Of a stretch of 41,834 bases of DNA, positions 1-41,834 are shown piece by piece (positions within the stretch are counted from its first letter, which is position 1; each line of letters opens with the position of its first letter). The notes beneath the pieces are model-generated. The model made no database searches. It saw only the letters and a program-made list of their open reading frames with translations, and had not been told where the DNA came from. Origin of the DNA: Desulfovibrio sp. A2 (lineage in GTDB: Bacteria > Desulfobacterota > Desulfovibrionia > Desulfovibrionales > Desulfovibrionaceae); NCBI RefSeq assembly GCF_000226255.1, contig NZ_AGFG01000010.1, positions 1-41,834 of the forward strand, read 5' to 3'. The position numbers and the translations under genes were made by a program.

Positions 1-55
1 GGGGGGTCGCTGTGCGATTTCGCACCATGGGCGACGCCCGTGCGGCGGGGACGCG

Positions 56-703
56 TCAATTCCGCCAGCCGTGGGTGCCCACGAGATCCACGAAGGCCAC
101 CCCGCCCTTGCTTTCGCGCACCACGCGGCCGCCCTGCTTGCGCACCACCACCAGTTCCTGCATGCGCTTGCTGGTGCCCACGGGGATGACCAGGATGCCG
201 GGGTCTGCCAGCTGGTCGATGAGCGGCGCGGGCACCTCGGGCCCGCCCGCCGTGACCAGGATGCGGTCGTAGGGCGCGGCCTCCGGCCAGCCCAGGGTGC
301 CGTCGTCCAGCTTCAGGCGCACCTTGCGGTACTTGAGGGTGCGCAGCAGATCGCGCGCGGCGGCATGCAACTCGCGGATGCGCTCCACCGTGTACACGTC
401 CATGCCCATTTCGGCCAGCACGGCGGCCTGGTAGCCGGAACCGGTGCCTATTTCCAGCACCCGCAGGCCGGGCTGCGGCTCGATGATCTGCGACATGAGC
501 GCCACGATGAACGGCTGGGAAATGGTCTGGCCATGTCCGATGGGCAGGGGGTGATCTTCGTAGGCCTGTGCGCGCAGGGCTTCCTGCACGAACAGGTGGC
601 GCGGCACGGAACGCATGGCCACGAGCACGGCCGGGTCGGTGATGCCGCGCGTCTCCAACTGCTGTTTCACCATGCGCTCGCGGTTGCGCTTCATGTCGAG
701 CAT
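56..703 (-). CDS. pcm: Protein-L-isoaspartate O-methyltransferase
   Basis: Uses S-adenosylmethionine to methylate isoaspartyl residues in aged proteins so they can revert to aspartate; a cytoplasmic repair enzyme. The 215-residue protein has the normal family length. The SAM-binding motif [18 protein letters not shown] lies near residues 82-99, preceded by the family signature [15 protein letters not shown]. The conserved segment [14 protein letters not shown] sits in the second half. The ATG at 703 follows AAAAGGA about 8 bases upstream on the minus strand, which supports this start over the internal ATG nine bases later. It stands alone: the window edge lies on its downstream side and a divergent CBS gene on the other. 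surE, a frequent neighbour elsewhere, is not seen. Confidence 0.95.
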
Positions 704-1182
704 GCGCGGTCCTTTTTGGGAATGGGTGCCCTGCCGGGGCCGTGGCCGCCGCGCCGGAAATCCGGCCGCACACGCCGATGGGGCGATCGCGAACGGTCAC
801 GCGGGCTGCCTTCCAATCCTCCGGCACATCGCGCCTGCGCGTAAACACGCGCGACAGGGCCGCAAGGGCGTGGCGGACGCCGCGTGGCGGGCGTTGTCGC
901 GTCGGCGAGGCGCGCGGGCGGATTGCGGAAGGGGGCAAAGGCGTGGGGACAGGCGCTGCGAGTCGCTTCGTCCTTACGGCCCCGGCATGGCTTGGAAAAC
1001 AGATTTTGCTTCCGGCGTCAATCAGGCGGGTGAATGTCTGCCCGCCAGGGGGACGTTGCGCGGCCGGGGACAACGGGCAACCGGGCGCAACCGAGCGCAA
1101 CCGGGCGCATGTCGCGCCCGGGCTTGCTTGACTTATGCGCGGAGTATGCGACACTTGGTGAAACATGCATGTGGGGGAAGCC
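704..1182. other. Intergenic region between divergent pcm and CBS genes
   Basis: No convincing gene is present in these 479 bases; the open frames across it are low-complexity Arg/Ala-rich readings of GC-rich DNA. It holds a short tandem repeat with an adjoining hairpin (1081-1121, listed separately) and the start regions of both flanking genes. A weak -35-like TTGACT occurs at 1128-1133 with no good -10 partner, so I do not call a promoter. Confidence 0.5.
1081..1121. repeat. Three 10-bp tandem repeats running into a hairpin
   Basis: Units CCGGGCGCAA, CCGAGCGCAA and CCGGGCGCAT follow one another at 1081-1110. The last unit opens a perfect 8-bp inverted repeat, CCGGGCGC (1101-1108), loop ATGTC, GCGCCCGG (1114-1121). 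It lies 60-100 bases upstream of the CBS-domain gene. No U-tract follows, so it does not look like an intrinsic terminator; an operator or leader structure is possible. Confidence 0.6.
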
Positions 1183-1611
1183 ATGCTCTACGTCGGCGAC
1201 TTGATGTCCACAGGCCTCTTCACCCTGAAGAAGACCGATTCGCTCCGGGCGGCCCGCTCGCTGATGCAACTGGCCCGCATCCGGCACATTCCCATCGTGG
1301 ACGCCAAGGGCGACTTCCAGGGGCTGCTGACCCACCGCGACATCCTTTCCGCCACCATTTCCCGCTTCGCCGACGTGGACGAGGCGGTGCAGAACGAGAT
1401 AGATTCCGGCATTCCCGTGGGCGAGATCATGCGCACCGACGTGGTGTGCGTGCACCCCGGCACCCTGCTGCGCGACGCGGCCGAACTGCTGTTGCACCAC
1501 AAGTACGGGTGCCTGCCGGTGACCGAGGACAACCGCCTGGTGGGCATCGTGACCGAGGCCGACTTCCTGAAGCTGACCATCAGTCTGCTGGACGCGGTCG
1601 AGCATCCGTAG
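1183..1611 (+). CDS. CBS-domain pair protein
   Basis: Small stand-alone protein of two CBS motifs (a Bateman module), a fold that usually binds adenosine nucleotides and acts as an energy or ligand sensor. With the start chosen here it has 142 residues. CBS1 covers roughly residues 6-58 (VGDLMSTGLFTLKKTDSLRAA...IPIVDAKGDFQGLLTHRDIL) and CBS2 roughly 80-135 (IMRTDVVCVHPGTLLRDAAEL...LPVTEDNRLVGIVTEADFL). The ATG at 1183 is preceded by GGGGGAAG and starts right at the domain; an in-frame ATG at 1165 would add six residues but has no clear ribosome site. No effector domain is attached, so the partner is unknown. A hairpin with a short T run follows at 1693. Confidence 0.88.
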   Translation: MLYVGDLMSTGLFTLKKTDSLRAARSLMQLARIRHIPIVDAKGDFQGLLTHRDILSATISRFADVDEAVQNEIDSGIPVGEIMRTDVVCVHPGTLLRDAAELLLHHKYGCLPVTEDNRLVGIVTEADFLKLTISLLDAVEHP

Positions 1612-1692
1612 CAAATCCGCAATCCCTGCCGGCCAGCCGGAAATCAGGAGCGCGCGCCAGCACCGAAGCCATTCCCCCAAAGGTTCCACACG

Positions 1693-1719
1693 AGCCGCCC
1701 GGCTTTCAGGGCGGCTTTT
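1693..1719 (+). terminator. Hairpin with T-tract between CBS and M23 genes (terminator or attenuator)
   Basis: AGCCGCCC (1693-1700), loop GGCTTTCA, GGGCGGCT (1709-1716), then T's to 1719. It has the form of an intrinsic terminator with a short U run. It ends only 21 bases before the ATG of the M23 gene, leaving no space for a promoter in between, so the M23 transcript probably passes through it. Confidence 0.7.
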
Positions 1720-1740
1720 CACTTGAAAGGATCAGGAGAC

Positions 1741-3051
1741 ATGACTGCAGCAAAGAATCTTTCCATCGTGATCGTGTTCGCGGCCCTGCTGGGGCTGCTC
1801 GGCATCGGCGGCTTCATGCTCTTCCAGGACATGGAAGGGCCGGAAGTCATCCTTACCCCGGACACGGGGCGCGCCTCGCCGCATCAGGACCTGGCGCTGA
1901 CCCTGCGCGACAAGAAGTCGGGCATCCGGTCCGTCACCGTCACGGTGAAGAAGAATTCGCACTCGCTGGTCGTGCTCGACAGCGCCTTCTCCGATGGCCG
2001 CCGCGAACAGCGCGTGACCTTCAACCTGAAGGACGCGGGCCTGAAGGACGGCGCGTTCGACCTTGAGGTGCGCGCGACCGACACTTCGCTGGCCGGGTTC
2101 GGCAAGGGCAACACCACCACCCGGGTCTACCCCATGCGCCTCGACACCCAGCCCCCGCGCGTTTCGGTGAAGAGCATGCCCCCCTACGTGCGGCGTGGCG
2201 GCACCGGCTCCATTCTCTATTCGGTGAACGAGGATGTGGAACGCACCGGCGTGAAGGTGGGCGACCTGTACTTTCCGGGGTTCCGGCAGCCCAGCGGCGA
2301 CTATATCTGCTTCTTCGCCTTTCCCCACTTTCTCACCATGGCCCAGTACGCGCCGGAAATAACCGCGGTGGACCTTTCGGGCAACGCCATGGCCAGCCGC
2401 CTGGTCATCCGCCCGCTGGACAAGGTATTCCGGCATGACAACATCAATCTTTCCGAAAACTTCCTGACCAGCAAGATGCCCGAGTTCGAGCAGGAAGTGC
2501 CCGGCGAAATGACCCAGTTGGAGCGCTTCCTGAAGGTGAACAGCGAACTGCGCACCTCCAACGAACGCAAGCTGCTGGAAGTGGGCAAGGATACCGCGCC
2601 CAACATGCTCTGGCACGGTGCCTTCCTGCAGTTGCCCAACTCGGCCACCCGGGCCGGGTTCGCGGACAACCGCAGCTACATCTACAACGGGCAGAAGGTG
2701 GACAACCAGACACACCTGGGCCTGGACTTCGCCTCGCTGGCCATGGCCGAGGTGCCCGCCTCCAACAGCGGGCGCGTGGTCTTTGCCGGGCAGCTGGGCA
2801 TTTACGGCAATCTCGTGATCATCGACCACGGCCTTGGCCTGCAGACCCTGTACTCGCACCTCAGCGAGATTTCGGCCAACGTGGGCCAACAAGTGAAGAA
2901 GGGCGACGTCATCGGCAAGACCGGCACCACCGGCATGGCGGGCGGCGACCATCTGCACTTCGGCGTGACCATCAGCGGGGTGCAGGTGCAGCCCGTGGAA
3001 TGGCTGGACCCGCACTGGATCGAGGACAACGTGACCTCGCGCCTGAAGTAG
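1741..3051 (+). CDS. Membrane-anchored M23 family metallopeptidase
   Basis: Predicted zinc endopeptidase that cuts peptidoglycan peptides. The 436-residue protein begins with one hydrophobic segment (about residues 8-28) consistent with an uncleaved inner-membrane anchor, then a long periplasmic region with beta-rich, Ig-like character. The C-terminal 110 residues are the LytM/M23 domain: HLGLD (His325, Asp329) and HLHFG (His404, His406) supply the zinc site, so it should be active, unlike degenerate LytM activators. The chosen ATG at 1741 has AGGAG eight bases upstream; an upstream TTG at 1723 is rejected because it lies between the hairpin and that ribosome site. A near-perfect terminator follows at 3103. 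Its role in growth or division cannot be read from the sequence. Confidence 0.92.
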   Translation: MTAAKNLSIVIVFAALLGLLGIGGFMLFQDMEGPEVILTPDTGRASPHQDLALTLRDKKSGIRSVTVTVKKNSHSLVVLDSAFSDGRREQRVTFNLKDAGLKDGAFDLEVRATDTSLAGFGKGNTTTRVYPMRLDTQPPRVSVKSMPPYVRRGGTGSILYSVNEDVERTGVKVGDLYFPGFRQPSGDYICFFAFPHFLTMAQYAPEITAVDLSGNAMASRLVIRPLDKVFRHDNINLSENFLTSKMPEFEQEVPGEMTQLERFLKVNSELRTSNERKLLEVGKDTAPNMLWHGAFLQLPNSATRAGFADNRSYIYNGQKVDNQTHLGLDFASLAMAEVPASNSGRVVFAGQLGIYGNLVIIDHGLGLQTLYSHLSEISANVGQQVKKGDVIGKTGTTGMAGGDHLHFGVTISGVQVQPVEWLDPHWIEDNVTSRLK

Positions 3052-3102
3052 CGCCGCCCTGCCGGCCGGTTCGCCCGGCCAACGGCGGGCCGCATGAATG
3101 CC

Positions 3103-3137
3103 AACGGGGAGTCCGCGAGGACTCCCCGTTGTTCTTT
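3103..3137 (+). terminator. Rho-independent terminator after M23 gene
   Basis: Perfect 12-bp stem AACGGGGAGTCC / GGACTCCCCGTT with a GCGA tetraloop at 3115-3118, followed by GTTCTTT. Confidence 0.92.
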
Positions 3138-3222
3138 GCATTCCATGCTGTTGAAGAAGGATTGCAGCCGACGGCGGCAGCGGGAACACGGGAAGGCAAC
3201 CGAAAAGTTCACCCGTCACTTT

Positions 3223-3278
3223 AAAAAAGGGTGCTCCCACAGGCCGCGCCGCAACGCCGCATCGGCGTACCCTGTGGG
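3223..3278 (-). terminator. Probable terminator of the DUF488 gene
   Basis: Read on the minus strand, CCCACAGG (3278-3271) pairs with CCTGTGGG (3243-3236) around a GC-rich loop that can itself fold, followed nine bases later by a run of six T's (A's at 3223-3228 on the plus strand). The long loop makes it less certain than the other terminators here. Confidence 0.5.
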
Positions 3279-3296
3279 CATTCATTCGGAACGGCT

Positions 3297-3665
3297 CTAT
3301 CCGCCATCTTGCTCCTGCTCCAGAAACGCCTTCAGGGCCACGGCGTTGTTGCGCGCGGCATCGCGTGCGGCGAACAGCAGGGTGACCCGCCCTGCCCCGG
3401 TCGCCAGCGCCCGCAGCAGGTGCAGGTCTTCGTGGTGCGTAGCGCGCAGTTCCTCGTGATAGCGGGCCTGAAATTCCGGCCAGCGTTCAGGCGCATGCCC
3501 GAACCAGCGGCGCAGTTCGTCGGAAGGGGCGACGTTTCGCAGCCAGTGGTCGACGCGGCCTCCTTCGCGCGGAAGGCCGCGCGGCCACAGTCGGTCCACC
3601 AGCACGCGCAGGCCGTCATCCGGGGTTGGGGGTGCGTACGCCCTCTTGAGCGCCAGTTGTGTCAT
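3297..3665 (-). CDS. DUF488 family (YeaO-like) protein
   Basis: A 122-residue protein with the DUF488/YeaO hallmarks: LKRAYAPPTPDDGLRVLVDR near the N-terminus, LWPRG straight after, then LRNVAPSDELRRWFGH and the conserved C-terminal segment VTLLFAARDAARNNAVALKAFL. The biochemical function of the family is not established. The start is fixed by GGAGG five bases upstream of the ATG at 3665; a longer frame upstream is not coding. It is monocistronic, with its own likely terminator downstream. Function should be left as unknown. Confidence 0.88.
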   Translation of the reverse strand: MTQLALKRAYAPPTPDDGLRVLVDRLWPRGLPREGGRVDHWLRNVAPSDELRRWFGHAPERWPEFQARYHEELRATHHEDLHLLRALATGAGRVTLLFAARDAARNNAVALKAFLEQEQDGG

Positions 3666-3984
3666 GGTCGCCTCCCCGAGCGAGGCCATCGCTCTTCTGC
3701 AAAGATGGGGCGTGCGCGGGCAAGTCGCAAGCCCGCCAGGCAGCATCGCGTGCAGGCGCACTCTGCCTGTCTCCCCGGTGACGCCGACCGGGGCTGCACG
3801 CGTGGGGCAAAGGCTTGCCCCGGTCATGTGGGCATGTGCCAGTCCCACACTGTCCTCCTCTGGCATAACGGAAAACGGGCGGCCCGAAGGCCGCCCGTCG
3901 TGTATCCATTGCCCGTTGCCGTTCCGCTGCCAGTTCGAAGGCGCGCGTCTCGCGCCAGACAGGGGGAAGGCGACAAGCCGTCTG
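3666..3984. other. Intergenic region, DUF488 upstream and ppsA downstream
   Basis: Contains the start region of the DUF488 gene and, at 3871-3898, the terminator of ppsA. I see no gene in the 319 bases. Confidence 0.6.
3871..3898 (-). terminator. Rho-independent terminator of ppsA
   Basis: On the minus strand: ACGGGCGGCC, TTCG tetraloop, GGCCGCCCGT, then TTTTCC. A perfect 10-bp stem with a UUCG loop about 90 bases past the ppsA stop. Confidence 0.92.
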
Positions 3985-6900
3985 CTACCACTTCTTGGCG
4001 CGCTGGGCCTCCAGGGCCTTGGCCTGCTCCTCGAAGTTGGCGAACCCGGCCTGGTGCAGCGCGTCGGAGACGGTGCTGGACCAGTTCCAGGTGGCGTAGA
4101 TGACCGGCTTGTGGAAGGTGGCCCGGAACTGTTCCAGCTCGGAGCGGTAGAACTTCTCCTTGGGCGTTTCCAGGCTTTCGCGCAGCAGTTCGTGCAGGCG
4201 GCGCAGTTCGCCTTCGTACCAGTCCATCAGGTCTTCGGCCTGGGTGTACTTCTTGAGGATGTGGCCGTAGCCCTTTTCCTCCAGCAGCGCGCGCAGGTTG
4301 GCCAGGTGCTGGTCACGCAGCCAGGTGCCCAGTTCCGAGGTGGGGATGTTCTCCGCTTCCACCTCGGCCATGTCCAGCTTGGTCTGGTAGTAGGTGTCGG
4401 GCACCACGGAGGCGGACACGATGCCCGCGATGGCCACCAGGCCGCGCAGTATCTTGCTGTTGGACACGCCCTGGCCGCAGAAGCCAACCTTGCGGGCGCA
4501 CTTCTGGCCGGTGAAGATGGTGACCAGGATGGCCCAGACCACGGCCGGGTCTTCCTCGTCGTAGATGTGGCCAAGGCGCGCGTTGTCGCGGTCGGTGGCC
4601 AGCACCATCTGGGTCATGTCGTTGGAGCCGATGGAGAACCCGTCGAACTCCTCGATGAACTGCTTGGCCAGCACGGCGTTGGACGGAATTTCCGACATCT
4701 GGATCATCTTCAGCCCGTCGACGCCGCTCTTCAGCTTGTGCACCTGTTCCAGGTAGCGGCGCATGGAGCGCGCTTCCTCGAGGGTGCGCACGAAGGGCAG
4801 CATGAGCTGCAGGTTGACCCCGCCGTACACCCCGCGCGCCAGCTTGAAGGCCTCGATTTCCCAGTCGTGCAGGTTGCGCGACACCCCGCGGAAGCCCAGC
4901 ATGGGGTTGTCTTCGATCTGCTCGAACAGGTTGCCGCCCAGCAGGTTGCGGTACTCGTTCGACTTGAAGTCGGTGGTGCGGTAGACGATGTCCTTGCCGT
5001 AGAAGGCCATGGCGAACAGGGCCAGGCCCTGCGACAGGGTCTGCACGTAGTGTTCCTTGCCGGTGCGGAACCCGCGCGAACGGATCAGGGCGCGGATCTT
5101 GTCCGGCACGGCGCGCATGTCGTCCATTTCCTTCTGCAGGCCGCTGCGCAGCCCCACCTCGTGGCGCAGGCGGGCGATCTTGGCCAGCGCGTCCTGCACG
5201 GCGGGAATGTCCTCGATGCGTTCCACGTGGGCGCGCACGTTGGCCTCGATCTCGGCGCGGCGCTTCACCGTGTCCGGGTCGATGCCGTTGAGCATGGCCA
5301 ACTGGTCGTCATAGCCCATGACCACGCGCACGTGGTCTTCAAGGTCGATGGAGGTCTTCAGGATGTCGATGCGGCGGGTGGCCAGTTCCACGTGCTCGTC
5401 CAGCTTGTGGTCCAGTTCGCGCATCTTGCGGTGCATCACCAGCACCTGCTCGGTACCGCGCAGGTTCTCGCGCGAGGCCAGCGCCTCGATCTCGGCGGAC
5501 AGCCCGGTGATGTGCCCCACGTACTCGCGCAGCTTCATGTCGATGGCGATGAGCCCGGCGGAAAGCTGTTCGCGCAGGATCTTGGACAAGCGGGAATCCA
5601 GTTCGCGCAGCTTGGCCTGCACGGCGTGGTCCAGTTCACCACTGTCGAAGGCCTCCAGCGCCTGCGGGTGCACGCCGATGTTGCCCAGCATGAATTCCGC
5701 GCGCAGCAGGCCCACCTCGAAGTCTTCCACCTCGCGCAGGCGCGAGAGGAACATGGCCTGGCCCACGTCGGCCAGGATCAGGCCGACCTTGGTCTTGGTG
5801 GGGGGGAGCTTCGACAGGTCCATCTCGCCGCCCACTTCGCGCAGGGGCAGCATGCCCCGGTACACCCGGCCGCGGGTGCCGTCCACGGTCACTTCCTGGC
5901 CGTCCAGGGCGCGCAGGATTTCCAGGCGCTGGATGCCGATGACGGCGGGGATGCCCAGTTCGCGCGAGGTGATGGCCGCGTGGCTGGTGTCGCCGCCAAC
6001 GTCGGCAAGGATGGCGGCGGCCACGCGCATGCCGGGCACCATGTCCGGGTCGGTGCGGTCCGCGGCGAGGATGTCGCCCTTGTTGATCTTGTTCAGCTCC
6101 AGGGCGGAACGCAGGAACTTCACCCTGCCCTGCCCGGCCCCGCGCGACGCGCCGTTGCCTTCCAGCAGCACCTCGGCCTGGGTGGCCGCCTTTGGGTCCA
6201 CCTCGCGGCGGCGCATGAAGATGGTGTGCGGGTGCTTTTCCAGCTCTTCGTTCCAGCGGGTTTCGGGGCGGGCCTGCACGAACCACAGCCGGTCGGCCGA
6301 GTCGATGCAGAATTCGGTGTCCATGATCATGTCGCCGTAGGCGCGGCTGATGGCGCGCACGCCCTTGGCCACCTGTTCGGCCTGGGCCAGCGAAAGCGAC
6401 CAGCGGAAGGCCTCGATTTCCGGCACGGACACCTTCTTGGTGCCGCCCTTCTCGTCGTAGACGATCTTTTTGTCCTTGCAGCCCATCTGGCGGATGACCA
6501 CCTCGGGCCCGTCGTCACGCTGGAAGACGTAGAACTTGTCCGGGGTGACCATGCCGCCCACCACGGCCTCGCCGAGGCCGTAGCTGGCGTCCATGCCCAC
6601 CAGGTCCTTGCGCGCGGTGCCCCGGCAGCCGGTGGCGGTGTCCGCGCTGAAGGCGGTGCCGGAGATGACCGGGTTGATCATGCGCATGATGCACACCGAG
6701 AGCGAGGTGTTCTCGATGGCCCATTCCTGCTTGGCCTTGATGGCGATGGATTCGTCGCCGGTGGCTTCGGCGCGGGCCTGGGCGTCCAGGATCGCCTCGC
6801 GCCGGTAGGTCATGGAGCGCAGGTTGTAGGCGGATGCGCAGTCCCAGTGGTACGCGGCGGACACGCGGCTTTCGCCCACGATGTTCAGGTAGGTGTCCTG

Positions 6901-7563
6901 CAACCCGGCAAAGGCCTTCTTGCGCGAGTCTTCACCGGCGGCGGAGGAGCGCACGGCCACGGGCACGTCTTCCGCGCCCGCTTCCTTGCAGATAGAGCGG
7001 TAGGCGGCGCGCACGCATTCGTCCACTTCCTTGGGCAGTTCCACGCACAGGATGCCCGCCTGCACCAGCACCGAGCGCTTGCGCAGCTGGTCGATGCCTT
7101 CCGGCGAAGTGGCGAAGCCTTCCACCACGTTGTTGACGAAGGTGCGCAGCTTGATCTGGGTTTCACCCGGCTTGGCGGACGCCTGGGCCCGGATTTCCTT
7201 GGCCAGGTTGCGAACGAACTTCTGCAGGAACTCCGAATCCTTGTTGATCTCGGGGTCGTTCCAGTCGATGCGGTTGTATTCCTTGTCCACGGTGGCGCGG
7301 ACGAGCGATGCGTTGACCCTGGTTTCGTCAAGCAGGGTGTGGAACGCCTGCGACGATATGGCGCGGAACTCGGGTGCGCGGATTCCTTCCACCTGGCTGA
7401 TGATGGCGGTGTTGTAGTTCTTGCCGCCGACCAGCAGTTCGGCGTCGTCGCCGATGCGCACGATGTCGGCGCCGGTCAGCACCAGCTTCTTGGTGAGTTC
7501 GGAAATCTCGGCGCCAGCCTTGGCGGCCTTGGCCGCGGGCTTTTCAACCGGAGTTTTGCCCAT
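3985..7563 (-). CDS. ppsA: Phosphoenolpyruvate synthase, long form with helical insertion
   Basis: Converts pyruvate and ATP to PEP, AMP and phosphate, the gluconeogenic entry from lactate or pyruvate. At 1192 residues it is about 400 longer than the usual PEP synthase. Order of parts: N-terminal extra segment (about 1-185); ATP-grasp domain with VRSSAAGEDS (204-213) and FVQARPETRWN (428-438); swivelling phosphohistidine domain with GGDTSHAAITSRELGIPA (523-540), catalytic His528; an inserted, charged, helix-rich stretch (about 640-830); then the PEP/pyruvate barrel with FRG (891), LMLPFVRT (920), SIGSNDMTQ (977) and FCGQG (1028, catalytic Cys1029); and a C-terminal tail of about 125 residues. 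AGGAGG lies eight bases before the ATG. It follows pyc on the same strand after 259 bases. PEP synthase is preferred over pyruvate phosphate dikinase, but the substrate cannot be proved from sequence. Confidence 0.9.
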   Translation of the reverse strand: MGKTPVEKPAAKAAKAGAEISELTKKLVLTGADIVRIGDDAELLVGGKNYNTAIISQVEGIRAPEFRAISSQAFHTLLDETRVNASLVRATVDKEYNRIDWNDPEINKDSEFLQKFVRNLAKEIRAQASAKPGETQIKLRTFVNNVVEGFATSPEGIDQLRKRSVLVQAGILCVELPKEVDECVRAAYRSICKEAGAEDVPVAVRSSAAGEDSRKKAFAGLQDTYLNIVGESRVSAAYHWDCASAYNLRSMTYRREAILDAQARAEATGDESIAIKAKQEWAIENTSLSVCIMRMINPVISGTAFSADTATGCRGTARKDLVGMDASYGLGEAVVGGMVTPDKFYVFQRDDGPEVVIRQMGCKDKKIVYDEKGGTKKVSVPEIEAFRWSLSLAQAEQVAKGVRAISRAYGDMIMDTEFCIDSADRLWFVQARPETRWNEELEKHPHTIFMRRREVDPKAATQAEVLLEGNGASRGAGQGRVKFLRSALELNKINKGDILAADRTDPDMVPGMRVAAAILADVGGDTSHAAITSRELGIPAVIGIQRLEILRALDGQEVTVDGTRGRVYRGMLPLREVGGEMDLSKLPPTKTKVGLILADVGQAMFLSRLREVEDFEVGLLRAEFMLGNIGVHPQALEAFDSGELDHAVQAKLRELDSRLSKILREQLSAGLIAIDMKLREYVGHITGLSAEIEALASRENLRGTEQVLVMHRKMRELDHKLDEHVELATRRIDILKTSIDLEDHVRVVMGYDDQLAMLNGIDPDTVKRRAEIEANVRAHVERIEDIPAVQDALAKIARLRHEVGLRSGLQKEMDDMRAVPDKIRALIRSRGFRTGKEHYVQTLSQGLALFAMAFYGKDIVYRTTDFKSNEYRNLLGGNLFEQIEDNPMLGFRGVSRNLHDWEIEAFKLARGVYGGVNLQLMLPFVRTLEEARSMRRYLEQVHKLKSGVDGLKMIQMSEIPSNAVLAKQFIEEFDGFSIGSNDMTQMVLATDRDNARLGHIYDEEDPAVVWAILVTIFTGQKCARKVGFCGQGVSNSKILRGLVAIAGIVSASVVPDTYYQTKLDMAEVEAENIPTSELGTWLRDQHLANLRALLEEKGYGHILKKYTQAEDLMDWYEGELRRLHELLRESLETPKEKFYRSELEQFRATFHKPVIYATWNWSSTVSDALHQAGFANFEEQAKALEAQRAKKW

Positions 7564-7778
7564 TCGTGAATCCTCCTATGGGGGATAGAAACGCTTGCCT
7601 GAAGGTCCGATACCCGAAAATGCCGGTCTTGTCCCACGCGCGGGGCGTTGCTATCAGCCGGTGGGTATCATGCAGGGGGCTGGCATGGGGTGCCGGTCTC
7701 CTTATGAGGGTTCTTGCATCGATGTCCGCCCTGCCCCTCGGCGTGGCGGCGGCGCGGATGCAGCCGGGAAACATGGTT

Positions 7779-7815
7779 CCGCGCGCGGCCCGTCCGGAGA
7801 GCGGACCGCGCGCGG
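7779..7815 (-). terminator. GC-rich hairpin after pyc
   Basis: Minus strand CCGCGCGCGG (7815-7806) pairs with CCGCGCGCGG (7788-7779), extended by TCC/GGG on the loop side. It starts within ten bases of the pyc stop. There is no proper U-tract after it, so it may pause or stabilise RNA rather than terminate, leaving partial read-through into ppsA. Confidence 0.4.
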
Positions 7816-7822
7816 ATATTGC

Positions 7823-10800
7823 TTACGGGTTCAGCGATTCGCCGCAGTAGGGGCAGAAGTCGATGCCTTCCATGGTGATGGGCCGCGAGCACGCCGCATT
7901 GGGGCAGGTGCGCGGAATGGGCCCAAGCTCCACGATCAGCTCGCCCTCGCGTACCGGCATCATCTGCTTGCTTTCGCGGTAGTCGGCGGTTTTCAGCACG
8001 CGCTTGACCATGCCGGAAACCGGGGCCAGCACCGCCTTTTCCTGCTTCATGATGGAGATGTTGAACAGCTCTTCTCCGGCCTTCACCACGTCGCCGGGGT
8101 GCACGTACATCACCCAGAGGTCGCCGTTGCTGGGCGCGGCCACGTGCATGGGGTTGGACGGGTCGGCCTTTTCCGTGCCCTTGGCGTCGGAGATGGCGGC
8201 CTTGGCCACCTGCACCTCGCAGCTCATGAATTCCGAGTCCAGCACGTAGCGCACCACGCTCATGCCCGCCTCGTTGGGGCGCGAGATGCTGAGCAGCGCG
8301 AGATGGTGCGGCTTGCCGTTGGAATCGAGGAAGTTCAGGTCCTCGCCGGGGGCAATGCCCTCGAACCACACGTCCAGCGGCAGGTTGTTGGGGTTGCCGA
8401 AGCGGGCCCGCAACTGGATGGTCTTGATGGCGTCGCCGGGGTGGTTCAGGTACAGGACGAACTCTTCTTCCGTGGGCTTGCGGCGCATGATCTCGACATA
8501 GCCGCGCTCTTCGGCGGCCAGGTCCACGTCGGTCAGCGAATCGAGGGGCGAAGCCTCGGTGCGCGAGGCGATGGCCTTCTTCCATTCGTTGCCGAAGGCG
8601 CTCTCGTACACCCAGTCCGCCGGGAAGCCGAGGGGCAGCTTGCCGAAGCGGCCCAGCAGCAGGTTGCGGAAGGCGTCGTTGCAGTCCTGGTAGATGGACA
8701 GGCGCGCCTTGCGCATTTCGGGCGTCAGTTCTGCCTCGTCATGCCGGGCCACGTGGTCCAGCACTTCGAGCAGGTAGCGCACTTCTTCTTCGCCGCCGCG
8801 CTTGTGGGCATTGGTCACGGCCAGGAAGGCGGTGTTCCAGGTAACCTGCGAGCCGGGCGTCACGTCGTGGTAGCGCACGATCTTGCGGGTGCCCGCCAGG
8901 AACTTGAGCATGTACGGCAGAAGGTGGATGTACCCCTGCTTCATGGCCCCTTCCTGCGACGACGAGGTGGCCCCGCCGGGCATGGCGTGCTCGACCACGT
9001 CGTGGTCGATGCCCTGGAAGTACGGCGCGCAGTAGCGGTCGTAGTACGGCATGATCTGCTTGAGCACGAAGTTGCAGTCGCGGATCATGTTCTTGTTCAG
9101 GTTGGTCTTCAGGCCCAGTTCGTCTTCCAGGTAGGCGGCCGTGGCCAGCACGTCGCCCTGCCCGTACGAACGCACCGAAGCGCCAAGGGCCGCGTCCACG
9201 ATGTGCGCGCCCGCCTTGGCGGCCGCACCCACGGAAGGCACGAACAGGCCGTCGGTGTAATGGCGGTGGTAGTGCAGCACCAGCGAGGGCCAGCGCTTGC
9301 GCAGGGCGGTGACCAGGGCCGTCATGAACCGGGGCGGACACATGCCCGCCATGTCCTTCAGGCCCAGGATGATCTGCTTCGCGGCCTGGTCGGGGCCCAC
9401 CCCGGCCACGCTGCCCACCATGCGCAGCACTTCTTCCGTCACGCCCACGTAGTGGTCCACGTCGAAGCCCTTGGCCCACGACAGCGACAGCGCGGGCTCG
9501 AAGACCACGTCGGTGCGGTTCAGCGCAACTTCCGCGAAGGGGCGCATGTTCTCGATGTGGTTCAGGAAGTCGAAGCAGCGGATGATGTGGTGGGTATCGC
9601 ACACCATCTCGCCGGTCATGCGCATGAGGTTCTTGGGCTGCGGCTTGTAGCCCAGCACGTTGGTGGAGCGGATGAGGATCTGCTTCAGCGTCTTGGGCGC
9701 GAAGCGATTCCATTCCTTCGCTTCCGAGAACGGGTAGGTCATGTTGGCCATGAGCGCCACGTGGAAGTGCGCGCCGCCGCCGTTCTCTATGGAGAAGAAC
9801 CCGCAGTTGTCCAGGTACGGGCCGATCAGCGCGTCTTCCGCCAGGCGGAAGCGGTTGCCGCTGTTCGACTGGGTCATGTCGCGGGGGGTGGTGTCGGTGA
9901 AGTGCACGTGGCCCGCGTCGCGCAGGTAGTCCAGCAGCGCGGTGCGGTCGCCCGTGGGATACGGTGAGGGCGCGCGGCGCACGGCGCCGGGAATGTGCGG
10001 CAGCACCGGCTCGAAGCGGGGCATGCGCGGCGTTTCGCGGGTGCGGTATTCACCCAGCTGCACGTAGGGGTTGTAGCCCTTGGCCGAAACCTCGGCCACC
10101 AGGCGCGCAAGGCGCTCCGCCTCTGGGGCGAGGTCGGAGTAGCACATCAGTTCCGGGGTGTTGGCGATGAAGTTGGTATCCAGGTCGCCCGCGCGGAACT
10201 TGGGGTGCTTCAGCACCTGCTTGTAGAACGGGATGGTGGTCTTGATGCCGCCGATGACGTACTCGCCAAGGCAGCGCTCCATGATGCCGAGCACCTTTTC
10301 CCAGCCCTGCCCGTAGGCGATGAGCAAGGATCCCGCCGAGTCGTAGTTGGACGGAAACTCGTAGCCCGCGCACATGTTCGAGTCCAGGCGCACGCCGGGG
10401 CCGCCGGGCGACACGTAGCGGCTGACAAGGCCCGAATTGGGGGCGAAGTGGTTCTGCGGGTCTTCGCAGTTGATGCGCACCTGCATGGCCACGTGCTGCG
10501 GGGTGGTGTTCTGTTCGGTGAAGCGCAGCCTGGCCCCGAAGGCCACGGCGATCTGCTCTTCCACCAGGTCGATGCCGTAGCGGCATTCGGTGATGCCGTG
10601 CTCCACCTGGAGGCGGGTGTTCACCTCGATGAGGTACGGCGTGCCGTCGGCGGTGACCAGAAATTCCACGGTGCACAGCGAATGGTAGCCCACCTCGCGC
10701 ACCAGCATGCGCGAGTATTCCTTCAGCCGTTCGCGCAGCTCGGGGGTGATGCCCGCCCACGGCGAAGGCGTGATCTCGATGAGCTTCTGGTGGTTGCGCT

Positions 10801-11527
10801 GCACGGTACAGTCGCGTTCGTCAAAGGCGAACACGTTGCCGTACATGTCGGCGATGACCTGGATTTCGATGTGGCGCACCGAAGGCAGGTATTTTTCGAC
10901 GTACAGGCGCGGGTTGCCGAACGAGGCCTGCGCCATGGTGGACGCCTTCATGAAGGCGTCGGAAAGCTCTTCGGCGCGATGGATGGCGAAAATACCCCGG
11001 CCGCCGCCGCCGCCTTCCGCCTTCAGCATGACCGGCAGGCCGATCTCGTCGATGATGGTGCGCGCGGTGGGAATGTCCACGGCCCCCTCGGAGCCGGGAA
11101 CGACGGGGATGTTCAGCTTCTTGGCAAGCTTGCGGACCTGCACCTTGTTGCCGAGCAGGTTCATGGCCTCCGCGGTGGACCCGATGAAGGTCAGACCGGC
11201 GGCCTTGCACTTGGCCGGAAAGCGTTCGTCTTCGGAAGCGAAGCCCCATCCGGGGTGAATGGCGACCATGTCGCGCTGTTTGGCCAGCGCGATGATGTGG
11301 TCGATGTCCAGATACGCTCTGGGGTCGGAACCGAGCAGCAGTAGCTCCTGCGCTGCGGAGGCGGCCGGAGAGGTCTTGTCGATGTCGGTGGCGGTCATCA
11401 CGGCCACGGCATCGAAGCGTTCACGGATCGAGCGGCAGATGCGGCGGGCCGGGATGCCCCGGTTGGCCACCAGAATCGCCTTGCCCCTCACCTCTTCCAA
11501 CACCTGCTCGAAGGTCTTGATGCCCAT
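7823..11527 (-). CDS. pyc: Pyruvate carboxylase, divergent form with C-terminal zinc ribbon
   Basis: Biotin enzyme making oxaloacetate from pyruvate, bicarbonate and ATP. Biotin carboxylase domain (about 15-460): HPGWGFASED (91-100), glycine loop GGGGGRG (172-178), CTVQRNHQKLIE (240-251), EVNTRLQVEH (301-310). Carboxyltransferase domain (about 540-830): DTTPRDMTQS (545-554), KDMAG with the lysine normally carbamylated (Lys724), and metal site HYH (752-754); these match the family only loosely, e.g. HYHRHYTDG where HTHDTSG is usual. Biotinyl domain (about 1125-1203) has acceptor Lys1161 in SIMKQEK instead of the near-universal AMKM. The last 30 residues form a four-cysteine zinc ribbon (Cys1208, 1213, 1225, 1228) that standard pyruvate carboxylases lack. 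GAGGA precedes the ATG. birA lies directly upstream on the same strand, ppsA downstream. Confidence 0.92.
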   Translation of the reverse strand: MGIKTFEQVLEEVRGKAILVANRGIPARRICRSIRERFDAVAVMTATDIDKTSPAASAAQELLLLGSDPRAYLDIDHIIALAKQRDMVAIHPGWGFASEDERFPAKCKAAGLTFIGSTAEAMNLLGNKVQVRKLAKKLNIPVVPGSEGAVDIPTARTIIDEIGLPVMLKAEGGGGGRGIFAIHRAEELSDAFMKASTMAQASFGNPRLYVEKYLPSVRHIEIQVIADMYGNVFAFDERDCTVQRNHQKLIEITPSPWAGITPELRERLKEYSRMLVREVGYHSLCTVEFLVTADGTPYLIEVNTRLQVEHGITECRYGIDLVEEQIAVAFGARLRFTEQNTTPQHVAMQVRINCEDPQNHFAPNSGLVSRYVSPGGPGVRLDSNMCAGYEFPSNYDSAGSLLIAYGQGWEKVLGIMERCLGEYVIGGIKTTIPFYKQVLKHPKFRAGDLDTNFIANTPELMCYSDLAPEAERLARLVAEVSAKGYNPYVQLGEYRTRETPRMPRFEPVLPHIPGAVRRAPSPYPTGDRTALLDYLRDAGHVHFTDTTPRDMTQSNSGNRFRLAEDALIGPYLDNCGFFSIENGGGAHFHVALMANMTYPFSEAKEWNRFAPKTLKQILIRSTNVLGYKPQPKNLMRMTGEMVCDTHHIIRCFDFLNHIENMRPFAEVALNRTDVVFEPALSLSWAKGFDVDHYVGVTEEVLRMVGSVAGVGPDQAAKQIILGLKDMAGMCPPRFMTALVTALRKRWPSLVLHYHRHYTDGLFVPSVGAAAKAGAHIVDAALGASVRSYGQGDVLATAAYLEDELGLKTNLNKNMIRDCNFVLKQIMPYYDRYCAPYFQGIDHDVVEHAMPGGATSSSQEGAMKQGYIHLLPYMLKFLAGTRKIVRYHDVTPGSQVTWNTAFLAVTNAHKRGGEEEVRYLLEVLDHVARHDEAELTPEMRKARLSIYQDCNDAFRNLLLGRFGKLPLGFPADWVYESAFGNEWKKAIASRTEASPLDSLTDVDLAAEERGYVEIMRRKPTEEEFVLYLNHPGDAIKTIQLRARFGNPNNLPLDVWFEGIAPGEDLNFLDSNGKPHHLALLSISRPNEAGMSVVRYVLDSEFMSCEVQVAKAAISDAKGTEKADPSNPMHVAAPSNGDLWVMYVHPGDVVKAGEELFNISIMKQEKAVLAPVSGMVKRVLKTADYRESKQMMPVREGELIVELGPIPRTCPNAACSRPITMEGIDFCPYCGESLNP

Positions 11528-11610
11528 CTAATCCTCGGTATCCTGGCTGTCCGGCCCGCAAGGGGCGACCGGAATTGACGTGCGCATGCGCGTGGCGCAT
11601 GGAATACGGA

Positions 11611-12750
11611 TCACGAAGGTATGGGCGTGATGCTGCCGGAGCGGAGTATGTGTTCCCTGCCCGAAATGACAATCCGCAGGCCCCCCTGCGGTTCGAGTCC
11701 AAGAATCCTGCCCGGACAGTCACCCACATCGCCACCGTGAACCACAACCCCACGGCCTACCCAGGCAAGATGCTTTTCCGCGCACGATACGAAATCGGCC
11801 CCACCGGCGCGTAGAACTTGCGCTTCATAGCAGAAAAGCGCCCCCTCCACAAGATGGCGCCACAGCGTCAGCGGCGTGGCGGAAATGTCGCGGTCGGCCA
11901 GGCTGGCGGCGGGCACCGCCCAGCCCTGGCGCAGGGCTTCCAGCGGGGGGGCGGACACCAGGTTGATGCCGATGCCCGCCAGCACCACCCCGCGCTTTTC
12001 CTCGATGAGCATGCCGCCGATCTTGGCGTCGCCCAGCAGCAGATCGTTGGGCCATTTCAGCTGCACGGGCACGCCCAGCGCCGCGAAGGACTCGGCGAAC
12101 AGACAGCCCAGGGCGATGGCCGCCGTCTCGGTGGCGAACACCCCGGCGGCGGGCAGGCGCAAGGCGGCGTAGATGTTGCCGGGCGGCGATTCCCACGGGC
12201 GGCGCAACTGGCCGCGCCCGGCACGCTGCGAAACGGCCAGCACCGCGCCCCACTCCGGCAGGGCACCGGCGGCGGCAAGGGCGTGGGCCACGTCGAGGCT
12301 GGAGGTGCACGGCCCGCAGATGATCACCGAAGGAGGGGCGGAGCCCGTGGCGGACGGCGCTGGCGCGCCACCGGGCGGAAGAGGAGCGTCGGGGCCCGCG
12401 ACGGCGCAAAACGGGGAAGCCGCGGATGATTCGGACGGTGCGGGCATGCCAGGGCGTGCCGCCAGCAGGGGCACGCCCCCCACGGTCACCGGGACGAAGC
12501 CGGGGCACGCGGCCAGGTCGTCCCCCCAGCCAGGCAAAGCGCGCAGGATTTCGGGCGGCAGCGGATCGGCCATCCACTGAGGCGCGGCGGACGGCTGGCC
12601 GGCTGCGCTGTCTGATGGCGTGCCGGACGGCGGCCGGGGGAGACCTTCGTGCAACAAGTGCGCAACAGGAATGCCCTGCCCCGACCCGCTGGCGGCATCA
12701 TGCGGGGCGCTGCCGCTGTTGCGGGCGGGGTGGCCAGTGCTGCTGGACAT
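11611..12750 (-). CDS. birA: Biotin-[protein] ligase, class I (no DNA-binding domain)
   Basis: Activates biotin with ATP and transfers it to the acceptor lysine of biotin enzymes; the obvious client is the pyruvate carboxylase encoded next, 83 bases downstream. The catalytic core starts near residue 142: QRAGRGQLRRPW (175-186) corresponds to the biotinyl-AMP loop (family GRGRxGRxW), KWPNDLL (232-238), KIGGMLIE (243-250) and GIGINL (259-264). There is no winged-helix repressor domain, so it should not be a biotin-operon regulator. Residues 1-140 are rich in Ala, Pro, Ser and Gly and look largely disordered, an unusual extension. The ATG at 12750 is chosen because GGGAGG sits five bases upstream; an in-frame ATG 15 bases earlier overlaps that site. 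Confidence 0.9.
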   Translation of the reverse strand: MSSSTGHPARNSGSAPHDAASGSGQGIPVAHLLHEGLPRPPSGTPSDSAAGQPSAAPQWMADPLPPEILRALPGWGDDLAACPGFVPVTVGGVPLLAARPGMPAPSESSAASPFCAVAGPDAPLPPGGAPAPSATGSAPPSVIICGPCTSSLDVAHALAAAGALPEWGAVLAVSQRAGRGQLRRPWESPPGNIYAALRLPAAGVFATETAAIALGCLFAESFAALGVPVQLKWPNDLLLGDAKIGGMLIEEKRGVVLAGIGINLVSAPPLEALRQGWAVPAASLADRDISATPLTLWRHLVEGALFCYEAQVLRAGGADFVSCAEKHLAWVGRGVVVHGGDVGDCPGRILGLEPQGGLRIVISGREHILRSGSITPIPS

Positions 12751-12848
12751 GGTTCCTCCCGGCATGAAGTGAAGGGGGTTCCCAAGGGCTGGGGCGTTGC
12801 GGAGCCGTGCGCATTTCCGTCCGGGCTGAAATCGGATACGTTCACCGC

Positions 12849-14282
12849 ATGAAGACGTATCTCGTGGGCGGAGCCGTGCGCGACCTGCTGCTGGGCGTCA
12901 TGCCGCGCGAACACGACGTGGCCTTCGAGGGCGACGCGGCGTGTTTTGTACGGCAGAACCCCGGCGCCCGCAAGGTTGGGCGCGACATCGACGTGTACCT
13001 GCTGGACGGCGTGGAGCACTTGCCCTTGCGCGGCACGCTGGACGAAGACCTGGCCGCACGCGACTTCACCGTCAATGCCATGGCCCTGACCGAAACCGGC
13101 ATGCTGCATGCGCACCCGCAGGCGCTGGCCGACCTTGCCGCGCGGGTGCTGCGCCCGGCCTCGCCCACGGCGCTGGCCGACAGCCCGGTGCGGGTGTTTC
13201 GCGCCGCGCGCTTCGCGGCTCGGTTTCCGGAGTTCAGCGTGCATCCCGAAACGCTGGCCCAGATGCGCGAGGTGGCAGCCAGCGGCGCTCTGGACAGCCT
13301 GCCCGCCGAGCAGGTGTGCCGCGAAACTCTGAAGGCGCTGGCCACGCCCTGCCCTGGCCGCTACCTGAAGGTGCTGCACGCGGGCGGCTGCCTGTTGCCG
13401 TGGTTCGCCGAACTGGCCGGGGCCGACGGGGTGCCCGCCGGACCCGTGCGCTACCACACGGGGTCGGTGCTGGACCACGTGGCGCGGGTCATGGACATGG
13501 CGGCCGCGCTGGCCGCGCACGGGCCGGGCGGAGGATGCGGCGCGCCGCAGCCCCCCGGCGCTGCACACAGCCCGGCCCCGGATACGTGGGACTCGCCGGA
13601 GATGCCGGGGATGCACCCGCCACGGCTGGAACTGGTGACCTGGATGGCCCTGTGCCACGACCTCGGCAAGGTGACGACGGGCGCGGACGTGCTGCCGCAC
13701 CACTACGGCCACGAGGATCGCGGCGCGCCGCTGGCGCGGGCGCTGGGCGCGCGGCTGGCCATGCCCGTACGGTTCATAGAGGCGGGCGACATGGCCGCCC
13801 GGCTGCACATGCGCCTTGCCCGCTACGCGGAACTGCGGCCCGGCACGCGGGTGGACCTGCTGCTGGCGATGCACCTGCGCGGGCTGCTGCCCGCCATGCG
13901 GCTGCTGGTGCTGGCCGACGGCACGGGCAAGGGCATGGACACCGGACCGGATTGCGCGCTGCGGCAGCCCGACGATGCGCCGGGCATGGCGACGCGCGGT
14001 GAGCCTGCCGCCGCGGCCGTAACTGCGTCGCCGCCCGCTTCAGGCACTGGCGACACCCTTGCCCCGTACGATCCGCCGCGTATTCCCGAAGCCTGCCTGT
14101 CCCGGCTGGAGGCGCTGCGCCGCCGCACCGAGTCGGAGCTGGCCACCCTGCTGGCCGTGAAGCTGCCGCCGGAGTTCCGCAACCTGGGGGCCGCCTCTGG
14201 CGCGCACCTGCGCGAACTGCGCAGCATGGCCCTCGCCCGTCTCGATGAACAGGTCCACGCGCACGGACGCGAACAGGGCTGA
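12849..14282 (+). CDS. cca: tRNA nucleotidyltransferase / poly(A) polymerase family with HD domain
   Basis: Adds or repairs the 3'-CCA end of tRNA. The 477-residue protein aligns end to end with the E. coli-type enzyme: YLVGGAVRDLLLG (4-16), the metal-binding pair, LDEDLAARDFTVNAMAL (64-80), SPVRVFRAARFAARF (112-126), then an HD-type module with LCHDLGK and HHYGHEDRG. The first catalytic acidic residue is Glu21 (EHD, 21-23) where E. coli has Asp (DRD). Two Pro/Ala-rich insertions flank the HD segment (near 220-257 and 360-410) and are absent from E. coli. The ATG at 12849 matches the family start; an upstream in-frame GTG at 12807 would add 14 residues with a badly spaced ribosome site. Whether it adds CCA or only part of it cannot be decided here. 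It diverges from birA. Confidence 0.88.
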   Translation: MKTYLVGGAVRDLLLGVMPREHDVAFEGDAACFVRQNPGARKVGRDIDVYLLDGVEHLPLRGTLDEDLAARDFTVNAMALTETGMLHAHPQALADLAARVLRPASPTALADSPVRVFRAARFAARFPEFSVHPETLAQMREVAASGALDSLPAEQVCRETLKALATPCPGRYLKVLHAGGCLLPWFAELAGADGVPAGPVRYHTGSVLDHVARVMDMAAALAAHGPGGGCGAPQPPGAAHSPAPDTWDSPEMPGMHPPRLELVTWMALCHDLGKVTTGADVLPHHYGHEDRGAPLARALGARLAMPVRFIEAGDMAARLHMRLARYAELRPGTRVDLLLAMHLRGLLPAMRLLVLADGTGKGMDTGPDCALRQPDDAPGMATRGEPAAAAVTASPPASGTGDTLAPYDPPRIPEACLSRLEALRRRTESELATLLAVKLPPEFRNLGAASGAHLRELRSMALARLDEQVHAHGREQG

Positions 14283-14402
14283 TCCCTCCCCGCGCCAAGA
14301 CCGTCCGGCTGCGTCCCTTCCGGCATCGCACAGCAAGTCCGGCCGCGCCGTTTAGCGCCCTTCCGACGCCCCTCGGCAGCACCCGCACCGCCCCGCAAAC
14401 GC

Positions 14403-14432
14403 AAAAGGCCCGGCGACATATGCCGCCGGGCC
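14403..14432 (-). terminator. Rho-independent terminator of ppaC
   Basis: Minus strand GGCCCGGCGGC, loop ATAT, GTCGCCGGGCC with one mismatch, then TTTTGCGTTT. It lies about 40 bases past the ppaC stop, between convergent ppaC and cca. Confidence 0.88.
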
Positions 14433-14472
14433 CAGACTGCGTCAGTCTGCGTCGATCGGGTTGCCGTTTCGA

Positions 14473-15393
14473 CTAGCCCTTGAAGGCCTTTTCGAAGTTG
14501 GGCACCACCTGCTTCTTGCGGCTCATCACGCCGTCGAGCCACACCGACTTGCCTTCGGCCTTCACGCCGAACGCCTTTTCGACCACGGAGGCGTCGTCCG
14601 AAACGATCAGCATTTCGGAACCTTCCTTCATGATGTCGGTCAGCAGCAGGAACACCGAGTGACGGCCTTCGCCCTTCACCTTGGTGATTTCTTCGTACAG
14701 GCCGGCCTTCACGGGCTCGAGGATGGACAGGTCCACCACTTCCAGCTGGCCGATGCCGACCTTCTTGCCGCCCATGTCGAAGTCCTTGTAGTCGCGGAAG
14801 ACCAGGTCCTTCATGGACGCGCCGTCAACGGCGGACTTCACCTTGAACATTTCCATGCCCAGGGCCATCACGTCGGCCACGCCCGCGATCTTGGCAAGGG
14901 CTTCAACGGCCTTCTTGTCGGCGGCAGTGCAGGTGACGGACTTGAACATGACGGTGTCGGACAGGATGGCGCACAGCAGGCCGCCCGCGATGCCCTTGGG
15001 CACTTCGATGCCGTAGAAGTCGTACATCGCCTTGATCACGGTGCCGGTACAGCCCACGGGCCACACCCACATTTCCAGCGGGTTGGGGGTGGTCACGTCG
15101 CCCAGCTTGTGGTGGTCGACGACGCCCAGGATTTCGGCGTCGGACAGGTCGGCGGGCAGCTGCGCGCGTTCGGTGGTGTCGACCAGGATGACCTTCTGGC
15201 CAGCCACGGAGGTCACCACTTCGGGGGCCTTCAGGCCGAACTTGCCGAGCACGAAATCGGTTTCGGGGGTGCAGGCACCCTGCGCGACGGCCTTGGCTTC
15301 GATGCCGCGCTTGGTCATCAGGTCGGCAACGCCGATGGCGGCGATGATGGAGTCGGTATCGGGGTTCATGTGACCAAGAACAAGAGCTGCCAT
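14473..15393 (-). CDS. ppaC: Manganese-dependent inorganic pyrophosphatase (family II)
   Basis: Hydrolyses pyrophosphate, pulling forward reactions such as sulfate activation by ATP sulfurylase, which is a heavy demand in sulfate reducers. The 306-residue length is typical of the DHH-type family II enzyme without CBS insertion. The N-terminal domain shows the metal ligands GHMNPDTDS (His8, Asp12, Asp14), VDTTE (Asp72) and VDHHKLGD (DHH at 93-95); the C-terminal DHHA2 domain ends with SRKKQVVPNF, the substrate-binding SRKKQ motif at about residue 293. GGAGG precedes the ATG at 15393. A strong terminator closes it. A 151-base gap with palindromes separates it from the EIIC gene, so it probably has its own promoter. 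Confidence 0.96.
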   Translation of the reverse strand: MAALVLGHMNPDTDSIIAAIGVADLMTKRGIEAKAVAQGACTPETDFVLGKFGLKAPEVVTSVAGQKVILVDTTERAQLPADLSDAEILGVVDHHKLGDVTTPNPLEMWVWPVGCTGTVIKAMYDFYGIEVPKGIAGGLLCAILSDTVMFKSVTCTAADKKAVEALAKIAGVADVMALGMEMFKVKSAVDGASMKDLVFRDYKDFDMGGKKVGIGQLEVVDLSILEPVKAGLYEEITKVKGEGRHSVFLLLTDIMKEGSEMLIVSDDASVVEKAFGVKAEGKSVWLDGVMSRKKQVVPNFEKAFKG

Positions 15394-15462
15394 GTCGGTT
15401 TCCTCCGTTGCATGTGGCATTGGGGTTTTTGCTGCGAGTAGCTCGCATGCTGCTGCGAAATT

Positions 15463-15484
15463 GTTTGTGCCAAATAGCACAAAC
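15463..15484. promoter_or_regulatory. Palindrome upstream of ppaC
   Basis: Perfect inverted repeat GTTTGTGC (15463-15470), CAAATA, GCACAAAC (15477-15484), about 70 bases upstream of the ppaC start and 60 bases past the EIIC stop. Its AT-rich centre and symmetry suit a protein operator. A second inverted repeat, CCTTGGG (15484-15490) and CCCAAGG (15503-15509), adjoins it and may be a weak terminator for EIIC. No U-tract of the usual kind follows. Confidence 0.4.
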
Positions 15485-15544
15485 CTTGGGGGCTGCCAAG
15501 TACCCAAGGCCCCGGCAACGTCAATTTCCGGTGACGAATGCGCA

Positions 15545-16248
15545 TCAGATGAAGGATGCGGCCGAAGCGGCCAGCAAGGCCAGCGCGAAGGCCGCATAGG
15601 CGCGGCGCAGGCGCAGCGCCAGCATGCCGCCCATGGCCCCCACGAACCACACGTGCCCCCACGCAATGCCGGGTACGGCGGGAAGATGCCCGATATAGTT
15701 GGACATAAGCTCGATAGTTCCCACAAGCACAAGCAGCCACACGCAGAACAGGCCAAGGTTCAGGGCAAAAAGCTCTCCCAGCGACCGCACCATGATGCGC
15801 CACAGGGGCGAATCGCCCTTGCCGGGGTGTTCGGCCACCCTGCCCCAGTGCAGAAGGTCCGTGTACTGCTGGTTGCGCCAACGGCGGTGCAGGTATTCCA
15901 CGTGCGCGCCGGTAAGCGCGGCGGGCAGGGCCAGCAGCACGGGAATGGCCAGTTGCCCGGCCGATTCCAGGCCGAAATGCCCGGCCACGGCCAGGGTGAG
16001 CAGCAGCGTGATGATGGAGTTGGGCGGGATGTAGGTGCCCGCCGGAAACAGGTCGAGCCAGAGCAGCTCAAGGAAGATGGCGAGGTGCATGGAAAGCCCC
16101 CACTCGCCGGTCATAACGGCCCACAAGAAGCCGATGGCGAGCGGGCGTTCCAGAAACCCGAGGTTCAGCGAAAAGCGCAGCAGCGAAAAAACGGCAAAAA
16201 AAAAGCGATGGGCAGCGCCAGGGTGAGCACGGGCAGCATATCCGTCAT
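15545..16248 (-). CDS. PTS mannose-family EIIC, frame interrupted at a T9 slippery tract
   Basis: Membrane channel subunit of a mannose/sorbose-family phosphotransferase system. Translation from the ATG at 16248, which overlaps the EIIB stop as ATGA, gives MTDMLPVLTLALPIAFFLP... and stops at 16165 after 27 codons. The rest of the protein (16126 to 15545) lies one base out of frame, with no ATG, GTG or TTG of its own before 16126. One extra base in the run of nine T's on the coding strand (A's at 16196-16204) joins both parts into a normal hydrophobic EIIC of about 234 residues containing FPAGTYIPPNSIITLLL, the family's usual PP-N segment. The run reads GCU UUU UUU UUG, a perfect U_UUU_UUU site for -1 frameshifting. 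It could equally be phase variation, RNA polymerase slippage, decay or a sequencing error. No EIID follows. Confidence 0.75.
16196..16204 (-). other. Homopolymer slippery tract in EIIC
   Basis: Nine A's on the plus strand, T9 on the coding strand, followed four bases later by T6 (16186-16191). A single-base change in length, or -1 re-reading, restores the EIIC frame. Such runs are rare in this GC-rich window, where Phe is mostly TTC. Confidence 0.8.
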
Positions 16249-16709
16249 GACCACCCCTTTATCTGCACCGGTTCGTTGGGCACGCAGCGAAAATCCAGCG
16301 CCACGGAATGGCGGCTGAAAAAACGCAGGCAGGCTTCGTCGTCGTCAGAGACGGAAACATGCGCGCACAGCTGCTTCTTGCCGGGGGTATAGTGCAGGTT
16401 GCCGATGTTCAGGGTGTTCATGCCCACTCCGGCGTCGAAGGCGCGGCGGGCGTCGGCGCACGTGGCGAAGAGCACGAGCGTGTCGTGCCCCTCGTCGGTG
16501 CGCCCGGTACAGTACGTGGACAGCGCGTCCACCCGCACGAAGTGCACTTCCACCCGGCCGGGAATGGCCAGCGAGACGATCTGCTGTTGCAGGTCGTCGG
16601 CGGCAAGGGCGTCGTTGGCCACCAGCAGGCGCCGCGCCCCGGTGTAGGGCAGCCACGCCTCGATGATCTGGCCGTGCACCAGGCGGTTGTCGATGCGGAA
16701 CCAGAGCAT
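16245..16709 (-). CDS. PTS mannose-family EIIB
   Basis: Accepts phosphate from EIIA and passes it to the sugar at EIIC/EIID. The 154-residue protein has the standard start RIDNRLVHGQII with the phosphorylated His12, then LLVANDALAADD and a C-terminal end VPNEPVQIKGW typical of the family. It begins four bases after the EIIA stop and its own stop overlaps the EIIC ATG, so the three are almost surely co-translated. The ribosome site is weak, consistent with coupling to EIIA. The sugar cannot be inferred. Confidence 0.93.
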   Translation of the reverse strand: MLWFRIDNRLVHGQIIEAWLPYTGARRLLVANDALAADDLQQQIVSLAIPGRVEVHFVRVDALSTYCTGRTDEGHDTLVLFATCADARRAFDAGVGMNTLNIGNLHYTPGKKQLCAHVSVSDDDEACLRFFSRHSVALDFRCVPNEPVQIKGWS

Positions 16710-16713
16710 GGCC

Positions 16714-17172
16714 CTACCCGTTCTTGACCCGGCTGCGCAGCAGTTCGCCCGCCGCGACGATGCCCTTGGCCCCTGCGTCGCGCGCGTCGCGCGAGAGGGT
16801 AGCGAGATCGCCGTCGCGCCCGCCGAACACCTTGAGCAGCATGGGCAGGTTGACGCCGGTCAGCACTTCCACGTTGCCCTTGCCCAGCAGCGCAAGGCTG
16901 AGGTTGGTGGGCGTGCCGCCGAACATGTCGGTAAGGATCATGACCCCGCGCCCGGTGTCCAGGCGCTTTACCGCCTCGTTCAGGCGCTTCACCGTTTCGT
17001 CCACCTCTTGCGAGACGTCCACGCTGATGGACGCGCAGTCCTGCAGGGGGCCAAGGATGAATTCCGCGGCGCGCAGCAGCGCCGCGCCGTAGTCGGCGTG
17101 GGTAACCAGAATCACGCCGATGCGCGGTTCCGTCTGTGGCTGTGCGGCCGTGGACTGTGCGGTGGTGGACAT
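16714..17172 (-). CDS. PTS mannose-family EIIA
   Basis: First phosphocarrier of the mannose-family system, receiving phosphate from HPr. It has 152 residues: a Thr/Gln-rich leader (1-16), then IGVILVTHADYGAALL, where His25 is the expected phosphorylation site, and the family motif LTDMFGGTPTNLSLALL in the middle. It lies 92 bases after rapZ on the same strand with no terminator between them. EI and HPr are not encoded in this window. The ribosome site before the ATG at 17172 is poor, so a start a few codons further in cannot be excluded. Confidence 0.92.
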   Translation of the reverse strand: MSTTAQSTAAQPQTEPRIGVILVTHADYGAALLRAAEFILGPLQDCASISVDVSQEVDETVKRLNEAVKRLDTGRGVMILTDMFGGTPTNLSLALLGKGNVEVLTGVNLPMLLKVFGGRDGDLATLSRDARDAGAKGIVAAGELLRSRVKNG

Positions 17173-17264
17173 GCTGTTGCGTGCAGGCTGGGCCTGAGGG
17201 GTTGTCGGATTGAGCCGTGCGCCCTGCGGCAGGGCAAGGCGGCCGGCCGCGCGGGCATCGGGCG

Positions 17265-18239
17265 TCAGCCCAGTTCCATGTGGCGGTGCTCTATGGATAC
17301 GGCATAATCAGATTTTTTCAAGGCGCGAAGCAGGGCCTCGGCCACCGAGACCGAACGGTGCCGCCCGCCGGTGCAGCCGATAGCGATGGTCAGGCGGTAG
17401 CGCCCTTCCGCCTCGTATTGCGGCAGCAGGAAATGCAGAAAGTCTATGAGCCTGGCGAGAAACGCGTCGCCGTGGCCCGCTTCCAGCACGTATTTGACCA
17501 CCGGCTCGTCCAGGCCTGACAGCGGCTTCAGGTCCGGCACGAAATAGGGGTTGGGCAGAAAGCGCAGGTCGAACACCAGGTCCGCGTCGGCGGGCACGCC
17601 GTACTTGAAGCCGAAGGTGACGATATTGATGCGCAGCGAGCGGATGCGCCCCTGGATGGTGCTCCACTTCTTCTGGATGACCCTGCGCAGGTCGTGGATG
17701 GAATAGCTGGAGGTGTCCACCACCAGGTCGGCGGTTTCGCGCACCGGGGCAAGACGCAGCCGTTCCTGCTCCAGGGCCTGTTCCAGCCCCATGCCCTCGC
17801 TTTCCAGCGGGTGCGGGCGGCGGGTGGTGGCGTAGCGCCGGTTGAGCACGGCGGGATTGGCCTCTATGAAGACCACCGCCGGGCGCACGCCCATGCCCTG
17901 CAACCGCTCCAGGGTCTTTTCCAGGTTACGGACGAAATTGCTCTCGCGCAGGTCCATGCCCAGCACCAGACCCTGGTAATGGGCCAGGGCCTCGCGGTTC
18001 AGGATGGTGACCATCTGCGGGGCCAGAGTGGCGGGCAGACCGTCCACCGTGAAATAGCGCAGATCTTCCAGCACGTTGAGCACGGTGCTCTTGCCCGCGC
18101 CGGAAAGCCCGGTGACGATGATGACGGGAAAGTCGGCGGCGGCCACGGGGCTTCCCGCGTCCGACGCCGTGCCGGGGGCGGGTGCGGCGGACGCCGTGGA
18201 AGCATCGGGCGTGGCTGGGGGAGAAGCTTTGGTGGGCAT
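17265..18239 (-). CDS. rapZ: RapZ-type RNase adapter / nucleotide-binding protein
   Basis: In enterobacteria RapZ binds GlmZ RNA and presents it to RNase E, linking it to amino-sugar synthesis; in other bacteria the role is less clear. The 324-residue protein has a Walker A motif GLSGAGKST (44-52), [10 protein letters not shown] after it, the Walker B-like LVVDTSS segment, and the conserved C-terminal domain [21 protein letters not shown] with GCTGGRHRS at 288-296, the region tied to RNA binding. The first 36 residues are an Ala/Pro/Ser-rich extension not found in E. coli. The ATG at 18239 is chosen for the GAGGAG six bases upstream. Its place between ptsN and PTS genes matches the widespread rpoN-hpf-ptsN-rapZ order. 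Confidence 0.93.
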
Positions 18240-18331
18240 GGCGGACTCCTCGGGCGGGCCGGTGCCGGATGGCGTTTCGGCAGACGCGCCGCGCGGCGCG
18301 CCCGCCGATGATGTGCGCAAGGTGTTCCGCG

Positions 18332-18781
18332 TTACGTGGTGCGCATCAGCGCCGTGAAGGCCGCACCGTCCGGCGCGTCGAGCATGGCGCGGCGGAACTG
18401 CGGATCCTTCAGCAGGCGCGAGATATGGGCCAGGATGCGCAGGTGCATGCCCGCCACCTGTTCGGGGGCCAGCACCAGGAAAAAGAGGTGGCACGGCTTC
18501 ATGTCCAGGGCGTCGAAGTCGAGCCCGGGCACGCTGCGGCCCACGGCGACGACGATGTCGCTGATGGTGGCCAGCTTGCCGTGGGGAATGGCCACCCCGT
18601 CGCCGATGCCCGTGGTGCCCAGCCCCTCGCGGTCCTGCAGCACGCCCAGCGCAACGGCGGCATCCACTTCGGGATGCCGCCGCACCACGGCCTGCACGAG
18701 TTCCGCCAGCACCTCCTTCTTGGTGCCGGCGGAGAGCTCGGGCAGGATCAGTTCATCGTGAAGATAGTCCGAAAGCCGCAT
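18332..18781 (-). CDS. ptsN: PTS EIIA-Ntr family regulatory protein
   Basis: Phosphocarrier of the nitrogen-related PTS, which in other bacteria signals rather than transports. The 149-residue single domain contains the phosphorylation motif [11 protein letters not shown] with His67 and the family segment [10 protein letters not shown] just before it. It begins nine bases after the hpf stop and is followed by rapZ, the classic order. Its likely role is to respond to the phosphoryl state set by EI/HPr (not in this window) and adjust targets such as potassium transport or sigma-54-linked genes; targets in this organism are unknown. Confidence 0.94.
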
Positions 18782-18790
18782 GTATGACGC

Positions 18791-19336
18791 CTAGACGACG
18801 GGATCGATAAGGCCGAAGTCGCCGTTGCGGCGGCGATAGATGATGTTCACGCGCTCCACTTCGGCGTTCAGGAAGACCAGGAACTCGTTGTCGCCCTGGT
18901 CCAGCTGCATGGCCGCCTCGTCCACGTGCATGGGCTTGGGGGCGAAGTGGTCGGTGCCGGTGATGGTGCGCTCGTCGCCTTCGCCCATGGTGCCGAAGGT
19001 GAACACGTCGATGCCCTTGCCCAGCTTTTCGGACTGCACCGTGCGGCGGCGGTCCTTCTGCTTTTCCACCTGCTTGCGCAGCTGCGATTCCAGCTTTTCC
19101 AGCACCAGGTCGAGGGTGGCGTACATGTCTTCCGACTGCTCGACGGCCGACAGGGTGAACCCGTCGCCGGTCATCTGCACTTCCGCCTTGTGGCGGAACT
19201 TGTCGACGGAAAGGTTCACCTGCATTTCCAGGGCGGACTTGCCGACGAACCGGCCAAGCTTTTCAAGACGACGGCGGGCGTACTTCTTCAGGTGGTCGGA
19301 GGGTTCGAAGTTCTTGAAGGTGAAGGCGATGTTCAT
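18791..19336 (-). CDS. hpf: Ribosome hibernation promoting factor, long form
   Basis: Binds the decoding region of idle 70S ribosomes and, in the long form, pairs them into 100S dimers. The 181-residue protein has the N-terminal HPF/RaiA domain (about 1-100: MNIAFTFKNFEPSDHLKKYA, LEMQVNLSVDKFRHKAEVQM, MYATLDLVLEKLESQLRK), a linker, and the C-terminal dimerisation domain (about 125-181: VDEAAMQLDQGDNEFLVFLN, VNIIYRRRNGDFGLIDP). This is longer than the E. coli short HPF of about 95 residues. GGAGGAG stands before the ATG at 19336; the longer upstream frame is not used. It lies between rpoN and ptsN. Confidence 0.95.
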   Translation of the reverse strand: MNIAFTFKNFEPSDHLKKYARRRLEKLGRFVGKSALEMQVNLSVDKFRHKAEVQMTGDGFTLSAVEQSEDMYATLDLVLEKLESQLRKQVEKQKDRRRTVQSEKLGKGIDVFTFGTMGEGDERTITGTDHFAPKPMHVDEAAMQLDQGDNEFLVFLNAEVERVNIIYRRRNGDFGLIDPVV

Positions 19337-19448
19337 ACGCTCCTCCAGTGGTGAGAGGGGAATGCGACGCGCGTCGCGCGGCGCGCACGCTGGGGTGCGC
19401 CTGCCGGGTGCGCCGCCCTGCGCCTGGTCCGGCGCGGGGCTCTGACCG

Positions 19449-20885
19449 TCAGAACAGTTCCTTCCGCTTGGAAGAGGAGGGAATGTCCATGGCAGTACGA
19501 TACTTCGCAACGGTCCTGCGGGCAATATTGACTTTGAGCTGTTCCTTCAGAATTTCGCCGATGCGCTCGTCGCTCAAGGGCTCTTTGGGGTCTTCCTCGC
19601 CGATCAGCTTCTTGATCAGCGCCTTCACGCTCTCGGAGCCCACCTGGCTGCCGTCGTCCAGTTCCAGCGCGCTGTTGAAGAAGAACTTGAGCTCCATGAT
19701 GCCGTGCGGCGTGGCCACGTACTTGCTGGTGGTAATGCGGCTGACCGTGGATTCGTGCATGCCGATGTCGTCGGCGATGTCCTTCAGGATGAGCGGCTTC
19801 AGGCGCGAAACGCCGTCTTCGAAAAAGCCGCGCTGATACTTCACGATGGATTCCACCACCTTGTACAGCGTGCGCTGGCGCTGGTACAGGCTCTTGATGA
19901 GCCACGAGGCCGAGCGCATCTTTTCCTGGAAATATTCGCGCTCGCCCGCCGAAGCCGCGGCCGCGGCGGAGCGCTCGTACATGGTGCTCAATTGCAGGTG
20001 CGGCAGGCCGTCCTCGTTGAGCATGATGATGAAATCGTCGTCGTACTTGTAGACGAACACGTCGGGGCTGACGAACTGCGGGTCGCCGCCGCCGTAGCTG
20101 GCGCCGGGCATGGGGTCCAGGGTCTGGATGAGGTCCAGGTACTCCTTGAGGTCCTCCATGGTCAGGCGGAACTTGCGCAAGAGCGGCTTGTAGCGCCGCT
20201 TCTCAAGGTCTTCCAGGTGGTCGCGCACTAGTTCCACCAGCACCTTGTCGCGCGTGTAGTTCAGCATCTCTATCTGCACCAGCAGGCATTCCTGCGCGGT
20301 GCGCGCGGCCACCCCCACGGGGTCGAAACGCTGCAGGGCGTGCAGCACCGGCTCCACCTCGCCGGGGGCCACGCCCGCCATTTCGGCGATCTCGTCGATG
20401 GTCGCGTGCAGGTAGCCCGACGAGGCGATGTTGCCGATGATCACCTCGCCGATGTCCTTCTGGCGCTCGGTGAGCGCGGAAAGGCGCAACTGCCACATCA
20501 GGTGCCCTTCCAGCGAGGGCTTTGCGGCGTAGCGCGCCTCGAACGAGGTCATCTCCTCGGGCATTTCCGATTCGCGCACCGTGGACTGGCGGCTGGTGCT
20601 GGCGAAATCGCCCAGGTAATCCTCCCAGTCGGCCTCGCGGGCGATATCGCGGTCGTAGGCGACATCCGCCGCCGCTTCGGGGGCGGCGTCCCGCTGGTCG
20701 GTGGCTTCGGACTGCGGGCCCTCGTCCTGCGCTTCCTCCAGGAACGGGTTTTCCAGCAGCTCCTGCTGCACCGTCTCGACAAGCTCCAGCCGCGAAAGCT
20801 GCAGCAGCCGGATGGCCTGTTGCAGTTGCGGCGTCATCACCAATTGCTGGGTGAGCTTGAGCTGTTGCCTGAGTTCCAATGCCAT
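19449..20885 (-). CDS. rpoN: RNA polymerase sigma-54 factor
   Basis: Directs RNA polymerase to -24/-12 promoters that need AAA+ activators. The 478-residue protein has the glutamine-rich region I (MALELRQQLKLTQQLVMTPQLQ...), an acidic region II, the core-binding domain, the helix-turn-helix HESTVSRITTSKYVATPHG, and the RpoN box ARRTVAKYR at 455-463, the diagnostic -24 recognition motif. The ATG at 20885 matches the universal MALE/LR-Q start, though its ribosome site is weak; a frame 24 residues longer is rejected. A strong terminator upstream (21102) separates it from lptB, so rpoN probably heads its own transcript with hpf, ptsN, rapZ and perhaps the EII genes. Confidence 0.97.
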   Translation of the reverse strand: MALELRQQLKLTQQLVMTPQLQQAIRLLQLSRLELVETVQQELLENPFLEEAQDEGPQSEATDQRDAAPEAAADVAYDRDIAREADWEDYLGDFASTSRQSTVRESEMPEEMTSFEARYAAKPSLEGHLMWQLRLSALTERQKDIGEVIIGNIASSGYLHATIDEIAEMAGVAPGEVEPVLHALQRFDPVGVAARTAQECLLVQIEMLNYTRDKVLVELVRDHLEDLEKRRYKPLLRKFRLTMEDLKEYLDLIQTLDPMPGASYGGGDPQFVSPDVFVYKYDDDFIIMLNEDGLPHLQLSTMYERSAAAAASAGEREYFQEKMRSASWLIKSLYQRQRTLYKVVESIVKYQRGFFEDGVSRLKPLILKDIADDIGMHESTVSRITTSKYVATPHGIMELKFFFNSALELDDGSQVGSESVKALIKKLIGEEDPKEPLSDERIGEILKEQLKVNIARRTVAKYRTAMDIPSSSKRKELF

Positions 20886-21101
20886 GCGTGGACAACCCCT
20901 GTGCACCAAACGTTGAGGGCGAGCAAGATGACGACGCAACGCGGAGTGCGGCGTCAAGCAAGAAACGGCCCACTGTGGAAATGTGTTCCCTTCCCCAAGA
21001 GGTTAGGGAAACCATGCCATAGAAGCAAGAAGTATGCAACCGCTGTCGCCATTTCGCCGGATACCCCCGGAGTGATGCGCCGCACCCCGGTGACAGACAC
21101 G

Positions 21102-21133
21102 AAAAAGGCGTCCTCCGCGATGCGGAAGACGCC
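21102..21133 (-). terminator. Rho-independent terminator between lptB and rpoN
   Basis: Minus strand GGCGTCTTCCGC, ATC loop, GCGGAGGACGCC with one wobble pair, then TTTTTCG. It starts 28 bases past the lptB stop and ends the kdsA-lptB transcript. Confidence 0.92.
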
Positions 21134-21161
21134 GTGAATGCTGCAAAAATGGAAAATGGAG

Positions 21162-21887
21162 CTAGAGCGAGAATCCCTCGCCCAGATACACGTCGCGCGC
21201 GCGGGGGTTGTCCACGATGTGCGCGGGGGTGCCCTCCAGAATCACCTCGCCCTGGTGGACCAGGTAGGCCCTGTCGCAGATGTGCAGGGTTTCCCGCACG
21301 TTGTGGTCGGAGATGAGCACCCCGATGCCCCGGTCGCGCAGGCCGGTGATCAGTTGCTGGATGTCGTCCACAGCCAGCGGGTCGATGCCCGCGAACGGTT
21401 CGTCCAGCAGGATGAACTTGGGCTCGCGGATCATGGACCGCGCGATCTCCAGCCGCCGCCGCTCGCCGCCGGACAGGTGCATGGCCACGGAATCCGCCAG
21501 ATGGCTGATGCCGAAGTCGGCCATCAGCATGTCCGACCGCTCCTGCTGCCTGGCCTTGGAAAGCCCGGTGTGTTCGAGGATGATCTGAAGATTCTGGCGC
21601 ACCGTGAGCCGACGGAAGATGGAACTTTCCTGCGGCAGGTAGCTCAGCCCCACCCGGGCCCGCTCGTGCAGGGGCCAGTCGGCGATGTCGCGGCCGTCAA
21701 GCTCCACGCGCCCCGAGGTCGGCTTGATGATGCCGATGAGCATGTAGAACGTGGTGGTCTTGCCCGCGCCGTTGGGGCCAAGCAGCCCCACGGTCTCGCC
21801 CTGCGACACGGAAAGCGACACGCCGCGCACCACCTCGCGCTGGCCGAATTGCTTGTGCAGGTCCTCCCCGCGCAGCACCGAGCTCAC
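21162..21887 (-). CDS. lptB: LPS export ABC transporter ATP-binding protein LptB
   Basis: Cytoplasmic ATPase that drives extraction of lipopolysaccharide from the inner membrane with LptF and LptG (not in this window). The 241-residue length is standard. Walker A is GPNGAGKTT (37-45), Q-loop LPQESSIFRRLTV (84-96), signature LSGGERRR (138-145), Walker B FILLDEPFAGIDP (158-170) and switch His195 in SDHNV. The ATG overlaps the lptA stop by four bases, so translation is coupled. A terminator follows. The call as LptB rather than another ABC ATPase rests on its sequence and on the lptA/lptC/kdsC neighbours. Confidence 0.96.
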   Translation of the reverse strand: MSSVLRGEDLHKQFGQREVVRGVSLSVSQGETVGLLGPNGAGKTTTFYMLIGIIKPTSGRVELDGRDIADWPLHERARVGLSYLPQESSIFRRLTVRQNLQIILEHTGLSKARQQERSDMLMADFGISHLADSVAMHLSGGERRRLEIARSMIREPKFILLDEPFAGIDPLAVDDIQQLITGLRDRGIGVLISDHNVRETLHICDRAYLVHQGEVILEGTPAHIVDNPRARDVYLGEGFSL

Positions 21888-22579
21888 TGGGCCGCCCCCG
21901 AGGGTTTGGCGGCGTCCTTGCCGTCATCCTTGCCGTTGTCCTTGGACTCGCCGAGGGGATTCACGTCGCCCGACGAGGTGAACACCGCCTGCACCCGCTT
22001 GGCGGCGGAGCCGCGCACTTCGCTGCGGTTCTCGCGGGTGTAGAAGGTGATGACCTCGCCCTTGATGCTGTTGTCGCCCTCGTGCAGCACGGGGTTGCCT
22101 TCCATGACCATCACGGCGTTGTCCACGGTGTAGGTGGCCTTCTCGCATTCGCCGGTGCGGTTCTCTCGCTTCATGCGCACGTTGCGTTCGGCCACGATGC
22201 GGTCGATCTCGCCCGCGTCCATCCCCGATATTCCAGACTGGCCCGACTGACCGGATTGGCCAGATTGGCCCTGCGCGGCGTCGCCCGCCGTGTCGGCCTT
22301 GCCGGGCTTGGCCGACTTCTTCTTGAGATGCAGGGTAATGCGCTCCGCCCACATTTCGAAGTCCGGGCGCTGCACGTACACGGCGCCCTCGAAGACCACC
22401 ACCTGGCCCTTGGCGTCGTACTGCATGCGGTCCGACTTGACGGCCGTGGGCACGTCGCGCCGCACGGCGGAGGGGGACTTGGCGTCGGCGGCAACGGCGG
22501 GCACGGGGGCCACGGCCGATGCCGAAAAGGTCAACAGCAGCGCCACGCACAGCGCGGAGCGGATGCCGGTATATTTCAT
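21884..22579 (-). CDS. lptA: LPS periplasmic bridge protein LptA
   Basis: Periplasmic OstA-like beta-jellyroll protein that forms the bridge carrying LPS to the outer membrane. The 231-residue precursor has a Sec signal peptide (about 1-31, hydrophobic core CVALLLTFSASAVAPVPAVA ending near AVAADA). The jellyroll strands are recognisable in VKSDRMQYDAKGQVVVFEGAVYV (47-69) and CEKATYTVDNAVMVMEGNPVL (145-165). Residues about 86-120 are a Lys- then Gly-Gln-Ser-rich insertion containing four GQS repeats between the two halves, encoded by a 9-bp tandem repeat. The C-terminus is a charged Asp/Lys tail. Four-base overlaps join it to lptC before and lptB after. Confidence 0.92.
   Translation of the reverse strand: MKYTGIRSALCVALLLTFSASAVAPVPAVAADAKSPSAVRRDVPTAVKSDRMQYDAKGQVVVFEGAVYVQRPDFEMWAERITLHLKKKSAKPGKADTAGDAAQGQSGQSGQSGQSGISGMDAGEIDRIVAERNVRMKRENRTGECEKATYTVDNAVMVMEGNPVLHEGDNSIKGEVITFYTRENRSEVRGSAAKRVQAVFTSSGDVNPLGESKDNGKDDGKDAAKPSGAAQ
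22226..22270 (-). repeat. 9-bp tandem repeat inside lptA
   Basis: Five consecutive 9-base units, which on the coding strand read GGCCAATCT, GGCCAATCC, GGTCAGTCG, GGCCAGTCT, GGAATATCG. They encode GQS four times and then GIS. The repeat is in frame, so changes in copy number would lengthen or shorten a flexible linker without breaking the gene. Confidence 0.85.
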
Positions 22580-23370
22580 TGCCTGGTCTCCTGCTTGGTT
22601 GGCTTGGAAGCGCCCGCGTCACTGTTCGGGGCCTTCGGGGCCGGCGGCTTTCGCGCGCTCTGCCCCGTTTTGGGCTGGGCGGCCTTTCCGGAAGCGTCCT
22701 TCTTGGGGGCTTCCTTCTTCTGAACATCCTTGCGGCGGGCATCCTTTTTCGGGGCGGCCGCCTTGGGCTGCGCGCCATCGGCCTGCCCGGCCCGGTCATC
22801 GGCGCGCGGCATGAGCAGCAGCGACACCCCGTCGCTGCCGCGCAGCACGTCGGCGGCCACGTCCCATTCCAGTTTCGTGGCGTTGCCCGACATGCCCTGG
22901 CCCGTCATGCGCGCCCCTTCGGGAAAATACATGGTGCGGCTGGTGCCGTTGTACACCATCAGGCTGGCGAACAGCTCGTGTCGCTCGTGGGTGGCGTGCA
23001 CGTCTTCCCACATGCGCACCAGCTGCTTCTGCTGCTGCACCTCGCCCTTCTGGGCCACGATGCGCACTTGCTTGCCCCCGTCCATCTGGTAGACGAGGTC
23101 GGGCTTGTCCACGTCGATGATATTGTTGGTCTGGCGCAACTGGGCCCAGGTGGCCTTCAGCCGCCACAGCTCTATGCCCTTCTCGCCCTGCACCAGTTCG
23201 ATGCCCTTCATGGCCACGCCCACGGCCTCTTCCAGGGTGGTGGAGGACGGCGTGTCGCCGGACATGGCGGTTTCCAGGGCTTTGCGCACCCCGGCCTGCC
23301 AGTTCCAGGCGGCCGCGCCGCCCACGGCCACGAGAACCGCCAGCAAGATCAACAGCGTGCGGCGTCTCAT
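22576..23370 (-). CDS. lptC: LPS export protein LptC with long basic C-terminal tail
   Basis: Bitopic inner-membrane protein that receives LPS from LptBFG and hands it to LptA. The 264 residues start with MRRR and one membrane helix (about 5-22, LLILLAVLVAVGGAAAWNW), followed by the OstA-like periplasmic domain (about 55-195) with GIELWRLKATWAQL and LFASLMVYNGTSRTMYFPEG. Residues about 205-264 form a Lys/Ala/Pro-rich low-complexity tail, which E. coli LptC (191 residues) lacks. Start at 23370 overlaps the kdsC stop by four bases; longer upstream readings belong to kdsC in another frame. Identity rests on fold pattern plus position between kdsC and lptA. Confidence 0.88.
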   Translation of the reverse strand: MRRRTLLILLAVLVAVGGAAAWNWQAGVRKALETAMSGDTPSSTTLEEAVGVAMKGIELVQGEKGIELWRLKATWAQLRQTNNIIDVDKPDLVYQMDGGKQVRIVAQKGEVQQQKQLVRMWEDVHATHERHELFASLMVYNGTSRTMYFPEGARMTGQGMSGNATKLEWDVAADVLRGSDGVSLLLMPRADDRAGQADGAQPKAAAPKKDARRKDVQKKEAPKKDASGKAAQPKTGQSARKPPAPKAPNSDAGASKPTKQETRQ

Positions 23371-23894
23371 GCCTGCTCCGGCCAGCTTTCCAGCATGCGG
23401 TCCAGCAGCCCCTGCTGGACCAGCAGAAAGCGGATGGCCTCGCGCACCGCGCCATGGCCGCCGTTGGCGGTGGTCACGTAGCGGGCCAGGGCTTTGACCT
23501 CGGGCTGGGCGTTGGCCACGGCCATGGGCAGGCCCACCAGCTTCAGGGGGCCGAAGTCCACCCAGTCGTCGCCAAGGTAGGCCACCTGCGACCATTCAAG
23601 GTTGTGCTTGCGGCGGATTTCGTCGATGCATTCCGACTTGTGCCGAAAGCCCGCGTGGTAGTCGGTGATGCCCAGGGTGCGCACGCGCGCCTCGACGGCG
23701 CCGGAGGTGAGCCCGGTGATGACCGCCACGGTGATGCCCGCGGCCTGCGCCAGCTTGATGCCCAGGCCGTCCTGCACGTTGAAGCGTTTGGAGACGCGCC
23801 CCTCGTCGTCGTAGTACAGGCCGCCGTCGGTCATCACGCCGTCCACGTCCAGCACCAGCAGCGAAATGGACCGGGCCAGGTCTTCAGCTTGCAT
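23367..23894 (-). CDS. kdsC: 3-deoxy-D-manno-octulosonate 8-phosphate phosphatase
   Basis: Removes phosphate from Kdo-8-phosphate to give Kdo for the LPS core. The 175-residue protein is a cap-less HAD phosphatase: motif [14 protein letters not shown] with the nucleophile and acid/base Asp pair (about 16-18), motif II VAVITG, Lys in the [10 protein letters not shown] region, and motif [19 protein letters not shown]-terminal [14 protein letters not shown] is typical of KdsC. It overlaps kdsA by 11 bases, and the ATG at 23894 fits the family start. The upstream extension of this open frame runs antiparallel to nothing and simply reads through kdsA in another frame. Confidence 0.94.
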
Positions 23895-24756
23895 ACGGCA
23901 GGCTCCAGAGGGCGGCGAAATCGCGCAGCAGCGGGGCCAGCTTGTCCAGCGGCCAGCTGTTGGGGCCGTCGCACAGGGCGTGGTCCGGGTCCGGGTGAGT
24001 TTCCAGGAACACCCCGTCCACCCCGGCGGCCACGGCCGCGCGGGACAGCATGGGCACGAAGCGGCGGTCGCCGCCGGATGACGTGCCCTTGCCGCCGGGC
24101 AGCTGCACCGAATGGGTGGCGTCGAACACCACCGGCACGCCAAAGCCCTGCATGATGGCCAGCGAACGGAAGTCCACCACGAGATTGTTGTAGCCGAAGC
24201 TGGAGCCGCGCTCCGTCAGGAGAATGCGGCCGTTGCCCGTGGAACGCAGCTTGTCCAACGCTGGGGCCATGTCCCACGGGGCCACGAACTGGCCCTTCTT
24301 GACGTTGACCACCCTGCCCGTCTGGGCGGCGGCCAGCAGCAGGCTGGTCTGGCGGCACAGAAAGGCGGGAATCTGGAGCACGTCGGCCACTTCGGCCACG
24401 GGCCCGGCCTGTTCCGGCTCATGGATGTCGGTGACCACGGGCAGACCGGTTTCCTGCTTGATGCGGGCCAGCCATTCCATGCCGCGCACAAGGCCGGGGC
24501 CGCGAAAGCCGTCCAGCGAGGTGCGGTTGGCCTTGTCCCACGAACTCTTGAACACGGCGAACAGCCCGGCGGCCTCGGCCGCCTCGCGCACGGCGTGGGC
24601 GGTGTCCAGGGCCAGTTCCAGGCTTTCAAGGGCGCAGGGGCCCGCGAAAATGAAACGGCGCGCGCGAAGGCGCTCGTACAGGGCGTCGGGCGTCAGGCCG
24701 CCGGAAGAATCCGGGGTGGCCGGGGCCGGGCTGTTGCTGGGTGCTTCGGGATGCAT
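23884..24756 (-). CDS. kdsA: Kdo-8-phosphate synthase, metal-dependent type
   Basis: Condenses PEP with arabinose-5-phosphate to Kdo-8-phosphate. The 290-residue barrel enzyme carries FAGPCALES (38-46), [44 protein letters not shown] and [18 protein letters not shown]. Cys41 in AGPC marks the metal-dependent class; the metal-independent E. coli enzyme has Asn there. Its PEP demand ties it to the ppsA product. An about 20-residue Pro/Ala/Ser leader precedes the domain. GGAG five bases before the ATG at 24756 supports the start. It is the first gene of the kdsA-kdsC-lptC-lptA-lptB chain. Confidence 0.96.
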
Positions 24757-25165
24757 GGTTCTCCGTGGCGGATGGATGCTCGGCCCTGGCGTGCCCGCGC
24801 GTGCGCGGGGCCTTGGCGGGCGTGCATTCCGGAAAGATGCTGCGGACGCGCGGGGCTGCAGCGGCGTATCCCCCCTGCCCCGCCGGACGCTTTTACCACC
24901 AGTCGACGCCTTTCGCCATACCGGGTTGCCGGTGGCTCGCGCAGGGCCGACGATTTACAATGCGACGGAAACCCGGCGCGTCAAGGGGCCGACCTGGATC
25001 CGGCCGGGGCAACTGGAGCGACATGTGCGATGTCGGACGAAAGGCGCGCCGGGGTCGACACGGCATTTTCCGCCCCCTCCCCACCCAGACGGGGCAACGC
25101 GCCTTCCGCCGGGGAAGGCGCGTTGCATCGAAACCAGGATCGTGGCGTGCCCGGTATGCGGCGCG
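24757..25165. other. Intergenic region between pyrG and kdsA
   Basis: 409 bases without a gene. It holds a long hairpin near pyrG (25094-25126) and presumably the kdsA promoter, of which I cannot pick out convincing -35/-10 boxes. Open frames through it are shadows. Confidence 0.5.
25094..25126 (-). terminator. Long perfect hairpin after pyrG
   Basis: GCAACGCGCCTTCC (25094-25107) pairs perfectly with GGAAGGCGCGTTGC (25113-25126), a 14-bp stem with a five-base loop, 40 bases past the pyrG stop. The minus-strand continuation is not T-rich, so termination efficiency is uncertain, but placement fits the end of the pyrG transcript. Confidence 0.5.
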
Positions 25166-26818
25166 TTACTTTTTCTTGCCGCCGCCCACGGCTTCCTTCT
25201 TGGCCGCCTTGATGAACTCGCGGAACAGGGGGTGCGGCTGCATGGGATTGGACTTGAACTCGGGGTGGAACTGGCAGCCCAGGAACCACGGGTGGTCAGG
25301 CAGCTCCACGATTTCCACCAGTTCGCCGTCGGGCGAAAGGCCGCTGAACACCAGGCCCTTTTCGGCCATGGCCTCGAAGTAGGCCTTGTTGAACTCGAAG
25401 CGGTGGCGATGGCGCTCGTCCACGCGTTCCGCCCCGTAGGCGTCCCAGGCCTTGGTGCCGGGCACCACCACGCAGGGGTACGCGCCCAGGCGCAAGGTGC
25501 CGCCCTTGTCGCTGGAGGCGTCGCGACGTTCCACCGCGCCCTTGCGGAAGTCGTACCACTCGGTCATCAGGTAGATGACCTTGTTGTCGGAAAGCTCGTT
25601 GAATTCCTCGGAATTGGCGTCGGCCAGGCCCAGCACGTTGCGGGCGTATTCGATGACCGCGCACTGCATGCCAAGGCAGATGCCGAAGAAGGGAATGTTG
25701 TGTTCGCGGGCGTGGCGGATGGAGCGGATCTTGCCTTCCACGCCACGGTGCCCGAAGCCGCCCGGCACCAGGATGCCGTCGCACCCGGCCAGCTTTTCCG
25801 CCACGTTGGCCTCGGTGATCTCTTCCGAGTTCACGTAGCGCAGATCCACTTTGACCTTGTTGGCCACGCCGCCGTGGATCAGCGCCTCGTGCAGGCTCTT
25901 GTACGCTTCCTTGAGGTCCACGTACTTGCCCACGATGGCGATGGTCACCTGCCCTTCCGGATGCGAGCAGGTGTGGATCAGCGTCTCCCACGGCTCCAGG
26001 TTGGGATTTTTGGCGGGCAGGCGCAGCATGATGGCGATCTTCTGGTCGAAGCCTTCCTCGTAGAAGCGCAGGGGCACTTCATAGATGTTGTCCACGTCCA
26101 CCGACGAGAACACGGCGTCCTGGTCCACGTTGCAGAACAGGGCGATCTTGCGCTTGAGGTCGACGCTGATGGCCTTTTCGCAGCGGCACAGGATGATGTC
26201 GGGCTGGATGCCGATGGAGCGCAGTTCCTTCACGCTGTGCTGGGTGGGCTTGGTCTTGTGCTCGCCCGCGGCCTTCAGGTAGGGCACCAGCGTCAGGTGG
26301 ATGTACAGGCAGTGGTCGCGGCCAAGGTCGCCGCGCAGCTGGCGGATGGCTTCAAGGAAGGGCAGGCCCTCGATGTCGCCCACGGTGCCGCCGATCTCGA
26401 TCAGCGCCACGTCCGGGTCGTCGTCGGCCAGGCTGAGGATGGCGTTCTTGATCTCGTCGGTCACGTGCGGGATGACCTGCACGGTGCCGCCCAGGTAGTC
26501 GCCCCTGCGTTCCTTGGTGATGACGCGGTGGTAGATGGAGCCCGAGGTGTAGTTGTTCTTCTGCGACATGGGCTCGCCGAGGTAGCGCTCGTAGTGCCCG
26601 AGGTCGAGGTCGGTCTCAGCGCCGTCATCGGTGACGTACACTTCGCCGTGCTGGAACGGATTCATCGTGCCGGGGTCGACGTTGATGTAGGGGTCGAGCT
26701 TCTGGATGGTTACCTTGAGCCCACGGGCCTTCAGCAGCGCACCGATGGATGCGGCGGCCAGCCCCTTGCCGAGCGAGGACAGCACGCCCCCGGTGATGAA
26801 TATGAACTTGGTCTTCAT
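25166..26818 (-). CDS. pyrG: CTP synthase
   Basis: Makes CTP from UTP, ATP and glutamine; CTP also feeds CMP-Kdo formation downstream of the neighbouring kds genes. The 550-residue length is normal. The N-terminal synthetase domain begins [18 protein letters not shown] with the nucleotide loop (about 8-20) and contains [20 protein letters not shown]. The C-terminal class I glutamine amidotransferase domain has VPGGFGHRG (351-359), the nucleophile Cys381 in FGICLGMQ, and the His518/Glu520 pair in CQFHPEF. AGGAG precedes the ATG at 26818. It ends in a Gly/Lys-rich tail. A candidate promoter lies 120 bases upstream. Confidence 0.98.
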
Positions 26819-26934
26819 GAAACTCCTGCCTGAGTGACTGGTTGCTCTCGCTCGCGGCGCGCAGTCCTTGCCGCACGCCCGTTACAGCGCTCGCCCTTCG
26901 GTTGTCGCGATACGCAAAAAAACGCCATCAGGAC

Positions 26935-26964
26935 CTTATGCCACATTTTCGGCATGAAGGTCAG
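26935..26964 (-). promoter_or_regulatory. Candidate sigma-70 promoter of pyrG
   Basis: Minus strand CTGACC (26964-26959), 18-base spacer, CATAAG (26940-26935); each box matches consensus at four of six positions. An inverted repeat ATGCC-N8-GGCAT (26938-26955) overlaps the spacer and -10 and could be an operator. Confidence 0.35.
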
Positions 26965-27221
26965 CCGTTGACGTGATGTGCCACTGGAACGTAATATCGA
27001 CGGTCCCGGCTATCCCCAACGCACGAAAGCAGTGTGCGCGATGCACAGCGGCGCATGCCGCGGCACGCCGCACGGCAATCCCTCACGGGCTGCGCGTGGC
27101 GCGTTGGCCGGGGTTTTCGGAACGGGTGCGCCAAGTGCGCCCGCCGCCCGCAACGCCGGACGGCACGTCTGCGGAAACGGTTCGGGCACCGCCCTCCGTT
27201 TCCGCCGCGTCGTTCAAGGCG

Positions 27222-27269
27222 CCGGAAACCTTTCCGGAAGCATTCCCGGAAACATCCCCGGAAACATCT
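27222..27269. repeat. Four 12-bp tandem repeats upstream of purQ
   Basis: Units CCGGAAACCTTT, CCGGAAGCATTC, CCGGAAACATCC and CCGGAAACATCT follow without gaps; the CCGGAA core is invariant. The block ends one base before TTGACG at 27271, a -35-like hexamer without a good -10. It lies about 200 bases upstream of purQ. Confidence 0.8.
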
Positions 27270-27472
27270 CTTGACGGGCAGGCCCCATCCGGGCATGCGT
27301 CCCCACAGGCATGGCGAACATGCCTCCGGGCAGGCGAACGACGGCCTGACCGACGCAACGGCCAACGCGCACTTTCGTGTGCACGGCGCGCAGCGCTGAC
27401 GAGTAGCTAGTCGAGGCACATCCCCCTGTCAAGGCAGTCAGGACTGCCAAGAAAACCATCGAGGAGCAGCGC

Positions 27473-28282
27473 ATGGCGCAGGTGAACACGCTGGTCATCA
27501 CCGGCTACGGCACGAACTCGCACGAGGAATCGGCCCACGCGGCCCGCCTTGCCGGGGCCGACCGGGCGGATGTGGTGCATTTCGCCGACATCGTGGCCCG
27601 CAGGACCAGAATAGAGGACTACAACTTCATCGTCTTTCCCGGCGGCTTCCTGGACGGGGACGACCTTGGCGCGGCCCACGCCGCCGCGCAGCGCTGGCTG
27701 CACCTTTCCGACGCCGACGGGCAGTCGCTGCTGGACCGGCTGAAGGAATTCATCGGCCGGGGCGGCCTTGCCCTCGGCATCTGCAACGGCTTCCAGCTGT
27801 TGGTGAAGCTGGGCCTTCTGCCCGCGCTGGACGGCAAGTATTTCGAGCGCCAGGTTTCGTTGGGGCACAACGATTCGGCCCGCTACGAAGACCGCTGGGT
27901 GACCCTGAAGGTGAATCCCCAGAGCCCCTGCGTGTTCACCAGGGGCATCGACACCCTGTACGTGCCCGTGCGCCACGGCGAGGGCAAGCTGGTGCCGCTG
28001 GACGACGAGGTGATGCGCCGCCTGGTGGCCGAAAACCTGGTCACCCTGCAGTACGCCCACCCGGAAACCGGCGCGGTGACCATGGAATATCCGTGGAACC
28101 CCAACGGTTCGCCGCTGGGCATCGCCGGGCTAACCGACCCCACCGGTCGCATCCTGGGCCTGATGCCCCACCCCGAGGCCTTCAACCACCCCACCAACCA
28201 TCCGGGCTGGACGCGCGGTGAACCTGCAACGCTGGGCACCGTACTGTTCGAGAACGCGGTGCGCCACCTGCGCGGCCAGTAG
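27473..28282 (+). CDS. purQ: Phosphoribosylformylglycinamidine synthase, glutamine amidotransferase subunit
   Basis: Supplies ammonia from glutamine to FGAM synthase in purine synthesis. The 269-residue class I amidotransferase shows VITGYGTNSHEES at the N-terminus, VFPGGFLDGDDLG (54-66), nucleophile Cys104 in LGICNGFQLL, and the catalytic His233/Glu235 in LMPHPEAF. It is somewhat longer than the usual PurQ of three-subunit systems (about 225-235), with extra residues in the second half. GAGGAG lies before the ATG at 27473. It stands alone, with a good terminator after it; purL and purS are not in the window, so the subunit assignment rests on the sequence. Confidence 0.92.
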   Translation: MAQVNTLVITGYGTNSHEESAHAARLAGADRADVVHFADIVARRTRIEDYNFIVFPGGFLDGDDLGAAHAAAQRWLHLSDADGQSLLDRLKEFIGRGGLALGICNGFQLLVKLGLLPALDGKYFERQVSLGHNDSARYEDRWVTLKVNPQSPCVFTRGIDTLYVPVRHGEGKLVPLDDEVMRRLVAENLVTLQYAHPETGAVTMEYPWNPNGSPLGIAGLTDPTGRILGLMPHPEAFNHPTNHPGWTRGEPATLGTVLFENAVRHLRGQ

Positions 28283-28306
28283 CTCGCGAAGACCGGAAAA
28301 TCCGCT

Positions 28307-28349
28307 CGCGGGAAGGGAATGCACGCATCCCCTTCCCGCGTTTCGTTTT
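28307..28349 (+). terminator. Rho-independent terminator of purQ
   Basis: CGCGGGAAGGG (28307-28317), a 12-base loop, CCCTTCCCGCG (28330-28340), then TTTCGTTTT. Perfect 11-bp stem, 24 bases past the purQ stop. Confidence 0.92.
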
Positions 28350-28455
28350 CCGGCTGCACGCATCTTTCCAAGCGGCGGCCGGGGCGGTATAGGCCAGTGA
28401 GCGGGGCGCGCCGTCCGCCGCCCTGCCCTTCACCCGAAGTCAGGAGGCGCACGCC

Positions 28456-28854
28456 ATGATCCCCTGCCTTGTCTGCGGCGCGGACGCCTCCACCGGCTGG
28501 GTGCACGGCTTCGTGCCTTCCCCCGACAGCCTCAAGATGGGCCTGTGCCGCGAGCACGACACCCCGGACAACCGCAAGCTGGTCAAGGCGGCGTGGCGCG
28601 CGCTGATGGAGCGCGAGATACGCGCCATGAACGAGGTTTCCGGCCACAAGGCGGGCGCGCCGCAGGTGTGGCGGCTTGAGGTTGCCTTCATCGACGGGGG
28701 CGAGGTGGCGCACGATTGCCTCGATTGCACCCCCACGCCGCACGGCACGTTGCAGGTGCTGCTGCCCGACCGCACCCTGCGCTTCTTTCCGCTGGCCCAG
28801 ATCCGCCGCTACGACCTGCGGCCCGTGCCAGCCCCCGCCGCCGGAAAGGCGTAG
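28456..28854 (+). CDS. Uncharacterised protein with putative zinc-binding N-terminus
   Basis: I do not recognise this 132-residue protein. It starts MIPCLVCGADASTGWVHGF, and Cys4/Cys7 with Cys30/His33 (GLCREHD) could make one zinc site. A second CxxC (DCLDC) stands near residue 90. The last 40 residues (LQVLLPDRTLRFFPLAQIRRYDL) look like a short beta-rich segment. It has no signal peptide or membrane segment, so it should be cytoplasmic. AGGAGG precedes the ATG. The gene follows the purQ terminator, so it must have its own promoter. Codon use matches its neighbours, which argues that it is a real, resident gene. Confidence 0.75.
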   Translation: MIPCLVCGADASTGWVHGFVPSPDSLKMGLCREHDTPDNRKLVKAAWRALMEREIRAMNEVSGHKAGAPQVWRLEVAFIDGGEVAHDCLDCTPTPHGTLQVLLPDRTLRFFPLAQIRRYDLRPVPAPAAGKA

Positions 28855-28949
28855 CCGCCGCGCATCAGGCCCCGCCGATTGCGCGACTTCTTTTCGGTCC
28901 CTGCGACCCGCGTGCGTTGCCCCGGTTCAGCGTTCGTCTCCCGCCCGTG

Positions 28950-28978
28950 TTGACAGCCTCCGCGTGCAAAGGCATATG
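28950..28978 (+). promoter_or_regulatory. Candidate sigma-70 promoter
   Basis: Perfect -35 TTGACA (28950-28955), 17-base spacer, -10-like CATATG (28973-28978), about 60 bases upstream of the next gene's ATG. Confidence 0.5.
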
Positions 28979-29038
28979 CAAGCGCTTGCAGACGCCCGGC
29001 CCGCGCGGCCACCGCAATCGTCAACCACGGAGACGCCC

Positions 29039-29476
29039 ATGTACGCCGATGCCGCCACCGAAACCGCCGCGAACGCCTTCATCGCCGAATGGACCTCCGG
29101 TGAAGACGCCACGGGGGTGCTGCCCGTATTCCTTGCCCTGCGCGACCACCTGCACGCCCACGAAGGGGCCGTGGTGGAGTTCGTCAGCCGCCCCGGCGTC
29201 AGCCATTCGCTGCGCGGCACCTACCCCGGCTGGGCAGCCCGCCCGCTGGCCGTGCTGGTGGACGTGGTGGACGACGACCCCGCAGCGCGCTGGCTGTCGG
29301 TGTGCTTTCACGACGATTCCCTGACCGACCCCGAGGAGCGCGGCGACTGGATTCCCACCGGCCTCAACGGCAACGACGCCCGCTGCTTCAACCTGGAAGA
29401 CGGCGACGAAGACTTCATGCAATACGTGAAGGAACGCATTTCCGAGGCCTTTGCCCACTGCCGCGCCAACGCGTAG
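29039..29476 (+). CDS. Uncharacterised acidic cytoplasmic protein
   Basis: A 145-residue protein I cannot place in a named family. It is acidic, with VFLALRDHLHAHEGAVVEFVSRPGVSHSLRGTYPG in two parts near residues 31-65, LAVLVDVVDDDP, and a C-terminal helix FMQYVKERISEAFAHC. There is no signal peptide or membrane segment. The pattern of a basic/aromatic 'SRPGVSHSLR' strand followed by hydrophobic strands suggests an alpha/beta domain. The start at 29039 has CGGAG eight bases upstream; the same frame is open further upstream, but that part overlaps the previous gene and the promoter. It is flanked by a promoter and a bidirectional terminator, so it is probably monocistronic. Confidence 0.75.
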   Translation: MYADAATETAANAFIAEWTSGEDATGVLPVFLALRDHLHAHEGAVVEFVSRPGVSHSLRGTYPGWAARPLAVLVDVVDDDPAARWLSVCFHDDSLTDPEERGDWIPTGLNGNDARCFNLEDGDEDFMQYVKERISEAFAHCRANA

Positions 29477-29508
29477 CCCCTCGCCGCGCCTGAGTTTTTC
29501 AAAAAGAC

Positions 29509-29548
29509 CGTCCCCCGCTCGCAGCCGCGAACGGGGGACGTTTTCTTT
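29509..29548 (+). terminator. Bidirectional Rho-independent terminator
   Basis: CGTCCCCCG (29509-29517), 14-base loop, CGGGGGACG (29532-29540), then TTTTCTTT on the plus strand; on the minus strand the stem is followed by GTCTTTTT. It serves both the plus-strand gene ending at 29476 and the minus-strand gene ending at 29616. Confidence 0.9.
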
Positions 29549-29615
29549 CATGCACCGGCTCGACCTGCGTGCCCCCGCCCGGAGGGGGCGGCAGTCAACG
29601 CGGACCAACCGGACG

Positions 29616-29885
29616 TTACGCGAAATCGGGGTCGATAGCCGCCCGCCCGTTGTCCAGCATCACCTTCAGAAAGCGCACGGTGCGCTCGTCCACCGGCACG
29701 ATGGGAAAGTGCTGCATGCACGAATCGCACTGGGCCATGGAAGGCTGCGTGGGGCTGATCAGGGGCACCTGGCGGCGGCAGTGCGGGCAGGGGTAGAAGA
29801 AGATCACTTCCAGCCCGTCGGGCCGCACCGGGTTCAACGGCTTGCGGCTCTTGCCGTCCTGCCCGTTTCTCTTGTCGTCGGCCAT
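29616..29885 (-). CDS. Small zinc-ribbon protein
   Basis: An 89-residue protein with a clear zinc-ribbon signature: YPCPHCRR (Cys33, Cys36) and QCDSCMQHF (Cys53, Cys56), 16 residues apart. It has a basic N-terminus and no membrane segment. Its ATG follows the gpmI stop codon directly with no gap, so it is translated with gpmI, and it is the last gene of the rsfS-gpmI unit. The zinc ribbon could bind nucleic acid or protein; I cannot assign a function. Confidence 0.82.
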   Translation of the reverse strand: MADDKRNGQDGKSRKPLNPVRPDGLEVIFFYPCPHCRRQVPLISPTQPSMAQCDSCMQHFPIVPVDERTVRFLKVMLDNGRAAIDPDFA

Positions 29886-31544
29886 CTATGCCGCCTCCGT
29901 GTCGCCGTCTTCACGTGTTTCTGTCTCAGGCAGGATCAGGGACGCGCCGGTCATCAGGGCCGGCTTGTCCACGCCCCACAGGCCGAGGATGGTGGGCGCG
30001 ATGTCGCCCAACCTGCCGTCGCCGCGCAGACGCAGCGTGCGCATGCCGTGGGGATTCGACGCTTCGCGCTCGGCCACGATGCAGTGCACCCGGTTGGTGG
30101 TGTGCGCTGTCTGGGGTTTGCCCTCGCCGTCCAGCAGTTCCTCCGCGTTGCCGTGATCGGCCGTGACGATGAGCCGCCCACCCGCGCCAAGCACCGCCTC
30201 GGCGATGCGGCCCACGCAGGCGTCCACGGTCTCCACGGCGGCGATGGCCGCGGGAATGATGCCGGTGTGCCCCACCATGTCGCAGTTGGCCAGGTTGCAC
30301 ACCACCAGCCCGTACCCGCCCTGCCGCCATTCCTCCAGCAGCAGGTCGGTGACCTCCACCGCGCTCATGGCGGGCTTGAGGTCGTAGGTGGCCACGTCGC
30401 GCGGGGATGCCACCAGGCGGCGTTCCTCGCCGGGGAAGGGTTCCTCGCGGCCGCAGTTCAGGAAGTAGGTGACGTGGGCGTACTTTTCCGTCTCCGCGAT
30501 GCGCAGTTGGCGCAGCCCGAGGCCGGACACCACCTCGCCGATGGTCATGGCCAGGTTGTCCTTGGCGAAGGCCACGGGCACGTCGAAGCTGGCGTCGTAG
30601 CCGGTCATGGTCACGAAGCCTGAAAGTTCGGGCCGCCGCCCGCCGTCGGCATCTCGGTCGAAGCCGTCGAAGGCCGGGTCGATGAAGGCACGGGTGAGCT
30701 GCCGGGCGCGATCCGCCCGAAAATTGAAGAAGAACACGCCGTCGCCGTCGGCCACCAGCCCCACGGGCATGCCGCCCTCCGTCACCACGCGGGGGGTGAC
30801 GAACTCGTCGGTCTCGCCCGCCGCATAGGCCGCGCGCACGGCGTCGGCCAGGGAACCGTCCGGCAACGAGGCTGCATCCACCAGCGTGCCCTTGCCCCCG
30901 GTCACACCGGTGAGCGCAGTCCAGGCCAGCGCGTTGCGCTCGTAGCGCTTGTCGCGGTCCATGGCGTAGTAGCGGCCGGTCAGGCTGGCGATGCGCCCCC
31001 AGCCCGCGTCGCGCAGGATGGCTTCCAGGTCGGCCACGTAGGCCGCGCCGCTGGTGGGCGAAGTGTCGCGTCCGTCCAGAAAGGCATGCACCAGCACGGG
31101 CACGCCTTGCGCCTTGGCGGCGTCGACGATGGGCCGCAGGTGGCGGATGTGACTGTGCACGCCGCCGTCGGAAAGCAGGCCCATCAGGTGCAGCCGCCCG
31201 CCCCGTGCCGCGATGGCGGCCAGCAGGCCGCACAGCGCCGGGTTGCGCGCGAGTTCGCCGTTTTCCACGGCCATGTCGATGCGGGTCAGGTCCTGATAGA
31301 CCACCCGGCCCGCGCCGATGTTCATGTGGCCCACTTCGGAGTTGCCCATGAACCCGGAAGGCAGGCCCACATCGCGGCCGGAACAGGCCAGCGTGGTACG
31401 CGAGGGCAGCGCGGCGAGCCTGTCGAGGTTGGGCGTGCGCGCCAGCGACACGGCGTTGCCTGGCCCGTCCGGGGCGATGCCCCAGCCGTCCAGGATAAGC
31501 AGCACCGTGGGGGTCAGATTCCGCCCGGCGGCCGCCCTGCTCAC
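29886..31544 (-). CDS. gpmI: 2,3-bisphosphoglycerate-independent phosphoglycerate mutase
   Basis: Interconverts 3- and 2-phosphoglycerate in glycolysis and gluconeogenesis, the step next to PEP. The 552-residue protein is a normal two-metal (Mn) alkaline-phosphatase-superfamily enzyme: VLLILDGWG (metal ligand Asp19), GFMGNSEVGHMNIGAGR with catalytic Ser69, FLDGRDTSP, CNLANCDMVGHTG and TADHGNAEE. The start is a GTG at 31544 that overlaps the rsfS stop (GTGA), giving coupled translation; GGAG lies eight bases upstream. A much longer open frame continues upstream but runs out of frame through rsfS and is not coding. Confidence 0.96.
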   Translation of the reverse strand: MSRAAAGRNLTPTVLLILDGWGIAPDGPGNAVSLARTPNLDRLAALPSRTTLACSGRDVGLPSGFMGNSEVGHMNIGAGRVVYQDLTRIDMAVENGELARNPALCGLLAAIAARGGRLHLMGLLSDGGVHSHIRHLRPIVDAAKAQGVPVLVHAFLDGRDTSPTSGAAYVADLEAILRDAGWGRIASLTGRYYAMDRDKRYERNALAWTALTGVTGGKGTLVDAASLPDGSLADAVRAAYAAGETDEFVTPRVVTEGGMPVGLVADGDGVFFFNFRADRARQLTRAFIDPAFDGFDRDADGGRRPELSGFVTMTGYDASFDVPVAFAKDNLAMTIGEVVSGLGLRQLRIAETEKYAHVTYFLNCGREEPFPGEERRLVASPRDVATYDLKPAMSAVEVTDLLLEEWRQGGYGLVVCNLANCDMVGHTGIIPAAIAAVETVDACVGRIAEAVLGAGGRLIVTADHGNAEELLDGEGKPQTAHTTNRVHCIVAEREASNPHGMRTLRLRGDGRLGDIAPTILGLWGVDKPALMTGASLILPETETREDGDTEAA

Positions 31545-32122
31545 TGGTCGGCTCCGCCCTTGGGCGCGGCAGGCTTGCGGGTGCGCGGCCTGGGCTTGGT
31601 TTCCTCGGCGTCCGCGCTCGCGGACGATGTGGCCGCCCGCTTGGTGCTCACGGCGGCGGCACGCGCGCCGGGCACGCGGCCCGCCATGCGGCGCACGCCG
31701 CTGTGCGTGCCAGCGGAGGTGGTGGCGGCCTCCACCGGCGGGGCCAGTTCGCGCCCGTCGTGCAGCACCGGCGCGTCGGACCACAGGCTTTCCAGCCGGA
31801 ACATTTCGCGCACCGGAGGCTGGAAGACGTTGATGATCACGTCGTTGCAGTCGAGCAGTATCCACTGCCCGGCCTGGTAGCCTTCCATGCGCAGGAATTC
31901 GATCTTCTCGTCGTCGCACATGCCCAGGATGTGGTCGGCAAGGCCCTGCGCGTGGCGCACGGAACCGGCGGTGACGATGATGATGGATTCGGCGAAGGCG
32001 TTCATGCCCGCGAGATCCAGGGCCAGCACGTCGCGGCCCTTCTTTTCCTCCAGCCAGCTGACGAAGGTGGCCACCTTCTCTGCGGTGGGGATGTCCTTGA
32101 ACTTCTTTTCGATGGGTTTCAT
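31541..32122 (-). CDS. rsfS: Ribosomal silencing factor RsfS with C-terminal extension
   Basis: Binds ribosomal protein L14 and blocks subunit joining in starved cells. The first 115 residues are the full family domain: VATFVSWLEEKKGRDVLALDL, IIIVTAGSVRHAQGLADHI, EGYQAGQWILLDCNDVIINVF and REMFRLESLWSDAP. The remaining 75 residues are a basic, Ala/Arg/Thr/Pro-rich tail (for example TKPRPRTRKPAAPKG) that E. coli RsfS (105 residues) lacks. AGGA stands seven bases before the ATG. It is followed by gpmI with a four-base overlap. The window thus holds two ribosome-silencing factors, RsfS and HPF, in separate operons. Confidence 0.93.
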   Translation of the reverse strand: MKPIEKKFKDIPTAEKVATFVSWLEEKKGRDVLALDLAGMNAFAESIIIVTAGSVRHAQGLADHILGMCDDEKIEFLRMEGYQAGQWILLDCNDVIINVFQPPVREMFRLESLWSDAPVLHDGRELAPPVEAATTSAGTHSGVRRMAGRVPGARAAAVSTKRAATSSASADAEETKPRPRTRKPAAPKGGADQ

Positions 32123-32256
32123 GCGGTGTCCTGTGGTCCGGCCCGCGCGCGGCGCGGACCGTGGTGTTCATATCGGGCGGCGGATGGCCCGCCGGTTCTG
32201 TCCTGTTCGCGGCCTGTCCCGGCATCCGGCAATGCGCCGGACCAGGGGGGCCGCCC

Positions 32257-32910
32257 CTATTCCGTCATTACGTCCCCGCCGCCGTGCGCCAGCAGCAGCA
32301 CCGACGACAGGCTTCGTTTGGGCACGTGGTGCGCGCCGTCCGCGTCGCGATGGTAGCGGATGTCGCCGTCGTCGCCCACGGCGTCCAGCACGCGGGTTTC
32401 GGCGGGTACGCCCAGCGCCAGCACAAGCACGAGGTCCAGATTGGCAAAATTCGGCGTGTCCAGCCCCAGGGCCGCGCGCACGCCGTCGCGGTCGAACGCG
32501 CCGATCATGCAGCAGCCAAGGCCCAGCGCGTGCGCCCCAAGCTGGATGGTCTGCGCCGCGATGCCAAGGTCTATTTCCGGCGTGGGCGACCCCTTCTTGT
32601 CGCACAGCACGGCGATGTACGCCGCCGGGCGTTCGCCGGGCAACGGGCCGCCCCAGTCCTTGAGGTAGGCGGCCCAGCGCAGGTGCGGAAACACGGCGGC
32701 ATTGCGCGCGGGGTCGGCGCACGCGGCATAGCGCAGCGGCTGGCGGTTGGCCCCGCTGGGGCACACCCGCGCCGTGTCCACCAGCGCCTGCAGCGTGGCC
32801 AGGGACACGGCAGCGCTTTCCCGGAACCGGCGGCAGGTGCGGGCGCCGCGCACCGTCTGCGCGAAGGCGGCGAAATCGGGCGACTGCGCGGGGGATTGCG
32901 GCTTGGTCAT
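32257..32910 (-). CDS. Nitroreductase family flavoprotein
   Basis: A 217-residue FMN-binding protein of the nitroreductase fold. Seen are the N-terminal FMN phosphate-binding region RGARTCRRFRE (about 21-31), the conserved ARVCPSGANRQPLRY (about 47-61), and the DLGIAAQTIQLGAHALGLGCCMIGAFD segment (about 113-139) that forms the dimer helix and flavin pocket, then LALGVPAE. Natural substrates cannot be inferred. The ATG at 32910 precedes the family region; the ribosome site is weak. Upstream of it lies a 360-base gap shared with divergent paaK. It may read toward rsfS, but 134 bases separate them. Confidence 0.9.
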   Translation of the reverse strand: MTKPQSPAQSPDFAAFAQTVRGARTCRRFRESAAVSLATLQALVDTARVCPSGANRQPLRYAACADPARNAAVFPHLRWAAYLKDWGGPLPGERPAAYIAVLCDKKGSPTPEIDLGIAAQTIQLGAHALGLGCCMIGAFDRDGVRAALGLDTPNFANLDLVLVLALGVPAETRVLDAVGDDGDIRYHRDADGAHHVPKRSLSSVLLLAHGGGDVMTE

Positions 32911-33270
32911 GGTGCGATGGTCCTGCGAAATGTCGTGCCTGGGCAACGTGGGCGGGCCGGAAAATCCGGGGACATCCGCCCGGTTCACTGTCCAAACATT
33001 CCATCTATCGCATTCGCTACATCTCCGCAAATGCATACGGGCCGCCCCGGCGGCGGGGCTGGCCGCCCCCTCCCCGTGTCCGGACGAACCGCGCTTCCGG
33101 GCAAAAGGTGAATGCGGCTGCAAGGCCGCGGCGGCCCGCACCGCCCCGGCATCCTTGACCACATGCGGCAGTTGGGGCACAAGTTGGCCTTGCCCGACAC
33201 GTGACGCACGGGCCGCCCGCGCCATTGCGCCGCGCGGCGCCGCCTGCGGTGAACCCGAGAGGAGCCCCCC
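32911..33270. other. Intergenic region between divergent nitroreductase and ligase genes
   Basis: 360 bases without a gene. A candidate plus-strand promoter lies at 33155-33183. A short AT-richer stretch around 32995-33035 (CATTCCATCTATCGCATTC) probably holds the nitroreductase start signals, but its boxes are weak. Confidence 0.45.
33155..33183 (+). promoter_or_regulatory. Weak candidate promoter of the CoA ligase gene
   Basis: TTGACC (33155-33160, five of six matches), 17-base spacer, CACAAG (33178-33183, three of six), about 90 bases upstream of the ATG. Confidence 0.3.
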
Positions 33271-34575
33271 ATGATTTTCGACGTCGACCGCGAGACGCTC
33301 CCGCGCGAGGAGCTGGAAGCGCTGCAACTGCGCAGGTTGAAGAACCTCTGCGAGCGCGTCTACGCCAACGTGCCCCACTACCGCCGCCGGTTCGAAGAGG
33401 CGGGGGTTACCCCGGCGGACATCAAGCGGCTATCCGACGTCACCCTGCTGCCCTTCACCGAAAAGCAGGACCTGCGCAACAACTATCCCTTCGGGCTGTT
33501 CGCCGTGCCCAAGGACACCATCGTGCGGCTGCACGCATCCAGCGGCACCACCGGCAAGGCCACCGTGGTGGGCTACACCAAGCGCGACCTGGACAACTGG
33601 GCCGAGCTGATGGCCCGCAGCCTGGCCGCCGCCGGGGTGACCCGCCGCGACCTCATCCACAACGCCTACGGGTACGGCCTGTTCACCGGCGGCCTTGGCG
33701 CGCACTACGGGGCGGAACGCCTGGGGGCCACGGTCATTCCCGTGTCCGGCGGTGCCACCAAGCGCCAGGTGCTGCTGCTGCGCGACTTCGGGGCCACGGT
33801 CATCTGCTGTACCCCCTCGTACAGCCTGTACCTGCACGAAGCGGCGGAAGAAGCGGGCATCGACCTGCGCGAACTGCCCCTGCGCATAGGCGTGTTTGGC
33901 GCGGAGCCGTGGACCGAGGAAATGCGCGCGGAAATCGAGACCAAGCTCGGCATCGACGCCCTGAACATCTATGGCCTGTCCGAAATCATGGGCCCCGGCG
34001 TCTCCATGGAATGCGTGGAAGCCAAGTGCGGCATGCACATCTACGAAGACCATTTCCTGCCGGAAATCATCGACCCGGTGAGCGGCGAATCGCTGCCCCC
34101 CGGCGCCACCGGCGAACTGGTCATCACCACCCTGACCAAGGAAGGCATCCCGCTGGTGCGCTACCGCACCCGCGACATCACCTCGCTGGACTACACCCCC
34201 TGCGCCTGCGGCCGCACGCACGTGCGCATGCGCCGCGTGACGGGACGCAGCGACGACATGCTGATCATCCGCGGGGTGAACGTGTTCCCCTCGCAGATCG
34301 AATCCATCCTGATGGAAACCGAGGGGCTGGCCCCGCACTACCAGTTGCTGGTGACCCGCGAAGGCAACCTGGACAACATCGAGGTGCAGGTGGAAGTTTC
34401 CGAAGAATTCTTCTCGGACGAGATCAAGAACCTGCAGCGCCGCGAAGCCCGGTTGCAGAAGACCATCAAGGAATTCCTGGGCGTCACCGCCAAGGTGCGT
34501 CTGGTGGAGCCCCGCTCCATCCAGCGTTCCGAGGGCAAGGCCAAGCGCGTCATCGACATGCGCGAAAAGTCGTAG
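33271..34575 (+). CDS. Phenylacetate-CoA ligase family protein (PaaK-like)
   Basis: ANL-superfamily enzyme that activates an aryl acid, probably phenylacetate or a relative, to its CoA thioester with ATP. The 434-residue length is typical. The phosphate loop [14 protein letters not shown] spans about 87-100; other family marks are [68 protein letters not shown] and the C-terminal [10 protein letters not shown] with the acyl-transfer lysine region. GAGGAG precedes the ATG. In anaerobes such ligases are often encoded with indolepyruvate ferredoxin oxidoreductase and an ACT protein for aromatic amino acid breakdown. Here an ACT protein lies 2.7 kb downstream, but no ior genes are seen. The exact substrate is unknown. 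Confidence 0.9.
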
Positions 34576-34603
34576 ACGCGACGCCGGGATTGCAACAAAA
34601 ACG

Positions 34604-34630
34604 AAAGGGGGCTTCGGCCCCCTTCTTTTT
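34604..34630 (+). terminator. Bidirectional Rho-independent terminator after the ligase gene
   Basis: AAAGGGGGC, TTCG loop, GCCCCCTT, then CTTTTT (plus). On the minus strand the same stem is followed by TTTCGTTTTTG, so it can also stop the convergent small membrane protein gene. Confidence 0.93.
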
Positions 34631-34739
34631 GTGCAACAGTCGTCGCGCCCGGCAGATGTACTGTTCGCGGATGTGCTTCCCGCCAATGTTCTTCCTGTCG
34701 AACGCGGTGCGCTGTCCTGTCGGCAGACGCCACACCTCG

Positions 34740-35108
34740 TCAGCGCGGCCGCGTGCTTTTCAGGTATCGCCGGCTTTCCCAGAACATCCCCCCGAGAACG
34801 CCGATTCCCATCACGGGGGCCAGCACCTTCGCCATGACGTCGTTGATCTGAAACATCAGAACGGCCAGACAGACCAGCGCAATTCCCATCAGCATGTTGG
34901 AGATGAAGTACTGACGGCGCACTTCCAAAGGAATGTACAGATCGTAGGCAAATTCAGCGATGTAGGCCTTCCGGAGCTGGCTGTCCCTGAAGTCCTGTCG
35001 CAGGAAATCCAGAATCTTCAGCTCGGCGGGTCCGTTCAGGTACCCACCGACGAGAAAGCAGGGAATCCCGACGCCCAGCGCCACCAGAGTCATCCACTTG
35101 AATAACAT
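34740..35108 (-). CDS. Small membrane protein of unknown function
   Basis: A 122-residue protein with three hydrophobic segments: about 5-24 (WMTLVALGVGIPCFLVGGYL), 69-86 (NMLMGIALVCLAVLMFQI) and 91-107 (MAKVLAPVMGIGVLGGMF). Between the first and second is a charged, Arg/Asp-rich loop of about 45 residues. It belongs to no family I recognise. GGAGG stands seven bases before the ATG at 35108, which makes the gene credible. It is probably monocistronic, between two terminators. Part of its coding sequence is less GC-rich than its neighbours, which may mean later acquisition. Confidence 0.72.
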   Translation of the reverse strand: MLFKWMTLVALGVGIPCFLVGGYLNGPAELKILDFLRQDFRDSQLRKAYIAEFAYDLYIPLEVRRQYFISNMLMGIALVCLAVLMFQINDVMAKVLAPVMGIGVLGGMFWESRRYLKSTRPR

Positions 35109-35255
35109 GCGCCACCCTCCGCTTGCGTCCTGGTACGTCGAACTGCCGTTTGCACCCCGAACGGGCTACGCCCGACGGCACCATGTCCACCACATAACCC
35201 GCATGGCAAAAGCCTCATGCCAACGCTCTGCTGGATAGAGAAGAACAACGCAAGC

Positions 35256-35304
35256 AAAAACGGCAACGGCGGGACAACCTTCTTACAAGGTCGCCCCGCC
35301 GTTG
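35256..35304 (-). terminator. Rho-independent terminator of the oxidoreductase-ferredoxin pair
   Basis: Minus strand: an 18-bp stem (35304-35287 pairing with 35281-35264) with two G-U wobbles and a five-base loop, followed by CCGTTTTTGC. It lies about 25 bases past the ferredoxin stop. Confidence 0.9.
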
Positions 35305-35328
35305 GCTTTTCACGTTTTTTCGAGCTGG

Positions 35329-35835
35329 CTACTTCTTGGGCCGGATGTGCGCAAGCACACGGTCGCGGGCCTCGCGCGAGGCTTCCGTTTCCAGCTCGTC
35401 CAGTTCATCGCGGTCGGCAAAGCGGATGGCCCCGCAGGGGCACATTTCCGCGCAGGCGGGGCCAAGCCCCACGGCGCGCCGCCCCACGCACAGGTCGCAC
35501 TTGCGCACGGCCACGCCCCGGTCGGTGGCGAAAAAGGCGGCGTAGGGGCAGGCGATGACGCAGTTGCGCGTCTCGCAGCCCCGGCAGAGCATGGGTTGCA
35601 GCACCACGGCTCCGTCGCGGTCGCGCATCAGCGCGCCACGGTTGCATACCTTCATGCAGTGAGCCTGCTCACAGTGCTGACAGTAGATGGGAATCATCTG
35701 GCCGTCATTGGTGCGGGCCATGGCGATGCGCGGCGTGTCGTACAGAAAGCCGCACACGGCCTCGCACGTTTCGCAGCCGATGCACTTGCTGTAGTCGATG
35801 TGCAGGGTCTTGCCCCTGCCTTGGCATTCCGACAT
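35329..35835 (-). CDS. Ferredoxin-type protein with four [4Fe-4S] cluster motifs
   Basis: Cytoplasmic electron carrier of the HycB/CooF/DmsB-like type. The 168 residues contain four cysteine sets: Cys18/21/24/28, Cys52/55/60/64, Cys84/87/92/96 and Cys113/116/128/132. In the dyadic arrangement of this family these can bind four [4Fe-4S] clusters. There is no signal peptide or membrane anchor. It starts six bases after the stop of the FAD oxidoreductase, so the two act together. Proteins of this sort usually wire a flavin or molybdenum enzyme to another redox partner; the molybdopterin oxidoreductase 2 kb away is a candidate. The C-terminal 30 residues are highly charged and helical. Confidence 0.9.
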   Translation of the reverse strand: MSECQGRGKTLHIDYSKCIGCETCEAVCGFLYDTPRIAMARTNDGQMIPIYCQHCEQAHCMKVCNRGALMRDRDGAVVLQPMLCRGCETRNCVIACPYAAFFATDRGVAVRKCDLCVGRRAVGLGPACAEMCPCGAIRFADRDELDELETEASREARDRVLAHIRPKK

Positions 35836-35841
35836 GGCGCG

Positions 35842-36933
35842 CTACCTCGGCTCGTTGGATGCGCCGGGGCGCGTGATGACGTCGGCGTCGTAGTTGTATT
35901 CGTTTTCGCGGTGCTGCGCCTTCAGGTCCAGCCAGTTGGTCAGCGAACGCGCGGCCCGCAGCCCGCTGTACACGGCCTTGCCGATCTTGCTGGGCCCGGT
36001 CAGCACGTCGCCCGCCACGAAGACGTTCTCTATGCTGGTCATGTGCAGCCAGCGCACTTCGCCCTTGCGCACGTTTTCCAGCCCCAGTTCCTTCTGGAAC
36101 GGCGGGGTGGGAATTTCGCCGATGGCGGTGACGATGACGTCGGCGGGCAGCGCTTCGGTCTCGCCGGTGTTGGCGTCGGTCATTTCCAGCGCGGCCGCGT
36201 GTTCACCGGCTTCATCGGCCACCACCCGCACCGGGGTGCGCCGCTCCAGCCACTCGCAGCCCGCGTCGATAAGCCGGTCCACCTCGTAGCTGCCGGCCGG
36301 GGCATCCTTCTTGGTGCGCCGGTACACCATGACCACGCGCCTGGCCCCCAGGGCCTTCGCGCTGTGGGCCACGTCCATGGCCGAATGCCCGGCCCCGATC
36401 ACCACCACGGTGCGCCCTTCCACCGGCGGCACGGAAACATTGCTGGTGGCGTACTTCACCGCGCGGATGGGGAACAGGAATTCCAGGCCGGAGTACACGC
36501 CCTTCAGGTGCTCGCCGGGAATGCCGAGCTTGCGCGACTTCCACGCGCCGCTGCAGATGATCACGGCGTCGTGATCCTCCACCAGTTCGCCCAGGCCCCG
36601 GATGTCGCACGAGAAGTGGTCGCCCTCCTCCTCGTGCAGGGGGGCGCTGCAACAGATCTTGGTCTTGTTGTGAAAATTGACCCCGAACTTGCGCGACAGG
36701 ATGAACACCCCGCGCTGAATGCGGTCGGCCGGAATGCGGTGGCCGGGAATGCCGAACAGCATCAGGCCGCCGGGCTTGGGCAGCTTGTCGTAGACCTCCA
36801 CCTGGTAGCCAAGGCACCCCAGATATCCGGCGGCGGCAAGGCCCGAAGGCCCCGCGCCGATGATGGCGACACGCCGCCCGTTGGGCGGTGCGGGTTCTTC
36901 CCGCATGAAGGCGAAATTCATGGCGTTGGACAT
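35842..36933 (-). CDS. FAD-dependent NAD(P)-linked oxidoreductase, GltD-like
   Basis: Resembles the beta subunit of glutamate synthase and related NADPH:acceptor reductases. The 363 residues have the FAD dinucleotide fold VAIIGAGPSGLAAAGYLG (22-39), the EVYDKLPKPGGLMLFGIPG segment (46-64), and a second dinucleotide fold VVVIGAGHSAMDVA (176-189). GDVLTGPSKIGKAVYSGLRAA near the C-terminus is the FAD-closing motif. It lacks the N-terminal iron-sulfur domain of true GltD, and that function is probably supplied by the ferredoxin gene six bases downstream. No glutamate synthase large subunit is nearby. GGAG seven bases before ATG 36933 sets the start. A candidate promoter lies just upstream. Confidence 0.9.
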   Translation of the reverse strand: MSNAMNFAFMREEPAPPNGRRVAIIGAGPSGLAAAGYLGCLGYQVEVYDKLPKPGGLMLFGIPGHRIPADRIQRGVFILSRKFGVNFHNKTKICCSAPLHEEEGDHFSCDIRGLGELVEDHDAVIICSGAWKSRKLGIPGEHLKGVYSGLEFLFPIRAVKYATSNVSVPPVEGRTVVVIGAGHSAMDVAHSAKALGARRVVMVYRRTKKDAPAGSYEVDRLIDAGCEWLERRTPVRVVADEAGEHAAALEMTDANTGETEALPADVIVTAIGEIPTPPFQKELGLENVRKGEVRWLHMTSIENVFVAGDVLTGPSKIGKAVYSGLRAARSLTNWLDLKAQHRENEYNYDADVITRPGASNEPR

Positions 36934-36997
36934 CTGTGCTCCACGGTGCTTGCCGTGCGCCGGGCCGCGAAGTGCGGCGTGCGCAGCGTGCGTGTTC

Positions 36998-37025
36998 AAT
37001 ATAGCCACCGGGCCTGCTTCCGCAA
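36998..37025 (-). promoter_or_regulatory. Candidate sigma-70 promoter of the oxidoreductase-ferredoxin pair
   Basis: Minus strand TTGCGG (37025-37020), 16-base spacer, TATATT (37003-36998, five of six matches), 65 bases upstream of the ATG. It lies in a locally AT-richer patch. Confidence 0.45.
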
Positions 37026-37140
37026 GCGGTCGAGAAAGGCCACCCCGCGCCGGGACGCAGGGGGGCTGAAAACGTTGCGCATCTGCCCCGCATCGCTTGC
37101 GCACGCGCCCTTCATCCGGCCCGGGCCAGTCCGCCCCGGC

Positions 37141-37170
37141 TTGTCAACAGCCCGCCGGGGATGCTATCCA
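37141..37170 (+). promoter_or_regulatory. Candidate sigma-70 promoter of the ACT gene
   Basis: TTGTCA (37141-37146, five of six), 18-base spacer, TATCCA (37165-37170, three of six), 62 bases upstream of the ATG and divergent from the preceding promoter. Confidence 0.4.
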
Positions 37171-37232
37171 CCTTCAATGACTGCAACGGCAGGGCGAACC
37201 GGCCTGCTTCACCCCGCAAAAGGATTGTCGCC

Positions 37233-37664
37233 ATGAAAGTGGAACAGATTTCCGTATTTCTCGAGAACAAGGCCGGGCGTCTGGCCGAGGTCACCCACAC
37301 CCTGGCCGAGGCGGGCATCAACATCCGCGCCCTGTCGCTGGCCGACACCTCGGACTTCGGCATCCTCCGCCTGATAGTACACGACCACGAAAAGGCCAAG
37401 GCCGCCCTGAAGGACAAGGGCTTCACCGTGGGCCGCACCTCGGTGGTGGCCGTGGAAGTGCCCGACCACCCCGGCGGCCTCGACAGCATCCTGCAACTGC
37501 TCAGCACGCGCGGCGTCAACGTGGAATACATGTACGCCTTCGTGCAGCAGAACGGCACCAACGCGGTGCTCATCTTCCGCTTCGACCGCACCGACCAGGC
37601 CATCGAAGTGCTGAACGAGGCGGGCATCCCCGTCATTTCCGGCGACAAGCTGTACCAGAACTAG
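37233..37664 (+). CDS. Double ACT-domain protein
   Basis: A 143-residue protein made of two ACT domains in tandem: residues about 1-66 ([47 protein letters not shown] in parts) and about 70-140 ([48 protein letters not shown] in parts). ACT domains bind amino acids and act as regulators. Stand-alone double-ACT proteins of this type are often found next to PaaK-like ligases, and one is encoded 2.7 kb upstream. There is no catalytic domain. AAGGA eight bases before the ATG at 37233 sets the start; an open frame 24 codons longer is rejected. Followed by a terminator. Confidence 0.88.
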
Positions 37665-37699
37665 TCCGCCGCCAGCTTCGCCCTTTCCCTGACCGGACG

Positions 37700-37737
37700 G
37701 GGCCGGGTCCGGTAGCTGCCGGGTCCGGCCCTTTTTT
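37700..37737 (+). terminator. Rho-independent terminator of the ACT gene
   Basis: GGGCCGG (37700-37706) pairs with CCGGCCC (37725-37731), with an inner CCGG-TAGCTG-CCGG helix, then TTTTTT (37732-37737). Confidence 0.88.
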
Positions 37738-37918
37738 CATGGCGTCTCAACCGTGGCACGGCCCGCGCCGTTCTTCCGTGACCGGGGTCACGGAATCAGC
37801 GGGGCATGCGGCGCACAGTGACCTTACGGCCGCATCGGGCTGTTGTGCCGCCCTGTCCCGCCTTGTCGAGTCGGTCGCCCTTCCCTTTCCGCCAACCCGC
37901 TCCCCCACGGAGTTTCGC

Positions 37919-39904
37919 ATGCAACGTCTTTCCGCCTGTTCGCTTGACTGTCACGGGGCCTGTTCACTGGTGGTGCACCTGCCGGACGAGGAAACCAGCC
38001 TGCATGACGACCCCGCCGGGGGCGTGCGCGTTTCCGGCAACCCGGACCACCCGTTCACGCGCGGGGTGGTCTGCGTCAAGGGGCGCGGGCTGGCCGCCCG
38101 CCGCCTGAGCCCCGACCGCATCACCACGCCGCTGGTGCGCGGCAGGGACGGCGCGCTGCACCCGGCCACGTGGGACGAGGCCCTGGCCCTGTGCGCGGCC
38201 AGGCTGGATGCGCTGCGCGATACGCCGGAATCCATCCTGCACCTGCGCGGCTTCGGCTACCGGGGCGCGCTGGCCGAGGCCAGCAACTACCTTTTCAACA
38301 GCCTGGGCGCGGCCAGCAAGCGCGGATCCTTGTGCGACGGCGCGGGTGATGCCGCCTGCGAGGCCGACTTCGGCGCGCCGGACCACAACGACAGCGACGA
38401 TCTGGCCAACGCCGCCGCCATCGTCAACTGGGGCAAGGACCTGGCCCGGTCCTCGCTGCATCTGGGGCTGATGGTGCGCGACGCCCGCAAGCGCGGCGTG
38501 CCGGTGCTGACCATCTCGCCCGGCGGCGACGACAACGACGCCTTCACCGATGCGCGCATCCGCATCCGCCCCGGCGGCGACCGGTTTCTGGCGGCAGCCG
38601 CCATCCGCCGGCTGCTGGCAGACGATGCCGTGCCACAGGCCATCAGTGAGCGAACGCGCGGTTTCGCGGAATTCCGGGCAATGCTGCTGGCAATGAACGA
38701 ATCGGAACTGCTGGCCGCCTGCGACGCCACCCCGGCGGACCTGGACACCCTGTGCCGGTGGATGCGCGGTCAGGCGGGCAACGGCGGCCCCACGGCCAGC
38801 CTGCTGGGCTGGGGGCTGCAACGCTACCTGCGCGGCGGCGAGAGCGTGCGCTTCATCAACGCGCTGGTCATGCTATCCGGCAACATGGGCGTTTCCGGCG
38901 GCGGCGCGTACTACGGCATTTCCTCGGGCCGAAGCCTGGACCTTTCGTGGGGCAAGAAGTCGGGCAAGCCCGCCCGCACCTTTCTGCTCTCGCATCTGGC
39001 GCAAGAACTGGCCGCAGCCGACCCGCCAGTGCGCTTCCTGTGGGTGGATGCCTTCAACCCGGTGAACCAGTCCCCCGACGCCCCGGCCCTGGCCCGCGCC
39101 GTGGAGGCCATCGACTTCACCGTGGTGGTGGAGGCTTTCCTCACCGACACCGCCCGCCGGGCCGACGTGGTGCTGCCCTGCGCGCTGGTGCTGGAGCGCG
39201 AGGAAATCTTCGGCTCCGCCTACCACAACTACATCGCCTACGCCGCCCCCGCCTGCCCCATGCCCGGCGAAGTGCGCCACGACTTCGACATCGCGCGCGG
39301 CGTGGCGGAGCGGCTGGCCCGGCCCATCCCCTTCCCGGATCGGGAGGACGTGCTGCGCCAGGCCCTGCGTTCTCCCTGGCTTGAAGTATCGCTTGAAGAA
39401 TTGAAGGCCACCGGCTGGACCAAGGCCAGGCGCGCCGCCGTGGCCTGGGAAGGGCTGCGCTTCGCCCACGCCGACGGGCTGTACCATCTGCCGGAGGCCC
39501 TGCACATGGACTGGGCTGCCGCGACCACCCCGCATGGCGCTTCGCCGGACGACTATCCCCTGCACCTGCTGACCCTGCTGGCCCCGGACTACGTCAACTC
39601 GCAGGTGGGCTTGCCGGGTCGCCAGCCCGGCGACAACACGGAGCCCGTCACCGTACAGGTGGCCCCGGAATGCCCTGCCCTTGCCACGCTGGACATGGAC
39701 CGCCCCGTGTTCATCGTCTCACCGCATGGCCACATGCCCGTGCAAGTGCAGACCCGGCCCGGCATCCATCCCCGCACCGTGATCATGCCGCGCGGCGGCT
39801 GGCTGGCCCATGGCCGCTCGCCCAATGCGCTCATCGCCCCGCTGGCCACCGACATGGGCGACAGCACCGCGTATTATGATCAGCAGGTGCGACTGGAAAA
39901 CTGA
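37919..39904 (+). CDS. Cytoplasmic molybdopterin oxidoreductase
   Basis: Member of the DMSO reductase (Mo/W-bisPGD) superfamily. The 661 residues open with a [4Fe-4S] motif SACSLDCHGACSLVV (Cys7, Cys11, Cys15) completed by Cys52 in VVCVKGRG. Further family marks are WDEALALC, the NYLFNSLGAASKRGSLC region with Cys139 as a possible molybdenum ligand, IVNWGKDLARSS, VLTISPGG, SGNMGVSGGG and a C-terminal MopB_CT domain with NSQVG and PRGGW. No twin-arginine or Sec signal is seen, so it works in the cytoplasm. Substrate is unclear; it is not a recognisable formate dehydrogenase or nitrate reductase. CGGAG seven bases before the ATG at 37919 sets the start; an open frame beginning at 37739 is rejected. 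Confidence 0.88.
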   Translation: MQRLSACSLDCHGACSLVVHLPDEETSLHDDPAGGVRVSGNPDHPFTRGVVCVKGRGLAARRLSPDRITTPLVRGRDGALHPATWDEALALCAARLDALRDTPESILHLRGFGYRGALAEASNYLFNSLGAASKRGSLCDGAGDAACEADFGAPDHNDSDDLANAAAIVNWGKDLARSSLHLGLMVRDARKRGVPVLTISPGGDDNDAFTDARIRIRPGGDRFLAAAAIRRLLADDAVPQAISERTRGFAEFRAMLLAMNESELLAACDATPADLDTLCRWMRGQAGNGGPTASLLGWGLQRYLRGGESVRFINALVMLSGNMGVSGGGAYYGISSGRSLDLSWGKKSGKPARTFLLSHLAQELAAADPPVRFLWVDAFNPVNQSPDAPALARAVEAIDFTVVVEAFLTDTARRADVVLPCALVLEREEIFGSAYHNYIAYAAPACPMPGEVRHDFDIARGVAERLARPIPFPDREDVLRQALRSPWLEVSLEELKATGWTKARRAAVAWEGLRFAHADGLYHLPEALHMDWAAATTPHGASPDDYPLHLLTLLAPDYVNSQVGLPGRQPGDNTEPVTVQVAPECPALATLDMDRPVFIVSPHGHMPVQVQTRPGIHPRTVIMPRGGWLAHGRSPNALIAPLATDMGDSTAYYDQQVRLEN

Positions 39905-40092
39905 ACACATTCCAACACGAATCGGGGGGAAGGAACCTTTTTCAAAAGGTTCCTTCCCCCCGAGCCCCCCAAGCTCTGCTGTCGCCATCCGTAATGTTCA
40001 CGCTACGCGCTCACATAACGGCTGCCGCCCTCCCAAACTTTTCAATAGGGTTGACGTGGCATTCACCTACGGAACGGTCTGCGCCGTATCGG
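39905..40092. other. Convergent intergenic region
   Basis: 188 bases between two convergent genes. It contains the long palindrome at 39922-39963, then a C-rich stretch and the segment CCCAAACTTTTCAATAG (40033-40049), which looks like part of a dispersed 3'-end element. No gene is seen. Confidence 0.5.
39922..39963. terminator. 20-bp perfect palindrome, likely bidirectional transcription end
   Basis: A left arm at 39922-39941 (TCGGGGGGAAGGAACCTTTT) pairs without mismatch with the right arm at 39944-39963 around a two-base loop. It lies 18 bases past the molybdopterin oxidoreductase stop and about 130 past the nadE stop. It lacks an outside U-tract, so it is not a standard terminator; position and symmetry suggest a 3'-end stabiliser or a repeat-family hairpin. 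A related palindrome lies at 41811-41834. Confidence 0.6.
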
Positions 40093-41763
40093 CTACTCCA
40101 ACACCAACCGGCTTGCCACGGGCATGCGCCAGCCGGTGCCGAAGGCGCGGTCGGTCACCTTCAGGCCGGGCGCGGCCTGCCGCCGCTTGAATTCGGAAAT
40201 GCGCACCAGCCGCAGCACGTTGTCCACCACGGCGGGGTCGAAGCCTTCGGCCACCACGGCGTTGCGGTCCATGTGGTGCACCACGCTGCGCTCCAGGATG
40301 GCGTCCAGCACGTCGTAAGGGGGCAGGCTGTCGGTATCCTTCTGGTCCGGCCGCAGCTCCGCCGAGGGGGCCTTGTCCAGGATGGCCGTGGGAATCAGGT
40401 CGAACCCGGCCTGGGCGTTGCGCCAGCGGCACACCCGGTACACCAGGGTCTTGGGCACGTCGGCGATGACCGCGAGCCCGCCCGCCATGTCGCCGTAGAT
40501 GGTGCAGTAGCCCACGGCCAGTTCCGACTTGTTGCCGGTGGTCAGCAGCACCGCGCCCGACTTGTTGGACACGGCCATGAGCAGGTTGCCCCGGATGCGC
40601 GACTGGATGTTCTCTTCCGTCACGTCGCGCGCGGTGCGGCCCAACGCGCCGAAAACCGGGGCCAGCGCCGCGTCGAAGCCGTCCATCAGCGGGCCGATGG
40701 GCACCGTATGCACCGCGTCCGCTGACAGGCCCAGATTGCGGGCCACGGCCAGCGCGTCGGTCACGCTGCCCTCGCTGGAATGGGGCGAAGGCATCAACAG
40801 CGCCCGCACGTTCTCCGGCCCCAGCGCCTCTGCCGCGACGGCGGCCACCAACGCGGAATCCACCCCGCCTGAAAGACCCAGCACCGCACCCGTGAACCCG
40901 CATTTGCGGGCGTAGTCGCGCGTGCCCATGACCAGCGCGTGCCACACCTGCGCCTCCGGCTCGGCCGGGTCCGGACAGATGGCCCCGGTACCCGCCGCAA
41001 CGTCCACCAGCACCGTGTCTTCCTCGAACGGGCGGCCCCGCGCCATGAGGTGCCCCACCGCGTCGAAGGCCACGCTCTTGCCCGCGAACAGCAGGTCGTC
41101 GTTACCGCCCACCTGGTTGGCATATAGCACCGGCACCCGGTAGCGCGAGGCCACGCGCGACAGCATGCGTTCGCGCACCGCCTGCTTGCCCAGGGTGAAC
41201 GGCGAGGCCGACAGGTTGACGATGACGTCCACGCCCGCCAGCGCAAGGTCCGACACCGGGTCGGTCTCGTACTGGCGGTGTTCCTGCCAGAAGGTCTTGT
41301 CGTTCCAGATGTCTTCGCACACCGTGACGCCGATGCGCCAGCCCGCCACCGTCACCGCGCCGCAGTTCACCCCCGGCTCGAAGTAGCGGCGCTCGTCGAA
41401 CACGTCGTAGGTGGGCAGCAGCACCTTGCGCGTGGCCACCGTCACCGTGCCCTCGTGCAGCAGCACCGCCGCGTTGTGCAGCCGGTTGCCCACCGGCGTG
41501 GGGTTGGGCACCGGCGCGCCCACCAGCACCGGCGGCCCATCCTTCAGCCGCAGGGCCAGCGCCTCCAGCGCCTTGCGGCAGCCGGGCACGAAGTCGCGCC
41601 GCAGCAGCAAGTCGCGCGGGGGGTACCCGCAGATGGCCAGCTCCGGCGTCACGCACAGCCCCGCACCCCGCGCCGCGGCATCGCGCACCGCCGCCTCGAT
41701 GCGCGCCGCATTGCCCGCCACGTCGCCCACCACCATGTTCAGCTGCAACAGCGCGATGTTCAT
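40093..41763 (-). CDS. nadE: Glutamine-dependent NAD+ synthetase
   Basis: Final step of NAD synthesis: amidates nicotinate adenine dinucleotide using ATP and glutamine-derived ammonia. The 556 residues hold an N-terminal nitrilase-type glutaminase domain with the catalytic triad Glu41 (TPELAICGYPP), Lys113 (TRKVLLPTYDVFDE) and Cys149 (VCEDIW), then the synthetase domain with ATP loop LGLSGGVDSALV (295-306), MPSPHSSEGS, TTGNKSELAVGYCTIYGDMAGG and KAPSAELRPDQKDTDSLPPY. Length and domains match the two-domain form. The ATG at 41763 begins directly at the nitrilase strand. No operon partner is seen in the window. Confidence 0.97.
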   Translation of the reverse strand: MNIALLQLNMVVGDVAGNAARIEAAVRDAAARGAGLCVTPELAICGYPPRDLLLRRDFVPGCRKALEALALRLKDGPPVLVGAPVPNPTPVGNRLHNAAVLLHEGTVTVATRKVLLPTYDVFDERRYFEPGVNCGAVTVAGWRIGVTVCEDIWNDKTFWQEHRQYETDPVSDLALAGVDVIVNLSASPFTLGKQAVRERMLSRVASRYRVPVLYANQVGGNDDLLFAGKSVAFDAVGHLMARGRPFEEDTVLVDVAAGTGAICPDPAEPEAQVWHALVMGTRDYARKCGFTGAVLGLSGGVDSALVAAVAAEALGPENVRALLMPSPHSSEGSVTDALAVARNLGLSADAVHTVPIGPLMDGFDAALAPVFGALGRTARDVTEENIQSRIRGNLLMAVSNKSGAVLLTTGNKSELAVGYCTIYGDMAGGLAVIADVPKTLVYRVCRWRNAQAGFDLIPTAILDKAPSAELRPDQKDTDSLPPYDVLDAILERSVVHHMDRNAVVAEGFDPAVVDNVLRLVRISEFKRRQAAPGLKVTDRAFGTGWRMPVASRLVLE

Positions 41764-41810
41764 TAAGCTTCTCCGAATCGGAAAAAGGTGGAGAGTATCG
41801 GGGAGGGAAG

Positions 41811-41834
41811 GGAGAACTTTTGGAAAAGTTCTCC
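41811..41834. repeat. Palindrome at the window end, related to 39922-39963
   Basis: GGAGAACTTTT (41811-41821), GG, AAAAGTTCTCC (41824-41834): a perfect 11-bp stem reaching the last base of the window. The preceding GGGGAGGGAAG (41800-41810) suggests that the true left arm is longer and that the right arm continues outside the window. Confidence 0.7.

Follow-up and report, generated by a model that had tools for sequence, protein, structure and literature searches.

A T9 tract conserved at a frame break in the EIIC genes of the Desulfovibrionales is a probable site of programmed transcriptional slippage

The gene for the EIIC membrane component of a mannose-type phosphotransferase system (PTS) in Desulfovibrio sp. 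A2 is broken into two overlapping frames at a run of nine T's, and exactly this T9, on homologous codons and in the same phase, recurs together with the -1 break at 176 of the 191 EIIC loci examined in the order Desulfovibrionales. Some kind of recoding almost certainly takes place at the run. From the sequence comparisons we propose, with a probability of roughly 0.7, that EIIC is expressed through programmed transcriptional slippage on the T9; given that most of the relatives examined share both run and break, a built-in slip in copying is probably what the cell depends on to make the protein. A chromosomal transporter gene has retained the site in 42 genera, where reading without recoding would give only a peptide of 27 codons, and the question of why a slip site is retained over the long term becomes testable in cultivable sulfate reducers.

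The window, by which we mean the whole stretch of 41,834 nucleotides that was analysed (contig NZ_AGFG01000010.1), carries on its minus strand, by domain profiles, genes for a PtsN-like EIIA, RapZ, a mannose-type EIIA, EIIB and EIIC in that order (Table 1). The RapZ domains begin at residue 124 of the open frame, hence the true start of that protein lies further in. The EIIC ATG (16248-16246) overlaps the EIIB stop TGA (16247-16245), 14 codons lead from it to a GCT with the sequence continuing as GC-T9-GCCG-T6, and the first frame ends at TGA 16167-16165 after 27 codons. The shifted frame is open up to its own stop at 15547-15545, and the earliest ATG, GTG or TTG in it is a TTG at 16126. The original prediction had described this arrangement, namely the overlap of start and stop, the 14 codons, the T9, the end after 27 codons, and a remainder of EIIC that is intact in the -1 frame with no start before 16126, and all of it was reproduced on the minus strand. 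The in-frame reading of the tract that it gave, GCT TTT TTT TTG, also matches the sequence and contains a phased heptamer of the X_XXY_YYZ form. With regard to a chance occurrence of the run, the whole assembly (G000; 83 contigs, 4.15 Mb) has only 9 distinct A/T tracts of at least nine bases, in 12 overlapping rows.

Table 1. Features of the PTS gene cluster and of the EIIC frame break in the window
Feature	Position	Strand	Basis
PtsN-like EIIA (PTS_EIIA_2)	18332..18781	-	Open reading frame and domain profile
RapZ, open frame	17265..18494	-	Open reading frame and domain profile
EIIA, mannose type	16714..17172	-	Open reading frame and domain profile
EIIB (PTSIIB_sorb), stop overlapping the EIIC start	16245..16709	-	Open reading frame and domain profile
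First EIIC frame, 27 codons, predicted first half of transmembrane helix 1	16165..16248	-	Reading frame, model of a relative, codon constraint
T9 tract, putative slippage site (T on the sense strand)	16196..16204	-	Run on homologous codons at 176 of the 191 EIIC loci examined
Shifted (-1) EIIC frame, predicted remainder of helix 1 and of EIIC	15545..16204	-	Reading frame, EII-Sor profile, codon constraint

Within the genus, the run and the same break are present in all eight genomes (G000 to G007), one of which, G007, is a single contig, and the flank after the run, GCCG-T6-CGCTGCTGCG, is identical in the eight. Nitratidesulfovibrio oxamicus, N. liaohensis and two MAGs carry the site too, although they add no independent cases, their records being those of G003, G006, G001 and G002. 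The codon at 16126 is TTG in 2 of the eight and CTG in 6, so that the TTG is no conserved start, and the T6 behind the run, identical in these eight genomes, is not conserved over the order. In favor of a sequencing error or a decaying gene, an account that the original prediction had kept in play, homopolymers are error-prone and the assembly of the window is in 83 contigs. We reject this account as having next to no probability, since the same T9 recurs at 176 loci from independent species, 29 single-contig genomes among them, and the third-position periodicity described below persists past the run.

A match to the gene was found in 235 genomes of the order, 197 in the family and, by hand count, 38 outside it, and 44 of these 235 lie outside the comparison at the site. 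EIIC starts were obtained at 187 loci in a first set and at 4 more later, giving the 191, which come from 190 genomes and from 192 listed loci; G021, whose match is without the N-terminal part, was excluded and belongs either to those 44 or to the 192 listed. In the first set, the loci with the break number 172 and span 42 genera and 6 families. Because the T9 class was picked by its run, the invariance of the run has to be judged on the short list of exceptions, 12 single-frame genes and 3 odd loci, and the list includes no broken gene in which the run is shorter or is interrupted. Among the odd loci, L081 has a T9 on a contig that ends too early for the upstream frame, in L195 the T9 is in a different codon phase and the -1 break is kept all the same, and L154, from a single-contig genome (G301), reads T10 at the site, with an apparent second break of the frame farther along EIIC. 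Among the single-frame genes, L156 and L185 have T10, L122 has T9 preceded by an A, and nine have neither (L031, L064, L066, L070, L086, L092, L108, L139 and L153), with T8 in the last three. The outcome that the original prediction had named as refuting it, orthologues without the run, occurs only among genes that are in a single frame.

The T10 of the single-frame genes L156 and L185 and the T8 of the single-frame L108, L139 and L153 are what might be expected of phase variation, in which a change of run length in the DNA would switch EIIC on or off. Compared between loci, however, the broken genes have no spread of length, being 176 with T9 in one phase plus L195 and L154, and we regard phase variation as very improbable. 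What had been offered together in the original prediction as frameshifting, polymerase slippage or phase variation hence comes apart: a frameshift or polymerase-slippage site stands on the 176 of 191 loci, and the phase-variable switch does not survive. On a FastTree tree of EIIB and the start of EIIC with 170 rows, which omits L081 and 16 rows without a recognised EIIB (3 of them single-frame), the 9 single-frame rows require 8 changes of state. We read the single-frame genes as probable repeated losses, with the direction taken from T9 as the common state in all families. Outside the order, 30 of the 77 genomes of the same phylum with a match were sampled, and none of the 30 loci has a T run longer than 6 near the EIIC N-terminus; by eye, the matched frame is continuous through the N-terminus in these 30, and at three of them (L218, L227 and L240) the match contains one stop.

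Both EIIC frames carry the mark of translation. Over the 30 bases that precede the run, differences counted only within genera of at least 3 rows number 390 at third positions of the first frame against 270 and 159 at the other two, and in the 33 bases after the run it is the shifted frame whose third positions vary most, with 462 against 187 and 109, as they do again further downstream in EIIC (1630 against 614 and 286). Since the third-position variation switches frame at the run, this pattern of codon constraint indicates that both frames are translated and are joined there. The 14 codons before the run are also hydrophobic in the first frame, with a mean KD of 1.09 against -0.60 in the shifted frame (173 rows including L122), and the first frame has the greater value in 167 of the 173. 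A first-frame start codon lies 9 to 24 codons before the run in 172 of 172 rows, and 12 to 19 codons before it in 159, in a search window of 8 to 24 codons; at least 4 Shine-Dalgarno bases precede that start in 67% of the 172 rows.

A frameshift would be unneeded if the shifted frame had its own start, whether ahead of the run or through re-initiation after the first stop. An ATG, GTG or TTG of the shifted frame with no intervening stop does occur upstream of the run in 56 of 172 rows, 12 of them being ATG, and public gene calls use upstream shifted-frame or internal starts. The other 116 rows, however, have no such start. In the first frame the 14 codons leading to the run are hydrophobic and under constraint, the shifted frame is constrained right after the run and so ahead of most internal starts, and an independent start leaves the nine T's unexplained. 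We consider it highly unlikely.

Another question is whether the run is kept for its residues or for its nucleotides. A requirement of the protein for Phe-Phe-Phe is ruled out by the nine single-frame genes, which by eye have SLY, CLF, LFV, VFF, VFF, CLY, LFF, LFF and LFF at the site, the three with T10 or A plus T9 (L156, L185 and L122) retaining FFF. Because relatives without the run do not retain Phe-Phe-Phe, it is the nucleotides themselves that are conserved, and what is under selection at the EIIC site is an exact run length. Codon use elsewhere gives a measure of this. Phe codons downstream in EIIC are 577 TTT and 517 TTC, with a TTT share of 21-72% at the eight Phe columns having more than 60 rows, and Ala and Gly codons elsewhere have a final T in 10-17%, as against 138 of the 138 rows that have an Ala or Gly codon at the site. 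In the T9 class, which is defined by its run, the first and the ninth T of the nonamer are both fixed.

These fixed positions bear on programmed -1 ribosomal frameshifting, in which ribosomes on faithful mRNA would slip at U_UUU_UUU, perhaps together with U_UUU_UUG, to make full-length EIIC. The heptamer is correctly phased in the window, and in the T9 class by definition, and every broken gene of that class is shifted by -1. A shift confined to U_UUU_UUU would allow a C in place of the ninth T, given the 517 TTC codons elsewhere, and one confined to U_UUU_UUG would put no constraint on the first T, as Ala and Gly codons elsewhere are rarely T-ended, hence neither heptamer alone explains both fixed ends. 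Two overlapping heptamers used together would fix the nonamer too, and this counts against slippage. Stimulators of ribosomal shifting, which are common and not universal, are of neither kind here: over 172 rows, folding without pseudoknots finds no structure behind the run, where the mean z is -0.15 and -0.01, and an upstream Shine-Dalgarno stimulator of at least 4 bases is present in just 5. We therefore rate ribosomal frameshifting as unlikely, though with a weight that makes it the leading rival to slippage. The "textbook" site of the original prediction is indeed a phased heptamer, and as the operative signal it ranks below slippage of the polymerase, given that the nonamer is fixed over its full length.

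We infer, then, that the slipping partner is the polymerase and not the ribosome, and that the tract acts as a throttle. In some of the transcripts RNA polymerase would realign on the template T9 and either insert one U or alter the length in another way with the same result for the frame, and in the slipped mRNAs the N-terminal half of transmembrane helix 1 would be fused to the remainder of EIIC. From mRNAs copied faithfully only the 27-codon peptide would come, and the tract would be a fixed throttle that lowers EIIC relative to the EIIA and EIIB of the same cluster. In favor of slippage, the T9 of L195 is in a different phase and the gene is still -1 broken; against it, 12 of the 191 relatives are single-frame and live without the slip. 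Two marks of slippage genes are both found here: a run of roughly nine A or T where the frames join, at 176 of 191 loci, and split frames conserved in non-identical homologues, over 42 genera and 6 families. Transcriptional slippage is described on runs of nine A or T (PMC5009743), and in many genomes selection against A/T runs becomes visible at a length of nine (PMC1088944). A hairpin of the kind reported for a Roseiflexus IS (PMC5009743) was looked for directly ahead of the run over 172 rows and not found (mean z 0.39). A rather doubtful extension is that the slip rate is tuned by transcription speed or nucleotide supply, with most of the order making EIIC only from mis-transcribed mRNA. 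If that were true, the EIIC level would report energy state and couple it to sugar uptake or to PTS signalling, a possible link for which we cite the presence of PtsN and RapZ in the cluster of EIIC.

Comparison with known systems finds likenesses and differences in each. In the mxiE gene of Shigella flexneri (PMC1088944), too, one added nucleotide at a run of U's connects two overlapping frames and gives the longer product, but mxiE is a regulator on a virulence plasmid, whereas EIIC is a chromosomal membrane transporter gene in 42 genera. In dnaX of Thermus thermophilus (PMC1088944), likewise a chromosomal gene with slippage on a nine-base homopolymer, the A9 is late and the slip makes the shorter product, whereas in EIIC the T9 comes early in the gene and it is the long product that would require the slip. 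The genes of the 2005 screen, IS elements and mapW of Staphylococcus aureus (PMC1088944), share conserved split frames at a nine-base run; they are six IS cases and one single-species gene, all with A runs, and EIIC differs in being order-wide, non-mobile and on T9. With the -1 ribosomal frameshifting heptamers (PMC4066793) EIIC shares the phased U_UUU_UUU, and differs in that no stimulators were found and a longer run is fixed. The open literature searched has no description of an EIIC slip site; supplements were outside the scope of that search, and the GeneTack table may list the cluster. The words "Desulfovibrio" and "phosphotransferase" are absent from the main text of PMC3711429 and from the searched part of PMC5009743, and "Desulfovibrio" is absent from PMC1088944.

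The identity of the split gene depends on profiles and on a structure model. The shifted piece in the window scores 24 bits against EII-Sor, under the cut-off of 26.3, the single-frame relative P0025 scores 26.8 bits, above that cut-off, and the assembly contains one EII-Sor match. A profile of relatives matches ManY at E = 0.004; a PDB sequence search with one relative alone gave no match. The AlphaFold model of P0025 has a mean pLDDT of 89.0, and in it the residues homologous to the run, 16-18, fall about halfway along the first helix (5-28); the unshifted product is accordingly predicted to contain only half of helix 1. A structure search with that model ranks man-PTS entries first, at the level of the entry with no chain assigned. 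Compared with ManY, the mannose-type EIIC (PDB ID: 6k1h, 7dyr), the sequence here is divergent, scoring below the EII-Sor cut-off, the EIIC gene is split inside helix 1, and EIID is encoded elsewhere. While EIIA and EIIB adjoin EIIC, EIID is on contig 22 of the assembly (L211), apart from them, and it was detected in 28 of the 30 genomes searched. The genes behind EIID on that contig are presumably HPr and EI, as read by eye from motifs. The PTS genes of D. vulgaris are reportedly the subject of a 2006 paper.

The site would also account for false or missing EIIC N-termini in protein databases. The public calls for P0003, P0005, P0006, P0010 and P0029 have false N-termini in the shifted frame, such as MGSSPRFFFAF, or begin at an internal ATG. 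Second T9 runs occur about 1.7 kb downstream of the EIIC run at L024, near oriented position 3129 and behind a terminator-like hairpin, and at L048, near 3191. Another T9 in the assembly that contains the window (L206; contig C76, 34679-34687) is 9 codons short of the end of a sense frame that is open for at least 499 codons, and the antisense frames there are open too.
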